A stretch of 64,000 bases of DNA from Chloroflexota bacterium. GTDB taxonomy: Bacteria > Chloroflexota > Dehalococcoidia > Lucifugimonadales > Lucifugimonadaceae. Under the pieces are notes generated by a model. It was not told the origin of the DNA. It did not search any database and was given only the letters and a program-made list of their open reading frames with translations. Made by a program: the position numbers and the translations under genes. The stretch is from assembly GCA_027618835.1 (NCBI GenBank), contig JAQCHZ010000010.1, forward strand, positions 31,131 to 95,130, given 5' to 3'. Positions 1 through 64,000 of this stretch are shown here, in pieces. Every line of letters starts with the position of its first letter. Position 1 is the first letter of the stretch.

Positions 1-155
1 ATCCAAATGAACTGAGTGCGCTCTTCGTTGACCCAGCTGCTTTCAACCTTGATACCGGCTTCGGTCATTACAGGGATGAGCTTTGGGAAGGTGTCGAGCC
101 AGCTGTCGAGCATTCCTTTGTTAATGGTGTACGTGCGCAAGTGGGCAACAGTCAT
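1..155 (-). CDS. NIPSNAP-family protein, N-terminal part (runs off the window)
   Basis: The first 51 codons are visible, starting at an ATG at 155 with an AGGA-type ribosome site a few bases upstream. The translation opens MTVAHLRTYTINKGML and continues with DTFPKLIPVMTEAGIKV. This matches the start of the small NIPSNAP ferredoxin-like fold, which has a beta strand with RTY, a helix, then a GI-V strand. Family members are about 100 residues, so roughly half is missing. The biochemical role of bacterial NIPSNAP proteins is poorly defined; related dimeric alpha-beta barrel proteins often act on small organic substrates. The family call rests on the N-terminal pattern only. Confidence 0.65.
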   Translation of the reverse strand, partial: MTVAHLRTYTINKGMLDSWLDTFPKLIPVMTEAGIKVESSWVNEERTQFIW

Positions 156-633
156 CGTTCCTAAAACTCCGTGAGCCAAAGTGGCCATTCGTATCAGTGA
201 AATTCAAGTAGCTGATTCTATCGACGATAAAGACGAGTTGGGTAATTGAACTACCCAAAATCTCGACCAAAGTGGAGAGACCTTCGACGGCGCGGTGCGT
301 GGTGGGCGATCCGGATAGTGCTCCGCACTGACGACCCAAAGCGGTGATCGAGAGCGGGATTACCCAAAGCTATAGCCAACTAACGCACCCAACAGCCGCC
401 CGGTGTCATCCTGATTCATTTTCAGGATCTCTCTCACCCCAGCAGCGAAAACACCCAATCCGCCAACACCCCGACTTCACGAGCGGAGTGCATCCTGAGC
501 ACAGTCGAAGGGTCATCGGAGTCGAGGGATCTGGTGCGGGGTCGCGGCTATTGGGTAACTGGGCAGACTGGGCATTCCGGAAATAAAACGCAAATCTGAA
601 CTCAAAACACCCCACAACAAGCCAAACACCGAG
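156..633. repeat. Repeat-filled intergenic region
   Basis: No credible gene was found in these 478 bases. Three dispersed repeat families of this window occur here. A degenerate CTCGACC...GGAGAGACCTTCG element lies near 262-290. The palindromic GTCATCCTGAnTTCATTTTCAGGATCT element is at 405-430. A half-copy of the GAGGGATCTGGTGCGGG element is near 520-545. The two overlapping short open frames here consist of repeat sequence and have no protein character. Confidence 0.6.
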
Positions 634-1971
634 CTAGCCCTTGAGCATGTTCATCAATGCGCGCTTGCCACCCGGACCCGAGATCTTCTTCATCATCTTC
701 TGCATCTGCTTGAACTGATTCAAAAGCTGGTTGACCTGCGTAGTCGTGGTTCCAGAACCATCGGCAATTCGCTTGCGACGAGACCCATTGATAATCGTCG
801 GATTCTCGCGTTCCAACATCGTCATCGAGTGAATAATCGCCTCGGTTCGAGCCATCTGGCTCTCATCGATGTCCTTCGGATTGATCTTGCCTCGAAGTGA
901 ACCCATCCCAGGAATCATGCCGAGAATATCGGTAATCGATCCCATCTTTTTGATGGTCTGGAACTGCTGCAACATGTCGTTTAGATCAAATTGATTCTTC
1001 TTGATCTTCGCTTCGAGAGCGGCAATCTCTTCAGTATCGAACTGAGATTCTGCCTTTTCGATAAGCGACTCGACATCGCCCATGCCAAGAATCCGTGAAG
1101 CAATTCGATCCGGGTGGTACACCTCGAACTGATCAGGTCGCTCGCCGACACCGATGTACTTGATGGGCACACCAGTTGCAGATCGCATCGAAAGAGCGGC
1201 ACCACCACGGGCGTCACCGTCCATCTTCGTTAGCACCATTCCAGTGATACCGATTCGATCATTGAACTCGCCACCAGAACGTACTGCGTCCTGACCCGTC
1301 ATAGCGTCGAGAACGAGTAGCGTTTCGACTGGTGAAGTAGCGTCGCGAATCTCTTCGAGTTCGCTCATCAGATCGTCATCAATAGCCAAACGGCCTGCCG
1401 TGTCGAGGATCAGATAGTGAACGCCCTCTTCCTGAGCCTTTTTGTAGGCTGCTTTGGCGACCTTCACAGGCGTGGAGCTTGAAGGCTCTTCCGAGTAAAC
1501 GGTGAGATCAAGCTGCTTTCCGAGCTGCTTCAGCTGATCGATAGCTGCAGGACGTTGCAGGTCACATGCTGCCATCATCACGGGCTGTTTCTGCTTGCGC
1601 AGCCACAATGCCAACTTCGCGGCGAGTGTGGTTTTACCGGCACCCTGAAGTCCAACTAGCATGATGACGCTCGGTGGCTTGTCAGCACGGGCAAGTTCGA
1701 CTGCTTCTCCACCAAGAATTTCGGCCAATTCTTCTCGAACTATTCGAATAACCGATTGTCCGGGAGTGAGAGAAGCGTAGACTTTGTCGCCATCCGCACG
1801 TTCTTTGACATTTTTGACGAACTGGCGCGCTACTTTGAAGTCGACGTCTGCTTCGAGCAGCGCTAGTCGAACTTCGCGGAGGGCCGCGTCGATGTCTTTT
1901 TCAGATAATTTACCGCTACTGGTTAGCTTGCCGAAGACTCCGCCAAGCTTGTCGGAAAGTGACTCAAACAT
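634..1971 (-). CDS. ffh: Signal recognition particle GTPase Ffh (SRP54)
   Basis: This is the 445-residue protein subunit of the signal recognition particle, which binds 4.5S RNA and signal sequences of nascent membrane proteins and docks with FtsY. The order is canonical: an N-terminal helical bundle (about 1-90), the NG GTPase with P-loop GLQGAGKTT (about 106-114), DTAGR, TKMDGDARGG, and a methionine-rich M domain ending in QMQKMMKKISG. Length is normal for the family. The gene stands alone on the minus strand, with repeats downstream and a small membrane-peptide gene upstream. No ribosome site is obvious before the ATG. Confidence 0.98.
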   Translation of the reverse strand: MFESLSDKLGGVFGKLTSSGKLSEKDIDAALREVRLALLEADVDFKVARQFVKNVKERADGDKVYASLTPGQSVIRIVREELAEILGGEAVELARADKPPSVIMLVGLQGAGKTTLAAKLALWLRKQKQPVMMAACDLQRPAAIDQLKQLGKQLDLTVYSEEPSSSTPVKVAKAAYKKAQEEGVHYLILDTAGRLAIDDDLMSELEEIRDATSPVETLLVLDAMTGQDAVRSGGEFNDRIGITGMVLTKMDGDARGGAALSMRSATGVPIKYIGVGERPDQFEVYHPDRIASRILGMGDVESLIEKAESQFDTEEIAALEAKIKKNQFDLNDMLQQFQTIKKMGSITDILGMIPGMGSLRGKINPKDIDESQMARTEAIIHSMTMLERENPTIINGSRRKRIADGSGTTTTQVNQLLNQFKQMQKMMKKISGPGGKRALMNMLKG

Positions 1972-2108
1972 AGTTTGATTTTACATGCGGAAATCGGCTA
2001 AAAACGGTTAGATCACGTGTGCACCGCTAAATATGTGGCTTGATAACAGCCAAGCGCAGTCGTTTTTATCTAAGTGAGAAACCGGAATGATCATCCATCT
2101 CGACTCAG

Positions 2109-2369
2109 CTATTGACCTACGGATTCCAGCGTAGCCTCGGCTTCTCCTGTGGCAGTTTCAGCCACGAACAGTTCTGCGACGACTGTCGCTTCCACATCTT
2201 CGGCAGTGCTTCGATCAGAAGCTTAACTCACTAAAAACCATAGCGCGAACAACAGAACAATTCCAAGAAGCGTCCAATATCCAGCGTTTTCGTATCGCTT
2301 CCGAAATGAGAGTTTGCCCTGATTGGCTATATTTGGTCGGGACTGAACCCGGGTTGGCTCTTCGTTCAT
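2109..2369 (-). pseudogene. Small single-pass membrane protein with an in-frame TAA
   Basis: An ATG at 2369 opens a 48-codon frame that stops at TAA (2223-2225). The peptide is polar and basic at first (MNEEPTRVQSRPNIANQGK), then has RKRYENAGYW and one clear membrane helix (TLLGIVLLFALWFLV). The same frame stays open for 37 codons beyond the TAA, with an acidic, alanine-rich reading (AEDVEATVVAELFVAET) that looks coding, and ends at TAG 2109-2111. Either the 48-residue peptide is the whole product and the tail is chance, or an 85-residue protein carries a nonsense mutation. No homologue is recognised. The start follows GGTGAA. Confidence 0.45.
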
Positions 2370-2602
2370 TTCACCATCAATTGTCGAACGGCGCCGACAA
2401 ATGTCGACTCATCGGGGGCGGAGTTAACAATATGCGAACGAGGCTTATCGACGCAGTTCGATCTTTAAACACGGTTGACACGATTATGACGCTTGGAATA
2501 CCAAATGCGTTTGAGTCGGGCAAATCGTTCGACGCCATGTCGAAAGTCTACTCGACCGTTCACTCGTACGTGCGTGCGCGGTGCTCAGGTCGACCGACGC
2601 TG

Positions 2603-3301
2603 TTACGAAATCTCGACGATTTCGCCATCAACAACCAAAGTCGCTTCGGTTAAAGCCTGAACATCATCGAACGACCAGCCCGGCGCAGTTTCTCTCAGAA
2701 TCATTCGACCGCTCACGCGATCAATCTTGATTACCGCAATGTCGGTAACAATCTCATCAACACACCCCGGTGCCGTTAATGGAAACGTGCATTCCTCGAC
2801 GATTTTTGGCGTGTCGCCTCTCGCCGTGTGCTCCATAGCGATTACAACTCGCTTTGCGTTTGCCGCGAGGTCCATCGCTCCGCCAATACTGCCAATTCCA
2901 CGTTTTGGGATTATCCAGTTTGCCAAATCACCAGTTCGCGAAACCTGAAGTGCGCCTAGCACTGTCACATCAATATGCCCACCGCGAATCAGGTTGAATG
3001 ACTCTACGGAATCGAAAAATGCCATTCCCGGCACGAGCTTCGGAAACTTGCCACCGGCGTCCATCAGATTTGGGTCGCCTTCGCCCGGAGCCGAAAGTTC
3101 TTTGAAGCCGAGAATGCCGTTCTCTGCGTGATAAAGAAGTTCGACGCCATCTGGTAGAAAATTGGCACACAACGCCGGAATGCCAATGCCAAGGTTCACC
3201 GTTGAGCCATCGACGAGATCGCGAGCCGCACGTTTAGCAACCGCAGCACGATCAAGACGTGGGGCAGGGTCGTTTCCAGCGGGCTTTCCAGAAATGGTCA
3301 C
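2603..3301 (-). CDS. 3-oxoacid CoA-transferase family, subunit B
   Basis: This is the beta subunit of a family I CoA-transferase, which moves CoA between a carboxylate and an acyl-CoA through a glutamyl-CoA thioester. The ENGILGF segment near residue 60 supplies the catalytic glutamate. Other family marks are VNLGIGIP, the SF-IRGGHID-TVLGALQV region and the C-terminal TEATLVV. Its GTG start overlaps the subunit A stop by 4 bp (GTGA), so the two are translationally coupled. Length (232) is typical of AtoA, ScoB and PcaJ. The natural acid cannot be told from sequence; acetoacetate, 3-oxoadipate and others are possible. Confidence 0.9.
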   Translation of the reverse strand: MTISGKPAGNDPAPRLDRAAVAKRAARDLVDGSTVNLGIGIPALCANFLPDGVELLYHAENGILGFKELSAPGEGDPNLMDAGGKFPKLVPGMAFFDSVESFNLIRGGHIDVTVLGALQVSRTGDLANWIIPKRGIGSIGGAMDLAANAKRVVIAMEHTARGDTPKIVEECTFPLTAPGCVDEIVTDIAVIKIDRVSGRMILRETAPGWSFDDVQALTEATLVVDGEIVEIS

Positions 3302-4029
3302 GGTAGTGGATCTCCCGCTTCTCGCTGAACAATCCGATTCACATACGTGCTCAGCGTTTCGACCCGCTCAGGATCAATACCGCCGACTTCAACAATCTCG
3401 TCTACCTCAACGATTGTGACCTTCGCGGCAGTTGCCATCGCCGGGTTAAACGCCCGAGAGGTACCCGTATATTGCAGATTGCCTCGGGTATCGGCTTTTT
3501 GCGCTCGAATTAACGCGTAGTCGGCCGAAAGTGCCGTTTCGAGCAGATATGTGCGGCCATCAAAGTCACGATGCTCTTTGCCCTCTGCAACCGGCGTACC
3601 AACTCCGGTAGGAGTGTAGAACGCGGGCACGCCAGCTCCAGCAGATCGAATGCGTTCGATAAGCGTGCCTTGCGGAACGATATCGACTTCGGCTCTGCCT
3701 TCGCGCCACGCCCTTTCGATCTCGCTCAGCGGATTGGTCGTTCCCGGGACTGGAAACGAGCACGTGATTTTCGTCGCCTGCCCGCTCTCGAAAAACATGC
3801 CATGGTCGATCGGATCAAGATGCTCTGGCCAGCCGTAGCCCGTTGTTTTCGAAATACCAGCCACGTTGCCGATGATCGTTAGATCACCTACTCCGAGATC
3901 ACGTAGTGCCATCATCAGGCGAGTCGGTTGACCGCCAGCGCCCCCGAATCCGCCAATCATGATCGACGCACCCGAAGGAATATCGGCTACGGCGTCGACG
4001 AACGAGTTGGAGATCTTATTAATTGGCAC
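3298..4029 (-). CDS. 3-oxoacid CoA-transferase family, subunit A
   Basis: This is the alpha subunit (243 residues) of the family I CoA-transferase encoded with the overlapping downstream gene. The glycine-rich CoA-binding loop [17 protein letters not shown] is near residue 20, followed by the family's L--DLTIIGN strand, the [25 protein letters not shown] block, and [11 protein letters not shown]. Translation begins at a GTG at 4029. A 120-bp divergent promoter region separates it from the glycerophosphodiesterase gene on the other strand. Two separate subunits are the usual bacterial arrangement. Confidence 0.9.
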   Translation of the reverse strand: [243 protein letters not shown]

Positions 4030-4150
4030 GGGAGCCAGATTGTACGGTCTTTTCGATGGGTGTCACTTACACTACGTTGAGTTTTTACTTGTAATCGTCC
4101 GTATTTCGCGCTCAGCTGACCACTCGAACTGCCAAGAATCCCATTCGTAA

Positions 4151-4960
4151 ATGCCATCTAAAAAGAAGAAATCGAAACAGCCCGACTTCACCCTGATCGC
4201 ACATCGAGGTGCCTCATACGACGCACCCGAGAACACGTTTGAGGCGTTCGATCTTGCTCTCGCGCTCGGCTTCGACAACTTTGAAACCGACGTCCAACTA
4301 ACTAGCGATGGTAGAGCTGTTCTCGTTCACGACGACACGCTGGATCGAACGACCGACACAACCGGTCTCGTCGCTGAAACCGGCATCGCTAAGATCAAAT
4401 CACTTAATGCCGGGCTTTGGTTTGAAGGACCCGACGATGGCGCTGGCGTGCGCGGCACCATGGCGTACGCAGAAGCGTTCGTGCCAACACTCGATGAGTT
4501 TCTTGAACGATACGCCGGCAATGCGCACGTTCATTTAGAGCTAAAGTCGACTCAACCCGATCTCGCTGCGACATCGATGAAGTCGCTCAAGCAGTGGGGT
4601 TGGCTCGATCAACATACCGGCGATTCGGTCGCTCCCGGCCTTACTATTTCCTCGTTTCATTTCGAACAACTCGAACGATCAATCGCGCTCATGCCTAACA
4701 TCGCCCACGGCTGGCTGCTTCAAAAGATAGATAAGGCTTCTTTAAAAGCAGCAACCGATCTAGGCCTCTCTGGCATCTACCCGAACGCGAGCAAAGTAAC
4801 CAAGAAACAGATCGACGATGCGAACAAAGCTGGGCTCGTAGTCCGAACCTGGGGCATCGCCGACTCCAAGCCCGCGCTTCGTCGTGCATACCGTTCTGGA
4901 GCCGTTGGAACGACGGTCGATTGGCCTTCAAAAGCCCGCGTAATCATCGAATCGCTTTAG
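4151..4960 (+). CDS. Glycerophosphodiester phosphodiesterase
   Basis: This 269-residue GDPD-family TIM barrel hydrolyses glycerophosphodiesters to sn-glycerol 3-phosphate and an alcohol. The signature residues are in place: HRG (H18, R19), PENT (E27), ETDVQ (E45, D47) and VHDDTLDRTT (H60, catalytic), with HLELKS later in the barrel. A lysine-rich start (MPSKKKKSKQ) precedes the domain, and there is no signal peptide, so a cytoplasmic UgpQ-like role is likely. The gene is followed after 160 bp by the first MR/MLE gene on the same strand. Confidence 0.9.
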   Translation: MPSKKKKSKQPDFTLIAHRGASYDAPENTFEAFDLALALGFDNFETDVQLTSDGRAVLVHDDTLDRTTDTTGLVAETGIAKIKSLNAGLWFEGPDDGAGVRGTMAYAEAFVPTLDEFLERYAGNAHVHLELKSTQPDLAATSMKSLKQWGWLDQHTGDSVAPGLTISSFHFEQLERSIALMPNIAHGWLLQKIDKASLKAATDLGLSGIYPNASKVTKKQIDDANKAGLVVRTWGIADSKPALRRAYRSGAVGTTVDWPSKARVIIESL

Positions 4961-5123
4961 GAATATCCGTGATGTTCGAAGACGCCTCGGCCGTTCTTGT
5001 GTAGATATTCGGCGCGTCCGCTATCGGAACGGGCTGTCACTACGGTAAAGTCGCGCTCATCAACACCGGGCGCGTCATTCGACCCGTCAAGTCCAACAAA
5101 CAGGAATATCAAAGAAGAGTCAC

Positions 5124-6326
5124 ATGAAAATCGAAAAAATCCGACTTCGTCACGTATTTGGAACGATTGAAACCGATGGTTTGTTCTGGGAAGAACGACT
5201 CGTCCAGCCGCTCGACGTGTACGAGGAATTCCGTGACATTGGCGGGCGGGTCGAGTGGGGTTCAGCGAACTCGAAGAACGAACTCGCCCACGACGCCTAC
5301 TTCGTACAGATCGAAACCGACGAAGGCGTAATTGGAATCGGCGGTCCGATGGACAAATCCGTCGCCTTCATCATCGAAAACGAACTGAGCCGCTACTTGA
5401 TCGGACGCGACCCACTCGCAACCGAGTTCCTCTGGGACATCATGCACCGTGGCTCAGTTCATGGTCGTCAGGGCAACACGATGATCGCCATCAGCGCGAT
5501 CGATAACGCGCTCTGGGATCTCAAAGGTCGCTACTTCAACGCTCCCGTCTACAGTCTCATCGGTGGCCCGACCCGAACGGAAGTGCCTGCCTACGCTTCG
5601 ATGCTTGGCTACCACGTCCTCGATATGGGGCTCGTCGCAGAACGCGCCAAAGAGAAGCAAGACGAAGGCTACACGGCTCAGAAATGGTTCTTCCGACACG
5701 GCCCGATGTCTGGTGCTGAAGGATTTAAGATGAACGTCGACATGGTGCGAACTCTTCGAGAAATTCTCGGTGATGACGATGACATCATGCTCGATTGCTG
5801 GCAGTCGATGGACGTTAACTACGTAATCAAACTCGCCGAGGCGATCGAGGAATTCCACCCTCGGTGGCTCGAAGAAGTCGCTATGCCGGATCGCATCGAT
5901 TCATATCGCAAGATTCGCGAAGCAACGAACATTCCGCTGTCGGGCGCAGAGCACGACTACACACGCTGGGGCATGAAGCAGTTCATCGACGCCGAAGCAC
6001 TCGACATCATTCAGCCAGACATCTACTGGGCTGGTGGACTATCGGAAGTGCTGAAGATCGCAGCTCTCGCTACTACCTTCGATCTAATCACGATTCCGCA
6101 CGGTCACTCGACCAACGCCGGAATTCACTTCTCGGTCACCCAGTCGCCGATTCACACTCCATACCAGGAGTATTTGGTGAAATGGAACACCATCCACCAG
6201 CACTTCTTGAAGGACCCTGTAACCCCGGTGAACGGCTCGATTCACGCACCGTCAGGCATCGGAATGACAATGGATCTAGATCCCGACAAAATCGAACGAG
6301 AAGAAGAACCAAACTTCGGTTCGTAA
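5124..6326 (+). CDS. Enolase-superfamily dehydratase, L-rhamnonate dehydratase-like (paralogue 1)
   Basis: This 400-residue mandelate racemase/muconate lactonizing-fold enzyme should abstract the proton alpha to a carboxylate of a sugar acid. The Mg ligands are readable as D224 (IMLDCW), E250 (LEE) and E276 (SGAEH). The His-Asp pair is H326 (IPHGH) and D299 (QPD), and H277 follows the third ligand. The block LDCWQSMDVNY and the K-FF-HGP-SGAEG stretch resemble L-rhamnonate dehydratase (RhmD), which also has a histidine after the third metal ligand. A purine-rich AAGAAGAG precedes the ATG. Exact substrate is unknown; 6-deoxy or related aldonic acids are the best guess. The gene is first of three tandem family members. 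Confidence 0.9.
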   Translation: MKIEKIRLRHVFGTIETDGLFWEERLVQPLDVYEEFRDIGGRVEWGSANSKNELAHDAYFVQIETDEGVIGIGGPMDKSVAFIIENELSRYLIGRDPLATEFLWDIMHRGSVHGRQGNTMIAISAIDNALWDLKGRYFNAPVYSLIGGPTRTEVPAYASMLGYHVLDMGLVAERAKEKQDEGYTAQKWFFRHGPMSGAEGFKMNVDMVRTLREILGDDDDIMLDCWQSMDVNYVIKLAEAIEEFHPRWLEEVAMPDRIDSYRKIREATNIPLSGAEHDYTRWGMKQFIDAEALDIIQPDIYWAGGLSEVLKIAALATTFDLITIPHGHSTNAGIHFSVTQSPIHTPYQEYLVKWNTIHQHFLKDPVTPVNGSIHAPSGIGMTMDLDPDKIEREEEPNFGS

Positions 6327-6368
6327 GTACCGAGCAAGCAAGCTAACAAATTCGAGATTGAAACAATT

Positions 6369-6451
6369 AGTCCCCCTTCCGGATGGAAGGGGTTAGGGGA
6401 TGGGTAGATTGCAGCGGCGACCAAGTCACGCTAGTGATGCCCGGAGCTAAT
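6369..6451. repeat. Interspersed hairpin repeat (MR1-MR2 gap)
   Basis: The unit begins with the inverted repeat CCCCTTCC/GGAAGGGG, continues GTTAGGGGATGGG and ends in a small hairpin (GTCAC, loop GCTA, GTGAT at 6425-6438) followed by GCCCGGAGCTAA. It stops 4 bp before the next start codon. It belongs to the family seen also near 7719, 25213, 37013, 39076 and 42829. Confidence 0.7.
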
Positions 6452-6455
6452 TACC

Positions 6456-7652
6456 ATGAAAATCACCGACATACGACTTAGAAAACTTACCGGAACCATG
6501 GAGGTCGACGGACCATTCATGGAAGAGCGACTCGTAATGCCGCTCGACGTCTACGAAGAATTCCGCGTGCAAGGCCCACCGGCAGCCGGAACTCAAGTCG
6601 ACGATTCGCACTACGAATTGAACCAGGTCTTCGTTCAGATCGACACCGACGAAGGTGTATCCGGAATCGCCGGACCAACCATGCCCGGCGGCACCGCATT
6701 CCACGTTTGGCAGATGAAGGATTTCCTCATCGGGCGCGATCCGCTGGCTACCGAATTCCTGTGGGACATCATGCATCGCAAGTCGGTACATGGTCGACAG
6801 GGCGAACCGATGATGGCAATCAGCCTGATCGACAACGCCTTATGGGATCTCAAAGGCAAGTGGTTCAAGCAACCCGTTTGGAAGCTCATCGGCGGCGCTG
6901 GCCGTGGCCCAATGCCTGCTTACGCTTCGATGCTCGGATATGCGACGCAAGACCTCGGTCTCGTGAAAGAACGAGCTCTCGAAATGCAGAGCCGGGGCTA
7001 CAAGGCACAGAAATGGTTCTTCAGGCACGGTCCGATGTCAGGCGCTGAAGGATTCAAAAAGAATGTTGCCATGGTCGAGACCATTCGCGAAACACTCGGT
7101 GATGATGACGACATCATGCTCGACTGCTGGCAGTCGATGGACGTCAACTACGTAGTCAAACTGGCAGAGGCAATTGAAGATTTGAACCCTCGGTGGCTCG
7201 AAGAAGTCGCAATGCCAGATCGGATCGACTCATATCGAAAAATTAGAGAGTCAACGAACATCCCGATCTCCGGAGCCGAACACGAATACACCCGCTGGGG
7301 ATTCAAACGGTTCATCGAGGCGGAAGCTGTCGACATCATCCAGCCCGATCTCAACTGGGCGGGTGGTCTCTCGGAAGTAATGAAAATCAGTGCGCTCGCG
7401 ACCACATTTGATCTGATAACCATTTGCCATCAGGGCGTTAGTCCTCCGGGCATGGCTTGGTCATCTGCTCAATCGCCTATCCACACGCCCTACGTTGAAA
7501 TGCTCGTGAAGCACGCTGCCATGAGCTACTACTTCGATGCGAACGGCGGACCGAACTTCTCGGACGGCGAGCTTTCAGTAAGCCAAAACCCCGGTTTGGG
7601 CTTTGACATCGACGAATCAAAAATCGAATCACAAACCGATATTAACTACTAA
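6456..7652 (+). CDS. Enolase-superfamily dehydratase, L-rhamnonate dehydratase-like (paralogue 2)
   Basis: This is a close tandem paralogue (398 residues) of the preceding gene; by eye well over half of positions are identical, including the whole LDCWQSMDVNY and RWLEEVAMPDRIDSYRKI blocks. Metal ligands are D223, E249 and E275, with H276, D298 and H325 as acid/base candidates. It differs around the active-site loop after the last histidine (ICHQGVSPPG against IPHGHSTNAG) and in the C-terminal tail, so the two probably act on different acids. A hairpin repeat fills most of the space before its ATG. Confidence 0.9.
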   Translation: MKITDIRLRKLTGTMEVDGPFMEERLVMPLDVYEEFRVQGPPAAGTQVDDSHYELNQVFVQIDTDEGVSGIAGPTMPGGTAFHVWQMKDFLIGRDPLATEFLWDIMHRKSVHGRQGEPMMAISLIDNALWDLKGKWFKQPVWKLIGGAGRGPMPAYASMLGYATQDLGLVKERALEMQSRGYKAQKWFFRHGPMSGAEGFKKNVAMVETIRETLGDDDDIMLDCWQSMDVNYVVKLAEAIEDLNPRWLEEVAMPDRIDSYRKIRESTNIPISGAEHEYTRWGFKRFIEAEAVDIIQPDLNWAGGLSEVMKISALATTFDLITICHQGVSPPGMAWSSAQSPIHTPYVEMLVKHAAMSYYFDANGGPNFSDGELSVSQNPGLGFDIDESKIESQTDINY

Positions 7653-7718
7653 TCGTCCGATACCGAGGCAAGCACACGTGTTCGCACGGCTAGATTCGGT
7701 TTAGCATCGCGATAAATA

Positions 7719-7803
7719 AGTCCCCCTTCCAGAAGGAAGGGGTAGGGGTAGGAGACTGCGACGCGGAGCCGAATCATCCGATGACGACCGCGACTAACGA
7801 GAC
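7719..7803. repeat. Interspersed hairpin repeat (MR2-MR3 gap)
   Basis: This has the same architecture as the unit at 6369: CCCCTTCC/GGAAGGGG inverted repeat, GTAGGGG..GGAGACTGCGACGC, then a hairpin TCATC-c-GATGA (7774-7784) and the tail CGACCGCGACTAACG. It ends just ahead of the third MR/MLE gene. Confidence 0.7.
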
Positions 7804-7808
7804 ACATC

Positions 7809-8888
7809 ATGAAAATCACCGACGTTAAGGCATACCCACTAAAAACCCGAACGGCACTCGTTCGGATATTCACCGACGAAGGAATCGAAGGCATCGGCGA
7901 ATGTTCACCAATGAACGTTCCAATCATGTGCTACTTCGTCGAGCACGCCCTCAAGCCACTCATCATCGGCAAGAACCCTCTCGACGTGGAGCGACTTTGG
8001 GACGACATGTTCTTCGGCACATACAAACTCGGAACGTCAGGAACCCAGCCAAGCTGTATCAGTGGAGTCGACATTGCGTTGTGGGACATCAAGGCGAAAG
8101 TCGCCGGTATGCCGCTCTACCAGCTGCTAGGTGGCGCAGTGCGTACCACGTTCACGATGTACAAGAGCATGGGTGGCGGCAGCGACAATACTCCTCAAGA
8201 AATGCTGGCGAGAGTAGAAGAGGCGTACGAAGAAGGCTTCAAGGCGATCAAAATTCGCATGGATTGGAAATATCGCCAGGACGTAAACCCCGAAAAAGAC
8301 CTCGAAATGTTCCGCCTTTGCCGAAACTTCCTGCCAGACGATTTTCCGTTGAGCTTCGACGCCAATAACGGCTACTCAGTCTCAACCGCGATCCAGCAAG
8401 GTAAGAAATTTGAAGATCTCGGCATCTGCCACTTTGAAGAACCGGTATCGCCAACCAACTACGAAGGCATTCGCGAAGTCGCAGAAGCCCTCGATGTGCC
8501 GATCTCAGCAGGCGAGCACGAATATACCCGTTGGCAATTCCGTGATCTCATCAACATAGCAAAACCGGACCTTCTGCAGCCCGACGTCGTGAAGTGTGCA
8601 GGTCTAACCGAAGGCAAGCGAATCGCTACTCTCGCCGAAACGCACGACATATCAGTTGTACCCCACATGACCCAGCCGACGATAGGTAACGCCGCGTCGC
8701 TCGCTCTCTGCGCAACGCTACCGCTTTCCTCGCGACCTCACGAGTACTCGGGACAACGGGACGATCTCGACGAGCTATTCGAAGACCCGTGGGAGTTCAA
8801 AAACGGCGAAATAACCATTCCGAACAAACCGGGACTCGGCTTAACAGTGAATGAGAAGGCTCTCGCATCGGCGGTTATGGACCTGTAA
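7809..8888 (+). CDS. Mandelate racemase/muconate lactonizing enzyme family protein
   Basis: This third enolase-superfamily member of the cluster has 359 residues. It has the K-x-R variant of the catalytic KxK motif (K148, R150 in KAIKIRMDW), metal ligands D184 (SFDANNG), E210 (FEEPV) and E236 (AGEHEYTRW), and the D259/H286 dyad (QPDV, VPHMT). It is less like the two upstream copies and closer to general sugar-acid dehydratases such as gluconate or galactonate types. The ATG lies 6 bp after a hairpin repeat. It probably acts in the same catabolic programme as the two upstream genes; the substrate cannot be assigned. Confidence 0.88.
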   Translation: MKITDVKAYPLKTRTALVRIFTDEGIEGIGECSPMNVPIMCYFVEHALKPLIIGKNPLDVERLWDDMFFGTYKLGTSGTQPSCISGVDIALWDIKAKVAGMPLYQLLGGAVRTTFTMYKSMGGGSDNTPQEMLARVEEAYEEGFKAIKIRMDWKYRQDVNPEKDLEMFRLCRNFLPDDFPLSFDANNGYSVSTAIQQGKKFEDLGICHFEEPVSPTNYEGIREVAEALDVPISAGEHEYTRWQFRDLINIAKPDLLQPDVVKCAGLTEGKRIATLAETHDISVVPHMTQPTIGNAASLALCATLPLSSRPHEYSGQRDDLDELFEDPWEFKNGEITIPNKPGLGLTVNEKALASAVMDL

Positions 8889-9139
8889 CGCTAAGCCTTT
8901 AGGGGGTTTCACAGTCGGCGTTGCGTAAGCGCTCCGTGCTATGTCAACGGGATGACCATGAGCGACTTTAGGTCAAGGGCCTGACGCGATTATTCATCGT
9001 CAGATTCCAGGTTGAAATTCTCTAGCTCTTCGCCGATGCGAACAACCGGAATATTCGCGTGGAATAAGTCCAAGTTTGGCTGTTAACTGCCTAACTTCTA
9101 TTTCATACGAAAATTCGACTATAAGCGAAATGGTACGTA

Positions 9140-9604
9140 CTAGCTAAGTAGCTGTTTCGCGTACTTCAGTTCCATCTCTGCAAGCTTGTCTACACGGCGT
9201 CTGAAATCTGGATCAGTCGAAAACTCTGCAGCAATGAACGCGTCGAGAATTTCCTTAGCGACAGCGATTCCGATAATCCACGCACCCATGCAAATCAAGT
9301 TCACATCATCGTGTTCAACGCCCTGATGTGCGCAGTGCGTATCGTGAGTCAAAGCCGCGCGAATGCCAGGAACTTTATTACCGGCGATCGACGCCCCAAC
9401 GCCCGTGCCGCACACGAGAATGCCCCGTTCTGCGTCACCCGAAAGAATCGCAGAAGTAACCCGCTGAGCAATATCAGGGAAGTCGACCGGGTCTTCAGAG
9501 TGAGTTCCGTAATCTGTAACTTCGTGACCCTGTGATTTCAAATATTCGACTACTGGGACTTTCATAGAAAACCCGGCGTGATCGCCGCCAACTGCTAACT
9601 TCAT
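9140..9604 (-). CDS. rpiB: Ribose 5-phosphate isomerase B
   Basis: RpiB interconverts ribose 5-phosphate and ribulose 5-phosphate in the pentose phosphate pathway; relatives isomerise other aldose phosphates (LacAB, allose 6-phosphate). The 154-residue protein has GGDHAGFSMK at the N-terminus, the catalytic-cysteine loop GILVCGTGVGASIAGNK and the NLICMGAW segment. A strong AAGGAG sits 6 bases before the ATG. The gene is convergent with the MR/MLE cluster. Given that context a role in rare-sugar phosphate isomerisation is also possible. Confidence 0.93.
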   Translation of the reverse strand: MKLAVGGDHAGFSMKVPVVEYLKSQGHEVTDYGTHSEDPVDFPDIAQRVTSAILSGDAERGILVCGTGVGASIAGNKVPGIRAALTHDTHCAHQGVEHDDVNLICMGAWIIGIAVAKEILDAFIAAEFSTDPDFRRRVDKLAEMELKYAKQLLS

Positions 9605-9696
9605 TCCGATCTCCTTGTAACTCGCCCAATCAGTAAAGCAAAAAACTTATTGAGTCGCTTCGTCAACTCAAGTTGAAAGTTTTTACTGTGTAGAAC

Positions 9697-10203
9697 CTAT
9701 AAGTGCTGAAATAGCCCCGTCGGATCGGCCCACTCGTCAGGCACCCGAAGCGAAAGCACCGCCGCATCGCAAGTTAGCACTCCGTCATGCGAGAAGAAAT
9801 CGACCGCATGGCTAGTCTTCTTGTCCGTTTTCTCAATAATGCGTGCTCGTGCCGTAACCGGACCATCGATTCGAGTGGGCTTCCGGTAGTTCACCGTCAA
9901 TGAAGCCGTGGCGTACCAAATCGTATCGCCCTCACCCACCTCACGACCCTCAGTTCGGTACGCGTCCGCCATCGCCGAGCAAACGCAGTGGCAATCGATA
10001 ATCGAGGCAATCATTCCACCGTTCATCACGTCAGGCGGCATCGCTGCATGGTGAGGCTCAGGCTGAAAAACACACACCGAAACATCGCCATCCCAGTACG
10101 ATTTGATCTGGAGACCCTTATCGTTCCATGCCCCGCAGCCGTAACAATTATTGCCGTGCAGACCGTCCTGAATGTAAGTGCGTTCAAGTTCACTATGGCT
10201 CAT
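9697..10203 (-). CDS. PaaI-like hotdog thioesterase
   Basis: This 168-residue hotdog-fold protein probably hydrolyses an acyl-CoA thioester. The N-terminal CYGCG motif and a following lysine-glycine (KGLQIKSYWDG) are typical of this PaaI subgroup. The active-site helix region is MNGGMIASIIDCH. The frame is open up to 10383, but the start was set at the ATG at 10203 because GAGGAG lies at ideal distance before it and family similarity begins there; the longer version would also overlap the divergent MFS gene. The acyl substrate is unknown. Confidence 0.85.
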   Translation of the reverse strand: MSHSELERTYIQDGLHGNNCYGCGAWNDKGLQIKSYWDGDVSVCVFQPEPHHAAMPPDVMNGGMIASIIDCHCVCSAMADAYRTEGREVGEGDTIWYATASLTVNYRKPTRIDGPVTARARIIEKTDKKTSHAVDFFSHDGVLTCDAAVLSLRVPDEWADPTGLFQHL

Positions 10204-10362
10204 ACTGCTCCTCGAAACCAATTTTCTCTCGTGGCACGCTGCTAGTTGCAACAAACAATACCGTGCGGAATCGAACCGTGGGAGCACTTCGAACTTCCGC
10301 ACTCTCGACCACCAACCCAATCTTAAGAACATCTTTGACGATAGTCCGTACATCGAACCCGC

Positions 10363-11589
10363 ATGCTTCACTCTGAATCTCAATCGAATTCTAGGTCACG
10401 TGCCCTGATTCTCGTATCTCTCGCCACATTCTTTTCGCTATCAGTGTGGTTCTCGACCAACGCAATATCAGGTGCGCTCGAAGTTGAGAAATCGATCGAC
10501 GAATCCTCAATGGCGATCCTCACTATCACCGTTCAACTCGGCTTTGTCTTTGGCACTCTACTCATCGCCGTCACCAATTTGTCCGATCTAATAAACGCCC
10601 GAACCCTATTCGCCTATGCATCAGTGCTAGCGGCACTCGCCAACTTATTGGTAATTCCTTTCGATTCGACACCCTTATTGATCGCCGCTCGATTCGCAAC
10701 AGGTGCCTTTCTCGGCGGCGTTTACCCACCGGCGATGAAAGTCATCTCAGGCTGGTACACGAAGGGCAGAGGATTCGCGCTCGGAACAATGGTCGGTGCG
10801 CTCACCATCGGATCAGGATCCCCTCATCTGCTGAGATCTGTATTCTCCGAAAACTGGCAAGCAGTAATCATCGGAAGCTCGGTGCTTGCAATTTCCGGCG
10901 GGCTGATACTTAAATTCCTCGTGAAAGACGGTCCCCACGAAGTCAGAGGCGCTAAGTTCAACCCGAAGTATCTGATTGGTGCCATCTCACAACGGGGTCC
11001 TCGGTTGGCATTAACCGGATATTTGGGACACCAGTGGGAGCTCTACGCGATGTGGGCTTGGATCGGCAGCTTCATGCTCTATATCGTTGGCGAACAATCT
11101 CTCATCGGTGACCGCCTTGATCTTGCGAGTGCGCTTACGTTCCTCGTATTCGCAGTCGGGGCAATTGCGAGTTCGTACGCGGGAATATGGTCGGAGAAAA
11201 TCGGTCGAACTGCAGTGACCAGCATCGTCATGGTAATAAGTGGTGGAGTCGCGGTATTCATCGGATTCCTGCCTCCCGAAATGACTGTCCTGATAGTGAT
11301 ATTGGCGATGATCTGGGGCGCTTCAGTGATAGCCGACTCAGCCCAATTTTCGACTGCGATGACCGAACTAAGCGACCCAGCGTACAGAGGAACCATGCTG
11401 ACGTTTCAGACCGGAATCGGGTTCGCATTAACCGCGGTGTCGATATGGCTATTGCCGATAGTAAAAGACTCTTCAGGCTGGGGTTGGGCGTTCGCCATGC
11501 TCGCCCTCGGACCCGTCTTAGGAACCGCTGCGATGCTCCGATTACGTTCACTCCCTGAAGCAATGAATCTGGCGGCTGGAAAACGTTAG
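10363..11589 (+). CDS. MFS transporter
   Basis: This 408-residue membrane protein has about twelve hydrophobic segments and a major-facilitator layout. SVWFSTNAISG in TM1 and the RFATGAFLGGVYPPAMKVISGWY stretch around TM4 are typical of the MFS_1/nitrate-sugar branch. It is transcribed divergently from the thioesterase with 160 bp between. The direction of transport and substrate are not visible; a small organic anion or metabolite is likely given neighbouring catabolic genes. Confidence 0.88.
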   Translation: MLHSESQSNSRSRALILVSLATFFSLSVWFSTNAISGALEVEKSIDESSMAILTITVQLGFVFGTLLIAVTNLSDLINARTLFAYASVLAALANLLVIPFDSTPLLIAARFATGAFLGGVYPPAMKVISGWYTKGRGFALGTMVGALTIGSGSPHLLRSVFSENWQAVIIGSSVLAISGGLILKFLVKDGPHEVRGAKFNPKYLIGAISQRGPRLALTGYLGHQWELYAMWAWIGSFMLYIVGEQSLIGDRLDLASALTFLVFAVGAIASSYAGIWSEKIGRTAVTSIVMVISGGVAVFIGFLPPEMTVLIVILAMIWGASVIADSAQFSTAMTELSDPAYRGTMLTFQTGIGFALTAVSIWLLPIVKDSSGWGWAFAMLALGPVLGTAAMLRLRSLPEAMNLAAGKR

Positions 11590-11824
11590 TAATTTGCTAT
11601 ATCGAGTCGTATCGATTGGCAAATTCAAGTTAGATAATAGCGTTACAGCTCGCAAATGCATCCTGCGGCGCGAATGCCATCCTGAGGCAGCTCGCCCTGA
11701 TGGAAACCGGGAAAGGATCGCATGCAAAGAATCAACTATCGACCTCATCACAAGGGCAACCGGAAATTACCATTATCATCTCGGAACGAGACGGTTCTTG
11801 GATTAGAACGGAAATATCTCGGAT
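11590..11824. other. Intergenic region with degraded repeats
   Basis: The 235 bases contain degraded CATCCTGAGG-type repeat pieces near 11660-11695. No gene or clear promoter is recognised before the aldo/keto reductase reading frame. Confidence 0.4.
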
Positions 11825-12748
11825 ATGGAAATTACTCAACCAGTAAAAAATCAGCTTGGCAACACCGGCTTGCAGGTGACGCGACTCGGCTACGGTGCGA
11901 TGGAGATTCGGGGCGAGGGTGAAGGTCGGGCGGCCACTGCGAAACAGGCCGAAACGATACTCAACGCAGTGCTAGATGCTGGAATTAATTTTGTCGATAC
12001 CTCAATCGACTATGGCGATAGCGAGGAGCACATCGGAAAATTCATATCGCATAGGCGTGACGAATTCTTCTTAGCATCAAAATGTGGCTGCCAGTTCGAC
12101 GCTAAACCAGATGGCGGCGATGGCTGGAGCCCGCATAGTTTCGACCACGAAAACATCACCTCCGGAGTCTAGCAAAGTCTCCGCCGTATGAAGACCGAAT
12201 ACCTCGACATCGTTCAGTTCCACAAAAGCCCTACGATGCGTCAACTCGAAGAGCATGGTGCGCTCGATGCTCTGAAAGAACTACAGGAGCAGGGCAAGGT
12301 GCGTCACATCGGCGTATCTGGAAACTTTCCTGAAATGACAGAACAACTCGAGTCAGGTGAATTCGGTGTGTTGCAAATCCCGTACTCCGCGCTGCAAAGA
12401 GAGCACGAAGGAATCATTACTCAGTCGGCAGAACGCGGAGTCGGAACTATCATCCGAGGAGGGCTCGGACAAGGCGATCCCGACTTCTCAGGATCTGTAC
12501 GTCTAGACAAATGGGCAGCGTGGAACGGAGCGTCCTTAAATGATCTTCTTGAGGATGGGGAAAGCAGGACCGGATTCATGTTGCGGTTTACTCTTTCGCA
12601 CCCGGATGTCGACACAGTCATCGCGGGTACACAGAACCCGATGCACTTAGTGGAAAATGTTGCTTCAGCAGCCAGAGGGCCACTCAGTTCAGACGTATAT
12701 ACCGAAGCGAAGCGCAGACTGCTTGCGGCAGGACAGGGACCCGCATAG
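11825..12748 (+). pseudogene. Aldo/keto reductase interrupted by a single in-frame TAG
   Basis: Two open frames join in the same phase across a TAG at 12170-12172 (codon 116 of 308). The reading is ...ENITSGV-stop-QSLRRMKTEYLDIVQFHK..., where family members have a glutamate or similar, so one G-to-T change (GAG to TAG) explains it. Tetrad residues are D58, Y63 and K86 in the first part and the QFHK histidine in the second. The rest looks intact to the C-terminus, including the cofactor-proximal GTQNPMHL region. It is a very recent pseudogene, a sequencing error, or less likely a read-through site. NADPH-dependent carbonyl reduction would be the intact function. Confidence 0.85.
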
Positions 12749-12784
12749 GATTCCACGAAACGCCGAATTCATGGAAGAGGATAC

Positions 12785-13306
12785 GTGCAAGTAAATAATC
12801 ACACAGTCAATTATTTAAAAAAGTATTTTGGCATGCTTTTGTTCGTATCTCTAACGGTCATTGGGCTGGCGGCTTGCGGCTCGGATGATTCAACCGCCGA
12901 TAGCGTCTCGACTAACAATGACGGCGAAGAAGTTGCACCCGTTCTCCGAATCGACGAAACGTTCACGGTCGAAAACTTTGAAGATGCCGGATTCAAGCTG
13001 AGCAAAGAGTTTGATACCGAGACCGTTCCTTTGGCTACAAATGTCTACTACGGATTCGCCAGTCGCCGAGATATTGAGATCAGGAAGTACGCTTCGCACG
13101 CCGATGCAATGTCAGCAGGCGTTGAATCGGCGCTTGCGATACTCGGTCGCTCTCCAGCATCGAACTCAGCTGGCGGAATTATCACCTCGGGTAACAATCG
13201 CACCAGCTACCACGCCTATCTCGTAGCCGGGAACGTCGTTATGCTCTGCCAAACCGATATTTCAGCCTGTGAAGACCTCGTAAACGCCGCCCAAAGCGGC
13301 AGCTAG
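12785..13306 (+). CDS. Small lipoprotein of unknown function
   Basis: The 173-residue product starts at a GTG preceded by AGAGGA. A hydrophobic stretch (about 15-30) leads to the lipobox LAAC with C31, after which the sequence is Ser/Asp-rich, as usual for a lipid-anchored linker. The remaining domain (about 55-170) has a FTVENFEDAGFKL and YYGFASRRDIEIRKY pattern and two late cysteines (MLCQTDISAC) that could form a disulfide. No family is recognised. It follows the aldo/keto reductase by 36 bp and may share its transcript. Confidence 0.75.
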   Translation: MQVNNHTVNYLKKYFGMLLFVSLTVIGLAACGSDDSTADSVSTNNDGEEVAPVLRIDETFTVENFEDAGFKLSKEFDTETVPLATNVYYGFASRRDIEIRKYASHADAMSAGVESALAILGRSPASNSAGGIITSGNNRTSYHAYLVAGNVVMLCQTDISACEDLVNAAQSGS

Positions 13307-13804
13307 TTCTGGCTTGGTCGCCCGCTCGTGTCGTTCATAGCGGCAACTGTCATCCTGAATTCATTTCAGGATTTTTCTAACCCCTGCGATGTCATCGCGA
13401 TAATTCCTAACGCTGCAACAAACTGGGTAGATCCTGAAATGAATTCAGAATGACACCGTTAACGTTGTCGCCCACCACCTCTCGACCGAAGCGACAGCGA
13501 AGGGGAGAGACCTTCGGTGGGGATGGGCACGAGGCCATGTTGCGACATTGAATTGGCAGTAACCAACGATTGACTTCCCGAGTGCCGCCGAGGGATCTGG
13601 GGTGGTGTCGCGCTATTGATCGAACATCGTCAACGCAAAGCGACGCACCAACCCCGCACCAGATCCCTCGGTGGCACTCGGGAAATCGATTATTAGCGTT
13701 TGTAAAGCAAACCCAAACACAAAAAAGACTCGCCAAAAAACGGGTCTCTCTCTAAAAATTACGAACTGAATCAACCGTTCGCTATGTGGGCGTTCCGGTC
13801 GGAA
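13307..13804. repeat. Repeat-dense intergenic region with a long inverted repeat
   Basis: The 498 bases lack a gene. They hold two copies of the GTCATCCTGAATTCATTTCAGGAT palindrome in opposite orientation (13349-13373 and 13430-13454), one CTCGACCGAAGC...GAGAGACCTTCGG element (about 13484-13519), and a long inverted repeat. The arms of the last, CCCGAGTGCCnCCGAGGGAT plus CTGG, lie near 13570-13593 and 13659-13682 and differ at one position, with about 65 bases between. Confidence 0.7.
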
Positions 13805-14047
13805 CTAAGCTGCCTGGTTGTGGTCGTCATCTGAGTGTGAAAAGTTCACTACTCGTGCAGCCCGACCCAATCGAGCCTGCTTGGCGATGTGACCCCGAGA
13901 AACCATGTCGAAAAATGCGCCCTGAGCTCGTAGACCTTCAGGACATACAGTGCCCTCTTCACCAGCTCCTAGTACCAATCCCAATCCGCCTCGTGCTGGA
14001 ATGATCGTGTTACCGGTTGAAGTGTTCTTAATGCTGATGAGTGTCAT
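13805..14047 (-). CDS. Hypothetical protein (80 aa)
   Basis: The frame is open from 14077, but the ATG at 14047 is preferred because AAGGG lies 8 bases ahead of it. The product begins MTLISIKNTSTGNTIIPARG, has a glycine-rich turn (GLGLVLGAGEEGTV), a central CPEGLRAQGAFFDMVSRGHI helix and a His/Asp-rich end (SHSDDDHN). The beta-rich start with a 'LGAGEEGTV' turn recalls small phage structural proteins, but this is only a resemblance. It has no membrane segment. It lies upstream of no obvious partner. Confidence 0.45.
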   Translation of the reverse strand: MTLISIKNTSTGNTIIPARGGLGLVLGAGEEGTVCPEGLRAQGAFFDMVSRGHIAKQARLGRAARVVNFSHSDDDHNQAA

Positions 14048-14261
14048 TGTTTTGCCCTTATTGCGCTGAGACCCCAATTTGCCCTTGGGTCTCTATCAGT
14101 GTGTATTTGCCTGATGCCCACAACTTTAGGCTTCTGGCATGTGGGCGGATCCGGGCTAGCTACACAACGCGATTGTGAGTCAGCCCCCACAGAAATGAAC
14201 CACCCGGCTCACGGGCGTGAGCCATTACAAGTGCGATTCCAGTATTTTCAGTTGGTTCCGG

Positions 14262-17200
14262 CTATTGAGCGGCGGGGGCACCGCGACGACGTCTGCGATA
14301 CCTACCGGTGTTCCTACGCGACTTTGACGCCCCGTTCGCATATGCGGCAGGTCTATCCGGTAACGTGATTTCATCACGAGCGCTACCGTTCACGGATGTG
14401 TTGAACTTGCGAGCCTTTGTCGTACCTGCTGCCTTTGCGCTCGGCGTTATGCCATTCATCTCGGCCAAGTACTGACCCGTAGATGACTTCTTCACCGACG
14501 CCACGAACTCAGGCGTTCCTTCTGCGATGACTTGTCCACCACGTTCACCAGCCAGCGGGCCCATTTCCAGGATCCAATCGGCGTTCTTGATCAAATCGAG
14601 GTGATGTTCGATCAAAATGATCGAGTTCCCAGCGTCGACCAATCGGTGAAGCACAATCATCAACTTCGCAGCATCGTCGAACGAAAGACCAGTAGTCGGC
14701 TCATCGAGAATGTAAACCGTTTTACCGGTCGACCTCTTCGAAAGCTCCGAAGCAAGCTTGATTCGCTGTGCCTCACCACCCGAAAGTGTCGTCGCAGGCT
14801 GACCCAAATGCACGTAGCCAAGACCCACATCGGTCAACGTCTTCATCTTGTTGGAAATCGACGGAATATTCTCAAAGACGACTGCAGCTTCCGAAACCGT
14901 CATATCGAGTACTTCAGCGATCGACTTGCCCTTGAACTTAATCTCAAGCGCCTCTCGGTTGTATCTCGCACCCAAACAAATCTCGCAAGGAACCGTTACG
15001 TCCGGCAGGAACTGCATCTCGATCTGAACGTAACCAGCACCACTGCAAGCCTCGCAACGTCCGCCCTTCACATTGAACGAGAACCGGCCCGCCTTGTAGC
15101 CACGGGCTTTCGATTCAGGCATCGATGCGAAAATGTCTCGAATGTTCGTGAACACACCCGTGTATGTAGCCGGATTCGATCGTGGAGTTCGACCAATCGC
15201 CGACTGATCGATGTTAATCACCTTATCGACGTGTTCAAGCCCGAGCACTTCGTCGTGCTCTCCGGGTCGATCCTTCGAACGGTAGAAGTGCTGCGAGAGC
15301 TTCTTCGAGAGAATCTCGTTCACGAGTGTGCTCTTGCCCGATCCTGAAACACCCGTCACACAAGTCAACGTTCCAAGTGGAATCGCCACTGAAACGTTCT
15401 TCAGATTGTTCGCCCGCGCCCCGATAATGGCGATCTCGTTGCCGTTGCCTTTGCGACGTTTTTTCGGAACAGGAATAGATTTTCGGCCGCTCAGGTACGC
15501 ACCCGTCAGCGATTCTTCGCTTTCGAGAACAGCTTCGATAGGTCCTTCAACCACAACGTTACCGCCGAACTGACCCGCTCCCGGACCCATATCGACGATA
15601 TGGTCGGCGGCTCGCATTACAGCTTCATCGTGCTCGACGATCAGCACCGTGTTTCCAACATCACGCAAGTTCTGGAGCGTTCCGATTAGGCGATCGTTAT
15701 CAGCAGGGTGAAGTCCGACAGACGGCTCGTCACAGACGTACAAAACGCCCATCAAGCCCGATCCAATCTGCGTGGCGAGCCGAATGCGCTGACCTTCACC
15801 GCCCGAAAGCGTCGCAGCCGCACGGTTGAGTGTCAGATAGTCGAGTCCAACTCTCGATAGGAATCCCAGTCGTGCTTCGACTTCTTTTAATATTTGGGTT
15901 GCAATCGACTGCTCACGACTGCTCAGCGGATCTTCAGCGTCACCGTCGTGCTCGCCTTCACCGGGCCACACGCCCGTGCGACACGCCTCGACCCAACGAA
16001 GTGCATTCTCAACCGACTGACCCGTGACTTCCATCACGTTCATTCCGAGAACGGTCACTGCGAGAACTTCGGGCTTGAGTCGGGCACCGCCACAAGTAGC
16101 ACACGCTCTCTGCGTCATGTACCGAGCGATGTCCTCACGAACGGAGTCCGATTCGGTGTCGACGTGCCGTCGTTCCATATTCGGAATTACACCATCAAAC
16201 GCAGTATTCCAGCTGTAAACCTTGCCTTTTTGAGTCTGATGAGAGACTTCAAGCTTGCTCCCGGCTGTTCCATACAAAATCACGCTCAGGTGCTCAAGAT
16301 CCATCTCTCTAATCGGCATGTCCATCGAAAAACCAAAGTGTTGCGACAACGATTCGAGCGTTGAGTGATACCAAGGCGAGTTCGTGCCCGATAGCGCCCA
16401 CGGCGTAATCGCACCATTGTTCAAACTTAGGGATTGGTCCTGAATCACAAGATCAGGATCGACCTCCAACTTGAAGCCAAGCCCAGTGCAAGTTGGGCAA
16501 GCACCGAACGGCGTATTGAACGAAAAATTGCGTGGCTCAAGCTCGGCTATTGAAATATCGCAGTGAACACAGGCGAAGTGCTCTGAATAGACAACGTCCT
16601 CATCATCACCCTTTTTACCAGTGCCGAGCTTCGATGCGATCAGGTTCCCGCCTGCGAGGCGAAGCGCCGTTTCGACCGACTCTGTAAGCCGGCCTCGATC
16701 GGTGTCTTCTCGAACGATTATTCGATCAACCACCACTTCGATGTTGTGCCACTTCGTCTTGGCTAGCTTCAACTCCTCAGCGAGCTCACGCGTATCGCCA
16801 TCGATTCGTACCCGAACGAATCCATCACGTCGTGCCGTCTCAAACACCTGAACGTGCTCGCCCTTCATATGCGTAATCATCGGAGCGAGAATCTGCAGCC
16901 TCGTCCCCTCGTCCCATTTCAGAATCGAATCCACGATCTGCTGAATCGTTTGTCGTTGAACAGGACGTCCGCAGTTGTGACAATGTGGGCGACCCGCTCG
17001 CGAGAACAGTAATCGAAGATAATCGTAAATCTCGGTCACAGTTCCAACAGTCGAACGAGGGTTTTTCGAAACGCCTTTTTGGTCGATAGAAATCGAAGGA
17101 CTCAAACCCTCGATGTGATCGACGTCAGGCTTTTCCATTCGCCCAAGGAATTGCCGAGCGTACGCCGACAACGATTCCACGTATCGCCGTTGTCCTTCGG

Positions 17201-17345
17201 CGAATATCGTGTCGAACGCAAGACTGCTCTTGCCTGAACCTGAAACACCCGTAATCACAGTCAGCGTGTCACGAGGAATACTAATATTTATGTTCTTCAG
17301 GTTGTGTTCGCGGGCTCCGCGAATGACGATGTTAGAGTCGGTCAT
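14262..17345 (-). CDS. uvrA: Excinuclease ABC subunit A
   Basis: UvrA is the damage-sensing ATPase dimer of nucleotide excision repair. Both ABC modules are present: the first P-loop GVSGSGKSSLAFDT and LSGGEGQRIRLATQIG with DEPSVGLHP, the second GVSGSGKSTLVNE and LSGGEAQRIKLASELS with DEPTTGLSF. Zinc-binding cysteine pairs appear at CHNC, CVHC/CPTC and CEAC...CEIC. At 1027 residues it is longer than the usual 940-970 because of a C-terminal extension of about 60 residues that ends in a basic cluster (SKSRRNTGRYRRRRRG). The gene heads the repair block at 14-24 kb. Confidence 0.98.
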   Translation of the reverse strand: MTDSNIVIRGAREHNLKNINISIPRDTLTVITGVSGSGKSSLAFDTIFAEGQRRYVESLSAYARQFLGRMEKPDVDHIEGLSPSISIDQKGVSKNPRSTVGTVTEIYDYLRLLFSRAGRPHCHNCGRPVQRQTIQQIVDSILKWDEGTRLQILAPMITHMKGEHVQVFETARRDGFVRVRIDGDTRELAEELKLAKTKWHNIEVVVDRIIVREDTDRGRLTESVETALRLAGGNLIASKLGTGKKGDDEDVVYSEHFACVHCDISIAELEPRNFSFNTPFGACPTCTGLGFKLEVDPDLVIQDQSLSLNNGAITPWALSGTNSPWYHSTLESLSQHFGFSMDMPIREMDLEHLSVILYGTAGSKLEVSHQTQKGKVYSWNTAFDGVIPNMERRHVDTESDSVREDIARYMTQRACATCGGARLKPEVLAVTVLGMNVMEVTGQSVENALRWVEACRTGVWPGEGEHDGDAEDPLSSREQSIATQILKEVEARLGFLSRVGLDYLTLNRAAATLSGGEGQRIRLATQIGSGLMGVLYVCDEPSVGLHPADNDRLIGTLQNLRDVGNTVLIVEHDEAVMRAADHIVDMGPGAGQFGGNVVVEGPIEAVLESEESLTGAYLSGRKSIPVPKKRRKGNGNEIAIIGARANNLKNVSVAIPLGTLTCVTGVSGSGKSTLVNEILSKKLSQHFYRSKDRPGEHDEVLGLEHVDKVINIDQSAIGRTPRSNPATYTGVFTNIRDIFASMPESKARGYKAGRFSFNVKGGRCEACSGAGYVQIEMQFLPDVTVPCEICLGARYNREALEIKFKGKSIAEVLDMTVSEAAVVFENIPSISNKMKTLTDVGLGYVHLGQPATTLSGGEAQRIKLASELSKRSTGKTVYILDEPTTGLSFDDAAKLMIVLHRLVDAGNSIILIEHHLDLIKNADWILEMGPLAGERGGQVIAEGTPEFVASVKKSSTGQYLAEMNGITPSAKAAGTTKARKFNTSVNGSARDEITLPDRPAAYANGASKSRRNTGRYRRRRRGAPAAQ

Positions 17346-17522
17346 AGTTCAGGTGCCGAAGCACATCTTTCAACGGGCAGTTGCCAATAATTACGGAAAT
17401 TTGAGAACGGTATTTGGACGATTCACTTACTTGCGCCCAACGTTCAACAAGCGTTACACCGCTAGTTCAGAATCAGTTCAAACGAGTGTAACAACTCGAT
17501 GCAAGTTTTCTGACCGCCGATG

Positions 17523-18344
17523 TCAATCGCTCGAACTATCGCTCATGGTTCGTCCAATTCCGTTCGCGCGACCCGGTCGAGTACGAACTTCGTCCATGAA
17601 CGCCTCTGATCGCAATCCACGATCGAGAACATGATGAATCTGCGCCCTCAAAATCCGAGAAAGCTGCCTATTCTCGTCTTCGCGGGGCTTCATCGCAGTC
17701 GCCTGCACGACGTCGGCACGAGACAAAAACCTGAGCAACTTGATCGTGTTCAAACTTGCCGGTAGTAACGCCGTTTCGCCAACCGGGCGTGACTCGCTAC
17801 TCACTATCCCGCCCCGATCAGCTGAGTACAAATGATTCGCAGGCTCAAGCTCAACGCCACTCTCAACACATCGTGAAAGCTCAGGAGCAAATCCGCTCAG
17901 CTGCAGCAAGCGCATTTCGTAGAAGTGAATCGCCATTTCTGGATTGTCACTTACTTCTAAAGTACTAAGCACATCGATAAGTAGCCTGAACAACGGCTGG
18001 TTAGCACCACTCTCGACCGAAAACTGCTCCGCCATTTCCGAAACGTACGAACCCCTCGAAAACCGATCAAGATCATCTCGAAGCCCACGGAATCCATTCA
18101 CAGTCGATACCTGGCTAAGCCCGTGCAGCGTTCGAGTCTCTCGAACGGAAACACTCACGTGCTTCAATAAATCGAGATGTCCGCCCATTTTCGATCCCGG
18201 CTTGCGTGCCGCCTTAGCAACGCCTCTGACTATCCCGTGAATCGGTGTCACCAGCGTAATAATCCGGTCGGCCTCGCCCAAGTTGCTCGTGCGAACAACC
18301 ACGCCATCAGTCGTATATGTAACCGGCCGCCGCTTCGAAGTCAT
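17523..18344 (-). CDS. recO: DNA repair protein RecO
   Basis: RecO anneals SSB-coated single strands and, with RecR, loads RecA at gaps. The 273-residue product has the N-terminal OB-fold pattern TTDGVVVRTSNLGEADRIITLVTP, then GIVRGVAKAARKPGSKMGG and the central helical YVSEMAEQF segment. The C-terminal part contains a single cysteine (SRCVESG) where many homologues have a CxxC zinc site, so zinc is probably not bound. uvrA lies 177 bp downstream on the same strand, and recR is further upstream in the same direction. Confidence 0.92.
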   Translation of the reverse strand: MTSKRRPVTYTTDGVVVRTSNLGEADRIITLVTPIHGIVRGVAKAARKPGSKMGGHLDLLKHVSVSVRETRTLHGLSQVSTVNGFRGLRDDLDRFSRGSYVSEMAEQFSVESGANQPLFRLLIDVLSTLEVSDNPEMAIHFYEMRLLQLSGFAPELSRCVESGVELEPANHLYSADRGGIVSSESRPVGETALLPASLNTIKLLRFLSRADVVQATAMKPREDENRQLSRILRAQIHHVLDRGLRSEAFMDEVRTRPGRANGIGRTMSDSSSD

Positions 18345-18416
18345 AGTTGGCTAATCATATGGGTTTGCCGACCATATCTGAGCTAGGTTCGTTGTTCATC
18401 CGTTAACAAAAATCGA

Positions 18417-19544
18417 TCAGCTCGCGCTTTCGCACTCACCCGATTCAGCAACTTCCAACGGAGTCGCAGCGATTAACCCCGTATCGGCATCGCGACCCAT
18501 CCGAATTGGTGAATCGCCGTCTACGCCAAGAACGATCGTCCTGAACTTTGGATCGCCAGGCAACGTGAAGACAATCTTCGCGTTGGACGGATTCGATCCC
18601 GATGGCTGAATAGCCCACTCTCCAATACCCAAAAGATCGCCATCGAGTACTGCAACGCGTTCGGCACATAGGTGCAGATCGCCAGAAAACGCCTCAGTTA
18701 CCGAATACTGAGCGTAGTTGTAAGCCACTGCGTTGACTACTGAGCCAGACAAATACGCTCTCCAGTAGTCGATACCAAGGTTTTCGTCGATTTCGCTCGA
18801 CCCTTCAACCGTGATCTGTGATGGAAACTCGCGCTTGCCGTCTAGCCACGGAATTTCGTCGATAACGATCTGCTCGATCTCGACTTGCTCTGCCAACTTG
18901 CGTTCTTCATCAGTAAAGGCATATTGAATCCCGACATTCGAAAGCGCACATCTATCACTCGACCTGAACTCCATCGGAGTAGAACTGCCCGATCTCGCGG
19001 GATTGCCATCGTTCACACCAATCGCGTAAGTCACCGAATCGCCAGTAAACGGAATTTCATGTGAAAGCGTGACCTCATACCAGTACCCGGCAGAAGGATT
19101 AACAGCCCACTTCACTGGTCCCTCTGGATCGCCCAAGAGAAAACCGGTGCCGCCAGGGCATAAGTGCAGGTCCCCTTCGAAACTGCGGCGGCTGCGGAAG
19201 TAAAACCGACCCGACGTTGCGCTCGAAACAGTTCCCGTCAGGAACTGCGTCCAAAGCGCAACTACTTCATCAGAATCAGCACGCGCATAGAACTCAGGAT
19301 CGAGCCCTTCAGGAATTACCCGCACTGCGTCGTCCACAAGATTCGGCCACGGCGTAGCGGTCGGTGAAATCGGTGCAGGAGTCACATCACGCAAAGCAAA
19401 AGTGGCTACCGGAAAATCAGGTCGACCCGCAGCCGGCAATGGTTCGGTGCCGCACGCGGCTAAAGCGATTGCGAAGAGCGACAAAAAAAGCACAACACTC
19501 AGTGAGCCTTTTCGGCGATTTGAATATGTGCGGAAGTGACTCAT
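18417..19544 (-). CDS. Lipoprotein with a duplicated GDLHLC domain
   Basis: The ATG at 19544 gives an N-terminus with a basic start, hydrophobic core and lipobox LAAC (C31), followed by a Pro-rich linker (TPAPISPTATPWP). The 375-residue protein carries two related domains of about 160 residues. Each has GDLHLC, an LLGD or LDGD-L turn and a K/E-WA(V/I) strand, near residues 123 and 287. Each copy has a later strand of the form YAIGVN or IVLGVD. The copies are diverged. No known family is recognised. It is probably an exported, membrane-anchored beta-rich protein. Confidence 0.75.
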   Translation of the reverse strand: MSHFRTYSNRRKGSLSVVLFLSLFAIALAACGTEPLPAAGRPDFPVATFALRDVTPAPISPTATPWPNLVDDAVRVIPEGLDPEFYARADSDEVVALWTQFLTGTVSSATSGRFYFRSRRSFEGDLHLCPGGTGFLLGDPEGPVKWAVNPSAGYWYEVTLSHEIPFTGDSVTYAIGVNDGNPARSGSSTPMEFRSSDRCALSNVGIQYAFTDEERKLAEQVEIEQIVIDEIPWLDGKREFPSQITVEGSSEIDENLGIDYWRAYLSGSVVNAVAYNYAQYSVTEAFSGDLHLCAERVAVLDGDLLGIGEWAIQPSGSNPSNAKIVFTLPGDPKFRTIVLGVDGDSPIRMGRDADTGLIAATPLEVAESGECESAS

Positions 19545-20057
19545 GGTTTTCGATACGACGGTCGCTGCCAATCGGATTGAACGGCTTGATCGCCTACACA
19601 ATAAACGCCAGCAGAACGCATGTCACCGCACTTACTAAGGTGAAACAACCCTCGCCAACCAGCCAACTGCCCAACTTCTCGACCGAAGCACAGCGAACTG
19701 GAGAGACCTACGGAGGTGCTGGGTCCTCGTCGGCAGTTCAACCAGCTAACCCTCCCCAACCAAGCCAGCAATGTCATACTGAATTCATTTCAGGATCTTT
19801 CTCACCCTTGCGGCTCGCGCGTTCACAACCGCTCGAAGTCACGTTCGACACCTACACGGTAAGACGTTCGCAGATACCGTGTAGCGAACTCTGAAAAGTC
19901 CATATCGACTACGGAAACCGTGTAACCGTAATCGAGAAATGCTGCCTATCGTTACCGTGTAAGCACCGCCGCACGCATCCAACTTCTCGACCCTAGCAAG
20001 GCAAAGTCGCGAGACCTTCGGTGAGGAGGAAGGACCCGGCGAAAAAGCGCACAACGC
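19545..20057. repeat. Repeat-rich intergenic region
   Basis: The 513 bases between the lipoprotein and recR contain two CTCGACC..GAGAGACC elements (about 19678-19718 and 19984-20025) and a GTCATaCTGAATTCATTTCAGGATCT palindrome (19773-19797). They also hold a perfect 10-bp inverted repeat CTACACGGTA / TACCGTGTAG (19852-19861 and 19875-19884), with further TACCGTGTA copies downstream. No gene is supported. Confidence 0.6.
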
Positions 20058-20702
20058 CTACTCAGGCGTACCCGTCTGGCGCTGTGGAATCTCCGCCCGG
20101 CTTTCCAGCGCGTGGGCAAGAGTCGAATCGTCGGCGTACTCGATATCCGATCCGCTTGGCAGTCCGCGAGCAAGCCGAGTTACCTTTACGCCCAGCGGAC
20201 CTATCAGCTGCTGAATGTACATAGCCGTAGCCTCGCCTTCGAGGTTCGGATTCGTTGCTACGATCACTTCAATAACCGTGCCATCCCGCAATCGTTCCAG
20301 CAACTCACGCAGTTTTAAGTCGTTCGGGCCAACGCCGTTCACCGGAGAAATCACTCCGTGAAGAACGTGGTACTTGCCCGAATAAACCCTCGCACGCTCA
20401 ACAGCGACGACGTCCAAAGGCTCTTCAACTACACATATACGAGTGCTGTCACGCTGAAGATCGCTGCAAATAGTGCACTCGGCAGCTTCCGCAATATTGG
20501 CGCACGTGTCGCAAAGAACGACTCGCTCTTTCACGCCAAGTATTGCTGCAGCAAACTCTTCAGCCTCATCCTGAGGCATCCGAATCAGGTGATACGTCAG
20601 CCGCTGTGCGCTCTTAGGCCCAATTCCGGGCAGCCTGTGAAACGCCTCGATCAATCGGGCGACAGGTGGAGCAGCGGAAGGTGTAATGTCGGAAGATGGC
20701 AT
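20058..20702 (-). CDS. recR: Recombination mediator RecR
   Basis: The 214-residue protein is the RecFOR pathway clamp. It has the helix-hairpin-helix RLPGIGPKSAQRLTYHL, the zinc finger C64-x2-C67 and C76-x2-C79, and the TOPRIM domain starting ICVVEEPLDVVAVER with the later VIVATNPNLEGEATAMYI. It lies 40 bp after ybaB in the classic dnaX-ybaB-recR order on the minus strand. Length and motifs are complete. Confidence 0.97.
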   Translation of the reverse strand: MPSSDITPSAAPPVARLIEAFHRLPGIGPKSAQRLTYHLIRMPQDEAEEFAAAILGVKERVVLCDTCANIAEAAECTICSDLQRDSTRICVVEEPLDVVAVERARVYSGKYHVLHGVISPVNGVGPNDLKLRELLERLRDGTVIEVIVATNPNLEGEATAMYIQQLIGPLGVKVTRLARGLPSGSDIEYADDSTLAHALESRAEIPQRQTGTPE

Positions 20703-20742
20703 TCGTGTGTTTCTAATGAATCAGCCGAAGCTGAAACGCTGG

Positions 20743-21051
20743 CTACATAAGGCCAGGAATGTTCAAGCCGCCGGTGATAGCGCCCATCTTGTCGGAAGCA
20801 AGCTTCTGAGCAGTGTCCATCGCCTCGTTTACAGCAGCGATAATCAGATCCTGAAGCATTTCAACGTCTTCTGGGTCTACTACTTCCGGGTTGATCTCGA
20901 TCGACTCAACCGTCGATCCACCAATAACCGAAACCTTGACCATCCCACCGCCAACTGATGCTTCAGTTCGTGCGACTGCGATCTCTTCCTGCACTGCCGC
21001 AAGTCGGGCCTGCATCTGCTGCGCCTGCTTGAGCATGTTCTTGTTCATCAT
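20743..21051 (-). CDS. ybaB: YbaB/EbfC nucleoid-associated protein
   Basis: This 102-residue DNA-binding protein forms tweezer-like dimers on DNA and is almost always encoded between dnaX and recR. It opens MMNKNMLKQAQQMQARLAAVQEEIA, followed by the GGG-VKV strand and EVVDPEDVEMLQDLIIAAVNEA helix. Short spacing to recR (40 bp) indicates co-transcription. Confidence 0.95.
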   Translation of the reverse strand: MMNKNMLKQAQQMQARLAAVQEEIAVARTEASVGGGMVKVSVIGGSTVESIEINPEVVDPEDVEMLQDLIIAAVNEAMDTAQKLASDKMGAITGGLNIPGLM

Positions 21052-21494
21052 CGAAATAAGTCCTGACCCCTGCCAACAGGGAGCGTCTCACTCCCGATTA
21101 TCGAGAAACAAGACGACATAAATTGAATCCGACAATCATACGTCGTTACCAACGAGTAAGAGCAATCGTTACGGCGTAGCTCTACCGCCAAGATGAAAGA
21201 ATCGTCAAATTCAACTTCTCGACCGAAGCAAAGCGAAGTGGAGAGACCTTCGGCGGGGCGGCGCGGACGATCAACCAGTAATCCACTCTCCAATCAAGCC
21301 AGCAATGTCATCCTGAATTCATTTCAGGATCTCTCTAAATTAATGCAGCGAAAACAGATTGCGAACAACAGACATCATGTAAGGGGGAGAAAGACCCTGA
21401 AATGAACTCAGGGTGACAATACCGGTGCGACTGAAGAACCAGGTCGATTTCAGCTACAAACCGCTAACTACCTAGCAAGCCACAAGCACCAAAA
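21052..21494. repeat. Repeat insertion between dnaX and ybaB
   Basis: These 443 bases separate two genes that are usually only tens of bases apart. They contain a near-consensus CTCGACCGAAGCAAAGCGAAG element (about 21214-21256) and two oppositely oriented palindromes, GTCATCCTGAATTCATTTCAGGATCT (21307-21332) and ACCCTGAAATGAACTCAGGGTGAC (21394-21417). No gene is supported, so repeat invasion of the operon is the simplest reading. Confidence 0.65.
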
Positions 21495-23177
21495 CTAGTC
21501 ATCCTCACCAGCATCCTCAGTGACAACCTTGGCGCCCATCGCCATCGCAGCACGCACCATTGCGCTTTCTTGATCTGTTGAAGTTCCCGACTGACCGTTG
21601 CCCGGCCTCGACGCTCCCCCAGAGGAACCATTGGCGCTGGCGTTAGCCTTCGCCTCTTCGGCCGCCTCGTGCGGAGAGCGAACTTCCAGTTCTAGCTCAG
21701 AACCGTACGCATCATTAATCGCGGCTTTTAGAGCATCACGCGATCGCTGATCCTGCATCTCCTCCATGAAGTTGTTCTTCAGGGCGTTGCTTTTGAAGCG
21801 GAGTGAAATCTTGCCTTCGGCTGGCGTAGGCATCTCAACATTGCGAAGAATCGGGCCAACGACATATTTGCGATTCTTAGTTCGACGCATCGCCCAAACA
21901 ACCTTGTCCCACTGCTGTTCAGTCGGCGTTCGATCTCGACGTCGAGCCGGTGCAGTCTCTTCAGCACTCTCAGAACCATCAGACTGCTGGTTCGCAGGCT
22001 GCTGGGTAGCTGCAGGCCGAGAAGGAGCAGCACCCGAAGAAGCCGGAGCCGCCGGACCTGATGCCGCCGCAGTAACAGGCTTCGTAGTCGCCTTCAATAC
22101 CGCCAGTTCGAGCGGAAGTGGCGACGACGAATTAGCTTTCATATCGGCCTGACCCAAAGAAGTCAGGATGTGCAAAATTTGGTTCAGACGTGCAGATCGT
22201 GCCGCTGCCGCCATCGTCTCGGCGAACTCTGAACCCTGCGTAATCGAATCCTCAACGCCCGCCTTCATCAGCAACGCCACTCGAAGCGCATCAACAGCAC
22301 CCGAACGCAACGCCCGAAGATCGGCACCACGCTGTGCCTCACGATTGATAACAGTCAGAGCAACAGCGGCATCCTTATTAAGCAACGCGATCGCTAGCTC
22401 GGTGCTAGTAGCGGTATCACCCAGACCAAGCAACTCTCGTGCCTGTCCCTCGGTTATCTCTGAAGGTTGACCATCAGCGTCGGCCTGTCCGTACGAAACA
22501 TATAGCTGTTCAAGCAGGTTCTCGGCGTCGCGCAACGATCCCCACGCTGTTCTAGCGATCATCTCAAGAACAGCAGGTTCCGCCTCGATCTCTTCAGCCT
22601 CGCAGACCTCGATAAGTCGCTCGATAACATCGTCGTTCGAAAGTCGCTTGAAATCGAACCGTTGGCAGCGACTAATAATCGTCGCTGGAACCTTGAGCGC
22701 ATCGGTTGTCGCCAAGATCATTACCACCTTGGGTGGCGGCTCCTCGAGAGTTTTGAGCAGGGCATTGAACGCAAAGTCTGTGAGCATGTGTACTTCATCG
22801 ATGATGTACACCTTGTACCCACCCGCCGAAGCCTGAAACTGCGTGTTGTCTCGCAACTTTCGAATGTCATCGATTCCACGATTAGACGCAGCGTCAATCT
22901 CGATCAGATCAAGGAAGCTACCGTTGTCTATAGCCCTAGAAACATCAGAATCTGAAATCGGCTCACCGTCATCTGTCAGTTCCGAGTTTAGTGCCTTAGC
23001 AAGAATCCGGGCCGTAGATGTTTTGCCGACTCCACGAGGACCTGTAAACAAATATGCGTGCGCTACTCGATCGGTGGCAATGGCCTGTTTGAGAGTTTTG
23101 GTGACGTGCGCTTGCCCTGCCACCTCGTCGAAACGAGTAGGGCGCCATTTTCTGTAAAAAACCTGGCTATTCGTCAC
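21495..23177 (-). CDS. dnaX: DNA polymerase III tau/gamma subunit, lacking the zinc-site cysteines
   Basis: The 560-residue clamp-loader ATPase has YRKWRPTRFDEVAGQ, Walker A GPRGVGKTSTAR, the DEVHML Walker B, the LEEPPPKVVMILATTD sensor region and the SRCQRFDFK arginine-finger motif. The zinc module between Walker A and the LIEIDAASNRGIDDIR motif normally carries four cysteines; here it reads ALNSELTDDGEPISDSDVSR with none. A proline/alanine/serine linker (about 390-430) leads to a tau-type C-terminal domain. It is the first gene of the dnaX-ybaB-recR group. Confidence 0.96.
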   Translation of the reverse strand: MTNSQVFYRKWRPTRFDEVAGQAHVTKTLKQAIATDRVAHAYLFTGPRGVGKTSTARILAKALNSELTDDGEPISDSDVSRAIDNGSFLDLIEIDAASNRGIDDIRKLRDNTQFQASAGGYKVYIIDEVHMLTDFAFNALLKTLEEPPPKVVMILATTDALKVPATIISRCQRFDFKRLSNDDVIERLIEVCEAEEIEAEPAVLEMIARTAWGSLRDAENLLEQLYVSYGQADADGQPSEITEGQARELLGLGDTATSTELAIALLNKDAAVALTVINREAQRGADLRALRSGAVDALRVALLMKAGVEDSITQGSEFAETMAAAARSARLNQILHILTSLGQADMKANSSSPLPLELAVLKATTKPVTAAASGPAAPASSGAAPSRPAATQQPANQQSDGSESAEETAPARRRDRTPTEQQWDKVVWAMRRTKNRKYVVGPILRNVEMPTPAEGKISLRFKSNALKNNFMEEMQDQRSRDALKAAINDAYGSELELEVRSPHEAAEEAKANASANGSSGGASRPGNGQSGTSTDQESAMVRAAMAMGAKVVTEDAGEDD

Positions 23178-23225
23178 TTCTGAACCAGTCTCACTGCTCT
23201 CATAGACCCGATCAAGCGATCAGGA

Positions 23226-23789
23226 CTACTCGCCAAAAATCTTCGCCAACACAACGTCGGTCTTGCCAAACATAACCTTTTCTTCGTCGACCTCGGCGTG
23301 ATCATACCCGAGAAGATGAAGAACACCGTGGATAGTCAACATTGCCAATTCACGATCCGCCGACTTGCCGTTCTCAGCCGCCTGTCTAACGACCTGAGGA
23401 AGCGAAATCGCAATATCGCCAAGACGATTCCATTCTACTTCGCCGTCGTCAGCAAAATCAGGCCATTCATCGTCGCCCAATTCGCCTTCATCAGTGCCCA
23501 TGGCTGAACTCTCTGTCTCACCGGCAGGTTCGCCATCGGCGTTGAACGAAAGCACATCAGTGATCGCGTCCTCGCCTTTGAAATCCCGATTCAACTCCCT
23601 GATTCGCTCATCGCCGGTAATCATCACCGTGATGTGATCTGGACCCTCAAATTGCTCGGAATCAAGCCCGGCAACTGCCGCTTTCATCACGAGAGCGATG
23701 TCGGATTCTGACAGCTCATCGAGATCGAACACGACCTCAACTCGACCGTCTTCAGACAAAAAGGATTCGGTATCTTCGGGAGACTTCAA
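23226..23789 (-). CDS. ybeY: Endoribonuclease YbeY (rRNA maturation factor)
   Basis: YbeY is a single-strand endonuclease for 16S rRNA maturation and ribosome quality control. The zinc site HGVLHLLGYDH is present near the C-terminus, preceded by the NRDFKGEDAITDVLSF strand-helix. An acidic insertion of about 30 residues (ETESSAMGTDEGELGDDEW) lies between the conserved blocks. At 187 residues it is somewhat longer than E. coli YbeY because of this insertion. It ends 48 bp before dnaX on the same strand. Confidence 0.95.
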   Translation of the reverse strand: MKSPEDTESFLSEDGRVEVVFDLDELSESDIALVMKAAVAGLDSEQFEGPDHITVMITGDERIRELNRDFKGEDAITDVLSFNADGEPAGETESSAMGTDEGELGDDEWPDFADDGEVEWNRLGDIAISLPQVVRQAAENGKSADRELAMLTIHGVLHLLGYDHAEVDEEKVMFGKTDVVLAKIFGE

Positions 23790-23847
23790 AGTGCCATCAT
23801 CCTAGCATGCTCGAACGTGAATTCGAGACCCTGCGTCACTCGAAACT

Positions 23848-24180
23848 CTAGCTCATTTTCGAAGCTATCTCGGCTTCTTCGGCGAGCACACGAATTTTCG
23901 AATAGAGCGGTGCGTAACGGGAGTCATAGTTCGCCAACTCACCGGCTTCTAAGCGAGCGTTCAAAATGCCCAATCTAATCTCTGGCGACCTCAACTGACC
24001 TATTTCGATATACGTTCGAGCGTTGTAGAGGCTCGGAATCAACTTATCGCTGATAGTTCGAGCAACCCAGCGTTCGGCAGGGGGCGCGGCAATTTCTTCC
24101 GCCATCTGCACGGCTTCTTCGAGTGTGGTCAACACTTCCGGGCCCGTAGGCCACAGATCTTCAGCGTCCCTAATTGGCAT
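23848..24180 (-). CDS. Hypothetical protein (110 aa)
   Basis: This soluble, helix-rich product contains LEEAVQMAEEIAAPPAERWVARTISDKLIPSLYNART and ends in a charged helix (KIRVLAEEAEIASK). No family is recognised. It starts 14 bp after the VanZ-like gene and ends 58 bp before ybeY, so it sits in the middle of one minus-strand transcription unit. Coding character is supported by its acidic helical pattern and tight spacing. Confidence 0.6.
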   Translation of the reverse strand: MPIRDAEDLWPTGPEVLTTLEEAVQMAEEIAAPPAERWVARTISDKLIPSLYNARTYIEIGQLRSPEIRLGILNARLEAGELANYDSRYAPLYSKIRVLAEEAEIASKMS

Positions 24181-24194
24181 TTGTTCTAATCGCT

Positions 24195-24620
24195 CTAATC
24201 GTCGCCAGACTCAACGTCTGGCTTGGCTCGAAATCTTTTCAGGAAGAACCAAAATACCACTACCAGCACCGCTCCGGAAACATCAGCAACCACATCAATC
24301 ACCTCAGATGCTCTTCCTTCAACGCTCGATTGGTGAAATTCGTCCAGCAGTCCGTACACAAGAGCCACAAATATCGTCGAGTAACCGATTAGGCCTTCGG
24401 TAACCGGGCGCAGCAACATGAACGCACGCAACACGAACACGCTAAGTATGAAGTACAACGCAACGTGAACCACAACGCTGGCAAACGGCAACCACGACAC
24501 AACATCGTTCGCATCGTCGTAGTCACTACCAGGCCGATCAGAAAGCGCGTAAATAAAAGCCATCCAACCAATAGCCAAAACACCCCACGCCCAAGCACGA
24601 TCAAATTTAGTTATATTCAA
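24195..24620 (-). CDS. VanZ-like membrane protein
   Basis: This 141-residue integral membrane protein has four hydrophobic segments. The family signature is GLLDEFHQSSVEGRASEVIDVVADVSGA between the third and fourth helices, and DRPGSDYDDAN follows TM1. VanZ-fold proteins are linked to teicoplanin resistance in enterococci but are widespread with no settled function. It is the most upstream gene of the ybeY-dnaX transcription unit. Confidence 0.85.
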   Translation of the reverse strand: MNITKFDRAWAWGVLAIGWMAFIYALSDRPGSDYDDANDVVSWLPFASVVVHVALYFILSVFVLRAFMLLRPVTEGLIGYSTIFVALVYGLLDEFHQSSVEGRASEVIDVVADVSGAVLVVVFWFFLKRFRAKPDVESGDD

Positions 24621-24744
24621 CTCAGCTAAATCTCAAACTTCTCGACCGAAGCAAAGCGAAGTGGAGGGATCTTCGGCAGGGTGGAGTGCCCACCCAGCAA
24701 GCAATACACCACTCAACCAAGCCAACCATCCCAAGAAAACGAGG
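24621..24744. repeat. CTCGACC/GAGAGACC-type dispersed repeat
   Basis: This is a near-consensus copy reading CTTCTCGACCGAAGCAAAGC then GAAGTGGAGGGATCTTCGG, at about 24636-24678. The same element is found near 262, 13484, 19678, 19984 and 21214. Its two halves (CCGAAG.. / ..CTTCGG) can pair into a hairpin. Confidence 0.7.
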
Positions 24745-25089
24745 CTAAGCCTCCCATTCTGAATCGAACGCCAAACTCATCGGGTACCACCAGTCATCTT
24801 CCGCAGCCTGCGGAACCTTCTGCTGATAAGTCGACATCAGATCGTTCCACTCTTTAGCCCGCTTCGAAGCCGTATAGCTCTGGAAATCACGGCGTGGATC
24901 GAAATCGTCGGGAACCGTGCAGTACATGAACAGATGATTTCCGCTTCGGAAAATCTCCATCCGCTCGATTCCGATGCCCTTCAGCGCCTCAAGTACCTCG
25001 GGCCACACGTTGCGGTGGTACTCCTCATACTCGGCAATGATCTTAGGATCGTCTTTGAGGTCCAAAACCTGTGCAATCGACTTCGACAT
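24745..25089 (-). CDS. L-rhamnose mutarotase family protein (variant active site)
   Basis: This 114-residue dimeric ferredoxin-like protein belongs to the family (RhaM, COG3254) that interconverts alpha and beta anomers of L-rhamnose. It has the Y-x3-H motif (Y21, H25 in EYEEYHRNVWPEV) and the RMEIFRSGNHLFMY strand pair. Where RhaM has a second catalytic tyrosine (Y41 in the E. coli numbering), this protein has methionine (M44), so activity or substrate may differ. It is transcribed divergently from a more canonical homologue 270 bp away. Confidence 0.85.
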   Translation of the reverse strand: MSKSIAQVLDLKDDPKIIAEYEEYHRNVWPEVLEALKGIGIERMEIFRSGNHLFMYCTVPDDFDPRRDFQSYTASKRAKEWNDLMSTYQQKVPQAAEDDWWYPMSLAFDSEWEA

Positions 25090-25212
25090 TCGTTCTCACT
25101 CCCGTCTATCTAAAACCCTTCATGTATTGCCTCGACGAAAACTCATCATCCTGAGCCCCGTCGAAGGGTTTTGGGCTGCGTTCTATGGGCGCATAGCCTA
25201 CACTCTTCTCAG

Positions 25213-25340
25213 TCCAATATCCTCCCCCGGAGTGGGGGAGTTAGAGGGGGAGACTGCGCTGCGGACCCGAGTCATCAGATGACGAGCGCGACTAACGCAA
25301 TTGCAGCGAGGTCCCAAGTCATCCGATGACGCCCGGACCC
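25213..25340. repeat. Interspersed hairpin repeat, two hairpins in tandem
   Basis: An inverted CTCCCCCGGAGTGGGGGAG start and GTTAGAGGGGGAGACTGCG are followed by two hairpins. The first is GTCATC-a-GATGAC (25271-25283) with tail GAGCGCGACTAACG. The second is GTCATC-c-GATGAC (25318-25330) with tail GCCCGGACC. They lie in the divergent promoter region between the two mutarotase genes. A CATCCTGAG..GTCGAAGG-type repeat is nearby at about 25145-25170. Confidence 0.7.
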
Positions 25341-25362
25341 AAACAAAACCAAGGACAGAAAT

Positions 25363-25686
25363 ATGCAACGAGTCGGATTCGAGATGAAAATCCACCCTGA
25401 AATGGTCGCTGAGTACAAACAGCGCCATGACGATATCTGGCCTGAAATGTCGGAAGCCCTAATACGAACAGGCTGGCGCAACTACACGATCTTCTTCCGA
25501 GAAGACGGCACTCTGTTCGGATACGTGGAGTGCGACGAATCGCACGAGGCATCAATCGCTGGGATGTCCAAAGAAGACGTAAACCAGCGTTGGCAAGATG
25601 ATATGTCGCCGTTCTTCCAACTACCCGAAGGCGCCCACGCCGATGAAAACATGACCACCTGGCGAGAAGTCTTCCACGCCGACTGA
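25363..25686 (+). CDS. rhaM: L-rhamnose mutarotase
   Basis: The 107-residue protein aligns with RhaM over its length. It has Y18 and H22 (EYKQRHDDIWPEM), Y41 (RNYTIFFRE) and the tryptophan segment NQRWQDDM. It would speed anomer interconversion of L-rhamnose or a related 6-deoxy sugar ahead of isomerase or dehydrogenase. No other rhamnose catabolic gene adjoins it, but rhamnonate dehydratase-like genes lie at 5-8 kb. Confidence 0.9.
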   Translation: MQRVGFEMKIHPEMVAEYKQRHDDIWPEMSEALIRTGWRNYTIFFREDGTLFGYVECDESHEASIAGMSKEDVNQRWQDDMSPFFQLPEGAHADENMTTWREVFHAD

Positions 25687-25858
25687 CGAGTGAGGTTTTC
25701 TTGAGGACTATCGGTTCCAGTTCACATGTCATCCTGCTCCCCGTCGAAGGACGAAAGGCAAGACAGCCACGAACGACTCCAGAATCCGCCGCCCACTGTC
25801 ATCCTGAATTCATTTTAGGATCTTCCTACCTCAATTGCAGCGAATAACCACCTAAGCC
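25687..25858. repeat. Two dispersed repeats upstream of the UGSC partner gene
   Basis: A GTCATCCTGCtCCCCGTCGAAGGAC element (about 25727-25752) and a GTCATCCTGAATTCATTTTAGGATCT palindrome (25798-25823) occupy most of this gap. No Shine-Dalgarno sequence is obvious before the following ATG. Confidence 0.6.
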
Positions 25859-26977
25859 ATGACCGACCAACCCAGCAAAAAACCAACACCCTCAGAAAAA
25901 GTGCGAGTGGCACCACCTCGCCTAACTTCCGACTCGCTTGAACTTCCCGGGCCGCTCGAAGCCATCGAAGCCTTCTTCGAAAACGGCTGGTCGGATGGCC
26001 TGCCAGTAGTCCCTCCAACGCCCGAAGCCGTCACGGTGATGCTCAGTGCCGCCAATCTCGCACCCGACGCCATACTCGGTGTTGAACCCGTAAAAGGTGC
26101 CGTAGTCACTGCCGAAAAAGCAGCCATAAACGCCGTAATGGCAGGATGTAAACCTGAGTACATGCCAGTCGTCGCTGCGGCCGTCGACGCCATCACACAA
26201 CCCGAGTTCAATCTCCACGGAATCACTGTTTCCACGATGGGTGCGGCGATCATGCTGATCGTAAACGGACCGATAACCGAAGAGCTCGGGATTAACGGAG
26301 GCGTTTCAGCGTTTGGGCCCGGCTACCGAGCAAACGCAACGATCGGTCGGGCCATCCGACTCATCGTGATGAACGTTCTTGGTACCAGAAGCAACGACGG
26401 ACTCGATAAGGCAACGCTCGGTCACCCCGGCAAATACACATGGTGCGTAGCCGAAAACGAGCAGGTCTTGCCCGATAACTGGAGTCCGCTGCACGTGACC
26501 CGAGGCATCGACGAATCGGAAAGCGCCGTAACCGTCGTATCTGGTCTCAGCGCAACTCAGTTTGGTGAGCACGAAGCCAACACACCAGAAGGCATACTCG
26601 ACGCCTTCGCCCAACGCCTCTACCCAATGGGGCCCGGCGTAAAACAGGTGATATTGGTCATATGCCCCGAACATGCCGCCCACTTCACGACCGCTGGATG
26701 GAAGAAAGAGCAAGTTGGACAGTACCTGTACGAAAACGCCACAAAGCTGACCTCTGAATGGATCGCAATGGGTCTGCCAAGCGGGGCGCAAAAAGACTCA
26801 AATGCAGAACTAAGCATTGAAAACGGCGACCCGCCAATAAGTGTTTTAGATTCGCCCGAATCGGCGATACCAATCGTAGTTGGCGGCGACGGTGGAGCCT
26901 GGAGTGCGGTAATCCCGCCGTGGTCGCTGGGTTCGCGGTCAAAAATCGTCACCCGGCCGATCATCACAAACAAGTAA
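25859..26977 (+). CDS. Conserved protein of unknown function, partner of the UGSC selenoprotein
   Basis: The 372-residue soluble protein starts with a low-complexity polar segment, then GPLEAIEAFFENGWSDGLPVVPPTPEAV, the KAAINAVMAGCKPEYMPVVAAAVDAI helix, GINGGVSAFGPGYRANATIGRAIRLI and TLGHPGKYTWCVAENE. Near the C-terminus it has IVVGGDGGAWSA. Conserved cysteines in MAGCKPE, YTWCVAE and VICPEH might support redox or metal chemistry, but no catalytic motif is recognised. It lies 33 bp upstream of the UGSC selenoprotein gene and is probably co-transcribed. I do not know its function; joint action with the selenoprotein is inferred from position. Confidence 0.75.
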   Translation: MTDQPSKKPTPSEKVRVAPPRLTSDSLELPGPLEAIEAFFENGWSDGLPVVPPTPEAVTVMLSAANLAPDAILGVEPVKGAVVTAEKAAINAVMAGCKPEYMPVVAAAVDAITQPEFNLHGITVSTMGAAIMLIVNGPITEELGINGGVSAFGPGYRANATIGRAIRLIVMNVLGTRSNDGLDKATLGHPGKYTWCVAENEQVLPDNWSPLHVTRGIDESESAVTVVSGLSATQFGEHEANTPEGILDAFAQRLYPMGPGVKQVILVICPEHAAHFTTAGWKKEQVGQYLYENATKLTSEWIAMGLPSGAQKDSNAELSIENGDPPISVLDSPESAIPIVVGGDGGAWSAVIPPWSLGSRSKIVTRPIITNK

Positions 26978-27010
26978 GATGTCATGAGAAGAATCTTGGA
27001 GGAGCGTCAT

Positions 27011-27565
27011 ATGACAACCAATGCAAGCGAGAACACATTCAGGGTTCTCGATCCCACCGCACCACAGTCAATTGCGACCGATGGTATGGCAGAACGTCCC
27101 GAGTCGCTACAGGGTTTGCGCGTCGGTCTTCTTCGCAACGACAAGCTCAATTCAGAACCGCTTCTCGATGCTATCTACGATGTGCTTGCCGAACGATTTG
27201 ATGTCGCCACTGCCTACAAAATAAACAAAGGCGACGCATCTCGACCCGCCGAACCCGATCTACTCGGTGACTTTTCGAACGAAGTCGATGTTGCGCTACT
27301 CGCAAACGGCGACTGAGGAAGCTGCTCGTCGTCCAGTGTGTACGACTCGCTAAAGCTCGAAGCTCTCGGCGTTCCTGCGATCGCAATTTGTACCGAACCG
27401 TTCAAATCAGGTGCCAAAGCAATCGCCAATCTCGGCGGCATGCCCGACTACCCATTCGCTCTAATCCAGCACCCAATCGGCAGCCTAACCCTCGAACAAA
27501 TCCGAGAACGAGCAATAGAAGCAGCACCGCAGATTCTAAGCTCGCTATTGGCTCGGCGATCCTAG
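27011..27565 (+). CDS. UGSC-family selenoprotein (in-frame TGA read as selenocysteine)
   Basis: An excellent GGAGGAG lies 6 bases before the ATG at 27011. The frame reaches TGA at 27314-27316 (codon 102) and continues open in the same phase to TAG at 27563-27565, giving 184 residues with Sec102. The local reading is ALLANGD-U-GSCSSSSV, which is the defining UGSC motif of a (seleno)protein family known mainly from environmental bacteria. After it come LEALGVPAIAICTEPF and YPFALIQHPIG, both family-like. U102 and C105 could form a selenenylsulfide redox pair. A stem-loop at bacterial SECIS distance follows the TGA. Standard gene calling would split or truncate this gene. Reaction and substrate are unknown. 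Confidence 0.88.
27328..27346 (+). promoter_or_regulatory. Candidate bacterial SECIS hairpin
   Basis: GTCGT (27328-27332) pairs with ACGAC (27342-27346) around a 9-base loop CCAGTGTGT that contains a GU at 27336-27337. The loop begins 17 bases after the TGA, within the spacing typical for SelB-dependent SECIS elements inside bacterial coding regions. A short outer GCT/AGC pairing (about 27321 and 27353) may extend the stem. Confidence 0.6.
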
Positions 27566-27575
27566 TGCATAAACT

Positions 27576-28787
27576 TTGCCAACATTACGACAACTGCCAT
27601 TAGTCCAGCTTCTCGCCAAAGGCTCGTACCGAGATCTCGTAACCAGCAACTTCACCAACATGATGGGCGTCGAACTGCGCATCATGGCCCAATCATGGCT
27701 GATTCTCGAACTCGGAGCCTCGCAAATCTGGGTCGGAGCCGCAACCGGACTTTGCGTCGTTCCAGCGCTTGCAATCGGACTATTTGCCGGGGTCATGGTC
27801 GATCGACTCGGTGGTCGATCCGTCTTGATATTCGAACGCTTACTCCTCCTACTGCTGGCGGTAGTTACAGCGGCTGTTGTAGTAGCAGGCGTGGTGAATC
27901 TGTGGCAAATAGTCGTTCTATCGATCGTGTCGAGTGCCGTATTGGCAATAGGGATGCCCGCTGGCCAAACTCTGGTGATGCACTACCTACCTAAAGAATC
28001 GCTCCAGGCAGGAAATTCACTGAATATGGTTGGCGCCAGCCTTGTCCGAGCAGTAGGGCCGCTCGCCGGTGGGTTTCTTATCGCAGGCTTTGGATTGGGA
28101 TCACCATTTCTCGCACTCATCGGTTTATACGCACTGTCGGTCTACTTCACTTATCGACTGCCAAGGTCAGAGCGCAGCAAGCCCTCTGGAACATCAGCCC
28201 TCAGAGAGATTAGCGACGGCCTAAAGTACATCAAATCCAACCCCGTACTGTTTCGCGTGATGCTCATAGCGTTCTCGGTGATACTCAGCGCAGCAATGGT
28301 TCCGATCATCCCGGTCTACGCCCGCGACCGGTTTGATGTTGGCGAAACCGGATTCGGAATCATGCTTGCGGCGTGGGCGGTTGGGCAAGGCGCGTCGGCA
28401 CTGTGGATAGCGTCTAAGAAACCGTGGGAGCGCAACGCTCCACCAATCTTGATCAGCACGGTTCTATTCGTCGTTGCCGATATTACGTTCGCACTATCGA
28501 CAAATTTTCCGCTCACCCTCGCATCTCTGGCTTTGGTCGGCGCTGCTATTCCCGTTTGGGCATCATCAACGATAACCCTGCTCCAAACGCAGTCCGATCC
28601 CAAGATGATCGGCAGAGTGATGTCAGTGTTCACCCTCTCGCTGCAATCGATGATGTTGGGCTGGTTCTTGGGCGCTTGGATCGGTACGATCATTGGGAAC
28701 GCCCAAATGATCATCATCGGAACGCTCATCTACCTAGTCGTGAACTTCGGACTAATCTTCAGCTCCCGAGATCTACGACGCTTATAG
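27576..28787 (+). CDS. MFS transporter (MFS_3/EntS-like branch)
   Basis: The 403-residue protein has about twelve membrane segments. It starts at a TTG 11 bp after the selenoprotein stop, so it is probably in the same operon. YRDLVTSNFTNMMGVELRIMAQSWLI in TM1, the DRLGGRSVLI loop and RAVGPLAGGFLIA around TM5 are typical of the EntS-like exporters. Export of a product made by the upstream pair, or import of its substrate, would fit. The substrate is unknown. Confidence 0.85.
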   Translation: MPTLRQLPLVQLLAKGSYRDLVTSNFTNMMGVELRIMAQSWLILELGASQIWVGAATGLCVVPALAIGLFAGVMVDRLGGRSVLIFERLLLLLLAVVTAAVVVAGVVNLWQIVVLSIVSSAVLAIGMPAGQTLVMHYLPKESLQAGNSLNMVGASLVRAVGPLAGGFLIAGFGLGSPFLALIGLYALSVYFTYRLPRSERSKPSGTSALREISDGLKYIKSNPVLFRVMLIAFSVILSAAMVPIIPVYARDRFDVGETGFGIMLAAWAVGQGASALWIASKKPWERNAPPILISTVLFVVADITFALSTNFPLTLASLALVGAAIPVWASSTITLLQTQSDPKMIGRVMSVFTLSLQSMMLGWFLGAWIGTIIGNAQMIIIGTLIYLVVNFGLIFSSRDLRRL

Positions 28788-29102
28788 AGTTTGATTGCAG
28801 ATAGCTTGAAAACTTCCGTGTAACAATGTCTAGCTAGTCCGTGAGCGGCCGAATCCGCGATACACTCGACGGAATGTTCAGCCCTAAACTCTCAGACTCA
28901 CGACCCCAAGTGCCCTTGGTGATCGCCTCCACAGCGACCCATTCGACTAAATAGTCCGACTCACTTAGTCAAAAATCCTCAAGGTCGCCTATCTTGCGTG
29001 GCGAAGCACGTTCATCTTCCAGAAGAATGAACTAGCGATTCAACCAACCCCAGCCGATCTCTTGGAAAACGTGCCAGTGGCACCACCAGAAAGCGCAACA
29101 CG
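28788..29102. other. Intergenic region without a recognised gene
   Basis: The 315 bases contain a short frame of 26 codons near 28873-28953 (MFSPKLSDSRPQVPLVIAS...) that is too short to judge. Just ahead of the amidohydrolase there is a perfect palindrome, GTGCCAgTGGCAC (29071-29083). No repeat of the major families is present. Confidence 0.4.
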
Positions 29103-30008
29103 TTGCTACCTGAATTCATCGATACGCACCACCACCTCTGGGACCTCGAAAACAACCCCTACCCGTGGCTCATGGAACCCATCGATCACTTCGTTGGCGA
29201 CTACTCACCAATTCGTAAATCGTGGCTAATTGGCGATCTGCACGAAGGTGCAAAAGACATCCCGCTAGTGAAATCAGTTCATGTTCAGGCTGAATGGGAC
29301 CACAACGCCGATCCCGTTGGCGAAACCGCTTGGCTGCAGTCTGTAGCCGATGATCCCAACTCAAAAGGCATGCCAAACGCCATCATCGCCTACGCGAACC
29401 TCTCCGATCCAAACGTCGAAGCAACGCTAGAGCGACACGCCAGCCACGCCAACTGGCGCGGTATTCGCCACATGCTCAACTGGTCCGACGACAAGCCGAA
29501 TTTCCGATTCGCCGAAGCCGGAAACCTAATGAGCGATCCCCAGTGGTTATCTGGATTCAAACTACTCGAAAAATTCAACGGCTCGTTTGAAGTCCAAATA
29601 TGGCCTTGGCAGCTTCAGGAAGCAGCCAAGCTTGCCAACGATATTCCCGAAGTCCAAATCATTCTAGGCCACGCCGCAATGCCAATCGGTCGAACTCCTG
29701 GCGATCTACGAGAATGGCGAAAAGGACTCGAAGCCCTCGGAACCGCCCTGAACGTCTCTGGAAAAATCTCAGCACTCGGAATGCTCGACAATCAGTGGAC
29801 CACCGATTCGATCGCACCGTTCGTACTCGATATGATCGACATTCTCGGCATCGACCGCTGCATGTTCGCTTCGAACTTCCCAGTCGACAGCCTCTTCAGC
29901 GACTACAACACCGTTTGGAACGCCTACGACGAAATCACCTCAGATTTCACTGACACTGAGCGAGCGAAATTATTCAGCGAAAACGCCGAAAAGTATTACC
30001 GAATCTAG
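29103..30008 (+). CDS. Amidohydrolase family protein (amidohydro_2, COG3618-like)
   Basis: This 301-residue TIM-barrel metal hydrolase has the N-terminal FIDTHHHLWDL metal motif, VHVQAEWD in the next strand, RGIRHMLNW, the ILGHAAMP histidine and the late SNFPVDSLF aspartate. COG3618 members include lactonases for sugar lactones (L-rhamnono- and L-fucono-lactonase, 4-sulfomuconolactonase), which would suit the nearby mutarotase and dehydratase genes. The likely start is a TTG with no clear ribosome site. Confidence 0.85.
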   Translation: MLPEFIDTHHHLWDLENNPYPWLMEPIDHFVGDYSPIRKSWLIGDLHEGAKDIPLVKSVHVQAEWDHNADPVGETAWLQSVADDPNSKGMPNAIIAYANLSDPNVEATLERHASHANWRGIRHMLNWSDDKPNFRFAEAGNLMSDPQWLSGFKLLEKFNGSFEVQIWPWQLQEAAKLANDIPEVQIILGHAAMPIGRTPGDLREWRKGLEALGTALNVSGKISALGMLDNQWTTDSIAPFVLDMIDILGIDRCMFASNFPVDSLFSDYNTVWNAYDEITSDFTDTERAKLFSENAEKYYRI

Positions 30009-30204
30009 TCAATCCTCAATTACCAAAGCAACCAATCAATCAATGTCATCCTGAGCCAATTGAAGGACAACAGCCAAGCCAACAACTTTTCTGCAGCAAT
30101 GCTCTACTCCTCCACATTCACCAAGCCTGCCATTGCGAGGAGTCAGCGACGTGGTAATCAGCGAACCCGACCACCGATCATTGCTGTCGTACGAAGCCCA
30201 ACTC

Positions 30205-30684
30205 ATGCCTACCATCCACAACATCTACCACACCGGCTTCATCGTCGAAAACCTCGATAAAGCCCTCGATTTCTATACATGCGTTCTCGGAATGAACGTC
30301 GAGCGCGAACCCGCCATTTCCGAAACTCCCTGGATATCCGAAGTAGTCGGATACGAAAACGTAAAAATGCGACAGGCATACGTCGGTGTTGGTGACGGAC
30401 ACTCGATCGAGCTAATCGAGTACATGCGACCCCGCGGTGAAAAACGCTCCGACCAATCTGCCCGCAACCGACCCGGCTCCGCCCACGCAGCAATGATCGT
30501 CGACGATGTACCAACTTGGCGAGACCGACTCGAAGCTGAAGGCATCAAAACGTTTGGCCCCCGTTACGAACGCGAGCTCGAATACCCTTGGGCGCGCTTC
30601 GCAATCTACTTCCAAGACCCCGACGGCAACTGGCTCGAAATGATCTCCCGCAACCCTAAACCCGAAGGCTCAAAAGAAAACTAG
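30205..30684 (+). CDS. VOC-family (glyoxalase-like) protein
   Basis: The 159-residue protein has two vicinal-oxygen-chelate modules. The first starts NIYHTGFIVENLDKALDFYTCVLGM, where the histidine is the first metal ligand; the second has HAAMIVDDVPTWRDRLEAEGI and FQDPDGNWLEMI with the glutamate ligand. Members are glyoxalases, epimerases or dioxygenases. The ATG at 30205 was chosen because similarity begins there, although the frame is open further upstream. It follows the amidohydrolase. Confidence 0.85.
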   Translation: MPTIHNIYHTGFIVENLDKALDFYTCVLGMNVEREPAISETPWISEVVGYENVKMRQAYVGVGDGHSIELIEYMRPRGEKRSDQSARNRPGSAHAAMIVDDVPTWRDRLEAEGIKTFGPRYERELEYPWARFAIYFQDPDGNWLEMISRNPKPEGSKEN

Positions 30685-30813
30685 CGAGGCACGAATCGAA
30701 ATCACTCCCCCTTAAAGAGAGAGGGCTAGGGTGTGGGTAAAATCGCTCAGAAGCCGCCCTTGGCCGACTTAGCAACGAGCATCCTGACAGTCCGTTCCCG
30801 CCAACACCCACAC
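30685..30813. repeat. Short CTCCCCCTTAAAGAGAGAGGGCTAGGG-type repeat
   Basis: At about 30705-30738 lies a copy of the CCCCCTT..GAGGGCTAGGGTGTGGG element that forms the left part of the hairpin repeats elsewhere. The covarying hairpin part is absent here. Confidence 0.5.
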
Positions 30814-31350
30814 ATGCCAAACCCAATCTCAACATGGCTAGATAAACTTCTCGGCCGCCAACAGCGACCAAGACGCTCAACACCCGAAAAAATCATCAAC
30901 ACGTTCAAAAACGCCGTGCGTGAAGTCGACGAAGGTCACCCCAAAAAGGCGATCAAGTACTTCACTGAAGCTATTTCCGCATCACGAAACTCAGCAAAAC
31001 TCCACCACTACCGAGCCGACGCCTACGCCCTCGCTGGCGAGCATGAGCAAGCAGTAATCGACTACGACACCGCAGTGCGCCTCAACCCCAAGTATCCCGA
31101 CACCTATCTCGACCGCGGAAACTCGCACTACCAGCTCGGCAAGCTAGAAACAGCCCTCAAAGACTTCTCCGAAGCAATTAGGCTCAAACCAGAGTGGGGC
31201 GAAGCATTCGCAAACCGCGCGGTAATCCACACCGAACTCGGCAACGCCAAAGAATCCGAAGCCGATGCTGCAATCACGATTTCTCTCGGAGTCGACGAAG
31301 CGAAACTAAACGAAATGCTCCAAGCTGCTAAAAATGAAGCTGGCGAGTAG
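30814..31350 (+). CDS. TPR-repeat protein
   Basis: The 178-residue protein is made almost wholly of tetratricopeptide repeats. Four consecutive units are visible (DEGHPKKAIKYFTEAI, LAGEHEQAVIDYDTAVRLNP, QLGKLETALKDFSEAIRLKP and ELGNAKESEADAAI). The repeats begin after a short basic N-terminus (LDKLLGRQQRPRRSTPE). Such proteins are binding scaffolds. The ATG at 30814 is preferred over the start at 30733, whose extra residues cover repeat DNA. Confidence 0.85.
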   Translation: MPNPISTWLDKLLGRQQRPRRSTPEKIINTFKNAVREVDEGHPKKAIKYFTEAISASRNSAKLHHYRADAYALAGEHEQAVIDYDTAVRLNPKYPDTYLDRGNSHYQLGKLETALKDFSEAIRLKPEWGEAFANRAVIHTELGNAKESEADAAITISLGVDEAKLNEMLQAAKNEAGE

Positions 31351-31412
31351 CTACTTGTCGATACACTCTCCTCGGATATCCAAAGTACGCAATCAAGGGC
31401 AGGCGACACCCA

Positions 31413-32437
31413 ATGGCCACCTCCACCGGTAAACTCGGCTCAACAATCGATCCTATCGAAATCGTATTCGCTGGCGATGGCGAACCACACACGCCAGAAT
31501 CGACTGTAGAGCGCCTCAACAAACTTCTCGCGGAAGGCAAACTACAGCCCGATAAATATTCACTTGGCGGAACGGTCTAACAGCTAGAAACCCGAATGGC
31601 AGCCGAACTCGGCAAACAAGCCGCCATATGGATGCCCGCCGGAACGATGGCAAACATACTCGCCCTTCGTAAGCACTGTGGGATGAACGCCCGGGTCGTA
31701 CTGCAAGATCAGAGCCACATTTACCAAGACGAAGGCGACGCACTTTCACGACTATACAGCTGAACGCCGTCCCGCTCGCACCGAGTCGCCCATATTTCAC
31801 CACGCACGAGCTCGAAGACGTACTAGAACTCTCTGTATCCGGCCGAGTTCTAAATCCGGTCGGCGCCGTTTCTATCGAAAGCCCCGTGCGGCGTCAGGCT
31901 GGCCAGATCATGCATTGGGACGAGATGAAAGCGGTCACTGAGCTTTGTAAAAACGAAGGAATACCTTCTCACCTCGATGGAGCACGGCTCTACATGATGT
32001 CGGCAGAAACAGGCATCAGCATCAAGAAGTACGGTGAACTGTTCGATAGTGTCTATGTGTCAAGCTACAAATACTTTGGAGCCCCATTTGGCGGCATCCT
32101 TGGCGGCACAAAGGAATTCATCGAAGGCATGTTCAATGACCGCCGAATGTTTGGGGGCGGAATACCGTTTGGCTACCTAGCAGCAGCACTTTCACTAGAT
32201 GGACTCGATGGTTTTGAGGCGAAATTCGCAGAATCGTTAGCCAAAGCAAAATCTCTGTTTACTGAAATTAGTAAGCTGCCTAACGTTTCGATAAATACCT
32301 TCGAAAACGGTTCAAACATCTTTGAACTTATTCTCGACGATGAAATCGACGCCGATCAGTTCATAGTGAACTTGCGTGAGAACCAACCGTCGTCAATTGG
32401 CCCAACAGCGAATGGCCCGTGCCGCTGCTTCACGTGA
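31413..32437 (+). pseudogene. Decayed low-specificity threonine aldolase-like gene
   Basis: From the ATG at 31413 the frame reads PIEIVFAGDGEPHTPESTVERL, hits TAA at 31578-31580 after GGTV, and resumes QLETRMAAELGKQAAIWMPAGTMAN, the N-terminal block of beta-eliminating lyases. A frameshift near 31750-31765 is needed to continue into LNAVPLAPSRPYFTTHELEDVL and on to PSHLDGARLYMM and VSSYKYFGAPFGGILGG, where the PLP lysine would be. The C-terminus is open to 32437. With a nonsense codon and a frameshift the gene is unlikely to be functional. Confidence 0.85.
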
Positions 32438-32601
32438 ACCCCAGCATCCTCCGTCAACCTAACAGCGAAATCCTTCATGCATTCGCAAGCGCCTAGGGCG
32501 CAGGTCACTTTCGTAGCCGACTAAGTGATTAGCAAGCCGCGAAAGTGAGCTTGAAAGCAATTCGACGTACTTTGGCCTACTGGGCGATCGCCTGTGCCAT
32601 C

Positions 32602-33108
32602 CTAAATTCTCGATACTGCAACTGTCCATTCCGAATAAAACGGCATGTCATCGGCATGTGACGACACCTCTGCAGGCACATCGAGAATCTCTGGGCCGTG
32701 AACACGCTCGAATCACTGAACCTCTTCTTGATAGAAGAAAACCATTACAGATTCACTCGAATGACGAGTTCCGTTCGGCAATAACATGCCCGCTGGCAGC
32801 CCTCGCCACATGTGAGGAACACCAGGCCCGATGTCGCAAAGCGTATTCGGCATGATTACGATCTGCTCACCGCCAACATCCAACAAAATCGCCGATTCGA
32901 GTATCAGTATTCGCTCTCGAACGAATCGCTGGCCATCGACGCTCAGGTGAACATGCCTCATGACGCCATCTGACTTTGTGAAGCGATTGACGCCGAACTG
33001 TCCCGTGAATCCTGATCCTTATCGGTCAGAAAAGTAGGTCATAGTGAACGCCTCGAAGGGTTCCTCTCGACCTGCTGCCTCTTCGTCTACGAAAAAGCTA
33101 TTTTGCAT
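32602..33108 (-). pseudogene. Cupin-domain gene with two in-frame stops
   Basis: From an ATG at 33108 one phase stays protein-like to TAG 32602-32604 but contains TAA (33019-33021) and TGA (32713-32715). The central part GVMRHVHLSVDGQRF, ILESAILLDVGGEQIVIMPN and CDIGPGVPHMWRGLPAG is a double-stranded beta-helix cupin; the last segment ends SEWTVAVSRI. Because two different stop codons interrupt it, decay is a better explanation than selenocysteine at the TGA. Its function before decay is not known. Confidence 0.7.
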
Positions 33109-33300
33109 CTGTAAACCATTTATGGAATGCGTAGAAGTAGTCACGAATACACTCACCTTACAAAGAATCGACTCACGAAATTCGCTGCGCAAATTTGTCG
33201 TCTTAGTCGATTAGTGCAAGCTATAACCGCTCCACCTTGCGCGCGTCGCATATTCCGCTAAACTCTCGAACACAGAGAACTAGCGAGGATTCAACACGAA

Positions 33301-34731
33301 ATGACCACCACCCAGTCACGTACCGACGAATTACTTATCGCCCACCTGCTCCGACGAGCTGGATTCGGTGGTACGGCTGCCGAACTGCAGAAGTTCTCGA
33401 AAATCGACTACGAGGATGCAGTCGACCAACTTCTAAACGCAGTCGACACCACCTCGCTTCCTCAAGACCTCATTCGTCGATATCACATTGACCAATCCGA
33501 TCTACGAACTCGAGGTAGCAGCGCCGGAAACTGGCTCTATCGGATGGTCACGACCGACGCTCCGTTCATCGAAAAAATGAACCTGTTCTGGCATCGAGTG
33601 TTCGCAACCGGCCAAACGAAGCTTATTCAAGGCAAGGCAATGTCGACCCACCTCGACATGCTTCGAGCAAACGGTTTGGGTAAATTCGACGACCTCCTGC
33701 TCGCACTGTCCAAAGATCCCGCGATGATCTTGTGGCTCGATAATCAAGACAATCACAAAGACTCGATCAACGAAAACTACGGACGTGAAATCCTCGAACT
33801 GTTCTCGATGGGCGTCGGAAACTACACCGAAGAAGACATCAAAGAATGCTCTCGGGCGTTCACGGGTTGGACTGTCGAAAATACCGACTACATGGCGCTG
33901 AAAATGCGCAACAACACGATGCGACCCTACGGCTATGTCAATTGGCAGTTCAAATTTGATCCAGATGACCACGATGACGGCGAAAAGACCTTCTTAGGCG
34001 AGACTGGTAACTTCAACGGTGAAGACGTAATCGCCCTCATTTGCAAGAATCCAGCGACCGCCGGATTTATCGCTCGTCACCTCTATCACTACTTCGTCGC
34101 CGACGAGCTACCTGTCCCCCAATGGCCGCACTTCCCGCCGATAAACGCCCAAGCGATCGAAGTGATGACCCACGCCTACTTCGAATCCGGCTACTCGATC
34201 AAAGCAATGCTGCGAGCATTGTTCCTGTCAGACTCGTTCAAGTCACAGTCATCATGGAACGCACGGGTGAAAAGCCCAATTGAACTGGTGGTAGGCACGG
34301 TTCGACTTGCTGGCGGCTATGATTCTCCGACTTCTGATGTCTATGCGCACATAGCGGCGAGTGGTTACATGGGCCAGGACATCTACGCCCCACCAAGTGT
34401 CGAAGGTTGGATGGGCGGCGCCGATTGGATATCAACCGGATCGATGGTCACGCGAGTCAACTTCGCTGGCGAAATCGTTAGCAACCTCGAAAACAACGGC
34501 GTTCAAGAGTTGATTTCCACGATTCGTTCAACAGCTGGTAACTCCCCGACGGCCGACTCTCTAGTAAACGCAAGCCTCGTAAGTCTTGGAAAGCTCCAAG
34601 TCTCTGACGGAACCCTAGAAGGACTCGTCGAATTCGCCGCCCAAAACATAGAGCTATCGAATCCGACGGACGAAGCCATCGCTTCCCTCCTCCAACTAAT
34701 CGTCTCCACCCGTGAGTACCAGTTCGTCTAA
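33301..34731 (+). CDS. DUF1800 family protein
   Basis: The 476-residue protein shows the DUF1800 pattern. It starts HLLRRAGFGGTAAEL, then has FIEKMNLFWHRVFATGQTK, the NQDNHKDSINENYGREILELFSMG block, ECSRAFTGWTVE and KTFLGETGNFNGEDVI, ending near PSVEGWMGGADWISTGSMVTR. Function is unknown; the family is usually encoded next to DUF1501 proteins, as here with an NHL gene between. No signal peptide is seen. The NHL gene starts 6 bp after its stop. Confidence 0.92.
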   Translation: MTTTQSRTDELLIAHLLRRAGFGGTAAELQKFSKIDYEDAVDQLLNAVDTTSLPQDLIRRYHIDQSDLRTRGSSAGNWLYRMVTTDAPFIEKMNLFWHRVFATGQTKLIQGKAMSTHLDMLRANGLGKFDDLLLALSKDPAMILWLDNQDNHKDSINENYGREILELFSMGVGNYTEEDIKECSRAFTGWTVENTDYMALKMRNNTMRPYGYVNWQFKFDPDDHDDGEKTFLGETGNFNGEDVIALICKNPATAGFIARHLYHYFVADELPVPQWPHFPPINAQAIEVMTHAYFESGYSIKAMLRALFLSDSFKSQSSWNARVKSPIELVVGTVRLAGGYDSPTSDVYAHIAASGYMGQDIYAPPSVEGWMGGADWISTGSMVTRVNFAGEIVSNLENNGVQELISTIRSTAGNSPTADSLVNASLVSLGKLQVSDGTLEGLVEFAAQNIELSNPTDEAIASLLQLIVSTREYQFV

Positions 34732-34737
34732 TCCATC

Positions 34738-35760
34738 ATGACCACCGCAAACAGCCAGACGAAAAACAAACTCAACTACGTCGATACCATCGGATTCGGT
34801 GCCGACGTCGGAGGCCGCGGCTTCCACATACCCGTCGATCTCTCGATCAGGCCCGATGGCCGCATCTTCGCCGTAAATCGAAGTCCAATGCACCGCCTTG
34901 GAATTCGCGTTGGAATATGTGATGTTCATCACGGCTGGTATCACGAGTTCGGTAGCGATGGCACAGGCGACGGTCAGTTCGTAAGCCCGACTGCGATCAC
35001 ACATGGACCCGACGATCGCGTCTACATCGCCGACGAAGAACTCAATCGAATAACCGTGTACAACCCCGATGGCGAATTCATCTCAAAGTGGGGAGAACAG
35101 GGTAGCGATCCCGGTCAAATCAGCGGACCCGCGGGCCTGAAGTTCACTTCAAACGGCGATTTGCTGCTGGTCGATCATCTCAATAACCGAATCCAGCGCC
35201 TAACTTCGAACGGCGACTACATTTCTCACTTCGGCTCTGAAGGCTCCGGAAATGGCGAATTTAACCTCCCTTGGGGCATCGATACCGATGCAAACGACAA
35301 TATCTACGTAGCCGATTGGCGAAACGACCGAATCCAACGATTCGCCGACGATGGAACGTTCATCGACCAGTACGGGACATCCGGAAGGGAAGAAGGCAAG
35401 TTAGATCGGCCTTCCGACGTCGCCGTTGATCAAGACGGATTTATCTACGTCGCCGACTGGGGTAATCAACGCGTCCAGATGTTCGATTCAAACTGGAATT
35501 TCCAGCAGTCAATTCGAGGTGCAGCCACCGTCTCGCCGTGGGCACAGGAATACCTCAACGCAAATGCCGACGAAGCCGAAGCACGAACTCGATTCAACTC
35601 GTTTATCGAAGTTGACGCCACGGAACCACACGAAATCTCATCGAGAGTCGAATCCTACCTCTGGGACCCCACCGCAATCGAAATCGACCCCGAAGGCCGT
35701 CTAATAATCACCGACTCTCTCCGCCACCGCCTACAGGTCTACCAACGATCAACAGAGTAA
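34738..35760 (+). CDS. NHL-repeat beta-propeller protein
   Basis: The 340-residue protein consists of about six NHL repeats, recognisable by strands such as VYIADEELNRITVYN, NIYVADWRNDRIQRF and IYVADWGNQRVQMF with G-(G/F)-(N/D)G linkers, ending LIITDSLRHRLQVYQ. Propellers of this type bind proteins, RNA or small ligands; some (peptidyl-alpha-hydroxyglycine lyase-like, SMP-30-like) are enzymes. No signal peptide was found. It lies between DUF1800 and DUF1501 genes on the same strand and probably belongs to one operon. Confidence 0.9.
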   Translation: MTTANSQTKNKLNYVDTIGFGADVGGRGFHIPVDLSIRPDGRIFAVNRSPMHRLGIRVGICDVHHGWYHEFGSDGTGDGQFVSPTAITHGPDDRVYIADEELNRITVYNPDGEFISKWGEQGSDPGQISGPAGLKFTSNGDLLLVDHLNNRIQRLTSNGDYISHFGSEGSGNGEFNLPWGIDTDANDNIYVADWRNDRIQRFADDGTFIDQYGTSGREEGKLDRPSDVAVDQDGFIYVADWGNQRVQMFDSNWNFQQSIRGAATVSPWAQEYLNANADEAEARTRFNSFIEVDATEPHEISSRVESYLWDPTAIEIDPEGRLIITDSLRHRLQVYQRSTE

Positions 35761-35851
35761 TTCTCCATTAATGTCATCCTGAGGCTCTCGAAGGACGACA
35801 CGCAAGCCAACATCACCCGAACCAGCCAACGACAACCTCACCAAAGAGAAA

Positions 35852-37012
35852 GTGCCACTGGCACCCACCACCACCATGACATCAGCGAAAACCAGAGAAA
35901 AAACCCTCGTAGTCATCCAACTCTCCGGAGGAAACGACTACCTCAACTGCATCGTCCCGTACCAGAACGGTTTCTACAAAGATTCCCGACCCAACATTTG
36001 CATCACCGACGACCAAGTTATCCCACTCGACAATGGCTATGGACTCAACCCCGGCATGGGTCCGATGAAAACGCTCTACGATCAGGGCAAGGTCGCCATC
36101 GTGCATGGCATCGGTTATCCCGTTCCCAACCGATCTCACTTCCGATCTATGGATATTTGGCACACAGCAGAACCGACCACAGTCGGCTCAAAAGGCTGGC
36201 TCGGTCAGGCAATCAAGGAACTCGACCCCGAAGGCAGCAACCCGGTTACTGCGGTGAACTTCGGAAATGGACTTCCAAGAGCACTTGCAGCCCCCGGAGT
36301 TCCCGTTGCATCGGTTGGAGATCTCGAAAACTACGGACTCCTAAAAGGAGTCGTCGGAGCCAACCAACGCGAGCAGGCTCTAAGCGCCTTCAGTCGCATG
36401 TACACGCCTTTATTAGGGTCAGACACAGTTATGGACTATCTCGGCCAAACAGGACTCGATGCGTTGCGAGGAGCCGACATCCTCAAAGAAGCTCCGTTGA
36501 AGTACAAATCAAGTGTTGAGTATCCAGACAACCCGTTCGCCAAAAGCCTCAAAGGCGTCGCTCAGGTCCACTTTGCCGATCTCGGAACCCGCGTTTTCTA
36601 CACCCAGTACGGCAGCTTCGACACCCACACCGACGAAGTAGCTCTCCAATCAAAACTGTGGGGCCACATTTCGAGCTCGCTTATCTCGTTCTTCGATGAT
36701 CTTGAAGAACACGGACTCGGCGACGAAGTGACCGTCCTGATGTTCTCTGAATTCGGACGTCGTGTGCTAGACAACGGAACAGGAACCGACCACGGCTCCG
36801 GTGGAGTTGCCTTCGTAGTCGGCAATCAGGTTGCTGGCGGGCACTACGCCGAATACCCGTCAATCGACCCCGCTGATTGGGTGCAAGGCGACCTCGCATT
36901 CAACAATGACTTCCGAGGTCTATACAGCGACATCCTGGAAGACTGGCTAGAAGTCGAAGCTAAACCCATAGTCAACGGCACCTACGAAAAAATAAAACCC
37001 TTCTCAGTCTAG
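35852..37012 (+). CDS. DUF1501 family protein
   Basis: This alkaline-phosphatase-fold protein of the DUF1501 family contains LVVIQLSGGNDYLNCIVPY, NPGMGPMKTLYDQGKVAIVHGIGYP, NRSHFRSMDIWHT, YGSFDTHTDE and the C-terminal FSEFGRRVLDNGTGTDHGSGG. Many relatives carry a Tat signal; this one has none, starting directly before the first strand. A GTG (35852) or the ATG at 35876 could be the start. The GTG forms part of a GTGCCAcTGGCAC palindrome. It completes the DUF1800-NHL-DUF1501 cluster. Confidence 0.9.
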   Translation: MPLAPTTTMTSAKTREKTLVVIQLSGGNDYLNCIVPYQNGFYKDSRPNICITDDQVIPLDNGYGLNPGMGPMKTLYDQGKVAIVHGIGYPVPNRSHFRSMDIWHTAEPTTVGSKGWLGQAIKELDPEGSNPVTAVNFGNGLPRALAAPGVPVASVGDLENYGLLKGVVGANQREQALSAFSRMYTPLLGSDTVMDYLGQTGLDALRGADILKEAPLKYKSSVEYPDNPFAKSLKGVAQVHFADLGTRVFYTQYGSFDTHTDEVALQSKLWGHISSSLISFFDDLEEHGLGDEVTVLMFSEFGRRVLDNGTGTDHGSGGVAFVVGNQVAGGHYAEYPSIDPADWVQGDLAFNNDFRGLYSDILEDWLEVEAKPIVNGTYEKIKPFSV

Positions 37013-37119
37013 TCCTCCCTCCCAGAGTGGTAGGGAGTTAGAGAGTGGGAGACTGCGACGCGTGACTGAGTCGTTCGACGACAATGGAACCTAACGCCGA
37101 TGACGAGCGCGACTAACGC
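37013..37119. repeat. Interspersed hairpin repeat between convergent genes
   Basis: The CTCCCTCCCAGAGTGG..GGGAG start, GTTAGAGAGTGGGAGACTGCGACG, a hairpin GTCGT-tcg-ACGAC (37070-37082) and a final GATGACGAGCGCGACTAACG tail are present. The unit fills the gap between the DUF1501 gene and the convergent MFS gene. Confidence 0.7.
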
Positions 37120-37125
37120 ACCCAA

Positions 37126-38355
37126 CTAACTAGGTGAAATATCTTCGCCCCGCCGCAACATCGGCCAAACCACCGCCGCGAATGCCAGAGCGACAATACC
37201 TTCGATCGAAACGATCATCACGGCCCTCGACGGTCCAAACAAAGTCGCCATAAGTCCGATGTTGAGAATGCCAATCGGGCCGATTCCAATTCCAACCGCC
37301 AGCAACCCCAGCATTCGAGACCGCATTTCCGGCGGAGTGGCCATCAGTATCAGGGCGCCTTGTGTCGTGGAGAACGCCGCGAGCCCGAGCCCACCGATAA
37401 ATACCAGCGGAAGAGACAACACGAACCAGTTCGATAGAGAAAACAGCAACGCTGGTATCAAGTACAAGAACGAACCGTAGAAATAGATGCGACCGTATTT
37501 GGCTGGATCGCCACGGAACGCAATTAACGCCGCTCCGATCAGTGATCCGACGCCCTGTGACGAGACCAACACTCCAACCAATAACGGACTAAGACCGAGA
37601 TCGTCCTCGCCTATAACAGGAATAATGCTCCTAATTGGAGTCGCCCACATATCGACGATTACGGTGATCGCGATAATCCCGACAATAACGCTTCGTGATC
37701 GTGCAAATCCGAGTGCTAATCGAAAATCTGAGGTAAAACTCGGTCGGACTACAGATTTAATAGGGCGCTGATACTTCACCGTCAGCGCAATCAATCCTCC
37801 GATTACATAAGCACCCGTCCCAAAAAAGTAGACACCCTTCATGCCCATGAATTGAAGAATTCCGCCGCCTATTACCGGGCCGACCGCTAGCGCCGAGATC
37901 ATCAATGCACCGTCTAGCCCGACGGCGCGTCCCGCTCTCGAATTACCGACGCTCTCAGCAAGCATCGGTCTTCGTACCGAGAAATCGGTCGTCCAGATAA
38001 CTCCGTTGATGAAAACGCCAATCGCAACTTGCCAGATCTCAAGGTTGTCCTGTGACGCCAAAAAACCGAGTATTGCCGCTTCGACTGCCAAGACCGCGAA
38101 GATCGCAACAAATATATTCTTGCGATCAAACCTGTCGGCGACAACACCGAATACGAGCCCGAAAGGAATTAGCGGAACCCGCTGAATAAACAGCATCATC
38201 GCCACGTAAAAAGCGTTACCTGTCTTCTGAAACACGAATACGGCGATCGCCAGAGTTTCGAACTGCCGCATCACTTCGAGAAGCAATCCCGATAGCAGGA
38301 GTTTCCGAAAGTTCAGGTTGGACCAGAGCGACACGGTAGGCTGGTTTTGAGTCAA
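37126..38355 (-). CDS. MFS transporter (MFS_3 branch)
   Basis: The 409-residue carrier starts at a TTG (38355) and has about twelve membrane segments. NLNFRKLLLSGLLLEVMRQFETLAIAVFV in TM1, FGVVADRFDRKNIFV in the first loop and VISALAVGPVIGGGI are typical of the EntS-like branch, as in the carrier at 27.6 kb. Substrate unknown. It is encoded opposite to the DUF1501 cluster. Confidence 0.85.
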   Translation of the reverse strand: MTQNQPTVSLWSNLNFRKLLLSGLLLEVMRQFETLAIAVFVFQKTGNAFYVAMMLFIQRVPLIPFGLVFGVVADRFDRKNIFVAIFAVLAVEAAILGFLASQDNLEIWQVAIGVFINGVIWTTDFSVRRPMLAESVGNSRAGRAVGLDGALMISALAVGPVIGGGILQFMGMKGVYFFGTGAYVIGGLIALTVKYQRPIKSVVRPSFTSDFRLALGFARSRSVIVGIIAITVIVDMWATPIRSIIPVIGEDDLGLSPLLVGVLVSSQGVGSLIGAALIAFRGDPAKYGRIYFYGSFLYLIPALLFSLSNWFVLSLPLVFIGGLGLAAFSTTQGALILMATPPEMRSRMLGLLAVGIGIGPIGILNIGLMATLFGPSRAVMIVSIEGIVALAFAAVVWPMLRRGEDISPS

Positions 38356-38493
38356 GACGGTGAGCAGATATTTCGAATAACAGAGTCAATAAGCGACAAA
38401 AATTTTGTTACGCCTCAGCATGTGCCATATATTCACTCGGAAAAACTGGCGCCATTTAGCGCCAGTCGATGATGAGACAGCGAATCACCCTCG

Positions 38494-38853
38494 TCAATCC
38501 AGTGTAATAAACAACGAATGGCGAACCTGACCGTTCACAGCCCTCGAAATATGGCCCTGCCCCGTCGTGTCCTCAGCAAGAAACATCTCACCCACGCCCA
38601 TCACCCGTTTCTCACCTGACCCGACCGTAATTTCAACCGCGCCATCGAGATTAATCACGTATTGCCGACGTGGTGCAACGTGAAAATCGTAGTCATACGA
38701 CTCGCTCGTCTCTCGAAAAATAATGCCCGTCGCAGGAAATCGCTCCGAGATGTGCCCAACAACGTTCTGCTCCATCTCCACCTCAATCTCACCAAAGTGC
38801 GACTGCCCATCATCGCCCGTATACAACCGCGTAACCTTCGTCTTTTTAGTCAT
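38494..38853 (-). CDS. Cupin-domain protein
   Basis: The 119-residue single-domain cupin has the beta pattern GIIFRETSESYDYDFHVAPRRQYVINLDGAVEITVGSGE, then MGVGEMFLAEDTTGQGHISRAV. The usual metal ligands (HxH-E) are only partly kept: one histidine in DFHVAP and one in QGHISR. It may bind metal weakly or a ligand without metal. Downstream are repeats; the MFS gene follows on the same strand after 138 bp. Confidence 0.75.
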   Translation of the reverse strand: MTKKTKVTRLYTGDDGQSHFGEIEVEMEQNVVGHISERFPATGIIFRETSESYDYDFHVAPRRQYVINLDGAVEITVGSGEKRVMGVGEMFLAEDTTGQGHISRAVNGQVRHSLFITLD

Positions 38854-39285
38854 AACGCCAACTTGAATCTAATTGCTACCTCTCCTATTGGAGAGGGCTG
38901 GGGTGAGGGAGGAATCTGCGACCAGAACATATTCACCGATAGAGAAATTCCTCACTCAACCTAACCTTCTCCCCAAAGAGAAGAAACTCTTCACAATCCC
39001 ACAAAACGAACAGAAGCCTGAATCGTGAGATTCAGGCTTCTAATTACGATCTATTTCGGCAACCCGGAGCAATCGGTCCTCTCTCCCAGAGTGGGAGGGA
39101 GTTAGAGGGTGGGAGAATTGCGACGTCGAGCCGAGTCATCAGATGACGACCGCGACTAACGCAAGACTGCGCCGCGCGACCAAGTCGTTAGACGACGCCC
39201 GGAGCTAACAAGTTAGAGCAGGAGACTCGGAGGCGAGTTACAAAGTAACGAGCGAGACTAACGCTACATCTAAAAGCCTTCAGCT
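38854..39285. repeat. Intergenic region with terminator and the longest hairpin-repeat array
   Basis: The region starts with a CTCTCCTATTGGAGAGGGCTGGGGTGAGGG element (about 38880-38911) and holds a terminator hairpin at 39012-39041. An array at 39076-39266 has three hairpins: GTCATC-a-GATGAC (39135-39147), GTCGT-tag-ACGAC (39184-39196) and GTTAC-aaa-GTAAC (39237-39249). They are followed by GACCGCGACTAACG, GCCCGGAGCTAAC and GAGCGAGACTAACG respectively. No gene is supported. Confidence 0.75.
39012..39041. terminator. Hairpin, probable transcription terminator
   Basis: AGAAGCCTGAATC pairs perfectly with GATTCAGGCTTCT (13 bp) around a GTGA loop. The U-tract is weak on both sides (TAATTA; TTCGTTTTGT on the other strand). 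It may end the lpdA transcript from the minus strand. Confidence 0.6.
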
Positions 39286-40695
39286 TTAGAAGTGAATAGC
39301 CTCGCCAGTTACCGCCGCTCCAGCTTCCTTCACGGCCTCTGACAACGTCGGGTGAGCGTGAGTCATCTTGTGCAGCTCAAGGTTCGTACCCTCAAGCATC
39401 TGCAGCATGCCAATCTCAGCTATCAACTCCGTAGCTTCAGGACCAATAATGTGCGCCCCAATAACTTCACCCGTGTCATCGTCGGTAAGCACCTTCACGA
39501 AGCCCTGAGGGTCGCCAATCGCAACCGACTTACCGGCAACAGCAAATGGCACCTTACCGATCTTCAAATTCACACCGTTCTCGCGAGCCTGCGCCTCGGT
39601 TAGCCCAATCGAAGCAATCTGCGGCTGAGCGTACGTGCAGCGAGGCATGTTCACATAATCCTCGATCGGCTCGACATCGTGACCCGCAATAGTCTCCGCA
39701 GCCACAACACCCTGGTCGAACGCCACGTGCGCAAGCATCAGCTTGCCATTCACATCGCCCACGGCGTACACGCCACCGACGTTCGTGCGCATGTTTCCGT
39801 CGACCTCGATGTATCCGGGGCGAACAGTGTTGATGCCGACGTTCTCAAGACCAATACCATCGGTGTTTGGCTGAACACCAACACCAAGAAGCACCTTGTC
39901 GCAAATGAACTCTTCTTTTTCACCGTTTACTTCGTACTGAACCGCAAGTCGGCCGTTTTTCTTCTCGACACCCGAAACGCTGGCAGAAACGGCAAATTCT
40001 ATGCCCTGTCGACCGAACTGACGCTCCAGCTCAACCGAAACCTCTTCGTCTTCGCGAGGAACGAGATGCCCAAGCATTTCGAACATCTTTACGTTCACGC
40101 CGTAAGAATTGAAGTAGTAAGCGAACTCACAGCCGATAGCCGATGCGCCAATAACGGCAACAGCTTCCGGCTGCTCTCGAAGTTCAAGAGCGTGGCGAGA
40201 GGTAATGATGTCCACGCCGTCGATCTCAAGACCCGGCAGACTTCGCGCTCGTGCACCCGTTGCAATAACAATATTTTTGGCAGTAAGCGTCTCGCCGCCA
40301 TCGACATCGATCTGTGTCGACGATTTCAGCGTCGCCTTGCCCATAACGAGGGTGATCTTGTTCTTCTTGAACAGGAATCCAATTCCGTTCGTGAGAGCCT
40401 TCGAAACCTTGCGGGAACGATCAACGGCCTTCGACATGCTTGCCGACCACTCGCCAACCTCGATGCCCCAGTCTTCAGCGTGCCTCAGATGGTTCACAAC
40501 TTCGGCGTTCTTCAGAAGCGATTTCGAAGGTATGCAGCCCCAGTTCAAGCAAACTCCACCAAGTCCACCAATTCCAGTGCCGTCGTCCTTCTCAATAACC
40601 GCAACGCTCAAGCCAAGCTGAGCACCCCTAATCGCGGCGTGGTATCCGCCAGGACCCGCACCAATAACAACAAGATCGAAGTTAGTTTCTGCCAT
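39286..40695 (-). CDS. lpdA: Dihydrolipoyl dehydrogenase
   Basis: This is the E3 flavoprotein (469 residues) that reoxidises dihydrolipoamide in 2-oxoacid dehydrogenase and glycine-cleavage complexes. It has FAD-binding GAGPGGYHAAIRGAQLG, the redox pair C49/C54 in GGVCLNWGCIPSK, the NAD-binding GASAIGCEFAYYFNSYG, AVGDVNGKLMLAHVA and the C-terminal HAHPTLSEAVKEA with the catalytic His-Glu. No partner E1/E2 genes lie next to it, so it probably serves several complexes. Confidence 0.96.
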   Translation of the reverse strand: MAETNFDLVVIGAGPGGYHAAIRGAQLGLSVAVIEKDDGTGIGGLGGVCLNWGCIPSKSLLKNAEVVNHLRHAEDWGIEVGEWSASMSKAVDRSRKVSKALTNGIGFLFKKNKITLVMGKATLKSSTQIDVDGGETLTAKNIVIATGARARSLPGLEIDGVDIITSRHALELREQPEAVAVIGASAIGCEFAYYFNSYGVNVKMFEMLGHLVPREDEEVSVELERQFGRQGIEFAVSASVSGVEKKNGRLAVQYEVNGEKEEFICDKVLLGVGVQPNTDGIGLENVGINTVRPGYIEVDGNMRTNVGGVYAVGDVNGKLMLAHVAFDQGVVAAETIAGHDVEPIEDYVNMPRCTYAQPQIASIGLTEAQARENGVNLKIGKVPFAVAGKSVAIGDPQGFVKVLTDDDTGEVIGAHIIGPEATELIAEIGMLQMLEGTNLELHKMTHAHPTLSEAVKEAGAAVTGEAIHF

Positions 40696-40952
40696 TCGGA
40701 AAATCTTTTCATTTCTGGGGAGAACCGCCGCGTGCTGAAGCGAGTCAGCGCGCTCTCCATGCGCATCTCAATCACAATATCTACCGGTAGTCTAACCAGC
40801 AAATTTCAGCAATCCACAAAATCAACCGCCCGATTATACGTGCGAATCTGGCCAGTACGACCCCAACTCAGCGCCAACAACCCGCCCACTGTCATCCTGA
40901 ATTCATTTTCAGGATCTATCCACCCGCACTCACAACGTAAACAGAGCGCTCT
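40696..40952. repeat. Intergenic gap with one palindromic repeat
   Basis: A GTCATCCTGAATTCATTTTCAGGATCT copy lies at 40891-40917, just downstream of the following minus-strand gene. The rest is unremarkable and includes the likely lpdA promoter region. Confidence 0.5.
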
Positions 40953-41270
40953 CTACTCGTCCGAAACCGAGTCCTCATCCCGTGGCGACCCAATGCTCGG
41001 CTCGTAAGCCTTGGCCCCACCAATCGACGTATCGAAAATCTTGTACGCCCTCGCACCCACCACAGCAACAAAAATCGCCGTGAACAAAACCAACAAAAAA
41101 ATTACCAACGAAACGTAAGCGTACGGCTCCCAGCTAGCAGGGCACTTGCGAATGCCCGAACACAACCAAGCACTCGTCGCCGCGTAGCCGATCGCAATCA
41201 TCAAACCCAGCAAATTGCCGAAAATCAATCCGACAACCAAAGGGCGTCTTTTTCCAAGAAATCTAAACAT
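40953..41270 (-). CDS. Small membrane protein (105 aa)
   Basis: Two membrane helices are clear (about 10-32 and 48-72). Between them is a short loop with two cysteines (LCSGIRKCPASWEP) that may form a disulfide outside the membrane. The C-terminal tail is acidic (RDEDSVSDE). GAGGG lies just before the ATG. No family is recognised. The gene is 57 bp downstream of the lipoprotein gene, so they are likely co-transcribed. Confidence 0.65.
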   Translation of the reverse strand: MFRFLGKRRPLVVGLIFGNLLGLMIAIGYAATSAWLCSGIRKCPASWEPYAYVSLVIFLLVLFTAIFVAVVGARAYKIFDTSIGGAKAYEPSIGSPRDEDSVSDE

Positions 41271-41327
41271 CGTCCCTCAACACTACCGCCAAACAACCGC
41301 CCTCGCACCACCAACTACTCCCCGTCT

Positions 41328-41939
41328 CTATCCCCCAACCCGCTTCAGCACACCCCGGCCGATCATCTCCATATCGCCAGCGTTCCAGAGCGACTCAGCC
41401 ATCGACGGCCCCGCCGTCACCGTCACCAGCCACTCACCCTGTCGCATCACCGTCGTCCGGCCAACCCCATCGCTATCCATCAACGCCGAAAGCATATCCA
41501 CGAAATCTTCATCAGCATTGTTTAGCTCCGAAATCACAGCACCCGTCTCCGAGTACGCACCCTTCATCAGCTCGTAGTGATCATCAGCCGCATCCTCAGA
41601 CTCCAAATGAATCAGCACCACCGCCAAAAACTCACGACCCGACTCTCCAGTGTCGTACAATGCCGAGCACATCGACTCAATCTGCGGTTCCGACTTATTG
41701 ACCGTGCTCGTAAGCGAATCCGTAAACAACTTCAGATCGCCCTCGACCGGCGTCAACACGCCAGAGCAATTGTCGGCATCAACCAGCGCCGCCGAAACTG
41801 CCGAAGAACCCGCCTCTGAAGTAGCGTTCGGCGGAAACTGAACTGGCTCCGACCCGCCACCCGAACTGCTCGATACGCAGGCTGTCATCGCAACCACCGC
41901 AATCGCCATAAAAACCACAAATCCCGCTACTCGAAACAT
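41328..41939 (-). CDS. Lipoprotein of unknown function
   Basis: The 203-residue product has a hydrophobic N-terminus ending in the lipobox MTAC (C21), then a serine/glycine linker (VSSSSGGGSEP). The mature part contains a cysteine pair (DADNCSGVL and IESMCSAL) and a long acidic helix-rich region around DFVDMLSALMDSD. It resembles other small lipoproteins of this window in layout but not in sequence. No known family. Confidence 0.7.
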   Translation of the reverse strand: MFRVAGFVVFMAIAVVAMTACVSSSSGGGSEPVQFPPNATSEAGSSAVSAALVDADNCSGVLTPVEGDLKLFTDSLTSTVNKSEPQIESMCSALYDTGESGREFLAVVLIHLESEDAADDHYELMKGAYSETGAVISELNNADEDFVDMLSALMDSDGVGRTTVMRQGEWLVTVTAGPSMAESLWNAGDMEMIGRGVLKRVGG

Positions 41940-42135
41940 CTCAACCCCGTTTTAAAATAAATACTCAACAAAATCTACCACCCACACCCATGTAACGACC
42001 CAGCAAACGAAATTGTGCCATCAACGGTATTCAGTGAGCATCGATATCCAACGCCTTTAATACGATCAATTTTCTTCGTGATCCGCATAAAACTGCCCGC
42101 ACCACCAGTCACTCTTAATCACTCCAAATTGGTCA

Positions 42136-42164
42136 TTATTGCCCTTATTATGAACACGTATAAT
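42136..42164 (+). promoter_or_regulatory. Candidate sigma-70 promoter for the alanine dehydrogenase remnant
   Basis: TTATTG (42136-42141) is separated by 17 bases from a perfect TATAAT (42159-42164). It lies 30 bp before the TTG start of the ald remnant, which has its own GAGGTGA ribosome site. Confidence 0.5.
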
Positions 42165-42194
42165 TCAACATAGGATTTTCAATGAGGTGAATAG

Positions 42195-42733
42195 TTGCTG
42201 TTCGGAATTCCAAGCGAAACTAAAATCGGCGAACACCGCGTCGCCCTCACGCCTGAAAGCGCTCGCAAACAAACCGCCCTAATCCAAACTGGCGCAGGCT
42301 CTGGAAGTGGATACAGCGACGATGCATACCGAAACGCCGGCTGCCAAATCGCCAACTCCGCCCACCGGTCCTCCTTAAAGAAAACCAAATCGCAAAAATG
42401 CAACCCGGATCAGTCCTCGTCGACGTCTCAGTCGATCAAGGCGGCTGCTTCGAAACGACCCACGAAACGACCTACGAAGATCCCACCTACACCGTTCACG
42501 GCGTAGTTCACTACGCAGTAGCGAACATGCCCGGCGTCGTCCCAAAAACAGCCACGGCAGCGCTATCAAACGCTACACTTTCGTACCTAATCAGCATCGC
42601 TGAACACGGAATAATCAACGCACTGAAAATCGACGAAGGATTTGCCTCCGGAGTAAACACCCACAAAGGCAAACCCATCGACCCCGGCCTCGCCGACACA
42701 ATGGGCGTAACACCAACCCTATTCGCAGCATAA
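42195..42733 (+). pseudogene. ald: Alanine dehydrogenase remnant with large internal deletion
   Basis: GAGGTGA precedes a TTG start. The first 60 codons read LLFGIPSETKIGEHRVALTPESA, then a GAGSGSGYSDDAYRNAGCQI block, which is the family's N-terminus. The reading then jumps, in another phase from about 42370, to MQPGSVLVDVSVDQGG and VHYAVANMPGVVPKTAT, the family's C-terminal third. About 200 residues including the NAD-binding fold and catalytic residues are missing. The product cannot be active. Promoter and ribosome site look intact, so loss was recent. Confidence 0.88.
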
Positions 42734-42828
42734 GCAATAAACCAAGCTAGAACCCAACCCAAATGTCATCCTGAGCCAGTCGAAGGACGATACACAAGCC
42801 AACTAACCCAACCCGAGCCCAACAACGT

Positions 42829-42903
42829 CCCATTTCCGGACGGAAAGGGCTAGGAATATGAGACTACCGAGCCGAGTTACAAAGTAACGAGCGCGAGAAA
42901 CGA
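42829..42903. repeat. Interspersed hairpin repeat before the aminotransferase gene
   Basis: CCATTTCCGGACGGAAAGGGCTAGG leads to a hairpin GTTAC-aaa-GTAAC (42876-42888) with tail GAGCGCGAGAAACG, ending 8 bp before the next start codon. A GTCATCCTGAGCCAGTCGAAGGAC element lies at about 42764-42787. Confidence 0.65.
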
Positions 42904-42910
42904 AGACCCC

Positions 42911-44290
42911 ATGCCAATACCCGCCGCCAACGACCCCGTCGCCCTCCGACAAGCCGTCCTCGACCACATGCACGTCGGCATGACAAACCAAACCCTCCTC
43001 GCCGAAGAAGGCGGGCCCCTACTAATGGCATCCGCCGAAGGCATCTACGTAACCGACGTCGAAGGAAACAAATTCATCGACGGCATCTCCGGCATGTACT
43101 TCCGTAACGCCGGCCACGGCAGAGAAGAAATCGCCAAAGCCATCTACGACCAACTCGTCTCCATCAGCATGAACGTCTACTCAGGCGCTACGCCAAAAAC
43201 TATCCAACTCGCAGCCAAACTCGCCGAAATCGCACCCGGCGACCTCACCCGTACCTTCTTCTGCCAAGGCGGATCCGAAGCCAACGAATCATCCCTCAAA
43301 ATGGCCCAGGCATACCACGTACGCCGAGGCGACCGAGGACGATACAAAGTCATCTCACGAGAAGGCTCCTACCACGGAAGCACCTACGGAACCATGTGGC
43401 TCGGCGGCCACCCCGGCTTTCCACGAACCGACTACCAGCCAAAGCCAGCCAACGTCGTAACCGTCGGACAGCCCCACTACTACCGCGACACCTACGGAGC
43501 CTCCTCTGCACAGGAAAACGGCGAACGAGCTGCCCTAGAAATTGAAAAGGCAATACTGTTCGAAGGCCCCGAATCCGTATCCGCAGTAATCGGCGAACCC
43601 GTATCGCAACCACTCGGAGGCGTCGTGCCACCACCCAACTACTGGCCAATGGTTCGCGAGATTTGCGATAAATACGGCGTGTTATTGATATTCGATGAAG
43701 TTATTACAGGATTTGGACGACTCGGCACTTGGTTCGGATCCGACCTCGTGGGCGTTGTTCCCGACATCATGTCGTTCGCGAAAGGCATAACCTCCGGCTA
43801 CTTCCCTTTAGGCGGATCGATCTCGTCCCAGAAGATCGCCGACGCCTTTGCAGGCGGGCCCGAAAAGGTCTGGTCGCACATGTATACCTACTCAGCCCAC
43901 CCCGGCGGTGCCGCAGCCGCATTCGCCAACCTCGAAATCGTCGAACGCGAAAACCTAGTAGAAAACGCCCGAGTTCGAGGCGAGCAAATCGATGAGTCTC
44001 TTCAAGAGATGAAAGCGAAGCACCCCATCATCGGCGATGTACGAGGAGTGGGACTAATTCAAGGCATTGAATTCGTCAAAGACCGCGAAACGAAGGAACA
44101 CTTCGATTCATCTATCGGCGTGAATGCGATGTTGACGGAAGAACTCCGTAAGCGAGGCGTCTGGATCCGAGTCCCCGCCTACATCCTCCCAATAGCCCCA
44201 CCACTAACAATCACAGCCGACGAAACCGACACCTTAACCACAATCATCGACGAAGCCCTAGGCGCAGTTGAAGAGCGGTTGGGGGTTTAG
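42911..44290 (+). CDS. Class III aminotransferase (PLP-dependent)
   Basis: The 459-residue fold-type I aminotransferase has FIDGISGMYFRNAGHGREEIAKA, the FFCQGGSEANESSLKMAQ phosphate-site region, REGSYHGSTYGTM, the PLP-ring aspartate D262 (IFDEVITGFGRLG) and the Schiff-base lysine K291 (SFAKGITSGYFPLGG). It is nearest to omega-amino acid:pyruvate and related aminotransferases. The amine donor cannot be fixed. The adjacent alanine dehydrogenase remnant might once have regenerated pyruvate or alanine for it. Confidence 0.92.
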   Translation: MPIPAANDPVALRQAVLDHMHVGMTNQTLLAEEGGPLLMASAEGIYVTDVEGNKFIDGISGMYFRNAGHGREEIAKAIYDQLVSISMNVYSGATPKTIQLAAKLAEIAPGDLTRTFFCQGGSEANESSLKMAQAYHVRRGDRGRYKVISREGSYHGSTYGTMWLGGHPGFPRTDYQPKPANVVTVGQPHYYRDTYGASSAQENGERAALEIEKAILFEGPESVSAVIGEPVSQPLGGVVPPPNYWPMVREICDKYGVLLIFDEVITGFGRLGTWFGSDLVGVVPDIMSFAKGITSGYFPLGGSISSQKIADAFAGGPEKVWSHMYTYSAHPGGAAAAFANLEIVERENLVENARVRGEQIDESLQEMKAKHPIIGDVRGVGLIQGIEFVKDRETKEHFDSSIGVNAMLTEELRKRGVWIRVPAYILPIAPPLTITADETDTLTTIIDEALGAVEERLGV

Positions 44291-44297
44291 CTAGGGA

Positions 44298-44562
44298 TCA
44301 ATTCCTGGGGTAAGACCCGCCGTTCGCATCATCATTCCGCAAGATTCTCTGGAGTTTCAGGAATTCCAGCACAATCTGCCGGTCGACCAATCCCTCTAAC
44401 AGAATACGCTCATCTTCAGGTCGTGACCGGCCACCAGACTTGCCATAGGTGTTGGCCCTTTGATTTTTCGGTTCCACGGCCTCGGTCTTCAAGGCTTCAA
44501 TGACACCTGCATAGGAGCGGTTCTTCAAGACGTGTCGCACAGAATACGCTGACCAGACGTTC
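44298..44562 (-). pseudogene. Serine recombinase remnant
   Basis: From about 44562 the minus strand reads NVWSAYSVRHVLKNRSYAGVIEALKT and on through VEPKNQRANTYGKSGGRSRPEDERILLEGLVDRQI. This is the central part of the Recombinase domain of large serine integrases. A TAG lies just upstream in the same phase, the catalytic N-terminal domain is missing, and the frame ends soon after at 44298. The adjoining 44563-44715 shows only broken frames. It is a fragment of a former integrative element. Confidence 0.7.
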
Positions 44563-44715
44563 TACCCAGCGTCCAGGATACGTGCGGGGTTTGAGCGGCA
44601 GTTCGGGATTGCAAAGGATGATCGTCTGGAGTAGCCGTCAGGTTGGTAATACTCGGGAGTCGATTGGCTTTGACCCACCCCCAATCGTCAGGCGCAGGCG
44701 TACACTTCGTTCGCC

Positions 44716-46020
44716 TTGCAAAATTCAGAAGCATCAGAAACCACCGATCCCGTAAGCACCGCAGGAGAACTCTCTACCACGGTCGAGAAGTCAGATAGCG
44801 ACAATCCAAGCTCCGCAAAAACCTCCGGACTAGGCCTTATGTACGGCCTGTCCGCTGGTCATGGAATAAAACACTTCGGGCAAGGCGCGCTTTTGGTGAT
44901 GATTCCGAGTATTCGAGCAACGCTCGGGCTCGGCGACATCGCAATCGGTGGGATGTCGTCAGCACAATCGATATCGTCCGGAATTGCCAATATTCCCGCC
45001 GGCATCCTCACCGACATGTTCCGCAAGAAGATCGCATGGATCCTTCTCGCTTCGATGATCATGGTCGGAACGGGGTACATCATTATCGGCGTATCGCCCG
45101 TCTACTGGATCCTCCTAGTTGGAGTATCGATAGTCGGATTCGGAACCTCGCTTTGGCATGCCCCGGCGTTCGGAACGCTGGCTGCCAGATATCCTGAGCG
45201 GCGTGGCTTCGCGATGGCAGCTCATTTAACGGGCGCACAAATCGGAAATACGACTTCACCGCTGATAATCGGATTCCTGCTGGCAGGAACGATCGGGTCA
45301 TGGGTGGTGTTCAGCGGAATTGACTGGCGTTGGCTCGCCGTGATTATTTCGATCCCGATGTTCATGACCGGACTGGTCGTGATATCAAAATTCAAAACTG
45401 CCGGAGCCGAGTCAACCGGTGATGTCAGCCTTCGAGAGTATTTCGGCTCGGCAAAAAAGCTACTCACGAACCCCGGCGTACTCGGAATGGCGCTGCTTGG
45501 AGCACTCAGAGGAGCGATCCACAATTCGTTCCAAGTCTTCCTCGTGATATACATGCGAGAAGAGCTCGACTATTCCGATACCTTCGTTGGTCTGCACGTA
45601 GCTCTCATAACGATGGCTGGAATAATCTCGACCCCGATAATGGGCAACATGTCGGATCGCATCGGTCGCAGACATGTGATCTCGTTCGCCATGACATCGA
45701 TGACCATCCTTATCTTCCTGTTCCTTCAGTTCGATTCAGGATTGGCGATGACGGTATTGATCGCTGTACTCGGACTGTTCTTCTTCTCTGTGATGCCGAT
45801 CATCAATGCAGCAGCGATGGACATGATCGACAAAGGCTCGGAAGGTTCCGGAACTGCGCTGATGTTCTCTGGTGGAGCGGTAATCGGGTCATTAACCCCA
45901 ATCGCAGCCGGGTTCATCAATCAGGAAAATGGATTCCACGGAGTGATAATATTTGCTGGAATCATTGCAGCAGTCGGGGCGTCCTTGTCACTGATTCTGC
46001 CGATGAAGTCGAAGAGCTAA
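44716..46020 (+). CDS. MFS transporter
   Basis: The 434-residue carrier has a polar, serine-rich N-terminal tail of about 38 residues before TM1 and around twelve membrane segments. GILTDMFRKKIAWILLA after TM2, SLWHAPAFGTLAARYPERRGFAMAAH at TM4 and MGNMSDRIGRRHVISFAM in the middle loop are standard MFS features. The assigned start is a TTG at 44716; a later start would not change the membrane part. Substrate unknown. Confidence 0.87.
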   Translation: MQNSEASETTDPVSTAGELSTTVEKSDSDNPSSAKTSGLGLMYGLSAGHGIKHFGQGALLVMIPSIRATLGLGDIAIGGMSSAQSISSGIANIPAGILTDMFRKKIAWILLASMIMVGTGYIIIGVSPVYWILLVGVSIVGFGTSLWHAPAFGTLAARYPERRGFAMAAHLTGAQIGNTTSPLIIGFLLAGTIGSWVVFSGIDWRWLAVIISIPMFMTGLVVISKFKTAGAESTGDVSLREYFGSAKKLLTNPGVLGMALLGALRGAIHNSFQVFLVIYMREELDYSDTFVGLHVALITMAGIISTPIMGNMSDRIGRRHVISFAMTSMTILIFLFLQFDSGLAMTVLIAVLGLFFFSVMPIINAAAMDMIDKGSEGSGTALMFSGGAVIGSLTPIAAGFINQENGFHGVIIFAGIIAAVGASLSLILPMKSKS

Positions 46021-46050
46021 GCTTCGATCCGGCGATTCACACGTAACTGC

Positions 46051-46738
46051 TTAACCGAAACTGATCGAATAGCCGATTCCACGATGCGCTCGGATTAGAC
46101 CCTCTCCATATTTCTCAAAAGAGTCTTGATTGAGTTTTTGTCGTAACCGGCTAATAGCCATGTGCACCGAAGCATCGGATACATCGGTGCTGTCCCATGC
46201 CTGCTGTTTGAGTGTCGCGTAGTCGACCACAACGCCGGGATCCGACAAGAGCCACTTGAGTACATCCCACCAGTGAGATTGAGCTCGACATTGTCACCTG
46301 CGACTATAGCCTGCTTACGATCGAAATCTAGGGTTATGTCGTTGATCGTAAAGCTCGTTCGTTCAACTTTTTTTCCAGCTGATCGACGGGTGACAGCGTC
46401 GATGAGAGCCATGAGTTCGATTGGTATGAATGGCTTGGTTATGTAGTCATCGGCACCGATCATTAGTGCCTGCGATACAGATTCTGAACTGTCGTTACCA
46501 CTGACAACGATCACCGGAGCATCGGTACGTTCTCGGAGTGATCTCAATACGTCGAGCCCCGCCACGTCAGGCAGCCCCATATCAAGAAAAATGAGGTCGG
46601 CCTGATTGGTCTTGGAATGCTCGATTGCATCGTTTCCGAGTTCGAATTCGGTGAAACCGGTTTGGTTGAGGAAATTTCCAAGCAGACGCGAATTGAATCA
46701 CGCTAGTTTGGATCGTCGTCACAAATTACTATTTCCAC
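46051..46738 (-). pseudogene. OmpR-type response regulator, broken
   Basis: From a GTG at 46738 the reading VEIVICDDDPN meets TAG, then needs a phase change to continue GNFLNQTGFTEFELG, LIFLDMGLPDVAGLDVLRSL and the receiver's YITKPF. A second phase change near 46265 is required to join NVELNLT to WDVLKWLLSDPGVVVDYATL and the winged-helix end SRLRQKLNQDSFEKYGEG. Phospho-acceptor Asp, Thr/Ser and Lys positions are present, but one stop and two shifts make it non-functional. No sensor kinase gene is adjacent. Confidence 0.85.
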
Positions 46739-46982
46739 TACAGTTCTCACCGTATCCCAGTCGCATTCGAATCAAACAGATTCCAGTTTCGCACGATATC
46801 AGTAATTGGCTCCTGTTCGCTAAGGCATGTCTGCGGTTTGGTGAGATCAGAGGGTGAATTCGAAAAGATATACGCCTGTGAACAACGTACTCTTACGGGC
46901 GATATCACGTATCTCGGTTGTGAGATACATCAGCATTCGCTTCAGACGGTCGATTCCCGATCGGACAACTCAGGATTTGAAA

Positions 46983-47822
46983 ATGAAAGCCATCGATATA
47001 CACGTTCACATCCCTCGAATGCCGGGAATTCCCGAATACGGAATTGAGCCAGGATTGCGTCGAATGTTTCGTATGGACGATAAGCCAGACGATGTGGCAA
47101 AGATGGTGGAGACGTACCGAGCCATCGACACTATGGCGGTGATATTTTCGGTTGATGCAGAGACTGAGACCGGAGATCTGCCAGATCCCAACGACTATGT
47201 CGCTGAAACAGTTGCTGCACATCCTGATGTACTTTTGGGTTTCGCTAGTGTCGATCCTCGAAAAGGTGTTGCGGCAGTTGTGGAGTTGGAACGCGCTGTC
47301 ACAGAGTTAGGCCTTCGTGGACTAAAGCTTCATCCGATTCATCAGGCGTTCTTTCCAGACGATCCACAGTTCACTCCTCTGTTTGCCAAAGCCGAAGAGT
47401 TGGGGGTTCCAGTGCTGATGCATTCTGGATACGCAGCCGCCGGTGCGAATACACCGGGAGGTGGTGGCTTCGAGTTGGCGTATTCACGCCCGATTCCACA
47501 CGTTGACTCACTAGCCGCTCGGCATCCTGGACTGACGATCATCATGGCTCACCCTGCATGGCCGTGGATTCAGGAGCAGATTGCGGTTGCTTTACACAAG
47601 CCGAACGTCTTCATCGATCTTTCCGGCTGGGCTCCTCGTTACATTCCTAAGGAATTGATCACAGAAGCTGGCGGTCGGCTGCGCAAGAAGGTTTTGTTCG
47701 GTTCTGACTATCCCTACATATCGCCTGTGACTTGGATGGAGCAGTTTGTGGAATTGGATATTCGCGATGAAGCACGGCCACTGATTCTCCACGACAACGC
47801 TGCCGAGATCTTAGGGCTTTAA
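46983..47822 (+). CDS. Amidohydrolase family protein (amidohydro_2)
   Basis: The 279-residue metal-dependent hydrolase or decarboxylase starts MKAIDIHVHIP with the HxH metal site (H7, H9). It then has FASVDPRKG, GLRGLKLHPIHQAFFPDD, VLMHSGY, IIMAHPAWPW and KVLFGSDYPYISP with the late aspartate. An AGGA lies 8 bases before the ATG at 46983; the frame extends further upstream but has no similarity. Substrate is not known; members include aromatic-acid decarboxylases and lactonases. Confidence 0.87.
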   Translation: MKAIDIHVHIPRMPGIPEYGIEPGLRRMFRMDDKPDDVAKMVETYRAIDTMAVIFSVDAETETGDLPDPNDYVAETVAAHPDVLLGFASVDPRKGVAAVVELERAVTELGLRGLKLHPIHQAFFPDDPQFTPLFAKAEELGVPVLMHSGYAAAGANTPGGGGFELAYSRPIPHVDSLAARHPGLTIIMAHPAWPWIQEQIAVALHKPNVFIDLSGWAPRYIPKELITEAGGRLRKKVLFGSDYPYISPVTWMEQFVELDIRDEARPLILHDNAAEILGL

Positions 47823-48209
47823 CGTCGACTAATTTGAATCACATGTTTGATTCAGATCATCGAAGTTCACCCGTTACCGGATAAAATTCGATTGGCTGCC
47901 GCGATGAGACAGGGGGGTTCTCGCGAGTCGGGAAAGTTGTTACGGTCGGTATCAAGGTTTATGTGGCTTTAAAAAATTGTGCCCCTCCGGAGGCGTAATT
48001 GGAGAGGCACATGGGCTCGCAGCGGAGACTAGGCTAGAAACTTCATAGCCCACGAAGTTTCTAACGGCGTGAGGTTTGTGTGTCCGCACAAACCTCAGCA
48101 TTTCATCAAGTCGCCCCTACGCTATATTCAGTTTTACGTGCCTGTCGGCACAACGACCTGGATGTCTCGCGTCTACTAAAAAGCAGACTCGACAGGTCGT
48201 AACCGGTGG
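47823..48209. other. Hairpin-rich non-coding stretch between convergent genes
   Basis: At least five stem-loops lie within 240 bases: 47979-48010, 48036-48062 (9-bp stem), 48071-48096 (perfect 10-bp stem GAGGTTTGTG/CACAAACCTC), 48138-48151 (GTGCC/GGCAC) and 48202-48219 (ACCGGTG/CACCGGT). The first is followed on the minus strand by a T-run. No known RNA family is recognised. It could be the long 3' region of the parB-like transcript, an independent RNA, or a recombination site of a former mobile element. Confidence 0.5.
47971..48010 (-). terminator. Intrinsic terminator, minus strand
   Basis: GTGCCTCTCC pairs with GGAGGGGCAC (10 positions, one mismatch) and is followed on the minus strand by AATTTTTT. 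It lies about 200 bases after the stop of the ParB-like gene. Confidence 0.65.
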
Positions 48210-49115
48210 CTACACCGGTACTTTTGTTGCGGTGTACTGTGTCGGAACAGACTGCCTGACCGCCACGCCTCCATTAAGACTTGCTAGGGCTGACTTCAGC
48301 CGGCTATCGAGAATTCGAAGACTGCTTATGAGCTTGAGTCGTCGGTATTCAGGGATGACCTGAAGTTGCATTGCGTCGAGTTCTCCAGCGATTTTCAGTA
48401 CTGCGTTTTCGATCAATGCGGTGTCGGCTTCGACAGGCATCGCTGGTTGAATTACTGCAACCGGCTCAGGCTCGCGTTCGGGTGCACGCTTTCCATTTAC
48501 GACCTCTTCAATGATGTCTTCGATTGAAAGAGTTGCCGAAGTTTTTGCTCGCCCGACAATGCGTTCCACGTGGACGCTGGAGAGCCGTCCGTCGATGAAT
48601 GGCTGAGCGATCTCTCGCTGGCGAACATGGTCATCAATATCAGCGATAGAACGTGCCTCTTTAAAGGTCAGTTCGCCACTATTTACTCGTTCACCAAGAG
48701 CTGGGTCTAGCGTGCGAATTAGGCTCTCGTAGTGATGAATTGTTCCGGGTGTAATTCCGGTTCGACGAGCCAGTTCTTGCTGGGTTACTTCATGGCTGTC
48801 TCGGTACTCCATGAATGCGCGCCCGAGCTCCATAGCTGGAACGAGGGAAGAGTGATATTGCTCCGCCAGCGACAGCTCCCAACGCTCCTGAGGAGTGACT
48901 TCTTCCTTGACGGTGCACTCAACGGAAATCTCACCAGCTTCTTTGGCCGCCGTGAGTTTTCGTTCGCCTGCAAGAAGAAGGTATCCGTTGTCCGTAAACA
49001 GAACTACCGGGTCGCGTTTCGAGTGAACAGAACGTGTATTTTCTCGACGTCCGTTGGGCTTCTTTGAGCGAGGCATATCGGGGTCCGGGAAGATCTGGCC
49101 TATCGGAATTTTCAC
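48210..49115 (-). CDS. ParB/RepB/Spo0J-like protein
   Basis: The 301-residue protein starts at a GTG with AGGAAA before it. It has the ParB N-terminal (sulfiredoxin-like) domain: IPIGQIFPDPDMPR, then GYLLLAGERKLTAAKEAG where family members have G-RR--A, and LAEQYHSSLVPAMELGRAF. A helix-turn-helix VTQQELARRTGITPGTIHHYESLI follows. The C-terminal part (about 200-301) is unlike chromosomal ParB. Neighbours and the lack of a parA suggest a mobile-element-type CTP/DNA-binding regulator rather than the chromosome partition protein. Confidence 0.8.
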   Translation of the reverse strand: MKIPIGQIFPDPDMPRSKKPNGRRENTRSVHSKRDPVVLFTDNGYLLLAGERKLTAAKEAGEISVECTVKEEVTPQERWELSLAEQYHSSLVPAMELGRAFMEYRDSHEVTQQELARRTGITPGTIHHYESLIRTLDPALGERVNSGELTFKEARSIADIDDHVRQREIAQPFIDGRLSSVHVERIVGRAKTSATLSIEDIIEEVVNGKRAPEREPEPVAVIQPAMPVEADTALIENAVLKIAGELDAMQLQVIPEYRRLKLISSLRILDSRLKSALASLNGGVAVRQSVPTQYTATKVPV

Positions 49116-49369
49116 TTGCTTTTCCTCATCTAATCGCTGGTCTCGTAATCATTCGTATTCACGTTCGTTCGGAATAGTAATGTGCATATCGGTCTGATCC
49201 AACTGCACAGGGCATTCCAAATTGATGAGGTTATTGTCCGCGTTCCAAAGAGTAGTTTCATAAACTGTCCCCTTAGGGAAATTATCATTCCAAATAACAT
49301 TTGACTTTGGAATTGCTGGGAGATAGTGTGAGCAGTGTTCCGGCTTGGAATGACCATTTCCCAGTTCAA

Positions 49370-50110
49370 ATGACCCTTCAAGAACAAACAACAGCTGTTC
49401 CCCCATATGTCCCGTACCGGACATTCCAAACATTTTTGGAATTCCTTCTCGAAGAAGGTATTCCAGGGCGTATCGATAAAACTGTTTGGGGTACGAGGTT
49501 CTCAGGCAGCTCTGGAACCCAATTAATGACCGCATTGAAGGTTCTTACCCTTGTCGATGCGGACGGCCATCCTTCAAACGAATTGGAAGACTTGGTGCAC
49601 GCCGAGGGTGATGCTCGACGGGCTTTGCTGCGTCGGATTCTCGAACGTTTCTACACCCCGGTGTTCGATCTGGATTTGGCCCGAGCAAGCAAAGGACAAT
49701 TCCACGAAGCATTCAGGTCATTTGGTACAAAAGAAGGTGTTCTGACAAAATGCGAGGCATTCTTTGTCCGTGCCGCACAAGCAGCGGGTATAGAGCTGTC
49801 GAAGCGCATTCTTGTCGGTAGGCATGGGTCCAGCAAGGGGCGAGCGGCTGTAGCTCCTGCACGTCAGAGACCCGCCACGACTCCGGCGATAGTGGCTGAG
49901 AAAGCACCAGCGCAAGCCCCTGTAAAAATGGTTGTGGAGGGCGGTTCACTGAAGCTCAAGCTTGCCGACAGAATTCTTGCGAAGTATCCAGACTTCGACC
50001 CTGCTTGGGATGCCGCTGTTCAGGCCAAATGGTTGGAAGGTATGACCCGGCTATACGAGGGCCTATCGGTGACTCCAACAGACCGTGAAGGCGGAGCGGA
50101 CGAGGCGTAG
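49370..50110 (+). CDS. DUF5343-like protein
   Basis: The 246-residue protein starts at an ATG with no clear ribosome site; an upstream in-frame ATG at 49301 is also possible. The N-terminal domain PPYVPYRTFQTFLEFLLEEGIP with a following RIDKTVW and QLMTALKVLTLVDADG is a winged-helix-like DUF5343 pattern. It continues YTPVFDLDLARASKGQFHEAFRSFG and AAQAAGIELSKRIL. A basic Ala/Pro linker leads to a C-terminal helix pair (KYPDFDPAWDAAVQAKWLEGM). It is divergent from the ParB-like gene. The family is common in mobile and defence-type contexts; function unknown. Confidence 0.75.
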   Translation: MTLQEQTTAVPPYVPYRTFQTFLEFLLEEGIPGRIDKTVWGTRFSGSSGTQLMTALKVLTLVDADGHPSNELEDLVHAEGDARRALLRRILERFYTPVFDLDLARASKGQFHEAFRSFGTKEGVLTKCEAFFVRAAQAAGIELSKRILVGRHGSSKGRAAVAPARQRPATTPAIVAEKAPAQAPVKMVVEGGSLKLKLADRILAKYPDFDPAWDAAVQAKWLEGMTRLYEGLSVTPTDREGGADEA

Positions 50111-50141
50111 CAAGCGCCAGCTTTGAGGTATTGACGAGCGG

Positions 50142-50693
50142 TTATATCGTGTCTGGATAAATCCGGTACTCGACGATATTCAAGGTACGACCGTCGGGAG
50201 TGATCAAGTCGTATTCGTCCTCTATTTCGCCACCTAGAGCCTCTGGAATTCGCCGACTCCGTGCGTTAGCTCGGTCGACTGGATAACGCAAGTAGTCGCA
50301 ATCAATTTCGCTAGCGGCCCAATCGCACAATGCCTCAATCGCTTCAAGACCTAAACCCTGCCGGTGAAATCTTTTGGCAATCCAAATGCCGAGTTCAGGT
50401 GTGCGTGTGCGTAGCTTGTGAAGTCCGATGCATCCGACAAAGTTGTCAGGGTTTTCTCGGAGCACAGCCACTAGCTGAAGGTTTGTGTTGTTACCCAGTC
50501 CCTCAAGTGAGTCGGCGATGAACGGAGCTACATCCATGCTTGATCGAGCAGCGGGCGGATACATGTAGCGGGTGATCTCATCGGTGAATTCCCGCGTAAT
50601 TGGCTCAATATCGACAATATCGATAGGCCGAAAGACGAGTCGTTCGGTGCCGATCTCAACGTCAATAAGCTGGATGTCTTGTCGTAGTCCCAT
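50142..50693 (-). CDS. GNAT acetyltransferase (RimJ/RimL type)
   Basis: The 183-residue protein has the Acetyltransf_3 pattern. It has TERLVFRPIDIVDIEPI near the N-terminus, then FVGCIGLHKLRTRTPELGIWIAKRFHRQGLGLEAIEALCDWA, which includes the acetyl-CoA pyrophosphate loop RQGLGLEA. NARSRRIPEALGG follows. Substrates of this branch range from ribosomal protein N-termini to spermidine. Its gene lies 12 bp after the stop of the large ATPase gene, so the three genes on this strand may be co-transcribed. Confidence 0.85.
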   Translation of the reverse strand: MGLRQDIQLIDVEIGTERLVFRPIDIVDIEPITREFTDEITRYMYPPAARSSMDVAPFIADSLEGLGNNTNLQLVAVLRENPDNFVGCIGLHKLRTRTPELGIWIAKRFHRQGLGLEAIEALCDWAASEIDCDYLRYPVDRANARSRRIPEALGGEIEDEYDLITPDGRTLNIVEYRIYPDTI

Positions 50694-50705
50694 TTCGAGT
50701 CCGGA

Positions 50706-53700
50706 CTATGCAGGTTCGACGAGAGTCAGGCGATCGCCAGCTGCGCTACCGCCGAGCTGAACAACGCTCATTGCCGACTCAAAAGCCTTCTTGCCTTTGG
50801 GAGCGACCGATTTGAACAAAGCTTCGGTCTCAGGGTGGCAAGTGAGGAAGATAATCTGGAACCTCTCTGAGAGATCCATGATTACCTTGCACGCCGCTTT
50901 GGCTCGTTCGGGGTCGAAGTTCACCAGGATATCGTCGAGCACGACAGGCATCGGCTCAGCGTTCTTGGCGTACTCCTCGATGAGGGCAAAGCGCATGGCG
51001 AGGAATAGTTGCTCGGCAGTACCCCTACTGAGTTCGTTAGCCCGCTTGGTGTGACCCTCGCCCTCAACGACTTCGAGGTCCTGTTCTTTCTCGCCGATCA
51101 CAGCCCTCACGCTTGTGTAGCGTCCGAGTGTGAGATCGTTCAAATACTTGGAAGCAGACAGCATGAGCGCTGGCTGGCGTTCTCGCTGGAACTCTTCGCG
51201 TGTTCGTTCAAATACGTCACGAGCGATCATCAACACTGCCCAGCGTTGGGCGTCGGTGTTGATCTTCTCTTCGAGCATATTGATCTTCGAGTGAAGCTCC
51301 AGTGCTTGACCCGACTTTTCATATTCAGCACGTTGTCGACGTAAGTTGCCCTGCTCCTCGTGTAGTCCATCGACTATTGCACGTAAGCGCTTCTCTTCGT
51401 CCTGAAGCTGCTGAAGTCGTGCGACTGCCTCTTCGTGTGGAGTCGACGCGAGATCGTTTCGGTGCGCCTGCCCATCATCGTTGCTGAGTAGTGGAGTGTT
51501 TTCCAGTAGCTCAGCGAGTTTGCGTTCGAGTTCACGCCGTTCGTTTACTTGGATGGCGAGTGCCTTGAACTCTTCATGATCGTTTGTCTCGCCCTTTTCA
51601 AGCAGTGAACCGATTTTTGAATCCAATTCCGACATTCGCCCCTCGAGCGTTTCGAATTCCTGCGTCCAGATGTCCATCTCGGCCGCTATCTGCGATTGGC
51701 GAACGACAGCTTCATCGTGCGCTTTCAATCGGATGGCAAGATCTTCGAGTGCTTGGGTGCCTTGCTGTACCGGTGCTTCTGGCAAACTCGCAGCTTCAAG
51801 AATTTCCGATAACCGGAAGTCGATTTCACCTGCTGTGTCTGACATCTGAGATACGCGCATTCGGAGGCTTGTAGTTGTTCGCTGCTGGCTCTTGAGTGTT
51901 CGTATGCTCGCCATTACGTTTGCGGCTTGTGCTGGATCGAGATCGATGCGGAGCTCAGATCGTTCTAAGATCATCTGCCACCGGTTTTGAACATCGGCAA
52001 GCGTATTTGCGTTTAGGGCGAGTGCACTGTGGGCTTCCGTGAGCCGTGTATCGATTGTGGCCAGACGAGCGGCTGCGGTTTCGAATTCTCTCGAGACTGA
52101 TTCAAATCTTCGGCGTAGATCAAGTGATCGATCTAACTCGCCAGCTTTTTCTTCTACATCGCGAATCGACGGAGTGTTGCTGATACTGAACTCGCCAGCG
52201 ATTTCGGATATTTCACTATTAACCGCATCGAGTCGTTCTTGAATTTCTTCGACTTGTGCGTTTGCGACGTCTTTGGCTTCACTGATAGCTGGCTTGCGGA
52301 TCTTAATTTTGAATCCGCCTGCCGCCTTCGCACGAGAAATCAACATGAATCCTGCAACTACTCCAAGGAAGCCTGCAAGTCCGCCAGATAGCTCGGCGTT
52401 CATGTAGCTCCAGGCCATCGAAGCGATTCCGACGATGATGACGGTTATTGGCAGGAGGATCGAACCTACAAATCCACCAATGTCCTCTGTTTCGGCCTGG
52501 GCGAGAGTGTTGGAGAGGTTATTTTGACCCTCGTTCAATTCAGAACGAATTGACCCGGCGTCAGCGATTGCCGCACGGAGCCTTGAAAGTCGCCCACGTT
52601 TATTTTCGAGGTCTGCTGAGTTTTCTGTCGGAACATCAGCAAGTGCGTCACGAGCACCAGCGAGCTGGAGTGCGTCGTCGGCTATCGTTTCGCGATCTTC
52701 GGTTCGTGACTGAACGGTGAGTTCAGCTTCTTGATATTTGCGTCGTGAAGTCGTTAGCTCGCGTCCGGCAGATTCCAGATTCGACTCAAGATCAAGCGGG
52801 GTTTCGAACTTACCGACTGCGCTCTCTGACCAACCGAGCACTGCGAGGTCACGATCGAGCTGCCCCTGTTCGTTGTCGAGTTCCTGTTCGATTGACGGTA
52901 GATCGGTTACGGCCTTCGTGTAGTAGGCAGTTTCCATTAGCAGCTTGCGTATTTTGTTGCCATGCTCGATGAATGGTTCGACTACGCCGACTGACTCAGA
53001 TTCAGACTTGCGTTCTTGCTGTCGTAATTCGCCTTCGTCCATCTGTTCCTGAAGGGTCGTCTTCTGTTCGACTAAATTATCGAGTCGCTGAAGTCCGTCT
53101 TCTGGAATCGTGTCGATCTCTGGAGCTTCCGAAATCTGTCGTTCTATCTCGGTTTTGCGCTCCCACGGGCTTCTTAACCTAACGAGCGTGTTCTGGCGTT
53201 CAATGCCAGATCTCATGTCTTCGAGTTCTGCAGTCTGCGAATCTATATTTTCTAGTAGTTGCTCGAGGGTATTCGAGAGCTGCGCGTATTCGTCGCTGCC
53301 TCGTCGCGTCTCTTCGAGCTTGGCTCGAAGATCAGTGAGAGCCTTCATATTCTTCGAAATCGTACCGGCTCGACCAGTAGCACTTCGGAGCTTGTGCAAC
53401 TCGGCATCTAGTTCACCACGAGCATCGGTGAGCGATACGTTGGCTAGTCCGAGACCTACTGAGTAAATTTTGTCTCGAATTTGGTTCGAGTTGAGCGACG
53501 ACATAGCCTGGAGTTCGCTAAGTGAGATCGAGAATACGTTTGTGTATAGCTCTACATCGATTCCGCCAAGCAAAGACTGCAGCATGTCGTTGCTGCCTGT
53601 CGCATCTCCGGTTATCGATACTTCACCCCGCTGCTTGCCATCTCGTCGGTGAATATTGAAATTAGTATCCGATGATGTGACGAGTGATACTGCTCCAGAA

Positions 53701-53921
53701 CCAACTTCCGCCCTGAAGTGGTTATAGAAGAAAAGCTCGCGTATTGGTGCTCGGTCTGATTTCGTTGTGTAACCAAAAAGCGTCGAACGCAAAAACGCTC
53801 GAATCGCAGATTTACCGGCTTCGTTGGGTCCGTGCAGAAGCGTGAGTCGGCCTGATACGTCGCTGAACTCGTGATCGGCAAACGGGCCAAAGTTTTCTAT
53901 ATTTATTCCTGTTAGTCGCAT
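50706..53921 (-). CDS. SbcC/Rad50-like AAA ATPase (YhaN type)
   Basis: The 1071-residue protein has an N-terminal Walker A GPNEAGKSAIRAFL (31-44) and a C-terminal ABC-type signature SRGTAEQLFLAMRFA (about 962) with Walker B MPVVLDDILVNFD (about 990). Long coiled coils lie between. About residues 475-530 hold two hydrophobic segments (LLPITVIIVGIASMAW and LAGFLGVVAGFMLI), a feature of the YhaN group, which suggests membrane association. With the adjacent YhaO-like nuclease (1 bp apart) it probably forms an SbcCD/Rad50-Mre11-like complex for DNA-end processing. Confidence 0.88.
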   Translation of the reverse strand: MRLTGINIENFGPFADHEFSDVSGRLTLLHGPNEAGKSAIRAFLRSTLFGYTTKSDRAPIRELFFYNHFRAEVGSGAVSLVTSSDTNFNIHRRDGKQRGEVSITGDATGSNDMLQSLLGGIDVELYTNVFSISLSELQAMSSLNSNQIRDKIYSVGLGLANVSLTDARGELDAELHKLRSATGRAGTISKNMKALTDLRAKLEETRRGSDEYAQLSNTLEQLLENIDSQTAELEDMRSGIERQNTLVRLRSPWERKTEIERQISEAPEIDTIPEDGLQRLDNLVEQKTTLQEQMDEGELRQQERKSESESVGVVEPFIEHGNKIRKLLMETAYYTKAVTDLPSIEQELDNEQGQLDRDLAVLGWSESAVGKFETPLDLESNLESAGRELTTSRRKYQEAELTVQSRTEDRETIADDALQLAGARDALADVPTENSADLENKRGRLSRLRAAIADAGSIRSELNEGQNNLSNTLAQAETEDIGGFVGSILLPITVIIVGIASMAWSYMNAELSGGLAGFLGVVAGFMLISRAKAAGGFKIKIRKPAISEAKDVANAQVEEIQERLDAVNSEISEIAGEFSISNTPSIRDVEEKAGELDRSLDLRRRFESVSREFETAAARLATIDTRLTEAHSALALNANTLADVQNRWQMILERSELRIDLDPAQAANVMASIRTLKSQQRTTTSLRMRVSQMSDTAGEIDFRLSEILEAASLPEAPVQQGTQALEDLAIRLKAHDEAVVRQSQIAAEMDIWTQEFETLEGRMSELDSKIGSLLEKGETNDHEEFKALAIQVNERRELERKLAELLENTPLLSNDDGQAHRNDLASTPHEEAVARLQQLQDEEKRLRAIVDGLHEEQGNLRRQRAEYEKSGQALELHSKINMLEEKINTDAQRWAVLMIARDVFERTREEFQRERQPALMLSASKYLNDLTLGRYTSVRAVIGEKEQDLEVVEGEGHTKRANELSRGTAEQLFLAMRFALIEEYAKNAEPMPVVLDDILVNFDPERAKAACKVIMDLSERFQIIFLTCHPETEALFKSVAPKGKKAFESAMSVVQLGGSAAGDRLTLVEPA

Positions 53922-53922
53922 G

Positions 53923-55182
53923 CTATTTGCTCTGCTCCAACAGTTCGGCTAAGTACCAGCGAGCTTCTTCAGCCCATGCGGATACCTGTTCATCATTCGG
54001 CTTCTCGAGTCCGTTTCGGCGACCCGTGTAGACGTCCGATACGACTTCGGTAAGTCGATCGATCTCATCTGACTCAATAGACGAAAGTAGGGCACGTTTG
54101 AGAGTGGCGCCCAAGAAATCGTCCTGCTTCGCTCGCGACTCGATATCTATAGTCGGGCGAGTCGAGTCGGTAATTCGCTCCACCCAAACCCACGGCGAAC
54201 CACTGGCGTTCCAAGCGGCTCGCACGGAATCGAGTAGATCGTCGACGGCTCCCGTTGCTGCTAATTGTTCGTGGAGTGGACCGCGTCCTACTAAAGTTAG
54301 TCGGCAAACAACATCGCGATCTTCAGCTTGAACGCTGAGATTATCGGTCGCCTGTCTAATCGCTGAATCTAGATTGTCGATAGTTTCAATATTAGAAATA
54401 TCTACTTCGCCACGCTCCCATCGAACAACGTCGAGGGCTGCGAACTCAATCCGTGAAGCGCCTGAGTCGTCGACATCTACTACCAATGCGCCTCGGGCGC
54501 CGGTCTCGTTTGGGTGTCGACCTTGTGTGTTGCCCGGGTAGGCAATCACCGGCGCAGCTCGCTTGAGTGTTTGACGAGTGTGCACGTGACCTAACGCCCA
54601 GTAGTCGATTCCTGATTCTGAAAGGTCTTCAACTGTGCACGGTGCGTAGTTCGGGTGGGCGTTGTTGGCTCCTACGTTAGCGTGAAGGAGTCCGATGGTG
54701 AATAGATTGCCAGATTCAGGCGGAGTGAACTGTTTTGCAAGATTGTCGGTAACTTCGCGTGTTGGATAGCTCATGCCCTGAATGGCGGCGGCGATCTCGC
54801 CGTTCTTCTCAAAATTCTTCCACTCAGGAGTTGCACCGAATATGTGAACGCCTTCTGGCCACGAGATCGACGACTGCCAGCCATCGAGTGGATCGTGATT
54901 GCCGTGAACTACGAAAGATTGGATTCCGGCGTCAGCGAGTTTGGAAAGTCCGTCACGGAAGCGCAATTGGGCTCGAACTGATCGATCGGCGCCATCGTAA
55001 ACGTCACCAGCGATTACGAGGAAATCGACTTTTTGGTTAATGCAGAGATCGACCAAGTTCTGAAAGGCTTCAAAAGTTGCCTCTCGTAAACGGGTCGCTA
55101 TTCGATTATCGGCGTCACCGACCCCCGAAAAGGGTGAATCGATGTGAAGATCTGCCGCATGTACAAAGCGGAAAGAGTCCAT
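53923..55182 (-). CDS. Metallophosphoesterase, SbcD/Mre11-like (YhaO type)
   Basis: The 419-residue protein has the phosphoesterase motifs FVHAADLHIDSPF (D-x-H), LVIAGDVYDGAD, VVHGNHDPLDGW and GLLHANVG / WALGHVHTRQ, followed by a capping region. This is the order of Mre11-type nucleases. The stop is separated from the next gene's start by one base. Together with the YhaN-like ATPase it should act on DNA ends. The C-terminus ends LEEARWYLAELLEQ-like helices that may contact the coiled-coil partner. Confidence 0.9.
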   Translation of the reverse strand: MDSFRFVHAADLHIDSPFSGVGDADNRIATRLREATFEAFQNLVDLCINQKVDFLVIAGDVYDGADRSVRAQLRFRDGLSKLADAGIQSFVVHGNHDPLDGWQSSISWPEGVHIFGATPEWKNFEKNGEIAAAIQGMSYPTREVTDNLAKQFTPPESGNLFTIGLLHANVGANNAHPNYAPCTVEDLSESGIDYWALGHVHTRQTLKRAAPVIAYPGNTQGRHPNETGARGALVVDVDDSGASRIEFAALDVVRWERGEVDISNIETIDNLDSAIRQATDNLSVQAEDRDVVCRLTLVGRGPLHEQLAATGAVDDLLDSVRAAWNASGSPWVWVERITDSTRPTIDIESRAKQDDFLGATLKRALLSSIESDEIDRLTEVVSDVYTGRRNGLEKPNDEQVSAWAEEARWYLAELLEQSK

Positions 55183-55316
55183 ATCGTTGCGCTAACTCAC
55201 TTATGGGCCGGTTCGTTCAAATGGGTGATGTTCATTCGAGAGGGCTGTCACGTACAAGATACGTGGGGGTCAGCACGCGAGTACAGAACCGTTCGTAACG
55301 TAGTTCCGCTGTGTTT

Positions 55317-56014
55317 CTAGGCTTTGATGCCGATATAGATGCCTCGACCAGTTAGGCCTCCTTCGAGGTGTTCTATCTGCAAACCTGCCTTTTTGAACGC
55401 ATTTAGGTACTCATCGTGAGTGAACCAGCCCATTTCTTGGGTTTCGGTTACTTTACTGATTCCGTTTGAGTCGCCGATCAGATATTCAAGAACCAGTCGA
55501 CCACGTTCGACCGGTTCGCTAACCATCATTCGCGTGATGACGAATTCATCGGTTTTGTAGGTTTCGGAGTCGATACTGCCGATGAGCCACGCCTCTGGAG
55601 TGAGCCACGGCTCAACGAGAAGCATTCCGCCGGGATTCAGGTGCTCCGCCATGTTGACGATTGCTTTATCCATTCGTTCGACCGTTTTTGTGTAGCCGAT
55701 AGACGAAAAAAGGCAGGTGACGGCGTCGAATTTAGTGGCAAGATCGAAGTCGCACATGTCGCCAACGTGCAGAGGTAGCTTTGGCACTCGTTCTTTGGCG
55801 ATTGCGAGCATTTCGGGGTGGAGTTCCACACCTGTGCAATCGAACGTTTTGGTTAGGTGCTCCAGATGCTTTCCGGTTCCGCAGGCAACATCGAGAAGTG
55901 TTTTGGCGTTCGATACACGCTCACACTGACGAGCATTGAGACGAGTTCGCTCTCGCTTTCGTAATCCTTGTACGAGTAGACGGCGTCGTAGTGTTTGGAG
56001 GTTTTGGTGAACAT
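55317..56014 (-). pseudogene. Class I SAM methyltransferase with an N-terminal frameshift
   Basis: The main frame contains NAKTLLDVACGTGKHLEHL (motif I), CTGVELHPEMLAIAKERVP, LHVGDMCDFDLATKFDAVTCLFSSIGY and GGMLLVEPWLTPEAW, as in DesVI-type N-methyltransferases. Upstream, the true N-terminus lies in another phase: from an ATG at 56014 it reads MFTKTSKHYDAVYSYKDYES, the expected start of this family, and must shift near 55930-55950 to join the main frame. A single indel, real or from sequencing, explains this. The 249-codon frame from 56066 has a spurious basic start. Confidence 0.75.
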
Positions 56015-56080
56015 CGAAGTAGTTTAGGTTGTTTCGTGTTCGATCGAAATGCTTACTTGTAGTCACGATCTGGCGCGAGG

Positions 56081-56269
56081 CTAGCCCACGAACAAATCAA
56101 GAACGTTGCCGAAGCCTGAACCATCTAGTCGGTATAGCTCAGTGAATCCGCATTTTGTGCACGAAACCGTCTGATACTTCTGATTCTGTAGATTGAATAG
56201 GCGGCTGATTCCTGATCCCGTTGTTCCATGAGGGTTCCTTGGGGCATTGGTGGTTTCAGATACAAGCAT
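56081..56269 (-). CDS. Small Zn-ribbon protein, first CxxC lost
   Basis: The 62-residue product matches the small zinc-ribbon nucleic-acid-binding family (COG3478-like) in SGISRLFNLQNQKYQTVSCTKCGFTELYR and GFGNVLDLFVG. Homologues start with a first CPxCG knuckle; here that segment reads MLVSETTNAPRNPHG and has no cysteine, so only one half of the zinc site is present. A dispersed repeat lies right at the 5' end (56278-56303) and may have replaced the original start. The protein may be non-functional. Confidence 0.6.
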   Translation of the reverse strand: MLVSETTNAPRNPHGTTGSGISRLFNLQNQKYQTVSCTKCGFTELYRLDGSGFGNVLDLFVG

Positions 56270-56277
56270 CGTACATT

Positions 56278-56398
56278 GTCATGCTGAACTTGATTCAGTA
56301 TCTCGTTCGATGGAACGATGATTCAAGTTGGGGCGTTCTCGGCTGAGTCGTTCGATCGGGGAATGTAGCTCGTGATTCTGAATCGAGTTCAGAATGAC
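56278..56398. repeat. Pair of inverted palindromic repeats
   Basis: GTCATGCTGAACTTGATTCAGTATCTCG (from 56278) and its inverted counterpart GATTCTGAATCGAGTTCAGAATGACAG (about 56372-56400) bracket about 70 bases. These are diverged members of the GTCATCCTGAATTCATTTCAGGATCT family. Confidence 0.6.
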
Positions 56399-56423
56399 AG
56401 ATCAACGATTTATGCCCGATTAC

Positions 56424-56458
56424 AAAAAAAGGGTCGCACCTTTCGATGTGACCCTTTT
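56424..56458 (-). terminator. Intrinsic terminator of the groS-groL operon
   Basis: On the minus strand AAAAGGGTCaCA pairs with TGcGACCCTTTT around an 8-base loop and is followed by a T-run. It lies just downstream of the groL stop. Confidence 0.8.
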
Positions 56459-56486
56459 CCAAATTGCTTTGTAAAGCAAAGGCTAT

Positions 56487-58118
<1,632 letters not shown>

Positions 58119-58157
58119 TTATAAATCTCCAAATTGAGATGATTAGTTCTAACCGAA

Positions 58158-58454
58158 CTATCCAACGATTGCGAGGATGTCGCTCTCTCGAACGATGAGG
58201 TAGTCAACTCCGCCTTCTACGTACTCGGTACCTGCGTACTTCGAGTAGATGACGGTCTGGCCGACTGAAACAGGCATGTCGATGACTGTGCCGTCGTCGG
58301 TTGTTCGACCTGGGCCGGCTGCAACAACTGCACCCTGTTGAGGCTTTTCTTTCGCTGTGTCGGGAATGATGATTCCGCCGGGAGAGGTTGATGCCTCTGA
58401 GTCGGCAGGCTTGATAATCACCCTGTCACCAAGCGGTGTGAGGTTCAATGCCAC
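58158..58454 (-). CDS. groS: Co-chaperonin GroES
   Basis: The start was set at a GTG (58454) because AAGGAGAAC lies upstream at suitable distance and MALNLTPLGDRVIIKP then matches the family's first residues; the longer frame from 58523 has no similarity. The 98-residue protein has the mobile loop GGIIIPDTAKEKPQQGAVVAAG and ends YLIVRESDILAIVG. It forms the heptameric lid of GroEL, encoded directly downstream. Confidence 0.97.
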   Translation of the reverse strand: MALNLTPLGDRVIIKPADSEASTSPGGIIIPDTAKEKPQQGAVVAAGPGRTTDDGTVIDMPVSVGQTVIYSKYAGTEYVEGGVDYLIVRESDILAIVG

Positions 58455-58578
58455 TGAAATGGTTCTCCTTAGTGGTAGACGAGAATTCGGTTTTTCAAAC
58501 TCAAATGAACGATGCGGACACACCGATTCAATCTCAATTCAGACCGATTTCTTGATTAACACTCGACCTTGCGGACTA

Positions 58579-58605
58579 TTAGCAGTCGCGGGCTTCGAGT
58601 GCCAG
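58579..58605. promoter_or_regulatory. CIRCE operator (HrcA binding site)
   Basis: TTAGCAgTC, 9 bases, GAGTGCcAg matches the CIRCE consensus TTAGCACTC-N9-GAGTGCTAA at 15 of 18 positions. It lies 125 bases upstream of the groS start codon, where the heat-shock repressor HrcA would act. hrcA itself is not in the window. Confidence 0.75.
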
Positions 58606-58698
58606 TCAACGAATTCTATGAACGGGAAGGGCATGCGTCAACACGAGATGTCAGTGAGTTTGCACTACGACAGGTGATTGGATGTGAGGCGAAGGGCT

Positions 58699-59892
58699 CT
58701 ACGGTTGCGACGATTCGAACAGGATTTCGCCGTCGATTTCGATTTTTACTTGACGCTGGAACTCATTTATAGCGGCGAGATTTACTTCTACACCGAGTCC
58801 GGGCTTGTCGGAGGCTCGCACTAGTCCGTCGGTATCTCTGAAAATGCCTGTTGGGGCGGTTAGTCCGAGGATTAATGCAGAATCGCCAGCCGGGTATTCG
58901 GTTAGATCGAACTCTTCGTATCCGGCGAATACGTGAATTGACGCCGCTACTGAAAGATGGCTTTTGAACGTGTGGTTCACGTACTGGATGCCGAGTTCGT
59001 GGGCTTTGTCTGCGACTCGTTTGGCTTCAGTAATTCCGCCAATGCGTCCGACATCGATCTGAACGAAATCCAGGCCTGCATTTGTCATCATGTCGTCGGC
59101 AGCTCGGAAGTAGTCGGCGCCTTCGCCTCCGGCAACACCGATATTTATATCGTTCGCACGAACCCTATCGCTCAACGCTTTGTATGCGCCAATTTCTTCG
59201 GTTCGCAGTGGTTCTTCAAGCCAAGTGACGCCAATATCAGCGAATGCGACAGCACGTTCGTATGCGGCATCGACGTCGTCGCCCCAAATAACTCCGGCAT
59301 CGACCATCAACTTAGCGTCGGGTCCGAGTCCGTCACGGGCAGCCTGCACAAGAGCGATATCGTCGGCCAGCGAGCCGCGACCCATCGGGCCCCAACCGAA
59401 CTTGGCAGCTCGGAATTCACGTTCGACGATCGAATCTGCTATCGCACGGGTCTCAGCAGGGTCGTCACCGAAGAGCACGCTGGCGTACGGAAGTTTCTTG
59501 TACGAGGCATCGTGACCGATCAGCTTCCAAACTGGTTCACCCAGATGTTTACCTAGCACGTCCCACATAGCGATATCGGCACCGGCTACGGCGTGGTCGA
59601 GTTGCTGGATATCAAGTCCATACTCACCGGCTTTGTTTCGAAGGCGAACTACATCTTCTGGCGAATCGAGAGTTTCTCCGAGCAACGCTTCACGAATGTT
59701 GATGATGTTCGAGTGTGACATAGGCATCACGTAGGCAGTCAACGATACGAGCGGCGATGCGTCGCATTCACCCCAGCCTTCGAGTCCGTTGTCAGTTCGG
59801 ACACGAACTACGAGCGAGTCCTGGGTGCCATCGGCGGTTCGAGTGATTTTCGTGAGCGCGACGTAAAAGAGATCGATTGCTTCGATTTTCAA
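58699..59892 (-). CDS. Enolase-superfamily enzyme (mandelate racemase/muconate lactonizing type)
   Basis: The 397-residue protein is the fourth MR/MLE member of the window. It has K164 (RAAKFGWGP), metal ligands D198 (MVDAGV), E226 (WLEEP) and E257 (GGEGAD), and the D280/H307 pair (QIDVGR, YVNHTF). The third-ligand loop and the lack of a KxK motif set it apart from the three genes at 5-9 kb. It lies 4 bp downstream of a dapA-like aldolase gene on the same strand. The likely pathway is dehydration of a sugar acid followed by retro-aldol cleavage, but this is inferred. Confidence 0.88.
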   Translation of the reverse strand: MKIEAIDLFYVALTKITRTADGTQDSLVVRVRTDNGLEGWGECDASPLVSLTAYVMPMSHSNIINIREALLGETLDSPEDVVRLRNKAGEYGLDIQQLDHAVAGADIAMWDVLGKHLGEPVWKLIGHDASYKKLPYASVLFGDDPAETRAIADSIVEREFRAAKFGWGPMGRGSLADDIALVQAARDGLGPDAKLMVDAGVIWGDDVDAAYERAVAFADIGVTWLEEPLRTEEIGAYKALSDRVRANDINIGVAGGEGADYFRAADDMMTNAGLDFVQIDVGRIGGITEAKRVADKAHELGIQYVNHTFKSHLSVAASIHVFAGYEEFDLTEYPAGDSALILGLTAPTGIFRDTDGLVRASDKPGLGVEVNLAAINEFQRQVKIEIDGEILFESSQP

Positions 59893-59896
59893 GGTG

Positions 59897-60817
59897 CTAG
59901 GAAGCCTTCCAGGTCATTAGATCGTCGATCGACGCCAATAGCGTGTCGTACTCAGCGAGGTCGTATTTGTCTAAGTCGCTCTTGCCGGGTGAGCGGGTGG
60001 TTGGTGACGTGATAACGCCTCGGCGATAGAGAATTTCTTTGAACGCCCGCATCCCGTATAGACTTTCGTAGTTATTGAGAGGTGCCATACGAGTGTGAAT
60101 CTCTCTGGCCTCGGACTCGTCACCGGCTTCGAGCAGATTCCACATATTCGAGTGGATATCGCCAAAGTGAGACGCTGGCATGTTCCCGCACATTCCGCGA
60201 TTGAACTCGGAAATAAGGAACTTGCAACCCATGCCGCCCATAACGCCTTTGACTGAATCGCCAGCTTGCTCGAGTAGCGCGGTCGTTAGCTGTGCGGCAA
60301 ATGTAGTTTCTTCTTTGACGTAACTAACGTTTTCCACGTTTTCGCAAAGATCGGCGAGTTGTGCCGCACTGAAGGGTGCCCCCAACGTGTGATTCTGAAC
60401 CCAAATCGGAATATCTACGGCATCACTGAGTAGTTCGAAGAAATTTCGCACTTCAGCCGTAGATGGTCGTGAAATGTTGAACGGCGGCATAGCGATCACG
60501 GAGTCGAACCCGGCACCTTCTGCGTACTTCGCCAGTTCGATCGAGTGAATATTTGAGATACCCGAAATCCCAGCAACCGTTGGAACGCGATTGGCAATGA
60601 CTTTGGTGGTGATATCGAATACCTGTTTGCGCTCAGTGTCAGTGAGTGCTTGGTATTCGCTTGCCATCACGGGCATCACGATGCCATGGCAGCCGTTTTC
60701 TACAGAAAAATCGAGCACACTCTCGAGCGAGCGTACATCGAGAGTTTCGTCTTCGTTGAAAGGTGTTGCGGGTATTCCGTAGATGCCGCGGTATTGATCG
60801 GAAGTGTTATTGGTCAT
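59897..60817 (-). CDS. DapA/N-acetylneuraminate lyase-family aldolase without the usual tyrosine
   Basis: The 306-residue TIM-barrel protein has GIYGIPATPFNEDETLD, GCHGIVMPVMASEYQALTDTERK, the AGAGFDSVIAMPPF loop and the Schiff-base lysine K168 (SYVKEET). The residue that is normally tyrosine in the YNxP motif reads glutamine (Q141 in IWVQNHT), so catalysis must differ from classical dihydrodipicolinate synthase. It is encoded 4 bp before the MR/MLE gene, a pairing seen in sugar-acid pathways using 2-keto-3-deoxy acids. Confidence 0.88.
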   Translation of the reverse strand: MTNNTSDQYRGIYGIPATPFNEDETLDVRSLESVLDFSVENGCHGIVMPVMASEYQALTDTERKQVFDITTKVIANRVPTVAGISGISNIHSIELAKYAEGAGFDSVIAMPPFNISRPSTAEVRNFFELLSDAVDIPIWVQNHTLGAPFSAAQLADLCENVENVSYVKEETTFAAQLTTALLEQAGDSVKGVMGGMGCKFLISEFNRGMCGNMPASHFGDIHSNMWNLLEAGDESEAREIHTRMAPLNNYESLYGMRAFKEILYRRGVITSPTTRSPGKSDLDKYDLAEYDTLLASIDDLMTWKAS

Positions 60818-60854
60818 CTATTGGTCAGTGGAATAAGGATTGGTAGCCGCCAGA

Positions 60855-61541
60855 TTAGCCTTTGCGGAGTCGCAGAATGTAGTGACGACCGCCCCGGGTA
60901 TACGGAACGATGCTTTCGTTCATGATGTCGATCAGTTCGCGTGCGCCGATCATCTTAGATTCGTGAAGGAGGCGTGCCTCTGTTTCTTTCGCTCGGTTGA
61001 ACGCGAAAGCTAGATCAGTAACGTCTAGTGAGATTTCTAGTTCAAGTCCCCAACTTTCAGCGAGCTGAAGGGGGGTGACTTTGGGATCTTTGAACAGCGA
61101 AATTACTATAAAGCTTCCGCCGGGTTTTAGAACGCGCTTTACTTCAGCCGGGTCGTAAACGTCGGTGGTCATAACCATGTCGAACGAATTGTCGTCGAAC
61201 GGTAGATCTTCGACAGGAGCCTTCACAAACGTGCAAAGCTCAGAAATATTTTCGATTTCTGCCAGATCTCTAGCGACAGTTAGCGCTTGCTCGTCGATGT
61301 CATTCCCGTACACCTGGCATCCGTACAGAGATGCCATCCATCGGGCATTTCCGCCAACCGCACAGGCAGTATCGAGCACTTTCGTTTCAGTGGTTATCTT
61401 CTGTTCTTCAAGAGCGATCCGGAAGATCGTTTGGTTACCACCGACGTGCATAAACTCGCCGTATGAGGCGTGATCCCACCTCGGTTGGTCGTCGAACCAC
61501 TGCTGAAGTCGTTGAGTTTTGTTGTTCAAGCTTTGAGCCAT
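60855..61541 (-). CDS. Class I SAM-dependent methyltransferase
   Basis: The 228-residue protein has motif I KVLDTACAVGGNARWMASLYG, the acidic end of strand two VYGNDIDEQAL, APVEDLPFDDNSFDMVMTTDV and VLKPGGSFIVISLF. An N-terminal helical extension (QRLQQWFDDQPRWDHASYGEF) precedes the fold. Target unknown; this MerR-less, UbiE-like type often methylates small molecules. It lies 37 bp upstream of the dapA-like gene, probably in one operon. Confidence 0.85.
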   Translation of the reverse strand: MAQSLNNKTQRLQQWFDDQPRWDHASYGEFMHVGGNQTIFRIALEEQKITTETKVLDTACAVGGNARWMASLYGCQVYGNDIDEQALTVARDLAEIENISELCTFVKAPVEDLPFDDNSFDMVMTTDVYDPAEVKRVLKPGGSFIVISLFKDPKVTPLQLAESWGLELEISLDVTDLAFAFNRAKETEARLLHESKMIGARELIDIMNESIVPYTRGGRHYILRLRKG

Positions 61542-61689
61542 GTACGAATTTCCTGAGCCGATTTTAGGTTCAAGTTCAATCTGATGATTCTATCGATTCA
61601 GAATCACCAATTAATTTACTCCGAACATATTAAGCTTTCGCCGATCAGGTGTCGGTACTAATAGTTCTCTAATTCGTTTGAGCTAGACG

Positions 61690-61727
61690 CGAAAAGCGCT
61701 CCTCGATAAATCGAAGAGCGCTTTTCG
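61690..61727. terminator. Strong bidirectional terminator
   Basis: CGAAAAGCGCTC-c-TCG pairs with CGA-a-GAGCGCTTTTCG around ATAAAT. It lies 23 bases downstream of the secreted repeat protein gene on the minus strand and could serve both directions. Confidence 0.8.
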
Positions 61728-61749
61728 TAGGAGGTCTGGTTGGTACGGA

Positions 61750-62421
61750 CTAAACGCTAATTTCGTCGCCGTTCGGGAGAGTGAACGATGTACCCGAGCC
61801 AGAGTCAGGGGCTTGCTGCCCAAAATCACGTGATCCGGGGGCACCTTGTCCACGTCCATGCTCGCGCTCATCAGGTCCGCCGCGGTGATGACGTCCGTGA
61901 CCGTGGCGACCACGTTGGCCTTCGCCTTCTCGGTCGCCCTTTAGTTCGCCACGAAGGTCATCGAGGTAGTCGGGTTTGGCTTCGTTCCACACAGTAATCT
62001 CGTCGGCTTCTGCCTGAGTGATGACATCCTGCTCAACGAGTGCCGCAAGTCGAGCTTCGATACTTGCATCGTTACCAGTACCGTGACCGCGTCCGAGCTG
62101 CTTCAAATCGTCCATGACTTCAGGCTTGGAGTCTTCCCAAGCGTCGATCTCGTTGGCCTGAGCCTGTGTAATAGTTCCGGCTTGAACGAGAACCGCTAGT
62201 CGCTCATCCTGTGATGCCTCGCGGTGCTCTTCTCGAGCAGTGCTCATTGCGGTGTCGAGGGAGTCTCGGTCGATGCCGAGAATTTCAGCGACTCGGTCTT
62301 TGATTGAATCTCGTGGATTCTCACCGTCTACTGGGCTCTCTTGGGCGAATGCTGCTCCTGCGAGGGCGAATGCTCCGAGGAGTCCAGCGGTAACGCCGAG
62401 AGTAATTTTTCGTTTGAACAT
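61750..62421 (-). CDS. Secreted protein with YckD-like repeats and a His/Gly/Arg-rich tail
   Basis: The 223-residue protein has a clear signal peptide (MFKRKITLGV..., cleavage after AFA at about 26). The mature part carries two copies of a unit, L-x-LVxxxxITQAxAxEIxxWxxxKP, at about 74-107 and 124-157, like DUF2680/YckD-type repeats. A tail (about 161-195) rich in His, Gly and Arg (GRHGHGRHHRGG) may bind metal. Its role is unknown. It is followed by a strong terminator and preceded by a repeat-poor promoter region. Confidence 0.75.
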   Translation of the reverse strand: MFKRKITLGVTAGLLGAFALAGAAFAQESPVDGENPRDSIKDRVAEILGIDRDSLDTAMSTAREEHREASQDERLAVLVQAGTITQAQANEIDAWEDSKPEVMDDLKQLGRGHGTGNDASIEARLAALVEQDVITQAEADEITVWNEAKPDYLDDLRGELKGDREGEGQRGRHGHGRHHRGGPDEREHGRGQGAPGSRDFGQQAPDSGSGTSFTLPNGDEISV

Positions 62422-62724
62422 TTTCTAAACCTTTGGTCGATTGTCAGACCTGATTGATTGCCTACAACCAAATTTAGAAAACGAATGTGTGGAACCTGTT
62501 CAGAGAGTGTGTAGAAATGTTGAAGGAGAGCTTGTTTAGATGCATGCTCGAAATGTTCTAGCGTGATGCTCTCGAAGAATCACGGCGATTTGAAAGTTGA
62601 CTGCTTGGTGAGCGAGTTTTCACACCACCTCACCAGATCCCTCGGCTGCGCTCGGGACTCGTTTGGGCTCCTAAATAGACGGCTTCCACTTGCCTTCGAC
62701 CCGTACCGCCTCCTGATTACCTGG
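62422..62724. other. Intergenic region with one repeat fragment
   Basis: The 303 bases hold a half-copy of the CACCAGATCCCTCGG..GCTCGGGACTCG element (about 62632-62660). No gene is supported. The promoter of the secreted repeat protein should lie at its left end. Confidence 0.5.
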
Positions 62725-63066
62725 CTAACGCGGTGTCGTGGTGATTAGTTCTAACGGGTCATCACCTGTTGCACGGAACTGGAATGTTGTGCCCAAGGGA
62801 ATTTCGCATGAAACCCCGGATTTCATGTTGATAACAGACTCTCCCTCCGAGTTTTTACACCAGAATTCGCCCTCACCACCAACACAAACCCATCCTTCTT
62901 CAACAGTTATATGATGCACAGCGTGGGTCGTAGTCCCGGAATGAAGTAGGGCATAAACCATGCTTGAAGCTTCATCGATTGACTGAAGAAAGCGTATCTC
63001 AGATCCATCAGGTGCAATGACGTCAGGCGTTTCAGACATGTCGGCGAGTATTTTTGGATCGATCAT
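62725..63066 (-). CDS. Cupin-domain protein
   Basis: The 113-residue cupin reads MIDPKILADMSETPDVIAP, then AVHHITVEEGWVCVGGEGEFWCK, and VSCEIPLGTTFQFRATGDDPLEL. Metal-site residues are reduced: HH in motif 1, no clear glutamate-histidine in motif 2. The start at 63066 was chosen by domain length; ATG codons at 63099 and 63150 are open in the same frame and no ribosome site decides between them. Function unknown. Confidence 0.7.
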   Translation of the reverse strand: MIDPKILADMSETPDVIAPDGSEIRFLQSIDEASSMVYALLHSGTTTHAVHHITVEEGWVCVGGEGEFWCKNSEGESVINMKSGVSCEIPLGTTFQFRATGDDPLELITTTPR

Positions 63067-63165
63067 CTTCCGATGATAGCTGTCCTGAGTATTTATCATC
63101 GAGTTAAAGCAGAACACCCCGCAATTATCTGGGTGTTCTGAGGAGACCAATCAAATTTTTTGATT

Positions 63166-63644
63166 CTATGAAGGTACTTGAGCAGTTTCCTCTAAGTACA
63201 GAAGGGTTGCCTGAACTCGCTGGTCGATTGATTCGCTCTCGTCGATGTGTAGATCTGTATAGATCGTCTGCAACAGCGGTTCAATCATGTTTTCGTCTAT
63301 CTGCAGTTCTTCCGATATGGCCGCATCAGCGTATCCAGATGAAATAAACATAAGGCTTCCATCTGATTGTGGGTCAGGCGTTCTAGAACCGATCGTTGGC
63401 GCGGTAAGAGATCGAGAATAACTGTAGGGTCCATAGTGACTTGCCCTGCTGCCGCTGATTCGATGGCGCGGGAAAGCGAGTGAATGTCGGAAATACTCTG
63501 CTTGAGCAGGAATGACCAACCTGAAGTGCCTTTGTCGATCGCTGAAACTAGAATCTCCCTGAAGAGAGATTTGTTATCGCATACAAGAACGTTGATCGGG
63601 GTCAGTGGAGCTTCATTGCTGAAGTTGAACTGAGCGTGGTCCAT
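63166..63644 (-). pseudogene. LuxR/NarL-type response regulator, truncated and frameshifted
   Basis: The reading starts PINVLVCDNKSLFREILVSAIDK (receiver start), then jumps to GWSFLLKQSISDIHSLSRAIESAAAGQ, which is the end of the receiver and the linker; the part with the phospho-acceptor is missing. The HTH domain begins ERLTHNQMEALCL and needs a phase change near 63350 to continue MFISSGYADAAISEELQI and IEPLLQTIYTDLHI. It is a non-functional remnant. No kinase gene is near. Confidence 0.8.
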
Positions 63645-64000
63645 AAACGCTGATTCCTTGCCGTAGAAACCGTGGTTGTTGCCGGTAGTACCAACGTTAG
63701 GGCTTGTGGTCGGCTTGGAGCGGTCTCTCTAGAGTCACTGGGCTGACCGCGGGTATCAAACGTATTTCGGTATCAACTGACGCGTGTCATTAGGTCAAAA
63801 CCGCAATAACAAGAAGTCCGTACTCGCTTTGAGTACGGACTTCTTGTTATTCGTAATTTCGAATTACCTGATTGGCGATTAGATCAAACCGCGACGTTGG
63901 GCTTAGGAAACTGACCTGCCCCCGATAGCGTTACCACTTATTATCTCGGATTCACGACCAGTTGAAGCCTAGGCATGATTGCCTCAGGTGTCGGCGGCCG
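63645..64000. other. Intergenic end of the window
   Basis: No gene is recognised. The region contains the very stable hairpin at 63805-63851 and some AT-rich sequence around 63850-63875. Any gene would start beyond the window. Confidence 0.4.
63805..63851. terminator. Very stable 21-bp hairpin, probable bidirectional terminator
   Basis: AATAACAAGAAGTCCGTACT plus C pairs without mismatch with its complement around a GCTTT loop, giving a 21-bp stem. The ends are A/T-rich, as in bidirectional terminators (TTCTTGTTATT). It lies upstream of the broken LuxR-type gene. Confidence 0.6.

Follow-up and report, generated by a model that had tools for sequence, protein, structure and literature searches.

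A UGSC-family gene with a predicted selenocysteine codon and its conserved partner gene in a Chloroflexota bacterium

The locus described here lies in the window, i.e. the whole 64,000-nucleotide stretch of DNA that was analyzed, and comprises three genes on the forward (+) strand: (i) an open frame for a 372-residue protein (25859–26977), conserved beside UGSC genes and hereafter called the partner, (ii) a UGSC family gene (27011–27565; 184 residues, with selenocysteine predicted at position 102), recognized by its frame, family scores and relatives, and (iii) an open frame with a family match for an MFS carrier (27576–28787). The sequence GGAGGAG (26998–27004, +), placed six bases 5′ of the ATG at 27011, is a likely ribosome-binding site; a second in-frame ATG is present at 26984. 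The sole in-frame TGA of the UGSC frame is codon 102 (27314–27316, +), a predicted selenocysteine codon on the strength of the frame reading and the selenocysteine machinery of the genome. The frame is otherwise open up to its stop codon (27563–27565), and the motif at the TGA is U102-G-S-C105. The initial annotation had described the frame with its GGAGGAG site, the TGA at codon 102 and the UGSC motif, all of which are seen in the sequence. The TGA is followed by a SECIS-like stem-loop (27329–27345, +), defined by a register common to the homologues, with the loop bases G-U at 27336–27337.

For scoring against family models the TGA was read as cysteine. The read-through protein reached 131 bits with NCBIfam NF041046 (UGSC; cut-off 125) and 176.2 bits with Pfam PF24696 (UGSC; cut-off 25), and the PF24696 match spanned residues 11–179, i.e. 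both sides of the TGA. The proposed UGSC membership therefore holds, and the gene is a further member of an already known family.

The search proposed in the initial annotation, for selA, selB, selD and tRNA-Sec, recovered all four from the assembly that contains the window (2,407,166 bases, 88.94% complete). The scores of selA (513 bits, cut-off 267.9), selB (318 bits, cut-off 242.25) and selD (366 bits, cut-off 125) were above the respective cut-offs, the selD frame itself carries a TGA, and the tRNA-Sec gene likewise passed its cut-off and was named tRNA-SeC, with the anticodon tca, by ARAGORN.

Cysteine homologues, for which a search had also been proposed, were found as well. An alignment that took in 15 of the 26 full-length matches revealed cysteine at the position of the TGA in all 15, in the form C-G-S-C. 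Among relatives of the window, the 12 best partner loci (11 from the same genus, including the window, and one from the same order) all have a UGSC gene downstream with a TGA at the same place, so that the codon is retained at every one of the 11 loci other than the window. The genome of the window contains three UGSC genes with exactly one TGA each. Within the phylum, UGSC was detected in 32 of 301 sampled genomes; 68 of the 71 matches carry one TGA and three carry none, one of the latter being a fragment without the motif region. Ten further chosen genomes yielded 1, 1, 1, 2, 4, 7, 7, 7, 10 and 21 matches, of which 60 of 61 have one TGA, and the remaining one is a fragment. The TGA is conserved and is not a sequence error. 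The genome with 21 family matches, one TGA each, is that of the uncultured beta proteobacterium RBC024 (L123, genome G332; approx. 6 Mb), which holds an unusually large set of selenoprotein paralogues. Several irregular members of the family were also noted: two UGSC proteins (P0169 and P0170) have an additional C-terminal stretch, NifU of NCBIfam was matched by 2 of 17 UGSC rows and a NifU-like Pfam domain by one row, and at locus L054 the UGSC gene is split into two parts at separate positions of the frame and is possibly broken or misassembled.

With the T of the TGA counted as base 1, bases 16–22 of the SECIS-like hairpin pair with bases 26–32 and the loop holds G23-U24, which we take to be the bases known from fdhF of E. 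coli. The 48 bases of the window itself fold no better than dinucleotide-preserving shuffles (z 0.15; 102 of the 200 shuffled sequences folded as well). In contrast, when 87 distinct Sec homologues were compared, 90.3% of the cells over the seven pairs formed standard pairs, with 20 pair types and 58 two-sided changes, and none of 500 column shuffles, which preserve the make-up of the columns and not relatedness, reached the observed pairing, pair types or two-sided changes. Sliding the partner strand of the stem gave at most 55% pairing. The bacterial SECIS claimed earlier is thus borne out in its position, its loop G-U and the comparison over 87 genes, whereas the sequence of the window taken alone is not significant.

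The clearest sign of a SECIS constraint is the codon choice at bases 22–24. All 65 serine codons of the Sec genes at this position are AGT and all 11 cysteine codons are TGT, and G-U at bases 23–24 is present in 78 of the 87 Sec genes versus 1 of 8 distinct Cys genes, which use AGC, TCA, TCG, TGC and, once, TGT. Of the nine Sec genes lacking G-U, seven have TC at bases 23–24 and may represent a shifted sub-group. The median z was −1.56 for 94 Sec genes versus −0.25 for nine Cys genes, which, given that mononucleotide shuffles were used, is a hint only. In two actinobacterial loci of the Cys form CGAC (L090 and L092) a SECIS-like hairpin still folds after the cysteine codon, and these perhaps reflect a recent change from selenocysteine to cysteine.

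A TGA normally is a stop, and automatic annotation of the gene does end at this codon; most of the best homologue matches are likewise 101-residue predictions. If the codon were an ordinary stop, the gene would encode 101 residues and the frame 3′ of it would be a relic. We regard this as extremely improbable, since family similarity extends beyond the TGA to residue 179, the cysteine homologues are full length, the relatives keep the codon, the Sec genes share the SECIS constraint, and the genome has the machinery for selenocysteine. The same observations (family similarity, cysteine homologues, the kept TGA, the machinery and the comparative SECIS) support the earlier selenoprotein claim, and the gene at 27011–27565 is accordingly predicted from sequence comparison to encode a UGSC selenoprotein in which the TGA is read as selenocysteine.

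At E 0.01 the partner had no match among the families of Pfam and NCBIfam. Its relatives are numerous (7,992 of 7,999 scored candidates at E ≤ 0.001), and the nearest named ones are from Chloroflexi or Dehalococcoidia. A search of named genomes with the partner gave 575 loci, from which the 80 best were retained, a choice biased toward near relatives, and in 70 of these 80 loci a UGSC gene adjoins the partner on the same strand, in agreement with the conserved upstream gene that had been proposed. The partner comes first in 67 of the paired loci and UGSC in three; 61 have the Sec form and nine the Cys form. The gaps range from −12 to 218 bases, except at L097 (1,219), whose partner and UGSC genes are separated by a further copy of the partner. 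The ten loci without UGSC are L068, whose sequence stops 40 bases past the partner, six loci of Poribacteria (L074, L086, L087, L088, L094 and L100), and L082, L116 and L135. The absence of UGSC nearby in the six Poribacteria records suggests that the partner may work alone in these bacteria. Among the taxa named in the titles of the loci are Chloroflexi, Alpha-, Beta-, Gamma- and Deltaproteobacteria, Actinobacteria, Rokuibacteriota, Gemmatimonadota and Binatia.

The reverse approach, starting from UGSC, located the partner within 1.5 kb on either side in 27 of 29 loci of the phylum. In the other two UGSC genes of the genome the two are fused into a single protein, UGSC preceding the partner domain. 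The adjacency in both sets of loci and the fusions show that the unit is the partner with UGSC. The accessible part of the 2008 GOS paper describes UGSC fused to a domain named Unknown_1, which is likely identical with the 372-residue partner. A profile match between UGSC and the partner (probability 99.8) was rejected as an artefact, because some of the partner sequences compared had retained the end of a UGSC domain.

The MFS frame begins 10 bases past the UGSC stop codon, and the two genes are probably co-transcribed in the window. The three-gene unit that the initial annotation had seen here could not be upheld as a constant one: the constant part is the partner with UGSC (70 of 80 loci), and a close MFS match (≥70% identity) occurs, among 92 tested loci including the window, in at least four others (L191, L192, L187 and L061, besides L189, the locus of the window itself), a count that is a lower bound because L186–L197 reach only approx. 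900 bases past UGSC. No third gene family was found in more than 3 of the 80 loci within the same-strand runs beside the pair. When 633 neighbour frames were clustered, the largest cluster was present in 14 of 80 loci, and Pfam analysis of 44 of the 72 same-strand-run frames revealed a mixture of catabolic families. The neighbour genes therefore vary too much for a pathway to be named. A promoter scan found none. Farther upstream there are two genes of the rhaM (L-rhamnose mutarotase) family (24745–25089, −; 25363–25686, +), which also accompany the pair at 12 further loci, all from near relatives. Downstream of the MFS gene lies an amidohydrolase gene (29103–30008, +) whose product is L-fucono-lactonase-like at 83 bits, below the cut-off of 400; in some relatives this amidohydrolase gene directly follows UGSC in place of the MFS gene.

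A SelA-like cluster frame was present within the flank in 6 of the 80 partner loci, and in the four tested genomes of these six, selA scored over the cut-off on the contig that carries UGSC, no more than about 5 kb away from it. It looks as if the selenocysteine machinery travels with the partner-UGSC enzyme. The SelA-like frames adjoin the partner-UGSC pair at L105, L122, L126, L127, L128 and L137, and SelB-like frames (named by eye) were seen in five of these loci. Three Cys-form loci were checked in the same way: the selA search gave no match in the genome of Candidimonas nitroreducens, and selA was matched in those of Cupriavidus pauculus and Achromobacter veterisilvae. Two Cys loci (L106 and L107) continue with genes for a CoA-transferase III and a pyridine-nucleotide-disulphide oxidoreductase, the latter being a possible electron donor.

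By sequence, no credible solved relative was found for either the partner or the UGSC protein. The model of a UGSC homologue matched the PurE, LarB and B12-binding folds, and the order of secondary structures in the UGSC domain is alternating alpha/beta. These observations support, without proving, a flavodoxin/PurE-like alpha/beta fold for the Sec domain, in which selenocysteine would lie at the start of a helix after a strand. No thioredoxin-fold chain was present among the 50 matches listed for the homologue model, which by itself excludes nothing.

The best non-UGSC family matches of UGSC were the GrdB/PrdB models, and UxxC aligned with UxxC in these comparisons (P 1.2e-5 to 5.1e-8), more weakly with the motif masked. 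With the UxxC columns masked the profile score was 19.2, against 19.6 for the best unrelated family, and a wider mask gave 23.5. Much of the GrdB/PrdB signal therefore sits in the motif. At the level of the single protein, the window product (P0001) reached 11.9 bits against a cut-off of 602.2 and 13.5 bits against 300 on the GrdB/PrdB models, and Pfam GRDB (PF07355) matched neither this protein (E 0.01) nor the set of 68 UGSC rows (E up to 10). In the 88.94% complete genome no genes of the GrdB and GrdE families were found, and the pyruvoyl-bearing GrdE/PrdA family (PF09338) had no match. The partner was considered as a GrdE homologue and rejected (profile comparison score 2.1, no signal). 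The profile comparisons support, again short of proof, a distant relationship between the Sec domain and the domain that carries selenocysteine in GrdB/PrdB.

A Sec subunit resembling that of GrdB/PrdB, a large, constant partner of non-pyruvoyl type and the multiplication of the genes in some genomes together point most readily to a family of two-part selenium reductases with varied substrates. We put at about even chances the reading that the partner and UGSC constitute a two-part selenium-dependent reductase, in which selenocysteine attacks a carbon-heteroatom bond of a small substrate held by the partner. The two proteins would form a complex, and the partner would bind the substrate, taking the place that the pyruvoyl subunit (GrdE/PrdA) has in the reductases already known. 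Selenocysteine would then form a covalent Se-carbon or Se-heteroatom intermediate, to be resolved as a selenenyl sulfide by the cysteine three residues further on, and thioredoxin or a thioredoxin-reductase-like flavoprotein would reduce the selenenyl sulfide again. The paralogues may differ in their substrates. A wider proposal, which we advance tentatively, is that UGSC and the partner form a second widespread branch of the glycine/proline reductases, in which a Sec subunit of the GrdB/PrdB kind exchanged the pyruvoyl subunit for an unrelated substrate-binder and which radiated by duplication into many reductases, acting on different organic substrates outside amino-acid fermentations.

The UxxC motif would suit a selenocysteine-containing thiol oxidoreductase or peroxidase whose role is broadly protective, running through a selenol-selenenyl sulfide cycle, with the partner as its protein substrate or chaperone. 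The accessible portion of the 2008 GOS paper favours this, as it regards UGSC as a likely thioredoxin-fold redox protein, as does the available text of a 2026 review, which places UGSC among mostly uncharacterised redox selenoproteins. Nevertheless, we hold such a role to be unlikely: the flavodoxin/PurE-like model matches and the alternating alpha/beta order speak against it, and up to 21 UGSC matches per genome (10–11 in others), together with a constant large partner or fusion, better suit substrate-specific enzymes. The copy numbers likewise suggest that substrate-specific metabolism fits better than general protection. The weak class I fumarase-like match of the partner could instead mean that the partner is the catalytic subunit, a hydro-lyase or ligase, and that the role of UGSC is limited to activating or regulating it, through redox or the delivery of metal or sulfur, which seems to us quite improbable. 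As for the role suggested in the initial annotation, "redox" fits the UxxC motif and the kinship with GrdB/PrdB, and "detoxification" gained no support from any analysis.

If the two-part reductase reading is true, selenium-dependent reductive bond cleavage would not be confined to the fermenting anaerobes from which it has been described, but would occur far more widely. With an obligate-looking partner and the GrdB/PrdB kinship, the orphan family becomes a defined enzyme of two proteins that is open to expression and assay, and Cys versions of UGSC exist in cultured bacteria, among them actinobacteria such as Georgenia and Microbacterium.

With 255 sequences in the 2008 GOS survey, UGSC belongs to the more frequent selenoprotein families of ocean and freshwater metagenomes. 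The gene described here agrees with the "UGSC-containing protein" of that survey, as far as its accessible text goes, in passing the family cut-offs, in its motif, in the occurrence of Sec and Cys forms and in the fusion reported in 2008. It differs in that neither a pairing with a partner gene nor kinship with GrdB/PrdB is described in the accessible UGSC literature. The search of open-access texts, as far as these were available, turned up neither a reaction for UGSC nor any mention of kinship with GrdB; the earlier remark on the lack of an established reaction is in line with the accessible text of the 2026 review, which still lists the function as uncharacterised.

Compared with class I fumarase and the alpha subunit of two-subunit fumarase, the partner gives a weak match with a high rmsd and about 10% identity, and the cysteines of class I fumarase are not all conserved in it; its Foldseek and VIA matches are weak. 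The Sec subunits GrdB/PrdB of glycine, sarcosine, betaine and D-proline reductase (TIGR01917, TIGR04483, TIGR01918 and PF07355) differ from UGSC in that UGSC lies far under their family cut-offs and profile comparison shows no relation of the partner to GrdE, but they appear to share with it the placement of UxxC between a strand and a helix, followed by a Glu-x-x-Gly-Ile/Val-Pro turn into the next strand.
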